Shown here: positions 1 through 20,910 of the stretch, in pieces
Layout: every line of letters starts with the position of its first letter
Position numbering within the stretch: position 1 is the stretch's first letter
DNA from: a virus
Direction: 5' to 3' (one strand)
Length of the DNA stretch: 20,910 nt
Virus record (IMG/VR): IMGVR_UViG_3300020109_000160
Coordinates: 1 to 20,910 of that record
The notes under the pieces: model-generated
What the model was told of the DNA's origin: nothing
The model's database searches: none
The model's input: only the letters and a program-made list of their open reading frames with translations
Translations under genes and position numbers: made by a program

Positions 1-212
1 TCGGCTCGGCCGGCAAGCGCATCTCGGACCAGGCGAACTTCGTGGGCAAGCTGGCCGACTCGCTCAAGAGCGGCATGGGCGCGCTGGTTGATGCGGACAT
101 GGAAGAGTCCTCGGCCCGTCTTCAGGCGCTGCAGACCCAGCAGCAGCTGGGCATCCAGTCGCTGTCGATCGCCAACCAGGCGCCGGGCGCCGTCATGTCC
201 CTGTTCCGCTGA
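1..212 (+). CDS. fliC: Flagellin, C-terminal end (partial)
   Basis: The reading frame runs off the left edge and its codons start at position 3. It gives 69 residues ending in a TGA at 210-212. The segment contains SLKSGMGALVDADMEE, then a Q-rich helix and SIANQAPGAVMSLFR. This is the conserved D0/D1 C-terminal helix of alphaproteobacterial flagellins, which packs against the N-terminal helix in the filament core. Flagellin is exported by the flagellar type III apparatus and polymerises outside the cell. It is the only clearly host-type gene in the window. The next gene downstream is already a phage head gene, with only about 200 bases between them. The N-terminus and promoter lie outside the window. 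Identification rests on recalled family similarity and is strong; the gene symbol could differ in this host (fliC/fla). Confidence 0.9.
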   Translation, partial: GSAGKRISDQANFVGKLADSLKSGMGALVDADMEESSARLQALQTQQQLGIQSLSIANQAPGAVMSLFR

Positions 213-220
213 TAAACCTG

Positions 221-242
221 GCGGGCGCCCACAAGCGCCCGC
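221..242 (+). terminator. Hairpin after flagellin
   Basis: A perfect 8-bp inverted repeat, GCGGGCGC (221-228) and GCGCCCGC (235-242), with a 6-nt loop starts 8 bases after the flagellin stop. No T-run follows, so it may be a transcript-end or stabilising hairpin rather than a strong intrinsic terminator. Confidence 0.5.
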
Positions 243-351
243 AATCTCACGAGCATGATGAGGCTTTTAGGCGCAAGTGAAATTGGCTCTCCATGATGAG
301 GGCATCCTGCCACCCCTTCCGCCGGCGTCGAGCCTTCCATGTCTTTCATCG

Positions 352-376
352 AGCCGCCCTTTGGGGCGGCTTTTTT
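352..376 (+). terminator. Intrinsic terminator before the scaffold gene
   Basis: GCCGCCC (353-359) and GGGCGGC (364-370) form a perfect 7-bp stem, extended by an A-T pair, with loop TTTG. The stem is followed directly by six T (371-376). It has the textbook form of a rho-independent terminator. It lies 39 bases before the start codon of the first phage gene, so it either ends transcription from the flagellin side or acts as an attenuator. The stretch 213-415 holds no other gene that I can support. Confidence 0.75.
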
Positions 377-415
377 CGTGCCTGCGAGGCAGGCTTCATC
401 ACAAGGAGTGAGCCG

Positions 416-1204
416 ATGGCTCTGAAGACCATTCTCGACAGCCTGGACGATGTCCCGGAAGCCTTGCACGGCGAGTACAAGGAGATCGACGGCAGGTTCG
501 TCCTCGACCTCGAAGGCATCGACGTGCATCCCACGGTGGTCAACCTGAAGAACGCTCACGAGCGGCAGAAGCAGACCAACCGCACCCTGCAGACCGACCT
601 AACGACGGCAAAGGCGCGCCTCGAGGGGCTGCCCGACGACTTCGACGCCGATGCCTACGAGACGCTGAAGCAGCAGGCTGAGGGCAAGGCGCCGGCAAAG
701 ACGGACGAGCAGGTGGCCCAGATCCGCCAGCAGCTGGAGCGCAAGCACCAGGCCGAACTGGCCAAGAAGGACGAGCGCATCGGCACCCTGACCGGCGCGG
801 TCAACAAGCTGTCGATCGATGACGGCCTGTCAAAGGCGCTGGACGAGGCCGGCGTGGATCCTGCCTTCAAGCCCGGCGCTATGGCCCTGCTGAAGTCGAA
901 GGGCGCGGTGAAGCTGGTCGTGGAGGATGGCCACTTCAAGGCGCAGGTCGAGACCGACATGGGCCCGATGCCGCTGGCCAACTATGTCCGCGACTGGTCC
1001 GGCTCGGATGAGGGCAAGATATACGTCAAGAAGCCCACTGGCGCCGACGCCCAAGGCGGGACCGGCGGGCGCTTCACCGACAACCCTTGGGACAGCAGCA
1101 ACGGCAAGAATCCGAACCTGACCAAGCAGCAGCAAGTCATTTCGGAGAACCCGGCAAAGGCACGGCAGATGGCGCAGGCCGCCGGCGTCACGCCCAACTG
1201 GTAA
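416..1204 (+). CDS. Phage scaffold-like / minor structural protein
   Basis: The product has 262 residues. The start at 416 is preferred over an upstream in-frame ATG at 293 because it has an AAGGAG Shine-Dalgarno 9 bases upstream, and because the longer form would read through the terminator hairpin at 352-376. The N-terminus (ALKTILDSLDDVPEAL) is followed by a charged, Lys/Glu/Gln-rich region at about residues 40-130, predicted by eye to be coiled coil. A globular C-terminal half ends in a Gly/Asn-rich tail. This composition, with a position directly before the major capsid gene, matches phage scaffold or GP20-like minor structural proteins, which template procapsid assembly and then leave. 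No protease motif is visible. The portal and terminase genes expected upstream are missing. The role is inferred from order and coiled-coil character. Confidence 0.75.
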   Translation: MALKTILDSLDDVPEALHGEYKEIDGRFVLDLEGIDVHPTVVNLKNAHERQKQTNRTLQTDLTTAKARLEGLPDDFDADAYETLKQQAEGKAPAKTDEQVAQIRQQLERKHQAELAKKDERIGTLTGAVNKLSIDDGLSKALDEAGVDPAFKPGAMALLKSKGAVKLVVEDGHFKAQVETDMGPMPLANYVRDWSGSDEGKIYVKKPTGADAQGGTGGRFTDNPWDSSNGKNPNLTKQQQVISENPAKARQMAQAAGVTPNW

Positions 1205-1307
1205 CAGGATCTCCGCAATACCGCGCCGATGGCGCACTGATCACGCAGCCGGGCCCGACGGGATGGCTGATCGTCCCTCAACGTAAACTCACGCAAAGGA
1301 GCCACAC

Positions 1308-2312
1308 ATGGCTACGACCCGCTTGAGCGACGTCATCTATGGCCCGCTCTTCCTTCCCACCACCATCCAGCGCATCGCGCAACTTTCCCGCATCCGCAAC
1401 TCGCCTATCGTCTCGACCGATGCGCAGTTGCAGACCTTCGCCAATGGTCCCGGCGACCTGGTGCAGATGCCGTTCTGGAACGACCTGACCGGCAACTCGA
1501 ACGTCTCGACGGACGATCCGGCGCAGAACGCGATCCCGAACAAGCTGACCCAAGGCCAGGATATGGCCCGCAAGATCCGCCGCAACAACGGCTGGCAGTC
1601 GGCCAACCTCGTCGCCTCCATGCTGGCGGAGGATCCGCTGGATGCCGTGGCGCAGCTGATCGCCGAATACTGGGTGCGCGAGGAGCAGCGCATCATGGGC
1701 CTGCAGATGCGCGGCGTGTTCGCCTCGCCGGGCATGGCCGGCAACGTGCTGGACGTGGCCTCCGAGGACGGGGCCGTCACTCCGGTCCGCTTCGATGCCG
1801 AGATCGCCTCGAACGCCTATGCGCTGCTGGGCGAATACGGCACCACGCTCTCGGCCGTGCTGATGCACTCGCGGGTCTACTACAACCTGCATGCCGCGCG
1901 GGCGATCCAGAAGTTCAAGGACCCGGCCACCGGCCTTGAGTTCGACACCTGGGACGGCAAGATCGTCTATGTCTCGGACCAGTGCCCGCGCGAACCGGGC
2001 GGCACCAGCGGCTTCAAGTACACCACCTATCTCTTCGGCAACGGTGCCATCGGATATGCCGAGGCCACGGGTGATGGTGGGCCGAAGAAGCCCGTCGAGA
2101 TCGAAAGCAACGCCTCGGCTGGCAACGGCGAGGGCGTGGAGACGGTCTGGTACCGGCGCCACTGGGTCATGCACCCGCGCGGCGTGTCGTTCAGCGGCAC
2201 CCCGGCCTCGGCCTCGGGCGTCAGCGACGCGGAACTGGGCGGCGCCGCGAACTGGACCCGGGTCTATGACCCCAAGCTGGTCCGCATGGTCGCCGTCGTC
2301 ACCAACGGCTAA
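1308..2312 (+). CDS. Phage major capsid (coat) protein
   Basis: The product has 334 residues and a clear AAAGGAG before the ATG. The N-terminal part (DVIYGPLFLPTTIQRIAQLS) matches the start of a family of tailed-phage coat proteins that open with the N-arm and a PxVFxP-like segment. A conserved mid-region about filling capsids with a charged helix follows (LTQGQDMARKIRRNNGW, then a region ending EEQRIMGL). The C-terminal part contains DGKIVYVSDQCP and a late beta-rich stretch. Length and the position between the scaffold-like gene and neck genes are as expected for a coat protein with the HK97 fold. It self-assembles into the icosahedral shell in the host cytoplasm. A hairpin follows its stop. 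The fold assignment is from family knowledge, not from a structure search. Confidence 0.85.
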   Translation: MATTRLSDVIYGPLFLPTTIQRIAQLSRIRNSPIVSTDAQLQTFANGPGDLVQMPFWNDLTGNSNVSTDDPAQNAIPNKLTQGQDMARKIRRNNGWQSANLVASMLAEDPLDAVAQLIAEYWVREEQRIMGLQMRGVFASPGMAGNVLDVASEDGAVTPVRFDAEIASNAYALLGEYGTTLSAVLMHSRVYYNLHAARAIQKFKDPATGLEFDTWDGKIVYVSDQCPREPGGTSGFKYTTYLFGNGAIGYAEATGDGGPKKPVEIESNASAGNGEGVETVWYRRHWVMHPRGVSFSGTPASASGVSDAELGGAANWTRVYDPKLVRMVAVVTNG

Positions 2313-2318
2313 AGGGCA

Positions 2319-2332
2319 GGGGCTTCGGCCCC
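2319..2332 (+). terminator. Hairpin after the capsid gene
   Basis: GGGGC-TTCG-GCCCC is a stem with a stable UUCG-type tetraloop, extended by an A-T pair. There is no long T-run. It is one of the series of hairpins that separate the structural genes. It may be a weak terminator or an mRNA-stabilising element that keeps the highly needed coat mRNA intact. Confidence 0.5.
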
Positions 2333-2363
2333 TTCCTCCATCCCCCAATCATGGAGAAGTCTC

Positions 2364-2897
2364 ATGGAAGACCATGACAAGGATCCGCTTCTGGCGGAGG
2401 CCATTGCGCGTCGTGACGAGAGCCGAGCGATGATCCTGCAGTCGCGCGCCCAGGCGGGTGGCACGGCACTGGACAAGCTGGCCAACGCGTTCGGCAAGAT
2501 GGCCGACCAGGCCGCTGCCGATGCTCGCAGGTCCGCCGAAGCCGCCGATAGCATCGAGCCGCCGCGCCCCGATCCCGAAGGCACCGCGCAGCTGCTGGCT
2601 GACAGCGAGGGCAACTTTGCCGCGAATGTCGAAGTCGCGGCCATCGGCGGCATCGGAATCAAGGGCAGCAACAGCGTGGGCGATACCGGTCAGCCCGCCA
2701 TCACGGCGGAAGAGGCTGGCTATGCCGCCACCGCGAGCGCCCAGAAGATCATCGGTGACCAGCCGGTGGGCGACGACCTCGACACGCTGTCCGACGACGA
2801 CCTGCGCGCGCGCTACCAGGATGTGCTGGGCGAGAAGCCGCACCACGCCGCCGGCCGCGCGACGCTGATCGAGCGGATCAAGGCAAAGCAGGGCTGA
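2364..2897 (+). CDS. Small phage protein with C-terminal HeH/SAP-like motif
   Basis: The product has 177 residues. The N-terminal half (about 1-70) is charged and Ala-rich and looks helical. A Gly/Ser/Ala-rich middle follows. The last about 40 residues (LDTLSDDDLRARYQDVLG, then a segment ending in LIERIKAKQG) fit the helix-extension-helix (HeH/LEM or SAP-like) pattern seen at the C-terminus of many phage proteins encoded next to coat proteins. That pattern often binds nucleic acid or protein partners. The leader has the TGGAGAAGTCTC type shared with other genes here. Its place between the coat and neck genes suggests a minor capsid or head decoration role, but no specific function is established from the sequence. 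Confidence 0.75.
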   Translation: MEDHDKDPLLAEAIARRDESRAMILQSRAQAGGTALDKLANAFGKMADQAAADARRSAEAADSIEPPRPDPEGTAQLLADSEGNFAANVEVAAIGGIGIKGSNSVGDTGQPAITAEEAGYAATASAQKIIGDQPVGDDLDTLSDDDLRARYQDVLGEKPHHAAGRATLIERIKAKQG

Positions 2898-2908
2898 TCA
2901 ACACCGGC

Positions 2909-2928
2909 GGGGCGGCTGAGGCCGCCCC
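2909..2928 (+). terminator. Hairpin after the HeH-like gene
   Basis: GGGGCGGC (2909-2916) and GCCGCCCC (2921-2928) are perfectly complementary around a TGAG loop, followed by TTC. The hairpin lies in the short gap before the next gene's AGGAGGAAT leader. It is probably an RNA hairpin between cistrons; termination would be partial at most. Confidence 0.5.
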
Positions 2929-2951
2929 TTCACCACCAGGAGGAATGAAGC

Positions 2952-3410
2952 ATGCCGCTGATCGTGGGCAACCTGCTGACAGTGCCGTCGGCACAATCCT
3001 TCATTTCTCTGGCTGATGCCGTGGCCTATCTGGAGCCCGAGGCCGCAGACGCCGGGGAAGACACCCCACTCGGTCAGTGGATCACGCTGGACAGCACCTC
3101 TCAGGAGGCCACGCTGGTCCGGGCGTCCCGGTGGCTGGCGGGCAGCTATTCCTGGTACACCCTGAGCGAAACTTGCCTTGTCCGCGTGGGGCATGTCGCG
3201 GCGCGGCTCGCCGCCGAGACAGTCGGCCGGGGCATCTACTCCGGCACCGACACTGCGTCCGTCGTCGCGAGCGAAAGCGTTGGCAGCATCAGCGTGACTT
3301 ACCGCGGCGGCGTGAAGGCAGATCTGGCGGGGCTGTCGCTGCCCTGGCTCAAGCCGGCGCTGGCCGGGCTGATCCACAGCGGCAACGTCTCTTGGCTGGC
3401 GCGCGCATGA
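2952..3410 (+). CDS. DnaT-like neck / head-tail connector family protein
   Basis: The product has 152 residues and is preceded by CAGGAGGAAT, a strong Shine-Dalgarno. The N-terminal pattern (SFISLADAVAYLEPEAADAG, then W, then ATLVRASRWLAG) and the late EYRGG-like segment (SISVTYRGGV) are typical of the phage family that databases call DnaT-like ssDNA-binding protein. In structural operons this family sits where head completion or adaptor proteins are encoded. The most likely role is therefore a head-tail connector component rather than replication. The stop overlaps the next start in an ATGA, which indicates translational coupling. Confidence 0.75.
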   Translation: MPLIVGNLLTVPSAQSFISLADAVAYLEPEAADAGEDTPLGQWITLDSTSQEATLVRASRWLAGSYSWYTLSETCLVRVGHVAARLAAETVGRGIYSGTDTASVVASESVGSISVTYRGGVKADLAGLSLPWLKPALAGLIHSGNVSWLARA

Positions 3411-3766
3411 GCCGGTTCGATTATTCCCGGCTGCGCGCCACAGGAGACCGCCTGCTGACCCGGTTCGCACAGGGCAACATCGTTCTGTCGCGCACCACGA
3501 CGGCGCCAGGGGCGAACCGTTGGGAAGACCCAGTCGAGGCGACGCAGACCGAGACCCTGCGCGGTGTGGTCGAGGGCGTGGCCGCCGCGTTCGTCGACGG
3601 CAGCACGGTGCTAGCGACAGACCTGCAGGTGACCTGCGCGCCGCCGTCCATGGGCATCCAGCCCGGTGACACGCTGACCATCGACGGTAAGTCTGTCACC
3701 ATCATCAGCCCACGGGCCGAGCCCGCCGCAGGGCCGCCTGCAGCATATGTATTGATCGTCCGATGA
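3407..3766 (+). CDS. Putative head-tail joining protein
   Basis: The product has 119 residues. The start at 3407 overlaps the preceding stop (ATGA). A longer frame opening at 3077 is rejected because it would lie antiparallel in phase inside the neighbouring gene. The protein begins MSRFDYSRLRATGDRLLTRF. Its second half has alternating beta strands with a conserved-looking VEGVAAAFVDGSTVLATD and a GDTLTIDGKSVTI turn, a small beta-barrel pattern common to phage neck/stopper proteins. It lies in a tightly coupled block with the DnaT-like protein and the head morphogenesis protein, so assembly of the head-tail interface is the likely role. Function is inferred from order and strand pattern. Confidence 0.7.
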   Translation: MSRFDYSRLRATGDRLLTRFAQGNIVLSRTTTAPGANRWEDPVEATQTETLRGVVEGVAAAFVDGSTVLATDLQVTCAPPSMGIQPGDTLTIDGKSVTIISPRAEPAAGPPAAYVLIVR

Positions 3767-4815
3767 GCCTGAACCGCCAGCAGACCCGCCTCTTCGGCCA
3801 ACTCATCGCGCGGCTGGCGCCCGAGATGCAGGCCGCGTTCTTGGCTTCGGCCGAGGACATGCGCGCCGGACTGGACTGGGTTGCGCTTGTGGCAGCACTC
3901 GAAGCAGGCGACATTGAGGGCGCAGTTGCAGCGCTGAACATCGAGCCAGCCAGCTTCTACCGCTACAGCGTGACGAAGCAGGCGGCGTACACCCAAGGCG
4001 GTGTGCTGGCGGCGCAGACCATCAACGCGCCCGGCACCGGCGCCATCGGCTTCCGCTTCGACATGATGAACCCGCGCGCCGAACGGTGGGTGGCCGAGAA
4101 CGTCGGACAACGGATCGTCGCGGTGACCGAGGACACCAAACAGGCTGCACGCGAGGTCATCGGCACGGGATATCAGGCCGGTCGGCACCCTCACACCATT
4201 GCGCGGGACATTGCCGGCAAGGCAGCACCCGGCGGCACGCGTCAAGGCGGGATCATCGGGCTGGACGGCCCCCGCGCTTCCCGCCTTGATGCGGTGACCC
4301 GCGGCATGGAGACGGCGGAGGGCGTGCAGGATCTAGTCATCAAGGGGCAGGACGGGAAGCTGCAGGTCCGGTACCGCGTGAACCGGGCGACGGAGCAGAG
4401 GATCATCCGAGCATATAGCCGGGGTGAGGCAGTTCCTGCGGCTGATCGCGCCATCAGCGTCCGGCAGTACCAGAATGCACTTTTGAAGGATCGGGCCGAC
4501 ACCATCGCCCATACCGAGACGCAGCAAGCGGTCATGGCCGCGCGGGATGAAGAGTGGCGGCAGGCGGCGGAGAAGCTCGGGCTGGACGACAGCGCGATCA
4601 TCAAGACTTGGCGCCACGGCGGCGGGGTCCGCGATCCGCGCCCGCATCATGTAGCGATGAACGGGCAGTCGGTGCGCGGCCTCGACACCCCCTTCGAGTT
4701 CAGCAATGGAGCGCGGCTGCGCTTTGCTGGCGATCCGCGAGGCGGTGCGGCCGAGGTCATCAAGTGCACCTGCGACACGATCTTCAGGCTGGATCACACT
4801 AGGGGCCTCACCTGA
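3763..4815 (+). CDS. Phage head morphogenesis protein, SPP1 gp7 / Mu gpF type
   Basis: The product has 350 residues, with the start overlapping the previous stop by four bases. The N-terminal half is helical. The C-terminal half carries the signature of the SPP1 gp7/Mu gpF minor head family: an R-A-D-T-I-A-H-T-E-T-Q-Q stretch, followed by a WRHGGGVRDPRPHHVAMNG segment with clustered His, and a terminal Cys pair (KCTCD). The family is packaged with DNA or sits at the portal and helps capsid assembly and DNA ejection. In many phages this gene lies next to the portal gene, upstream of the scaffold. Here it is downstream of the neck genes, and no portal gene is in the window. Confidence 0.85.
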   Translation: MSLNRQQTRLFGQLIARLAPEMQAAFLASAEDMRAGLDWVALVAALEAGDIEGAVAALNIEPASFYRYSVTKQAAYTQGGVLAAQTINAPGTGAIGFRFDMMNPRAERWVAENVGQRIVAVTEDTKQAAREVIGTGYQAGRHPHTIARDIAGKAAPGGTRQGGIIGLDGPRASRLDAVTRGMETAEGVQDLVIKGQDGKLQVRYRVNRATEQRIIRAYSRGEAVPAADRAISVRQYQNALLKDRADTIAHTETQQAVMAARDEEWRQAAEKLGLDDSAIIKTWRHGGGVRDPRPHHVAMNGQSVRGLDTPFEFSNGARLRFAGDPRGGAAEVIKCTCDTIFRLDHTRGLT

Positions 4816-5264
4816 TGGGCACATTCAGCGACATGGTAGGGGCTTGGGCGCAGCAGTCCGAGGCTCGAATGACAGCAGTCTGGCGGGGCAGCATCGACAT
4901 GCTGGCCGAGGAGATGACAACTTCACGGCCCAATGGCGGACGCTTGCCGTGGAAGACCGGCAACCTCGCTCGGTCGCTGCTGGCGTCCACGGCAGCCATG
5001 CCGAAGACCGGCGGGCCCGACGACAAATATGCCGGTAGCAACGTGGGCGTGGTCACAGCGCAACTAGCCCTCGGGGATAGCGCCTGGCTTGGGTTTCAAG
5101 CCATTTACGCTCGGCGCATGAACAGCGGCTTCGTCGGGACAGACAGCAAGGGCCGCCAATACAGCCAGGAAGGCGCGCACTTCGTGGAGGCCGCCGTCGA
5201 TGCTTGGCCAACCATTGTTGGATTGGTGGCCGAGGATGTGAAGCGGCGGGTCAGCGGGACCTAA
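4815..5264 (+). CDS. HK97 gp10-like neck / tail completion protein
   Basis: The product has 149 residues, and the ATG shares a base with the preceding stop. The helical N-terminus (FSDMVGAWAQQSEARMTAVW) is followed by PWKTGNLARSLLAST, the P-x-x-TG-x-L-x-x-S motif typical of HK97 gp10-type proteins. After that come a LGFQAIYARRMNSGFVG strand and a C-terminal helix (FVEAAVDAWPTIV). This family connects the tail end to the head-tail connector in siphophages. It sits between the head morphogenesis and tail terminator genes, the expected slot. Confidence 0.8.
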   Translation: MGTFSDMVGAWAQQSEARMTAVWRGSIDMLAEEMTTSRPNGGRLPWKTGNLARSLLASTAAMPKTGGPDDKYAGSNVGVVTAQLALGDSAWLGFQAIYARRMNSGFVGTDSKGRQYSQEGAHFVEAAVDAWPTIVGLVAEDVKRRVSGT

Positions 5265-5279
5265 AACACGGAGGCGCAG

Positions 5280-5684
5280 ATGCCGTCTGTCGAAACCGAG
5301 ATTTGGGAGGCTCTGCGCACCCGGATCAAAGCGCTGCCCCTCCCGCTGCCGATCGCGATGCCCGGCAGCATCTATGAACTGGGGGATGGCGAATGGCTGG
5401 CTGTGGGCCGCGCCACGCAGCCGCCGCGCCGCATCCTGATCGCTGGCGGCCCTCATGAGCGGATCGGCACCCTGACGCTGGCCCACTGCGCACCTCTCGG
5501 TCGGGACAGCAGCTGGTACGAACAACGCGCTGGCCTGATCGCCGCGCACTTCCCTGAGGACCTGCTGCTGCCCTTCGGCAGCGTGACGGTCCGCGTCCGC
5601 GAGGCTCCGCACGTCCAGGACGGATACCGTGATGGTGGCTGGTGGCGCACGCCGGTGGCCATTCGTTGGGCTTGCTTCGCATAA
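5280..5684 (+). CDS. Phage tail terminator-like protein (DUF4128 type)
   Basis: The product has 134 residues. It opens with an amphipathic helix (SVETEIWEALRTRIKAL) and contains a strand PRRILIAGG. It ends with the conserved-looking QDGYRDGGWWRTPVAIRW segment found in tail terminator (gpU-like) proteins of this family. Such proteins cap the tail tube and stop its polymerisation at the head-proximal end. The presence of a terminator and a tail-tube gene shows that the ancestral phage had a long non-contractile tail, which makes the missing tape measure gene notable. Confidence 0.8.
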   Translation: MPSVETEIWEALRTRIKALPLPLPIAMPGSIYELGDGEWLAVGRATQPPRRILIAGGPHERIGTLTLAHCAPLGRDSSWYEQRAGLIAAHFPEDLLLPFGSVTVRVREAPHVQDGYRDGGWWRTPVAIRWACFA

Positions 5685-5709
5685 CCAATCCGGCCCGGCC
5701 GGTTCACCC

Positions 5710-5732
5710 GCCCCCCCCCATTGGGGGCTTTT
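5710..5732 (+). terminator. Intrinsic terminator between tail terminator and tail tube genes
   Basis: GCCCCC (5710-5715) pairs with GGGGGC (5723-5728) across a short C-rich loop, and four T follow. An unusual run of nine C (5711-5719) is included, so several registers can pair. It ends 17 bases before the tail tube ATG at 5750. Confidence 0.6.
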
Positions 5733-5749
5733 CTACATGGAGTAGCAAT

Positions 5750-6217
5750 ATGGCTATGTTCCCCGTCGCCGGAGCGCGGATCTATATCGGTCCCGAGCTG
5801 GACGACAAGAATGAAGACTTCGTGGCGGCCGACTTCCCCGCCGCGGAAAGCCCGGACTGGGTCGAGATCGACGGCTGGCAGACCATGGGCAGCATTGCCG
5901 AGACTGCCAACCAGATCACCGGCTCGCTGATCAACCGCGGCCGCGACTACATGATGAAGGGCACGTTCAGCGCCAGCACGATGGACAACGTCTTTGTCAT
6001 CCTGCCCGACGATCCCGGTCAGCTGGCGCTGCGCCGCGCGATCAACAGCCGCCGCAATTTTGCTATCCGCATCGTCTTCCCAACCGGTGGGGCTCGCATG
6101 TTCATCGCGCTGGTGATGAGCGGCGGCGATCAGGGCGGTGAGGCCAACACCGCTGCGACGATGAACGTCCAGCTGGCCCGCAACTCGAATATCGTTCTGG
6201 TCGCGCCTGCGGCCTGA
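5750..6217 (+). CDS. Phage major tail (tail tube) protein
   Basis: The product has 155 residues. The start at 5750 follows a TGGAG leader; an upstream frame opening at 5642 would run through the terminator hairpin and is rejected. The protein begins MAMFPVAGARIYIGPELDDK and contains WVEIDGWQTMGSIAETANQIT and a strand-rich second half ending QLARNSNIVLVAP. This fits the lambda gpV-like tail tube fold, whose hexameric rings stack into the tail. A strong hairpin follows. In long-tailed phages the tail assembly chaperones and the tape measure gene come next; here the next gene is a small beta-rich protein. Confidence 0.8.
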   Translation: MAMFPVAGARIYIGPELDDKNEDFVAADFPAAESPDWVEIDGWQTMGSIAETANQITGSLINRGRDYMMKGTFSASTMDNVFVILPDDPGQLALRRAINSRRNFAIRIVFPTGGARMFIALVMSGGDQGGEANTAATMNVQLARNSNIVLVAPAA

Positions 6218-6225
6218 CGATGTGA

Positions 6226-6256
6226 GGGCCAGCGGGGGTGGTTCGCCCGCTGGCCC
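6226..6256 (+). terminator. Long hairpin after the tail tube gene
   Basis: GGGCCAGCGGG (6226-6236) and CCCGCTGGCCC (6246-6256) are perfectly complementary over 11 bp with a 9-nt loop. No T-run follows. This is one of the most stable-looking stems in the window. It lies exactly where the expected tail assembly and tape measure genes are absent. Confidence 0.55.
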
Positions 6257-6285
6257 GCCATGAACCAGAACCATGGAGAACAGGT

Positions 6286-6699
6286 ATGGATATCCGCGAC
6301 CTCACGGTCGGGCGCGTCAAGATCCAGGACGAGGCAGTCACCACGTTCCCCTACGCGATCACGATCGGAGCGCAGCGCGTGATCGATCAGTCCCAGTGGG
6401 CGACGCTGCAGACGCTCAGCTTCACCAAGGGGCGCAACGCGCCAATGCCGGTTCACATCCGCTGCGACGTGTCAGCCGGTGCGGGACCGGGTGCTGTGGC
6501 GCGCCTGCGCATGCGCCGGAACGGGGTTCTCATGCGGGAATGGGACGACATCAACCGGCTGGAGCCCAACGAGTACACGATCGTGGACATCGACACCGCG
6601 GCGGTGCCCACGACCTACACCTTGGAGGTCATGCCCCGGCAAGGACCGTACATCGACTTCACCAACAGCTTCATCGGGGTGCTGAATGCCCACAGGTGA
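6286..6699 (+). CDS. Small beta-rich tail protein resembling the end of a tip (J-like) protein
   Basis: The product has 137 residues. ATG at 6286 follows GGAGAACAGG; a GTG at 6238 in the same frame lies inside the hairpin and is not used here. The N-terminus (IRDLTVGRVKIQDEAVT) resembles the link that precedes the last domain of lambda-J-like tip proteins, where repeats of the form ADLAVTTAKIADGAVT occur. The rest looks like a beta sandwich with a RLRMRRNGVLMREWDD strand pair and a closing YTLEVMPRQG strand. It could be a free-standing receptor-facing domain or a remnant of a larger tip gene whose front part was lost. It overlaps the next gene by 14 bases. Function is uncertain. Confidence 0.7.
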   Translation: MDIRDLTVGRVKIQDEAVTTFPYAITIGAQRVIDQSQWATLQTLSFTKGRNAPMPVHIRCDVSAGAGPGAVARLRMRRNGVLMREWDDINRLEPNEYTIVDIDTAAVPTTYTLEVMPRQGPYIDFTNSFIGVLNAHR

Positions 6700-7186
6700 T
6701 GACTTTCCTAAGTGGGATATGGGCGCCGAGATGACCGACTTTGCCGTCATCCGTCAGGATACCGGGCAGATCGTCCGGACCGGACGCACCGACATCGATG
6801 CCCTTCCTCTTCTCGCGGACCCTGAGGTCTACGATGTCGAGGCGCCCGTTCCGGCGGGAATATCCGAGGAAACGCATTACTGGGATGGCAGCGGGTTTGC
6901 GCCCCTGCCACTCCGTCCGGCGTCCTGGGCCGTCTGGACGGGCGCAGCATGGATCGACCCGAGGACACCGGCCGACCTGAAAGCCGAGACCCATGCCTCC
7001 TGGTCGCGCCTGCGTGCCGAGCGTGACCGCCGCCTTGCCGCGACTGACTGGACGCAGTTTCCCGACGCGCCGCTGACGGACGAACAGCGTGATGCTTGGC
7101 GCGATTACCGTCAGGCCCTGCGCGATTTGACCGATACAATTCAAGACCCCGCAGCGCCCGAGTGGCCCGCGATGCCCGCCAGCTAA
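6686..7186 (+). CDS. Tail fibre assembly chaperone-like protein
   Basis: The product has 166 residues. It may start at 6686, overlapping the upstream gene, or at the in-frame ATG at 6731, giving a protein that begins TDFAVIRQDTGQIVRTG, as many relatives do. The Shine-Dalgarno is weak for both. The C-terminal third has the hallmark of phage tail assembly chaperones: a RLRAERDRRLAATDW helix, then a D-x-P-L-T-D-E-Q-R-x-A-W-x-x-Y-R-Q-A-L-R-D helix, and a P-rich end with WPAMP. Such proteins help trimerise or fold the fibre encoded next to them. The adjacent gene is a large fibre, which fits. Its start is the main uncertainty. Confidence 0.8.
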   Translation: MPTGDDFPKWDMGAEMTDFAVIRQDTGQIVRTGRTDIDALPLLADPEVYDVEAPVPAGISEETHYWDGSGFAPLPLRPASWAVWTGAAWIDPRTPADLKAETHASWSRLRAERDRRLAATDWTQFPDAPLTDEQRDAWRDYRQALRDLTDTIQDPAAPEWPAMPAS

Positions 7187-7195
7187 GGAAGCCTC

Positions 7196-9691
7196 ATGCC
7201 ATTGATTTCGACGTACAGCGTCGGCACCGTCACGGTGTCGGCGGGCAGCGCCATTGTGACCGGCGCCGGCACCTCGTTTGTGGCAGGCGGTCTGCGGTCC
7301 GGCGACGTGTTCGAGATGGGCGGTCTGTCGATCTCGATCCAGAGCGTGGACAGCAATACGCGGTTGACGCTGGTCAAGGGGTGGCCTGGCACATCGGGCA
7401 ACGGTGCGTACGAGATCCGCCTGACGCCGGATGCCGCGCGGGTGCTTGCTTCTTCGCGCGAGCTGATCACCGGCCTGCAGAACGGCAACCTGCCGGCGCT
7501 GTCGGGCCTGCCAAGTGCCTCCGACGCGCTGCCCTACTTCACCGGACCGGGGTCGGCAGCCGTCACGCCGCTGACTTCGCTGGCGCGCACCCTGCTGTCG
7601 CTGCGCTCGGTTCAGGCCTTCAAGGAAGCTCTGGGGCTTGCCGGATATGCCGGCGCCGGCATCCGGGTGCTGGGCACCCGCTCCAGCGTGTCGAACCTGC
7701 CGGCGTCCGGCGCGGTCGGAGATGCCTATCTGGTCGGATCGAACCTCCATATCTGGACCGGCTCTGCCTGGGCCAACGCCGGATCGATCACGGGTCCCGC
7801 AGGCGCCGATGGCGTGCCGATCTATTCCTCGCGCACGGCGGCCGAGGCCGCAGTGCCCACCCTCTCGACATCCGTGACGGACGTCCTGGTGCGCGAGGGG
7901 ACAGGTCTGGTGGTCCGGACCCGCTTCGGCGGCGCTGACGACGCCCTGTTCGACACGGCCCCCCGGTGGGGCGTGACGCTGCGGCTGGCTGACATCCTGG
8001 CGCTGAATGACAAGGCCGACAGTGCGCAAGTGATGCCGCTGTTGACGCCGAGCTATGCCAACCGCGATGCCGCCGTGAGCGGAGCTTCCACCTTGCCTGC
8101 GTCGATCACCCAGATCCTCGTGCGCGAGGGCACGGCCCTGGTCATTCGGTCCCGCACCGCCTCGGCGGATGATCCGCTTTACGCGGAGGGGCCGCGGTGG
8201 GGCGTGATGTTCCGCATAGACCCGAACCAGCTCGGCGCCTTGGTCTCCGAAGCTGTCACCCCCCTGCAGGCGAACCTGTCCAGCCCGTTCAGAACAACGG
8301 TGGCCGAGGGTGATGTTCGGGTGTTGCGCACTGATGCCAACGGTCAGGCGATCGAAATCTACCGGCCAACCGGCCTGGACGCCATCTACTGCCCCGAGTT
8401 CTGGGAGCGTGGTGCTGCGGCGATCGCACCTTTCCTGAACCTGCCCGGCAGCGGGTCGGGCCACCTGTATTCCACGGCAAGCTGGGACGTGATCGGCGTC
8501 CATGGCCAATCCCTGTCCACAGGCGGGCTTTATGACAGCCTGGCCTTCAATGACGTGGCCGGCCGATCGCCGGAAGGGGTGCTTCAGCTGACCGGGATGG
8601 CGCGCAACGATGGCCCGATCGTGGGCGACACCCTCGGGGCGAGTTCCTACGGCTACGCCCCCAATGCGACCGCAACAGGAGTGGCGCCGGCGCGTCCCGG
8701 CGCGACCCGCATCGGGGCGGCCTATCCGATGGCGCTGGCCCGTGACATCATCCAGCGCAAGGCGGGCATCAAGGATCAGGCCCCCACGATCACGACCTCG
8801 CATGGATGGGCGGGGATCGAACTGGACATTCTGGACAGCGATCCCAACACCGGCCGCAACACCAACACCGACGCCTGGCAATGGCTGGTCCGCTACTACC
8901 AGCAGCTTGCCGCAGTCGCGGCCCGGGCGAACCGCCGCGTGAATGTGCCCTGGCACCTGATCGTCCATGGCACCAGCGCCCAAGGCTGGGTGGCAGGCCG
9001 GTATCGGGGCGTCTGGCTGGGTCTGCAGCGCGACACCCGGGCGCTGTTCGACAGCCTCGGGTTCGGTGGCGGCAAGCGGTGGATGCTGACCCAGAGCGGC
9101 GGCCGTGCCAACACGTCCAATACCGTGACCGATCCGTGGCACGTCCTTCAGGATCAGATGGAACTGGTCGAAGCGGGCGCTGCCGAACTGGGAACGTGCG
9201 AGTATTGGTACCCCATCGATGACAATGACGTGCATCCCGCCGCTGCCTCGACCGCCCGCTTTTCCGAGGCCAGCGCGCGGGGCATGACCGAGATCGAGGC
9301 GGGCCGCCGTTGGTCAATCCACCGGCCCAAGCGGGTGATGGAGGGCAGCACCCTGATCCTGGACTACGACAGCCTACGCCCGGGGGAATACCTGCGCGCC
9401 GTATCCGCCACCAAATACAACGGCCAGGGGATCGACGGCTTCCTGGGCTATCAGCTGGTGGGGGGCACGATCACCGAGGTGGAGCTGCGCGGCCGCACTG
9501 CGCGGCTGACTTACACCGGCACGCCCACGCGGATCCGCTATGCCAACCAGCGCCAGGACACGACCAGCTTTGCGAACAATCGTTACAACGCCATGCGCGG
9601 GCTGGTGAAGGCGTCCGATGAGTGGCCGTCTGAACTGATCCCGGGCGCAGTCGTCGAGCGCCCGACGCCAATCTTTGATCTCGCCTTGTGA
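7196..9691 (+). CDS. Tail fibre / receptor-binding protein with SGNH esterase domain
   Basis: The product has 831 residues. The N-terminal domain (about 1-85) with repeated GTVTVSAGSAIVTGAG and RSGDVFEMGG strands is a typical virion-attachment module. A short collagen-like GPAGADG lies near residue 203. Two copies of a roughly 52-residue unit follow at about 209-260 and 286-337; both contain T-(D/Q)-(V/I)-LVREGT and end PRWGV. The C-terminal half has a GHGQS-like block (GVHGQSLSTGG, Ser439) and a late DDNDVHP block (D675/D676/D678, His680). These match the nucleophile and acid-His blocks of SGNH/sialate-O-acetylesterase-type hydrolases. The likely role is deacetylation of a host surface polysaccharide during adsorption. 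The substrate is unknown, and the exact catalytic Asp is not certain because the usual DxxH spacing is not perfect. Confidence 0.8.
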   Translation: MPLISTYSVGTVTVSAGSAIVTGAGTSFVAGGLRSGDVFEMGGLSISIQSVDSNTRLTLVKGWPGTSGNGAYEIRLTPDAARVLASSRELITGLQNGNLPALSGLPSASDALPYFTGPGSAAVTPLTSLARTLLSLRSVQAFKEALGLAGYAGAGIRVLGTRSSVSNLPASGAVGDAYLVGSNLHIWTGSAWANAGSITGPAGADGVPIYSSRTAAEAAVPTLSTSVTDVLVREGTGLVVRTRFGGADDALFDTAPRWGVTLRLADILALNDKADSAQVMPLLTPSYANRDAAVSGASTLPASITQILVREGTALVIRSRTASADDPLYAEGPRWGVMFRIDPNQLGALVSEAVTPLQANLSSPFRTTVAEGDVRVLRTDANGQAIEIYRPTGLDAIYCPEFWERGAAAIAPFLNLPGSGSGHLYSTASWDVIGVHGQSLSTGGLYDSLAFNDVAGRSPEGVLQLTGMARNDGPIVGDTLGASSYGYAPNATATGVAPARPGATRIGAAYPMALARDIIQRKAGIKDQAPTITTSHGWAGIELDILDSDPNTGRNTNTDAWQWLVRYYQQLAAVAARANRRVNVPWHLIVHGTSAQGWVAGRYRGVWLGLQRDTRALFDSLGFGGGKRWMLTQSGGRANTSNTVTDPWHVLQDQMELVEAGAAELGTCEYWYPIDDNDVHPAAASTARFSEASARGMTEIEAGRRWSIHRPKRVMEGSTLILDYDSLRPGEYLRAVSATKYNGQGIDGFLGYQLVGGTITEVELRGRTARLTYTGTPTRIRYANQRQDTTSFANNRYNAMRGLVKASDEWPSELIPGAVVERPTPIFDLAL

Positions 9692-9700
9692 GGGAATGAC

Positions 9701-10426
9701 ATGGACATCATCAGGCATGATTTCGTTGCCGCGCCTGCGCATACGTTCGGGGTTCTGCTGCCCTTGGTGGATGCCTTGGCCAGCTATCCGCAGTTTGTTG
9801 ATCTGTGGCAGGCCAACGTCGACAGCGTCACACGAACCGCCAGCGGTCGCGTGTCGGCGTGGACAGGCCGACGCGGCCGGGTATTGGCGCAGCCTAACGA
9901 AACTTGGCAGCCCCGGCTGGTCGGCGGTCAGATCGATTTTTCGAACGGATCCGGCGCTGCGCAGGGCCTTCTAAGCCTGACGGCGTCGATCGGGACTGAT
10001 CCGTCTGATCTGACGATTGGGATGCTGGTCAACGTGGCAAACCTTGCCACCGACAATCAGTTCATCTTCGGTGATCACGTGGCCCCGACACTGCGCCTGC
10101 GTTATCGCACAAATGGCGGTTCCCCTGTGATCTTTCTGGACGGGACCAACGTCATAGGATCGGCCGGAATGAGGGTGGCGGCGGATCAGACACGGATACC
10201 GATCGTGCTGCGCATTGCGGGTACGGCTGCGACCTTGACCGGCGGCACTGCCGCCGGTTCTGCAACCATCAACGTGCCGCACGTCCTGGACGTCCTCAAC
10301 ATTGGTGGCGGCAGCAGCAACGCCCCGACCCTGGCGGGGTCTGTTTCAAAGCTGGCGATCTGGCGCGCGGCCCTGACGGATGCGCAAAGGGTCAAGGCAT
10401 TGGAGTGGCTGAACGCCGCAACGTGA
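9701..10426 (+). CDS. LamG / concanavalin-like phage protein
   Basis: The product has 241 residues. After an N-terminal segment (about 1-45, with FVDLWQANVDSVTRT), the remainder alternates strands with the pattern of LamG-type lectin folds: SGRVSAWTGRRGRVLAQ, GGQIDFSNGSG, a central LRYRTNGGSPVIFLDG, a VLNIGGG turn and the closing GSVSKLAIWRAALTDAQR. That last motif (K-L-x-I-W-x-x-A-L-T-D-A-Q) is typical of the final strand of LamG domains. The gene directly follows the esterase fibre, so a carbohydrate-binding part of the tail tip is likely. No secretion signal is visible. Ligand unknown. Confidence 0.75.
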   Translation: MDIIRHDFVAAPAHTFGVLLPLVDALASYPQFVDLWQANVDSVTRTASGRVSAWTGRRGRVLAQPNETWQPRLVGGQIDFSNGSGAAQGLLSLTASIGTDPSDLTIGMLVNVANLATDNQFIFGDHVAPTLRLRYRTNGGSPVIFLDGTNVIGSAGMRVAADQTRIPIVLRIAGTAATLTGGTAAGSATINVPHVLDVLNIGGGSSNAPTLAGSVSKLAIWRAALTDAQRVKALEWLNAAT

Positions 10427-10496
10427 GGGCGCCGCGCTCTTCATCGGGTTTCTCCAAAAATCGACCTCCGCCGCATTTCGGCACCGCTCTGGTCAT

Positions 10497-10524
10497 GCGG
10501 CGGCCGGTTCAGGCCCCCGCCTTT
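10497..10524 (+). terminator. Hairpin with short T-run after the LamG gene
   Basis: GCGGCGGCC (10497-10505) pairs with GGCCCCCGC (10512-10520) with one mismatch, followed by C and TTT. It is a plausible end of the tail-fibre transcription unit, about 70 bases after the LamG stop. The stretch 10427-10553 holds no other gene. Confidence 0.4.
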
Positions 10525-10542
10525 ATCCAAGAAGTCTTTAGA

Positions 10543-10617
10543 CGGAGGCCGCGATGCCTGATCCTGATCTGTGGTGGCAGGCGGCCGCCCACGCCCGCTC
10601 ACCTGAGGTGTGGGCGG
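10543..10617 (+). repeat. 75-bp direct repeat, copy 1 (start of a holin-like gene)
   Basis: The 75 bases include a GGAG Shine-Dalgarno, an ATG at 10554 and the first 21 codons (MPDPDLWWQAAAHARSPEVWA) of the holin-like gene. They recur at 11604-11678 with two differences: one just before the ATG, and one third-position change in a Pro codon. Sequence identity ends abruptly at 10617/11678. Confidence 0.9.
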
Positions 10618-10706
10618 ACTTTGTCGGCTGCGTCCTAATTCTAAGTGAGAAGACCCTGCCGCTCCACCTCACGACGGGCAGAACTTGGTCGATCACGCTT
10701 ACCTAA
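10554..10706 (+). pseudogene. Truncated hybrid copy of the holin-like gene start
   Basis: ATG at 10554 with GGAG 6 bases upstream opens a frame that starts with the same 21 residues as the intact gene at 11615. It then switches to unrelated sequence (DFVGCVLILSEKTLPLHL and on) and stops at TAA 10704-10706 after 50 residues. The same frame stays open after that stop for a further 37 codons, to TAA 10818-10820, including SLRSWIGNFGMLAQAVIAA, which looks partly hydrophobic. The hybrid could be a broken membrane protein gene with a nonsense mutation, or a chance frame created by the recombination that made the 75-bp repeat. Because it keeps the ribosome-binding site, a 50-residue peptide with the holin N-terminus may still be made. 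It is annotated as a broken gene because of the junction. Confidence 0.6.
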
Positions 10707-10950
10707 ATTTTGGGTTTGGCTACGTTCACGATCGCTAATCCACAGGTAAACAACAACGACAGCCTGCGTAGCTGGATCGGCAACTTCGGCATGTTGGCGC
10801 AGGCGGTGATAGCGGCCTAACTCCCTCCTGTGGACGGTGGAACTGAAACAAAGCTGCTTGGCATGGTGAAGGTCCAACTGCTAGTCACAGGCCTGACGCA
10901 TTGGTGCTAGTATATTAGCCACCATCACCTGCGATGATGCTAATGGCACT

Positions 10951-11454
10951 CTAACTGTCTTCATCAAGCCACCGCCATTCTACATGTATGTCCGACAGAC
11001 GAAGCCCCTCCGGAGCAATCAGCATAACTTTACATGAACCATTGTTTGGACGGACAACCCAATTCAAAGATATCTGCGAGACACGAGGAGCTCGAGCAGG
11101 TTCGACTGCCTGCTCTTTCCCATCCTTACCCTTCAGGATCAGCGCCGCTCTTTCGGCAAACTCTTTTCCGCTCTTGGTGCTAATACTCACTAGCCTAATA
11201 CCGCGAGCCGCCTCGATGTTGGTGATGGTGAATGTTGTTGCGAACCATCCTGTATAGGCACCCGTAAGTTGTGGAGGGATCTTATCTCTCCAGATATGCA
11301 ACAATTGCTTGGACTGTTCATGCTCTATCAACGGTTCTTGACGTCTAGACTTCGCAACTTCGTATTTGACTGAAGCGCGCATGTAGAAAGCGCTGGCCAA
11401 CGTGCCAAGCATGCTGAGTGCCGCAACAAGTAGGGCAACATCTGACTTATCCAA
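10951..11454 (-). CDS. Single-TM membrane protein of unknown function (insert cargo)
   Basis: On the minus strand, 167 residues if the TTG at 11454 is used. It has AGGA about 9 bases upstream and gives a natural N-terminus: MDKSDV, then one membrane helix of about residues 7-26 (VALLVAALSMLGTLASAFYM), then a basic stretch. A longer frame reaching back to 11694 would cover the antisense of the holin gene start, so it is rejected. After the helix come a charged linker (SVKYEVAKSRRQEPLIEHEQ) and a soluble beta-rich domain (FTITNIEAARGIRLVSIST, and ISLNWVVRPNNGSCKVMLI), ending EWRWLDEDS. I do not recognise the family. It is opposite in strand to all surrounding phage genes, less GC-rich than they are, and lies inside the segment bracketed by the 75-bp repeats. 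This is the typical setting of a moron gene, for example superinfection exclusion. That role is inference only. Confidence 0.65.
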   Translation of the reverse strand: MDKSDVALLVAALSMLGTLASAFYMRASVKYEVAKSRRQEPLIEHEQSKQLLHIWRDKIPPQLTGAYTGWFATTFTITNIEAARGIRLVSISTKSGKEFAERAALILKGKDGKEQAVEPARAPRVSQISLNWVVRPNNGSCKVMLIAPEGLRLSDIHVEWRWLDEDS

Positions 11455-11476
11455 GATCGTTTTCCTGCTAGTTCCC

Positions 11477-11508
11477 GGACAGGTTGTGTCCTGAATTAGC
11501 GGAGTCAA
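11477..11508 (-). promoter_or_regulatory. Possible promoter/operator of the minus-strand membrane gene
   Basis: On the minus strand a TTGACT (11508-11503) lies upstream of the gene. Just downstream of it is an inverted repeat GGACA-N5-TGTCC at 11477-11491. No good -10 box is seen at the right distance, so this is a weak candidate. Confidence 0.3.
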
Positions 11509-11603
11509 CGATTCGGAGGCTTTCCCGCCGTAAGAACAGTGCGGGCCGCGCAGCTTACCATGCGGTTGCTCAAGTGACAGAACATGTAAATTACAAGAAG
11601 ATG

Positions 11604-11678
11604 CGGAGGCCGCAATGCCCGATCCTGATCTGTGGTGGCAGGCGGCCGCCCACGCCCGCTCACCTGAGGTGTGGGCGG
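11604..11678 (+). repeat. 75-bp direct repeat, copy 2 (start of the intact holin-like gene)
   Basis: This is the second copy of the repeat at 10543-10617, 1061 bases apart, with 73 of 75 bases identical. Here the sequence continues into the full holin-like gene. Confidence 0.9.
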
Positions 11679-11944
11679 GCATCGCCGCTGGCATGATCTA
11701 CGTCTACAACAAATCGCCTCTGCCAGCGCGTGCCTCGCGCGCGGCCGAGGCCACTGTCAGCGGCCTGCTGGCTTACTCGGCTGGTGAATGGGCGGCAGCT
11801 TGGGCCGGGGTGCATGAAGCCATTGCCGTCATTCTGCTGGCCTCGCTCGGCTACGCCATCCTCGACGTGGCCCGCTCGCTGATCGCTGATCGCGAGATCC
11901 TCAAGGACATCATCGTCAAGCGCTTGGGAGGCAAGAATGGCTAA
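11615..11944 (+). CDS. Putative holin / small phage membrane protein
   Basis: The product has 109 residues, with a GGAG Shine-Dalgarno inside the repeat. Three hydrophobic segments can be seen: about 20-36 (WAGIAAGMIYVYN), about 48-68 (VSGLLAYSAGEWAAAWAGV) and about 70-90 (AIAVILLASLGYAILDVA). A basic, charged C-terminal tail follows (DREILKDIIVKRLGGKNG). Size, three-TM topology and charged end are those of phage holins, which form the inner-membrane lesion that lets the endolysin reach the wall. The stop overlaps the next ATG by 8 bases. The amidase is far away (19480), separated by the glycosyltransferase cassette and the glycosidase gene. A second small membrane gene (20116) is a rival holin candidate. 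Confidence 0.65.
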   Translation: MPDPDLWWQAAAHARSPEVWAGIAAGMIYVYNKSPLPARASRAAEATVSGLLAYSAGEWAAAWAGVHEAIAVILLASLGYAILDVARSLIADREILKDIIVKRLGGKNG

Positions 11945-12380
11945 GTGCACGCACCTGTCCGCCGCGATCTACAGGCACACGACGCCGGGGGCGCTATTGC
12001 TGCTCATGTTCGCGGCCATCATCTTTGTACCCCGCCTCTGGGACACCATTCGCGGTGAGCCGTGGATCGACAACAAGCTGGCCATCGTCCAGAACAGCAC
12101 TGGCGCCATCGTGGTGGAGGATCTGACCTTTACCCGGGGCGCGGTCCATGGCCTGCGCGTGAACACGATCGAGGCGGAAGACGGATCGGTCCTCTGCTCG
12201 ACCGAGCATCACAACACCTGGTTGGGTGAGCGCAACCGCTTCTGGCGCATCCAGGCGTTCACCGGCTGCGCACCGCCTTACGATCCTTACCGCATCTGCT
12301 CACGCTTCGTGGTCTCAAGCGACAGCGGCCGGCAGAGGTACTTCGGGCCATTCTGTTCAGGGCTGACTAAGCCGGAGTGA
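11937..12380 (+). CDS. Membrane-anchored periplasmic protein of the lysis block
   Basis: The product has 147 residues and a GGGAGG Shine-Dalgarno four bases before the ATG, which lies inside the end of the holin-like gene, so the two are translationally coupled. One N-terminal membrane helix at about 18-34 (GALLLLMFAAIIFVPRL) is followed by a soluble domain with several Cys (VLCST, a GCAPPYDPYRICSRF stretch, and FCSG near the end) that could form disulfides in the periplasm. The C-terminus reads GLTKPE. Coupling to a holin suggests a lysis accessory role (spanin-like or anti-holin), but no lipobox or coiled coil typical of spanins is visible. The family is not recognised. The last codons are duplicated downstream of the glycosyltransferase cassette. 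Confidence 0.7.
   Translation: MAKCTHLSAAIYRHTTPGALLLLMFAAIIFVPRLWDTIRGEPWIDNKLAIVQNSTGAIVVEDLTFTRGAVHGLRVNTIEAEDGSVLCSTEHHNTWLGERNRFWRIQAFTGCAPPYDPYRICSRFVVSSDSGRQRYFGPFCSGLTKPE
12360..12380 (+). repeat. 21-bp direct repeat, left copy (flanks the glycosyltransferase cassette)
   Basis: The 21 bases encode GLTKPE and the stop of the membrane gene. They recur at 15679-15699 with two differences, both third-position and synonymous in this frame (Thr ACT/ACG and Pro CCG/CCA). Confidence 0.75.
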
Positions 12381-12473
12381 TGGAGAAGGAACAACCCGCC
12401 AGGCTCAAACGGTTGCGAACTAGCGGGCAAAAAGGGTAAGTGCGCTTGAACATCCATTTTATCCCAGATTTTC

Positions 12474-14015
12474 ATGCTCCACAGTTTTCGCGTCCACAAA
12501 GGCGTCAAATTACTCGAACGGCCGCAGGGCATGCTGAGGAAGGTCCCTCTGGCAGATGTGGTGGCGCACAACTTGGTGAACAATCCGCGGCGCCGGCGGG
12601 CATTGGATACTCACATCGCCGACTACTACTGGCATCGGCGGATGATCAATGGCTTCGCGATCAAAACAATTTTGGCAGAAGTTGAACGGCCAAAGCAGAA
12701 GAAGTCCTATCTCCAGACGCGAGGCAACGCGATCCTGAATGGTGCATCAGGGAGCCGCGCGAGGAACGTTTTGCGCAAAGGCTTGAATTTTTCGGAGGAG
12801 AGTGTCGAGTATTTCCGCAGGACCTACGGCGACCTTCTAGATCCGTCAGCAATTGAAGTCGGTTCATCAGCAACACAAACCAGCTGGATCGACGCCAAGA
12901 ATTACCACAACTTCTTTCACTTCTTGACGGAAAGCTTTCATTTGGCATTCGCCCCCTCGCTGGCGCAGCGAGGTGTGCAGGTGATTCAGTTCGTCTCCAA
13001 GTCTAAGCGAATGGGTGACTTTGTCAGGAAGTGGGTCGACGATTGCCACGAGATCATCGGCGACGACGTCAAGATTGAGACACTTGTCAGCCCAAAGCTG
13101 AGCAAAGGTGCATCCGTTCTGCTGCCGATGTCAGGTGAGCACCTGCTCTACCAATTCTCAGGTGATCATCACCGAGAGATTGAGGCAGCTCGTCCGGCAG
13201 GTAGTACTTGGACCGGATATGACGGCACGCCTCACCCGGTCAAAATGCTTCAGTTCAACTCTTACGATGAGAGCCTTGGGCACTTCCGCAGTAAGGCGAT
13301 CGATCTCGCGCAGCGCAAGGTCACCAAGACTTGGTCTGGCAAAATCTATGCTATCAGGTCACGGAGCTTGTTGCGCAGCCGAACGATGAAGGGTGAGGAA
13401 GTACTTATCAAGGCTCTCGCTAAACAGGGCTTCGAGATCGTTTGCTTTGAAAAGATGTCTCCCCTGGAGCAGGTGAAATGCGTCAGCAGCGCTGATTGCG
13501 TCGTCATGCAGCACGGGGCGGGCATGACCAACATGCTCTTTGCCAAGCCCACTGCGCATGTTTTCGAACTAGGAACCTATCAAACGGCTCTCGCACGATG
13601 GGTAGATTTCATTCAGATCTCGCAGGTCTCAGGATGTCACTACCATCACGTCTTTCTCGATATGGATTATCCTGAGGAAGACGCGGATCCAGTGTTTGCT
13701 GAGGATGGTCTGGTAGCGCCGGTCATCTCCAAGGAAGATGCTGCGCGGCTCGTCTTGCTCATCTGCTCTGAGGCACATGATCACAGAACAGGGGGCTTGT
13801 CGGGGCTTCTTCGGCACTGCAAGTTCTACATGGAGCGCGGAGCATACAAGCAGGCGTACAGGCTGCTAGATGCTAATGCAGTGTTCTTTGACCTAACAGC
13901 CGACTACTGGAACCAAAGAGGGTTGCTGGCAGATGCTTGCCAGCACCGGGAGCGAGCCCAGGACGCCTACAAGAGGGCACACAGCATCGAAGCTAGTTCT
14001 GGATCAAATCGATGA
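12474..14015 (+). CDS. Glycosyltransferase, GT61 (DUF563) type, with C-terminal helical tail
   Basis: The product has 513 residues. ATG 12474 has no clear Shine-Dalgarno; ATG 12531 is an alternative. The core signature lies at about residues 290-365: a IYAIRSRSLLRSRTMKGEE stretch (R-x-R, then E), a GFEIVCFEKMSPLEQV stretch, then ADCVVMQHGAGMTNMLF with the HGAG-x-TN loop at 347-353, and FELG. These are the recognisable blocks of the GT61/DUF563 family, which transfers sugars (xylose, GlcNAc and others) in bacterial capsule and O-antigen assembly. The last about 70 residues (RHCKFYMERGAYKQAYRLL, then YWNQRGLLADACQHRERAQDA) look like a TPR-type repeat pair. There is no signal peptide, so it probably acts on the cytoplasmic side. 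Composition is less GC-rich than the phage genes. Acceptor and donor are unknown. Confidence 0.8.
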   Translation: MLHSFRVHKGVKLLERPQGMLRKVPLADVVAHNLVNNPRRRRALDTHIADYYWHRRMINGFAIKTILAEVERPKQKKSYLQTRGNAILNGASGSRARNVLRKGLNFSEESVEYFRRTYGDLLDPSAIEVGSSATQTSWIDAKNYHNFFHFLTESFHLAFAPSLAQRGVQVIQFVSKSKRMGDFVRKWVDDCHEIIGDDVKIETLVSPKLSKGASVLLPMSGEHLLYQFSGDHHREIEAARPAGSTWTGYDGTPHPVKMLQFNSYDESLGHFRSKAIDLAQRKVTKTWSGKIYAIRSRSLLRSRTMKGEEVLIKALAKQGFEIVCFEKMSPLEQVKCVSSADCVVMQHGAGMTNMLFAKPTAHVFELGTYQTALARWVDFIQISQVSGCHYHHVFLDMDYPEEDADPVFAEDGLVAPVISKEDAARLVLLICSEAHDHRTGGLSGLLRHCKFYMERGAYKQAYRLLDANAVFFDLTADYWNQRGLLADACQHRERAQDAYKRAHSIEASSGSNR

Positions 14016-14218
14016 TTCATAAGCGGGCGTTTTAATTCAGATCCTTCTGCTCACCTCTGACAACGTCAGAGTAATATCGGCGCAATGCCGGAAAGTGTAC
14101 TCATCACGAACCCTTTGACCCACAATATTCAAACATTAATAGCGATTCCGCAGTCGAAGCTAATTATTAGCTTATTATACGATGTCGGAAATAATACTTA
14201 AGCCAAGCGGACTTTTAT
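14016..14218. promoter_or_regulatory. AT-rich intergenic region with two inverted repeats
   Basis: This gap between the two glycosyltransferases is strikingly AT-rich (17 G+C of 60 bases in 14161-14220). It holds CTCTGAC-AAC-GTCAGAG (14055-14071) and AAGCTAA-TTA-TTAGCTT (14157-14173), both perfect 7-bp inverted repeats with 3-base spacers, i.e. operator-like. A TTGACC at 14115-14120 could be a -35 box, and TTATTATAC at 14172-14180 a -10-like element, but the two are not at standard spacing. The second glycosyltransferase therefore probably has its own promoter here. Confidence 0.45.
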
Positions 14219-15685
14219 ATGTATTACCCAAACTCAACCCGCGTCTACAGTATCTTTGACCGGCTCGGCAAAGGTGGTGGTGGCAAGGTTCGGGCCGTAC
14301 TCAACCGCCTCAATGGATTTGCGGAGATGGAAGGCTATGTTCCTGTTCTTCTGAACCTGAGCCACAGCGTCCGCCAGAAGATCAACTTTTTAGAGCTTCA
14401 ATCAAGCGGAGTGATTTCAGCAAACGTGGTGAGCATGACATTGCCGGAAGCTTGCTATGATGTTGCCGCGCAGGGTGATCATTCTTCCTTTGACTTTCCG
14501 CCTTACGACACCATGCATGAGGTGGATGACGGTGCCACCTATACCTATCAGGGCGAACCGGTCATGGCAGATGAAGTGGCAATCACTGCCTTAGGGTCGG
14601 TAACCAAGCGGACGGTCTTCCGTCCAAAAGGCGACGAACAGTTCACGCTCATCAACGGGCGCCTCTTCCAGAAGGTCCGGAAGTGGGATCAGTTTCGACG
14701 CATTACCGACTATGTGAATGATGTTCCGATCCGTTGGGCCGATTGGGAAGGTCGAAACTACATAAGAGGTCGAAATCTGCTGACTGGCGAGGCTTACAAG
14801 AACCACCATGACTTTGAGCGGAGCTTCTTCAAACTGATTTCGTGGGATAACTCAGTCGTCTTCTTCGACGGCGTGACGTCGGCTTATCTTTCCCCCGCCA
14901 CGGCGGCTCCACGGGTTTTGTTTTTGCATGCAGACCATCGCAGCCCTTCTGGCCAGATCGTCCCAAGGTCAAAGTTCCTGATCGAAAACTTCAAGGGGGA
15001 AGCCATCGTCACCTCGACGGACACCCATAAGAAGCAGATAGAGGAGGATGTGACACCGGCAGCCGAGATCCATGTGGTACCGCACTTCTGCGACAGGTCT
15101 AAAGCGCCAAGTCCTCTGCGTAGAAACCTTGTAACTGTTTCTCGCCTTGATCTTGTTGGAAAGCCAATTGACGAGTGTGTCAAAGCCTTCCACGAGATCT
15201 GCGACGACTTCCCAGACGTTGATTACCTGATCTACGGGGAGGGGAGCGGGCAGAAACGCTTGGAAGCTCTGATTGCTGATTTCGGCCGTGGATCGCGTAT
15301 TCACCTGATGGGCTATACCACCGATCCGGATCGCGTGTTCCGTGGCGCGCTGACTGCTGTGTATCCAACACTGACCGAAGGCTTCGGCCTCTCTATCCTC
15401 GAAGCCCTCTCTGCGGGCTGCCCTGTGATCTCCTATGATGTGAACTATGGGCCGCGTGAGATGATTTTGCGGGGACAAAACGGCGAACTTGTCGCGCCAG
15501 GTGACATCGCTTCGCTGGCTGATGCGATGAGAAAAGTCCTTTCAGACGCTGAGCTCTACCAGCGCAACACGGATCTTCGGTTAGATAGGTATTCCCGCGA
15601 GGCGTACTTGTCCAACTACCAAGCTCTTGTCGAAAAGGTTCTTAAACCCACGTTTTTAGGCGCATCTGCTGGTTGTGGGGGCTGA
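14219..15685 (+). CDS. Glycosyltransferase, GT4-like (TagE/poly(glycerol-phosphate) glucosyltransferase type)
   Basis: The product has 488 residues. The ATG has only a weak purine stretch before it. An N-terminal Rossmann-like half opens with RVYSIFDRLGKGGGGKVRAV, a Gly-rich loop as in GT-B enzymes. A long insert at about 85-200 carries a TYTYQGEP-type beta region, as in the TagE/GtfA group. The C-terminal half has LVTVSRLDLVGKPIDECV, YLIYGEGSGQKRLEALI, HLMGYTTDPDRVFRGA and EGFGLSILEAL, i.e. the GT4 EX7E pair at E387 and E395, then SYDVNYGPREMI. It is a retaining, cytoplasmic, sugar-nucleotide-using enzyme by family. Targets of relatives are teichoic-type polymers, capsule or glycoproteins; the target here is unknown. 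It is cassette partner of the GT61-like gene. The right repeat copy begins at its last codons. Confidence 0.85.
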   Translation: MYYPNSTRVYSIFDRLGKGGGGKVRAVLNRLNGFAEMEGYVPVLLNLSHSVRQKINFLELQSSGVISANVVSMTLPEACYDVAAQGDHSSFDFPPYDTMHEVDDGATYTYQGEPVMADEVAITALGSVTKRTVFRPKGDEQFTLINGRLFQKVRKWDQFRRITDYVNDVPIRWADWEGRNYIRGRNLLTGEAYKNHHDFERSFFKLISWDNSVVFFDGVTSAYLSPATAAPRVLFLHADHRSPSGQIVPRSKFLIENFKGEAIVTSTDTHKKQIEEDVTPAAEIHVVPHFCDRSKAPSPLRRNLVTVSRLDLVGKPIDECVKAFHEICDDFPDVDYLIYGEGSGQKRLEALIADFGRGSRIHLMGYTTDPDRVFRGALTAVYPTLTEGFGLSILEALSAGCPVISYDVNYGPREMILRGQNGELVAPGDIASLADAMRKVLSDAELYQRNTDLRLDRYSREAYLSNYQALVEKVLKPTFLGASAGCGG

Positions 15686-15699
15686 CGAAGCCAGAGTGA
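15679..15699 (+). repeat. 21-bp direct repeat, right copy
   Basis: This copy repeats 12360-12380, 19 of 21 identical. Read in the register of the membrane gene it again gives GLTKPE and a stop. It overlaps the end of the GT4-like gene and lies just before the hairpin terminator at 15705. Confidence 0.75.
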
Positions 15700-15704
15700 A
15701 AAGC

Positions 15705-15734
15705 GGCCCCCGGACGGACCAAAATCCGGGGGCC
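15705..15734 (+). terminator. Hairpin at the end of the glycosyltransferase cassette
   Basis: GGCCCCCGGA (15705-15714) and TCCGGGGGCC (15725-15734) form a perfect 10-bp stem with a 10-base loop. Only two T follow. Its position right after the duplicated gene end suggests it was originally the terminator of the holin/membrane-gene transcript. Confidence 0.65.
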
Positions 15735-16024
15735 TTCGCAGGACGTTCGGGTCACCCGCCTAATATAGGCTGAGTGCGCGCGAAATATGCGCCGTAGCCC
15801 ACGGTCCAGCGTCCCAGTTCTACCTCTATGTGCGATCTGATGATGTTGAGGAATCAACTGTCGCGTTACGAAAATCCTAAAATTCACTCGGCGGATGAGG
15901 CAAGCTTCATCTTGCACCTTGTGCAATTTTCTTTGCGCAGAGGCAGGCCCGAAAGGCGTCAGCGTCGTGCGAGCAGAATTGACCAACCTGTCGGGGCCGA
16001 GCGGTACGCACGATCGACCGCGTC
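15735..16024. other. Stretch without a supported gene
   Basis: Only short, poorly coding-looking frames are present. I see no RNA gene and no clear protein family. It may be decayed phage DNA between the lysis block and the glycosidase gene. Confidence 0.5.
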
Positions 16025-16243
16025 TCAATGCAGGCTGGGCGACGCTCCTGATGCCGGCTGACGGGCAAAGGGAATGACAGTACAGGCTGCAGTCTTGCGG
16101 GAGGCTGCAGCGCAGTCGTTCAACCAGCGTATCTGCCAGCCCGGCCCGCTGTCAGCATAGCAGGACAAGCACCCCTTCCAGTGGGGGCTCATCCACTGGA
16201 GTTCACTTCCACAAGTCTTGCACCACACGTTGTCGCGCATCAT
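16025..16243 (-). CDS. Possible small zinc-ribbon protein
   Basis: On the minus strand, 72 residues, starting at ATG 16243 with an AGGG about 5 bases upstream. The N-terminal half has two Cys pairs, CKTC (residues 8-11) and CLSC (25-28), with CG after the first, an aromatic-rich spacer (ELQWMSPHWKG) and WQIRWLNDC afterwards. This is a zinc-ribbon-like spacing. The last about 25 residues look unstructured. Such small Zn-ribbon proteins are common phage accessory genes. The gene is isolated, opposite to its neighbours, and no operon is visible. It could be a chance frame, but the CxxC pair and the possible ribosome-binding site argue for a real gene. Function unknown. Confidence 0.45.
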   Translation of the reverse strand: MMRDNVWCKTCGSELQWMSPHWKGCLSCYADSGPGWQIRWLNDCAAASRKTAACTVIPFARQPASGASPSLH

Positions 16244-16565
16244 TCGACCCTATCGGCTTGATTTTAGGAGCTTCTGACACACGAAGCTTCAAGATGAGTT
16301 AAGGGCAGACAATCAACGCTGCGTCACATTCCTACTCGCAACTGGCAGAGGATCACCTGTCAGCGTTCGAAGTCCCTCTCTAGGCCTATGCGCAGCGGAG
16401 GGCCCAAGTAAGGGCCTGACAGCGCTGTCGCGCGATGCAACACCCCAAGCGCGCCACGCATCTGCGACAGCCTGAATTCAAACGACAATCGACGCGGGCA
16501 GCTCCCAGCTGGCGGGGCTGCGCACGTATGCTTAACCGAAGATTAAAACCCGTTCGTCAAAAACC
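16244..16565. promoter_or_regulatory. Non-coding leader with palindromes upstream of the glycosidase gene
   Basis: No convincing gene is seen. GACAGCGCTGTC (16418-16429) is a perfect 12-bp palindrome. TGTCGC-GC-GATGC at 16426-16438 is nearly complementary to GCATC-T-GCGACA at 16459-16470, which could form a hairpin. A frame open from ATG 16435 joins the glycosidase gene but would read through the terminator, so it is not used. The stretch may hold a promoter or operator for the glycosidase/lysis unit. Confidence 0.35.
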
Positions 16566-16587
16566 GCCCGCTCACCGCGGGCTTTTT
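16566..16587 (+). terminator. Intrinsic terminator / attenuator before the glycosidase gene
   Basis: GCCCGC (16566-16571), loop TCACC, GCGGGC (16577-16582), then TTTTT (16583-16587). The stem-loop ends 15 bases before the ATG at 16603, so it sits in the 5' leader, as at other genes of this phage. Confidence 0.65.
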
Positions 16588-16602
16588 GCATTGGAGAACC
16601 TC

Positions 16603-19407
16603 ATGAACACCCAACACTGCCGCCGCCTTGCAGAACTGTTTGCCGATGTCAGCAAGACATTCGCAGCAGCCGCAGATACGACCGCAGAGCCGGAAGAGCC
16701 TATGCCCGCGCCAACCCCCGAGCCGGAGCCACTTCCAGCCCCCACGCCGCCCGCACCGCCCCCTGTCGTGCCGGAGCCGACGCCAGAGCCCGAACCCGGA
16801 TCCGAACCCGCACCGACAACGCCTGCTCCCGCGGATCGGGATGCCAAACTGTCAGTTGCTGTTGGCCTCGGCGGTCTTGCCGATTGGCGGGCCTCGCAAC
16901 CGTTCCTGGACGTCATGAAGTCCGGGCGCCCCTGGATGGCGCGCACGTGGAGCGCTTTTGGCTTCATGGAGCATGAGCAGATGCGGGCAGGCGGGCATCT
17001 TGACGCCGATGGCTGGCCGCTGCGCGTGCCCCCTGGCGCTGACTTCGTGGCCTCTGTCATCCTGACCGATCTGGACGCTTCCGACACCAGCATTGCGGGG
17101 CGCTACCGCCTGTTCTGGGACGGGGAGGGCGAAGTGAACGTCTGGGGACGTGCCGCCAACCCCACGCGCGGCACCCGCTGGCTGGAGTTCGACTTCACCC
17201 CCGGCAGCGGGATCGTGGACGTTCGCGTGTCGGGCATCAGTGCGACGAACCCGATCAAGAACATCCGCTGCGTCAAGACCCAGCATCTGGCCGCTTTCAA
17301 TGCGGGCGCGATCTTCCGGCCCGAATGGCTGGATCTGGTCCGCAACTTCCGCTGCCTGCGCTTCATGGACTGGCAGGCAACGAACGACAGCCGCGTCACG
17401 ACCTGGCAGAGCCGTGCCCGCCCGGCCTCCACGACCTGGGCCACGGATGCCCCCGTCGAGGTCATGGTGGCGCTGGCGAACGAGATCCAGATCGACCCGT
17501 GGTTCTGCATCCCGCATGGGGCGACGGATGACTACATCAGCCGCTTTTCCACGCTTGTCCGCGACAACCTGAACCCCCGCCTCAAGGCATATTTCGAACT
17601 GAGCAACGAGGTGTGGAACTGGCAGTTCCAGCAGGCGCATTATGCCAACCAGCAGGCTCTGCGCCTCTGGCCGGATCTGGTCAACGGCAACGGGTGGATG
17701 CAGTGGCATGGCGGCCGATCCGCTGAAATGGCCATGATCCTTGACCGGGTTTTCGATGGCCAGCGCGGGCGCTATGTGAAGGTGATTGCCACGCAGACCG
17801 GATATCAGGGGATCGAAGATCCCATCCTCAACGCTCCCCGATGGGTTGCGATGCAGGCCGGTCGCCGCGCACCCAAGGCGTATTTCGACGCCTATGCGGT
17901 CACGGGCTACTGGGACGGCGGCTTCAACAGCGCGGGAGCGATCCAGCGCATCCAGGAATGGCGCCGCGACCACGGCGAAGAAGGCGCCATGCAGCGGATG
18001 CGAGAGCAGATGCTTGACGGCCGTCACCTCGGGGCGGATGGCAGCATCGCCGCGCATGAGGCCATCTGGGCTTATCAGAAACGGGTTGCCGATGCGGCCG
18101 GGCTGAAGCTGGTCATGTACGAGGGCGGCAGCCACTTGGTCCCCGCCTTCAGTGGCGCGCACAACAACGCCGACTTGATGGGCTTCCTCGAGCGGTTCCA
18201 CTACTCGCGGCACATGGGGGAGCTCTACACTCACGCCATGACGCGCTTTGACGCCGCAGGCGGCGAGTTCTTCAACGCCTTTGTTGAGATCGACCGGCCT
18301 AGCCGGGATGGCTTCTGGGGCGCCCGGCGGCACGTTGCGGACGACAACCCGCGCTGGCAGGCATTGGTCGAGTTCAATCGCATCGAGCCCCAGCCCGAGC
18401 CCGAACCGGTGACGCCCCCTGCGCCGCCGCCGGTGGTGCCTGTGACGCCCACCCCGCAGCCGGTGCCTCCTGCGCCCCAACCGCCCGCGCAGCCGAGCTT
18501 GGCCGGGATGCTGGGTTTCGCAATCCCCGACGGGGAACTGCTGGCCGGTGGCGAGCCGTGGATGGACCGGATCGCCGCGCTGAACGCCAAGACCGTGCGG
18601 TTCGATGTGCGCCTAGAACGTGTGCAACCCGTCGCCGGCGGGGGCTACCAATGGGCCAACACAGATCGCTTGGTGGACGGCCTTGTGCGGCGCGGCATCA
18701 AGCCGCTGATCCTGCTGAATACCGACATCAGCCTGATCAGCACTGCCGCTGGCCGCACCCGGTTCCGTCAGTTCGCAGAAGCCGCGGTGCATCGCTACGG
18801 CGATCGCTGCAAATGGTGGGAAGTACTCAACGAAGCCAACCACACGACCCTAACGCCTGAAGCCTATGCCGAGCTGCTGCGCATCGTCTATCCGGCGATC
18901 AAGGCGATCCAGCGCGACAGCGTTGTGATCTATGTCGGAAACGCGTCGATCCCATCCACCACCGCGCCGAACGTGCAGGGGGCGGTGGACTACCTGCGGC
19001 GCACCTATGCCCGGCTGAATGGCACCCGCGCCTTTGATGCCGTCGGACACCATCCCTACCAGTACCCGCTGCTGTTCAACCGCACGGACAGCTGGACCGG
19101 CCTTGGCGTCATGCGCTCGATCCGCACTCTGATGAACCAGAACGGCCATCAGGACATGCTGATCTGGATCACCGAAGCCGGCGCCCCGACATCGGGCGGC
19201 AACCAGGCGGTGTCGCAGGCCGACCAAGCGGAAACGCTGCGCCAGTTGGTCGACATGGCTCGCGCCCCGAACAGTGGCCTCGGCCCGATCCACTGGTACG
19301 GCTTCCGTGACCGGGCAACCGGCACCGACACGGAAACCTACTTCGGCATCGAGGATGCGCGAGGCACGCCCAAGGCCGCAGCGGCCGTGTTCCGCGAACT
19401 GGCCTGA
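16603..19407 (+). CDS. Large protein with two glycoside-hydrolase-like TIM-barrel domains and Pro-rich linkers
   Basis: The product has 934 residues. ATG 16603 follows TTGGAGAACCTC; the longer frame from 16435 crosses a terminator and is rejected. Residues 1-28 are helical, and about 30-80 form a Pro/Glu/Thr linker. Domain 1 (about 82-590) has FELSNEVWNW with candidate acid/base E336, and MYEGGSHLV with candidate nucleophile E507. A second Pro-rich linker spans about 594-635. Domain 2 (about 636-934) has WWEVLNEANH (E744) and IWITEAGAPT (E858). The Asn-Glu plus late-Glu arrangement in each is the clan GH-A pattern (retaining glycosidases such as GH5/GH39). The likely role is degradation of host capsule or exopolysaccharide, either virion-bound or released at lysis. 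No Sec signal is evident. The substrate is unknown, and the two domains differ enough to suggest different linkages. Confidence 0.8.
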   Translation: MNTQHCRRLAELFADVSKTFAAAADTTAEPEEPMPAPTPEPEPLPAPTPPAPPPVVPEPTPEPEPGSEPAPTTPAPADRDAKLSVAVGLGGLADWRASQPFLDVMKSGRPWMARTWSAFGFMEHEQMRAGGHLDADGWPLRVPPGADFVASVILTDLDASDTSIAGRYRLFWDGEGEVNVWGRAANPTRGTRWLEFDFTPGSGIVDVRVSGISATNPIKNIRCVKTQHLAAFNAGAIFRPEWLDLVRNFRCLRFMDWQATNDSRVTTWQSRARPASTTWATDAPVEVMVALANEIQIDPWFCIPHGATDDYISRFSTLVRDNLNPRLKAYFELSNEVWNWQFQQAHYANQQALRLWPDLVNGNGWMQWHGGRSAEMAMILDRVFDGQRGRYVKVIATQTGYQGIEDPILNAPRWVAMQAGRRAPKAYFDAYAVTGYWDGGFNSAGAIQRIQEWRRDHGEEGAMQRMREQMLDGRHLGADGSIAAHEAIWAYQKRVADAAGLKLVMYEGGSHLVPAFSGAHNNADLMGFLERFHYSRHMGELYTHAMTRFDAAGGEFFNAFVEIDRPSRDGFWGARRHVADDNPRWQALVEFNRIEPQPEPEPVTPPAPPPVVPVTPTPQPVPPAPQPPAQPSLAGMLGFAIPDGELLAGGEPWMDRIAALNAKTVRFDVRLERVQPVAGGGYQWANTDRLVDGLVRRGIKPLILLNTDISLISTAAGRTRFRQFAEAAVHRYGDRCKWWEVLNEANHTTLTPEAYAELLRIVYPAIKAIQRDSVVIYVGNASIPSTTAPNVQGAVDYLRRTYARLNGTRAFDAVGHHPYQYPLLFNRTDSWTGLGVMRSIRTLMNQNGHQDMLIWITEAGAPTSGGNQAVSQADQAETLRQLVDMARAPNSGLGPIHWYGFRDRATGTDTETYFGIEDARGTPKAAAAVFRELA

Positions 19408-19434
19408 CGCCACCCCGCTTGATTCAAACTTTCG

Positions 19435-19466
19435 CCGCCTTGGGCCGACGCCCGGGGCGGTTTTTT
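19435..19466 (+). terminator. Intrinsic terminator between glycosidase and amidase genes
   Basis: CCGCCTTGGGC (19435-19445) pairs with GCCCGGGGCGG (19450-19460) over 11 bp, including two G-U pairs, around a CGAC loop. Six T follow (19461-19466). It is the strongest-looking terminator in the window, directly before the TGGAGG leader of the amidase gene. Confidence 0.75.
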
Positions 19467-19479
19467 CATGGAGGAATGA

Positions 19480-20112
19480 ATGACCCGCGAAGCCACCCGC
19501 CAGATACAGACCGGCCTGCAGGGCCTCGGCCACGATCCCGGCCCCCTAGATGGCCTATTCGGCGCCAAGACCCGCGCTGCGGCGCAAGCTTGGCTGGATG
19601 CCGGCGGCAAACCGGCCGCGCCTGCTGTGACGCTGGCCCCCAAGCACGCGACCTCGGCCATGATCTACCAGGGCAGCGCCCGACACCCGGTGCGCGAGAT
19701 CATCGTCCATTGTGCGGCCACCCGCCCCGACTGGATGGCAGGCCGCCCGATCGCCGAGAAGGTGGCCGAGATCCGGCGCTGGCATCTGGCCAACGGCTGG
19801 CGCGACATTGGCTATCACTGGATCATCGACCGTGACGGCAAGGTCCTCGCCGGCCGTGCCGAGACGGTGATCGGCAGCCATACCATCGGCAAGAACAGCG
19901 GCACGATCGGCATCTGCCTTCTGGGTGGCCACGGCTCAGCCGAGACCGACCTTTTTGCGAATCACTTCACCCCGCAGCAGGACATCACCCTGCGCCAGAT
20001 GATCGAGGCGATCAGCTCGCGCACCGGCATCGCCCGCATCAGCGGCCACAACGAATATGCGGCCAAGGCCTGCCCAGGCTTTGACGTGTCCACCTGGCTG
20101 AAAGGAGCCTGA
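19480..20112 (+). CDS. N-acetylmuramoyl-L-alanine amidase endolysin (T7 lysozyme type, PG-binding domain)
   Basis: The product has 210 residues, with GGAGG 5 bases before the ATG. The N-terminal about 3-45 residues (RQIQTGLQGLGHDPGPLDGL, then FGAKTRAA) form a peptidoglycan-binding type 1 domain. The rest is an Amidase_2/T7 lysozyme domain. The zinc ligands can be placed at H77 (IIVHCA), H190 and C198 (GHNEYAAKACPG), with the conserved Lys at K196. The H-to-C spacing equals that of T7 lysozyme, and Y112 (GYHW) is in the expected position. The enzyme cuts the amide bond between MurNAc and L-Ala and ends infection by lysis. No signal peptide is seen, so it needs a holin. The next gene starts 4 bases after the stop. 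Confidence 0.93.
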   Translation: MTREATRQIQTGLQGLGHDPGPLDGLFGAKTRAAAQAWLDAGGKPAAPAVTLAPKHATSAMIYQGSARHPVREIIVHCAATRPDWMAGRPIAEKVAEIRRWHLANGWRDIGYHWIIDRDGKVLAGRAETVIGSHTIGKNSGTIGICLLGGHGSAETDLFANHFTPQQDITLRQMIEAISSRTGIARISGHNEYAAKACPGFDVSTWLKGA

Positions 20113-20115
20113 CCC

Positions 20116-20508
20116 ATGGACAGCATCAAGACGATCGCGCCGATCTTCTTTGCCAAGACCCGCAGCTTCTGGCTGGGCATCGTCCCGGCGGCGCTGACCG
20201 GGCTGGACCTGGCCTTCTCGACCCTCACTGGAGAGAACGCCATCCCGGTGGCCAATGCCATCGCCTCGGCCGTCGACCTCCTCGGCATCGACTGGACGGG
20301 CGAGCAGATCGCGGCCGTCATGCAGACGCTGCTGCCGCTCTACCTGCTCATCTTCGCCCAGCAGCGCGGCACCTTCAGCGGCGCCACGCCGCGGCCCTAT
20401 ACCACCAGCCCGGAGAAGGAGCGGCAGATCATCCGGGTGATCGAGGATGGGAAGAGCGCCTTCGAGGCGGGTAGGGCTTTCGGCGAGCGGCTGAAGGCGC
20501 GCAGGTGA
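20116..20508 (+). CDS. Small membrane protein next to the endolysin, holin candidate
   Basis: The product has 130 residues, with AAGGAG in the end of the amidase gene. It has a hydrophobic segment at about 18-36 (FWLGIVPAALTGLDLAF) and another at about 72-90 (IAAVMQTLLPLYLLIFAQ). A hydrophilic C-terminal half follows, rich in charges and ending EAGRAFGERLKARR. Coupling with the endolysin gene and the membrane character fit a holin or lysis regulator. The family is not recognised with certainty. The window has another three-TM candidate at 11615, so which one triggers lysis is open. Confidence 0.65.
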   Translation: MDSIKTIAPIFFAKTRSFWLGIVPAALTGLDLAFSTLTGENAIPVANAIASAVDLLGIDWTGEQIAAVMQTLLPLYLLIFAQQRGTFSGATPRPYTTSPEKERQIIRVIEDGKSAFEAGRAFGERLKARR

Positions 20509-20570
20509 GGCGGCGGAAGCCACGGCACATGCGGTCGAGGGGCAGGGCAGGTAATCCCACGCAACGACCG

Positions 20571-20584
20571 CTTGGTTAACCAAG
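20571..20584. promoter_or_regulatory. 14-bp perfect palindrome, possible operator
   Basis: CTTGGTTAACCAAG is a perfect 14-bp palindrome. It lies 40 bases upstream of the next ATG in an otherwise GC-rich stretch, which fits a dimeric repressor site. No regulator gene is in the window. Confidence 0.45.
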
Positions 20585-20590
20585 CTTCAA

Positions 20591-20619
20591 CCTCCTGCCA
20601 GTATCCTGCCGGCAGGAGG
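20591..20619 (+). promoter_or_regulatory. Hairpin that can sequester the Shine-Dalgarno of the next gene
   Basis: CCTCCTGCC (20591-20599) is perfectly complementary to GGCAGGAGG (20611-20619), which contains the AGGAGG Shine-Dalgarno 5 bases before the ATG at 20625. An overlapping alternative, TCCTGCCGGCAGGA (20604-20617), is a perfect 14-bp palindrome that also covers most of it. Both structures would block ribosome binding. Confidence 0.55.
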
Positions 20620-20624
20620 CCTTC

Positions 20625-20822
20625 ATGATGCACGCACCTGAGCTTACACCCACCCCCGAAGGCACGCGGATTGCGCTGCCTGATGTCACCGCACTGCTTA
20701 TTGCGCATGACGATGGCTGGGAGGTCGGACAGTTTTGTCCAACCGGCTGCCTGTTGAGGTCAGAGTTGGAGATGAGGATCAAGGCCGCTTTGCCGGACTT
20801 TACTTGGCGTCCAGCTGCTTGA
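20625..20822 (+). CDS. Small protein of unknown function behind an SD hairpin
   Basis: The product has 65 residues, ATG 20625 (or 20628), with a full AGGAGG Shine-Dalgarno. The sequence alternates short strands (TRIALPDVTALLIAHDDGWEV), then has FCPTGCLLRSELEMRIKAAL and ends FTWRPAA. Two Cys (C38, C42) flank PTG. I do not recognise a family, and no membrane segment is seen. It is separated from the lysis genes by about 115 non-coding bases containing a palindrome and a hairpin, so it is probably separately regulated. It could be the last phage gene or a host gene next to the prophage end. Confidence 0.6.
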   Translation: MMHAPELTPTPEGTRIALPDVTALLIAHDDGWEVGQFCPTGCLLRSELEMRIKAALPDFTWRPAA

Positions 20823-20828
20823 AGTGTT

Positions 20829-20843
20829 GTTCCCTTTTCGTTC
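20829..20843. promoter_or_regulatory. LexA (SOS) box, alphaproteobacterial type
   Basis: GTTC (20829-20832), seven bases, GTTC (20840-20843) is an exact match to the direct-repeat GTTC-N7-GTTC operator described for LexA of Rhodobacter and other alphaproteobacteria. It lies 24 bases before a GTG start at 20868, a promoter-like distance. Confidence 0.65.
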
Positions 20844-20867
20844 TTTTGTGGCGGAGAGGGAACCACA

Positions 20868-20910
20868 GTGCGCGATCACGTCACCTACTACCACCTCACC
20901 TGCTTGTGCG
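20868..20910 (+). CDS. Start of a probable SOS-controlled gene (partial)
   Basis: A GTG at 20868 is preceded by GAGAGGG at 7-13 bases distance and opens a frame to the window edge: MRDHVTYYHLTCLC. Only 14 residues are visible, so no family can be named. The LexA box just upstream suggests damage-inducible expression. It could be a host SOS gene or a phage gene. Confidence 0.4.
   Translation, partial: MRDHVTYYHLTCLC

Follow-up and report, generated by a model that had tools for sequence, protein, structure and literature searches.

Morons, a concept that stems from the lambdoid phages, are extra genes of a different composition that stand between modules and are absent from relatives; the genes described below resemble them in this respect, and by analogy expression in the lysogen and modification of the cell surface may be shared as well. 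A second comparison is offered by the gtr clusters of serotype-converting phages, which lie near the attachment site and combine a flippase, a bactoprenol transferase, and a type-specific transferase. As in gtr clusters such as that of Shigella phage SfI, the glycosyltransferases of the present locus are phage-borne and may alter surface polysaccharide (PMC3636060). Lysis modules are also known to be swapped between phages and resident prophages, and small gene fragments are exchanged (De Paepe 2014; PMC3945230). According to a study in lambdoid phages, most exchange is homologous and driven by phage recombinases, illegitimate events being far less frequent (PMC3945230); exchanges which leave remnants behind would thus be worth explaining. 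For Paracoccus, the host genus of the present phage as well, the main text of a virome study describes prophages with holin-endolysin lysis modules, mosaicism, and, in seven prophages, methyltransferase genes downstream of the lysis module; that main text does not mention morons, glycosyltransferases, or tibetensis, and gene remnants are absent from what it says about lysis (PMC6536676).

The window analysed here, a stretch of 20,910 nucleotides that constitutes one contig of a 401-contig assembly, is a variant of known phage mosaicism and not a new type of element. Cargo acquisition and exchange of lysis modules are known; what is uncommon is that the displaced head and tail are kept on both sides, and in several prophages. 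Unlike morons, the extra genes flank a lysis pair on both sides, the block is bracketed by what appear to be the broken ends of an older pair, and the traces of displacement can still be read. In comparison with the mosaicism described for lambdoid phages (PMC3945230), the joints lie inside genes and at variable positions, head and tail remnants are left, and the exchange brings non-phage cargo. The block differs from gtr clusters in encoding two cytoplasmic-type enzymes (GT61 and GT4) located at the lysis genes; these are its only glycosyltransferases, and the gtrA flippase, the gtrB bactoprenol glucosyltransferase, and a type-specific membrane transferase are absent. The locus is probably the product of serial replacement of the lysis pair by recombination that is not site-specific, with surface-modifying cargo attached.

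Organization of the window and its two direct repeats

The window begins with structural genes, followed by the old holin head, cargo, the intact holin-memb pair, the glycosyltransferases, the old memb tail, the hairpin and box, a small minus-strand ORF, a large glycosidase-like gene, and the endolysin (Table 1). A lamG gene at 9701–10426 and the box at 15753 form the flanks of the locus. GC content alternates along this order (structural genes 66%, cargo 51%, pair 64%, cargo 53%), and the cargo blocks, at 51–53%, are unlike the surrounding phage genes at 64–67%. The preliminary description had already set apart the right-hand block by its composition, had recognized two glycosyltransferases, and had placed a hairpin beyond them; all of this is borne out, with 52.9% GC in 12381–15678 against 64–66% around it, and with the two genes being assigned by Pfam and being the only long ORFs in that interval. 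The left cargo contains a minus-strand ORF (10951–11694) for a small membrane-type protein without a database match. A promoter scan, limited to sigma-70, did not exceed shuffled sequence, a terminator-like hairpin is present, and no RNA family or tRNA was found in the window.

Holin homologues with 62–84% identity occupy the same place in six related prophages. The memb protein occurs in 10 of 125 Paracoccus genomes, counting its own, and in a small number of virus contigs; neither the phage nor the plasmid collection searched gave a match, and the protein is nearly absent outside Paracoccus, a scan of the wider bacterial family having returned weak matches alone.

Table 1. Positions of the features discussed, with the evidence for each
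Feature	Position	Strand	Remarks
Putative broken head of older holin gene	10541..10617	+	RBS, ATG 10554, ~21 codons; nhmmer E 1.3e-13
Left cargo block	10618..11603		51% GC; between holin head remnant and intact holin gene
Intact holin-like gene, 109 aa	11615..11944	+	Weak PHROG holin/anti-holin match, E 0.017
memb, intact membrane gene, 147 aa	11937..12380	+	Overlaps holin gene; no named family
Intact 21-nt repeat copy, GGGCTGACTAAGCCGGAGTGA	12360..12380	+	3' end of ORF 11937-12380 (GLTKPE, stop)
GT61 glycosyltransferase, 513 aa	12474..14015	+	PF04577 E 2.7e-16, 60.5 bits (cut-off 27)
GT4 glycosyltransferase, 488 aa	14219..15685	+	PF00534 E 4.3e-31, 108.2 bits (cut-off 26.4)
Putative broken tail of older memb gene, GGGCTGACGAAGCCAGAGTGA	15679..15699	+	19/21 vs 12360-12380
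Terminator-like hairpin	15705..15734	+	11-pair stem; 3' of displaced tail
Conserved box CGCCTAATATAGGCTGAGTGCG and flank	15753..15794	+	Common to other Paracoccus prophages
Endolysin (N-acetylmuramoyl-L-alanine amidase)	19480..20112	+	PF01510 E 2e-12; phrog_822 E 1.5e-51

The 21-nt repeat GGGCTGAC[T/G]AAGCC[G/A]GAGTGA, from which the preliminary description had started, is confirmed: its copies at 12360–12380 and 15679–15699 agree at 19 of 21 positions, both mismatches fall at third-codon positions and are synonymous in the memb frame, and a search of the whole window for the degenerate 21-mer with at most three mismatches returned these two sites and no others, against 0.00 expected by chance (100 dinucleotide shuffles). 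The right copy likewise agrees at 19 of 21 positions with the memb tails of prophages L023 and L024. The stop codon of the GT4 gene (15683–15685) sits inside this copy, out of frame with memb; the displaced tail would now also supply the end of the GT4 gene. That the repeat is an exact gene end, stop codon included, and that cargo varies between phages would suit a site-specific mobile cassette at the 3' end of memb that brings a substitute tail, in the manner of integrases acting at the ends of genes. Such a cassette is nevertheless very hard to credit, given that 12381–15678 holds no recombinase or transposase gene, that the 5' limits of tail remnants vary among prophages, and that a duplicated holin head on the other side would go unexplained; site-specific insertion was rejected on the first two counts. 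A transposon footprint was also rejected, there being no transposase or inverted ends around 12381–15678.

The second direct repeat, recovered by a repeat search, covers the start of the holin gene (10543–10626 and 11604–11687; 84 nt, 93% identical). Within it, 10543–10617 and 11604–11678 agree at 73 of 75 positions (97%), and the left copy breaks off at 10617, after about 21 codons. This repeat had escaped the preliminary description. The pair is thus duplicated at its two ends, and in the expected order, with the head upstream and the tail downstream, an arrangement that counts for replacement. Because a second holin head stands on the opposite side, the intact memb gene is better read as belonging to an incoming block, and the right copy of its end as a resident leftover. 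As far as the sequence can tell, the intact pair and its flanking cargo thus appear to lie between the broken head and the broken tail of an older pair. The earlier proposal of a modular swap at a gene end is supported in part, though not in its restriction to one gene end, the holin head being duplicated too; the replacement reading broadens that idea.

Alternatively, the lysis pair could have been static, with each cargo block inserted independently and duplicating the adjoining edge (84 nt of the holin start, 21 nt of the memb end) through a process such as template switching or break-induced replication. The agreement between the window's own copies (73/75 for the head, 19/21 for the tail) speaks for edge duplication and, since the head remnant is 97% identical to the window's own intact head, the window alone fits local duplication equally well; the replacement reading is further limited by a window tail remnant of just 21 nt and by the window's being a single contig of its assembly. 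On the other side, the window tail and the intact copy both depart from the consensus of the homologues, but not at the same base, and neither can therefore be a fresh duplicate of the other.

Remnants of the lysis pair in related prophages

Nucleotide profiles of the whole pair, its head, and its tail were run on 109 loci (1.29 Mb), the pair profile on 20 of these, and reversed-sequence controls gave 0 matches. Partial copies of the pair were found as heads in the window, L043, L048, L049, and L031, and as tails in L028, L046 (two), and L049 (two); with intact or decayed whole pairs set aside, the profile search returned no internal fragments. Beside an intact pair, a head was always upstream and a tail always downstream (8 of 8, the window counted, whose 21-nt tail is too short for the profile, at E 7.6, and was taken from the degenerate pattern search). 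One tail remnant of L046 is in the opposite orientation. Head remnants end at model positions between 57 and 215, and tail remnants start at 668, 685, 705, 710, and 729, the window tail comprising the last 21 nt alone; with ends and starts that vary in this way, there is no common breakpoint. Nor do the junctions have a constant core, the starts of the tail remnants differing between prophages. Because the breakpoints differ, neither a precise crossover at a gene end nor a fixed site explains the joints.

In pairwise comparisons, five remnants (three in L049, one in L028, and one in L031) are nearer to another phage's pair than to the neighbouring intact pair, which fits displaced homologues and not self-duplication. 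Two remnants, the heads of the window and of L048, are nearer to their own pair, the latter at 77% against 75% to another, and the window tail is tied; the margins of identity between displaced and own copies are small in several relatives. The L048 remnant, being nearest to its own intact pair, is thus a point for edge duplication around a static pair. Against that reading stand the L049, L028, and L031 remnants, the variable length of the duplicated edges (21 to 160 nt), and the second tail of L049, which adjoins the hairpin-box element, and edge duplication is accordingly considered unlikely. Taken as a whole, the set of remnants favours displaced homologues, a choice that the window alone would not decide.

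The preliminary description had attributed the locus to recombination between related phages at a gene end, which may be read as homologous exchange at conserved gene ends, the pair as a whole not being replaced. Lambdoid phages are documented to undergo relaxed homologous recombination through their recombinases, lysis genes among the exchanged parts (PMC3945230), but such an exchange would leave no truncated second copy on each side. Moreover, a search limited to the RecT and ERF recombinase families found none in six related virus records, which are possibly fragments. Homologous exchange of this kind is therefore considered decidedly improbable.

The junction downstream of memb is also seen in relatives. 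In L046, a memb tail (6606–6676) runs directly into the same hairpin and box and, in L049, a decayed memb tail (8686–8558) is followed by the hairpin and box at 8556–8461, in both cases with no cargo between; the box consensus in these tail-hairpin-box junctions is CGCCTA[AC]T[AG]TAGGCTGA[AG]TGCG. Both tails support the earlier view, in which the right copy goes with the hairpin and stems from the end of a homologous gene instead of being the footprint of a transposon. The associated expectation of a memb stop directly before the hairpin in relatives holds for these decayed tails, though not for an intact gene; because memb is decayed there and no intact memb directly 5' of this hairpin was found among the relatives, the junctions lend weaker support than might be wished. 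The box CGCCTAATATAGGCTGAGTGCG was considered as an insertion site and rejected, being a general intergenic element that precedes the endolysin in other prophages, whether or not these contain remnants of the lysis pair. When the endolysin was searched for in the same manner, a single clear case of truncation emerged, in L026, where the copy is joined to a memb tail; the other partial copies were short matches to diverged endolysins.

Proposed replacement of the pair

In the replacement reading, an older holin-memb pair would originally have filled the interval from the tail genes to the hairpin at 15705. A block of foreign origin consisting of the left cargo, the new holin-memb pair, and the GT61 and GT4 genes would then have replaced the interior of the older pair, presumably in one event and through non-homologous joints that were not at a fixed site. 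The older pair would have left its first ~21 holin codons (10541–10617) and its last seven memb codons, stop included (15679–15699). If memb takes part in lysis, as is presumed, the incoming pair would have maintained lysis; with lysis kept working, recombinants would survive and the attached cargo would be carried along and kept, such that selection would act for an intact pair across replacements.

The remnants suggest that the phages of this group repeatedly swap lysis genes and gain surface-altering cargo on the way, and that an essential pair and surface-altering cargo are selected together. Clean boundaries between modules are the usual basis for deducing how phages gain cargo and yet keep their essential functions; with scars kept on both sides in several independent prophages, it can be measured in what order, in which direction, and how precisely the exchanges took place. 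Such scars also help in the continuing debate on whether phage mosaicism has a homologous or a non-homologous origin (PMC3945230). A more tentative extension is that the lysis pairs of these prophages, together with cargo that modifies surface glycans, may constitute a recurrent exchange unit, each swap leaving the displaced head and tail in place and the nested remnants forming an ordered history readable from one genome.

Variety and source of the cargo

As anticipated in the preliminary description, relatives have different cargo at this place or none. L009 and L024 are uninterrupted and cargo-free, with the endolysin within ~80 nt of memb; the window cargo is thus placed between genes that are adjacent in these prophages. 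L005 has a DUF6236 gene on the opposite strand between memb and the endolysin, L006 has an acyltransferase-3 gene (Acyl_transf_3) after its first endolysin, and in L031 a gene for a hexapeptide transferase separates a holin head remnant from the intact pair, so that acyltransferase, acetyltransferase, and DUF6236 genes are represented; glycosyltransferases occur at this place in none of the relatives examined. The searches brought up no close relative that shares the cargo and none in which exactly this site is empty, and phages with 94–96% identical capsids carry other lysis regions without an empty site.

The glycosyltransferases probably alter the surface glycan of the lysogen, which could block superinfection or change phage adsorption. 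GT4 matches a PHROG moron glycosyltransferase (E 2.5e-10) and has partial matches only, of about 30%, in the phage collection, where GT61 has no match. The best Paracoccus relatives of the two enzymes belong to different genomes, at loci without holin and memb, and the closest relative of GT61 (77%) lies on a plasmid of Paracoccus liaowanqingii. Given this plasmid relative and the poor matches of both enzymes in the phage collection, the cargo looks to have been recruited from the accessory gene pool of Paracoccus. The plasmid region in question also contains transposase-like genes and other genes of surface-glycan type.

Recurrent elements at gene boundaries

The hairpin together with the near-palindrome that lies 3' of it (CGCCTAATATAGGCTGAGTGCG) is a recurrent intergenic element in Paracoccus prophages, and in most of the prophages having it an endolysin gene is found downstream; this combined element may serve the lysis operon as an operator or as a terminator. 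In the window, hairpins of one kind, each with a ribosome-binding stretch, also precede both the glycosidase-like gene and the endolysin gene, and the same arrangement occurs 5' of endolysin genes in relatives. Repeated boundaries of this type at gene starts could make module shuffling easier.

Coordinates of features in the window and in other Paracoccus loci (L handles)
Feature	Position	Strand	Remarks
Hairpin and near-palindrome CGCCTAATATAGGCTGAGTGCG	window 15753-15794		also in L043, L044, L045, L046, L047, L049, L240, L241
Hairpin and ribosome-binding stretch, GCGGGCTTTTTGCATTGGAG / GGGGCGGTTTTTTCATGGAGG	window 16563-16602 and 19434-19479
Glycosidase-like protein, 934 aa	window 16603-19407		between hairpin with ribosome-binding stretch and endolysin; weak GH17, GH1 matches
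Zinc-ribbon-like protein, 72 aa	window 16025-16243	minus	weak PF12773 match
Holin head remnant, frame of 50 aa	window 10554-10706		MPDPDLWWQAAAHARSPEVWADFVGCVLILSEKTLPLHLTTGRTWSITLT
Decayed holin-membrane gene pair	L010 2598-3080		window's own genome, contig C294
Endolysin-membrane gene fusion	L026 7197-7712
Holin head	L043 6960-6812		second prophage of genome G009

Neighboring genes

The glycosidase-like protein is proline-rich in its N-terminal part and has homologues of approximately 30% identity in prophages related through the capsid protein (L237, L238, L240, and L241). As for the small zinc-ribbon-like gene, a similar cysteine-pair coding sequence was noticed by eye adjoining the conserved box in L044 and L046.

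Scars in the lysis region

The second holin-membrane gene pair in the window's own genome has broken frames and has lost most of the holin to deletion; it is possibly a relative of the displaced copy. Another exchange scar in the lysis region is seen in L026, where an endolysin gene is cut off after its first half and continues as the final third of a membrane gene, with an intact endolysin located ~620 nt downstream. The holin head in L043 is identical over 57 nt to the holin of another locus (L023). Beyond it come a second hairpin-box element and, after that, an unrelated gene, an arrangement that looks like a recent holin replacement. The holin head remnant in the window has kept its start site, from which the frame runs on; in principle, a holin peptide shortened in this way could affect the function of the intact holin.
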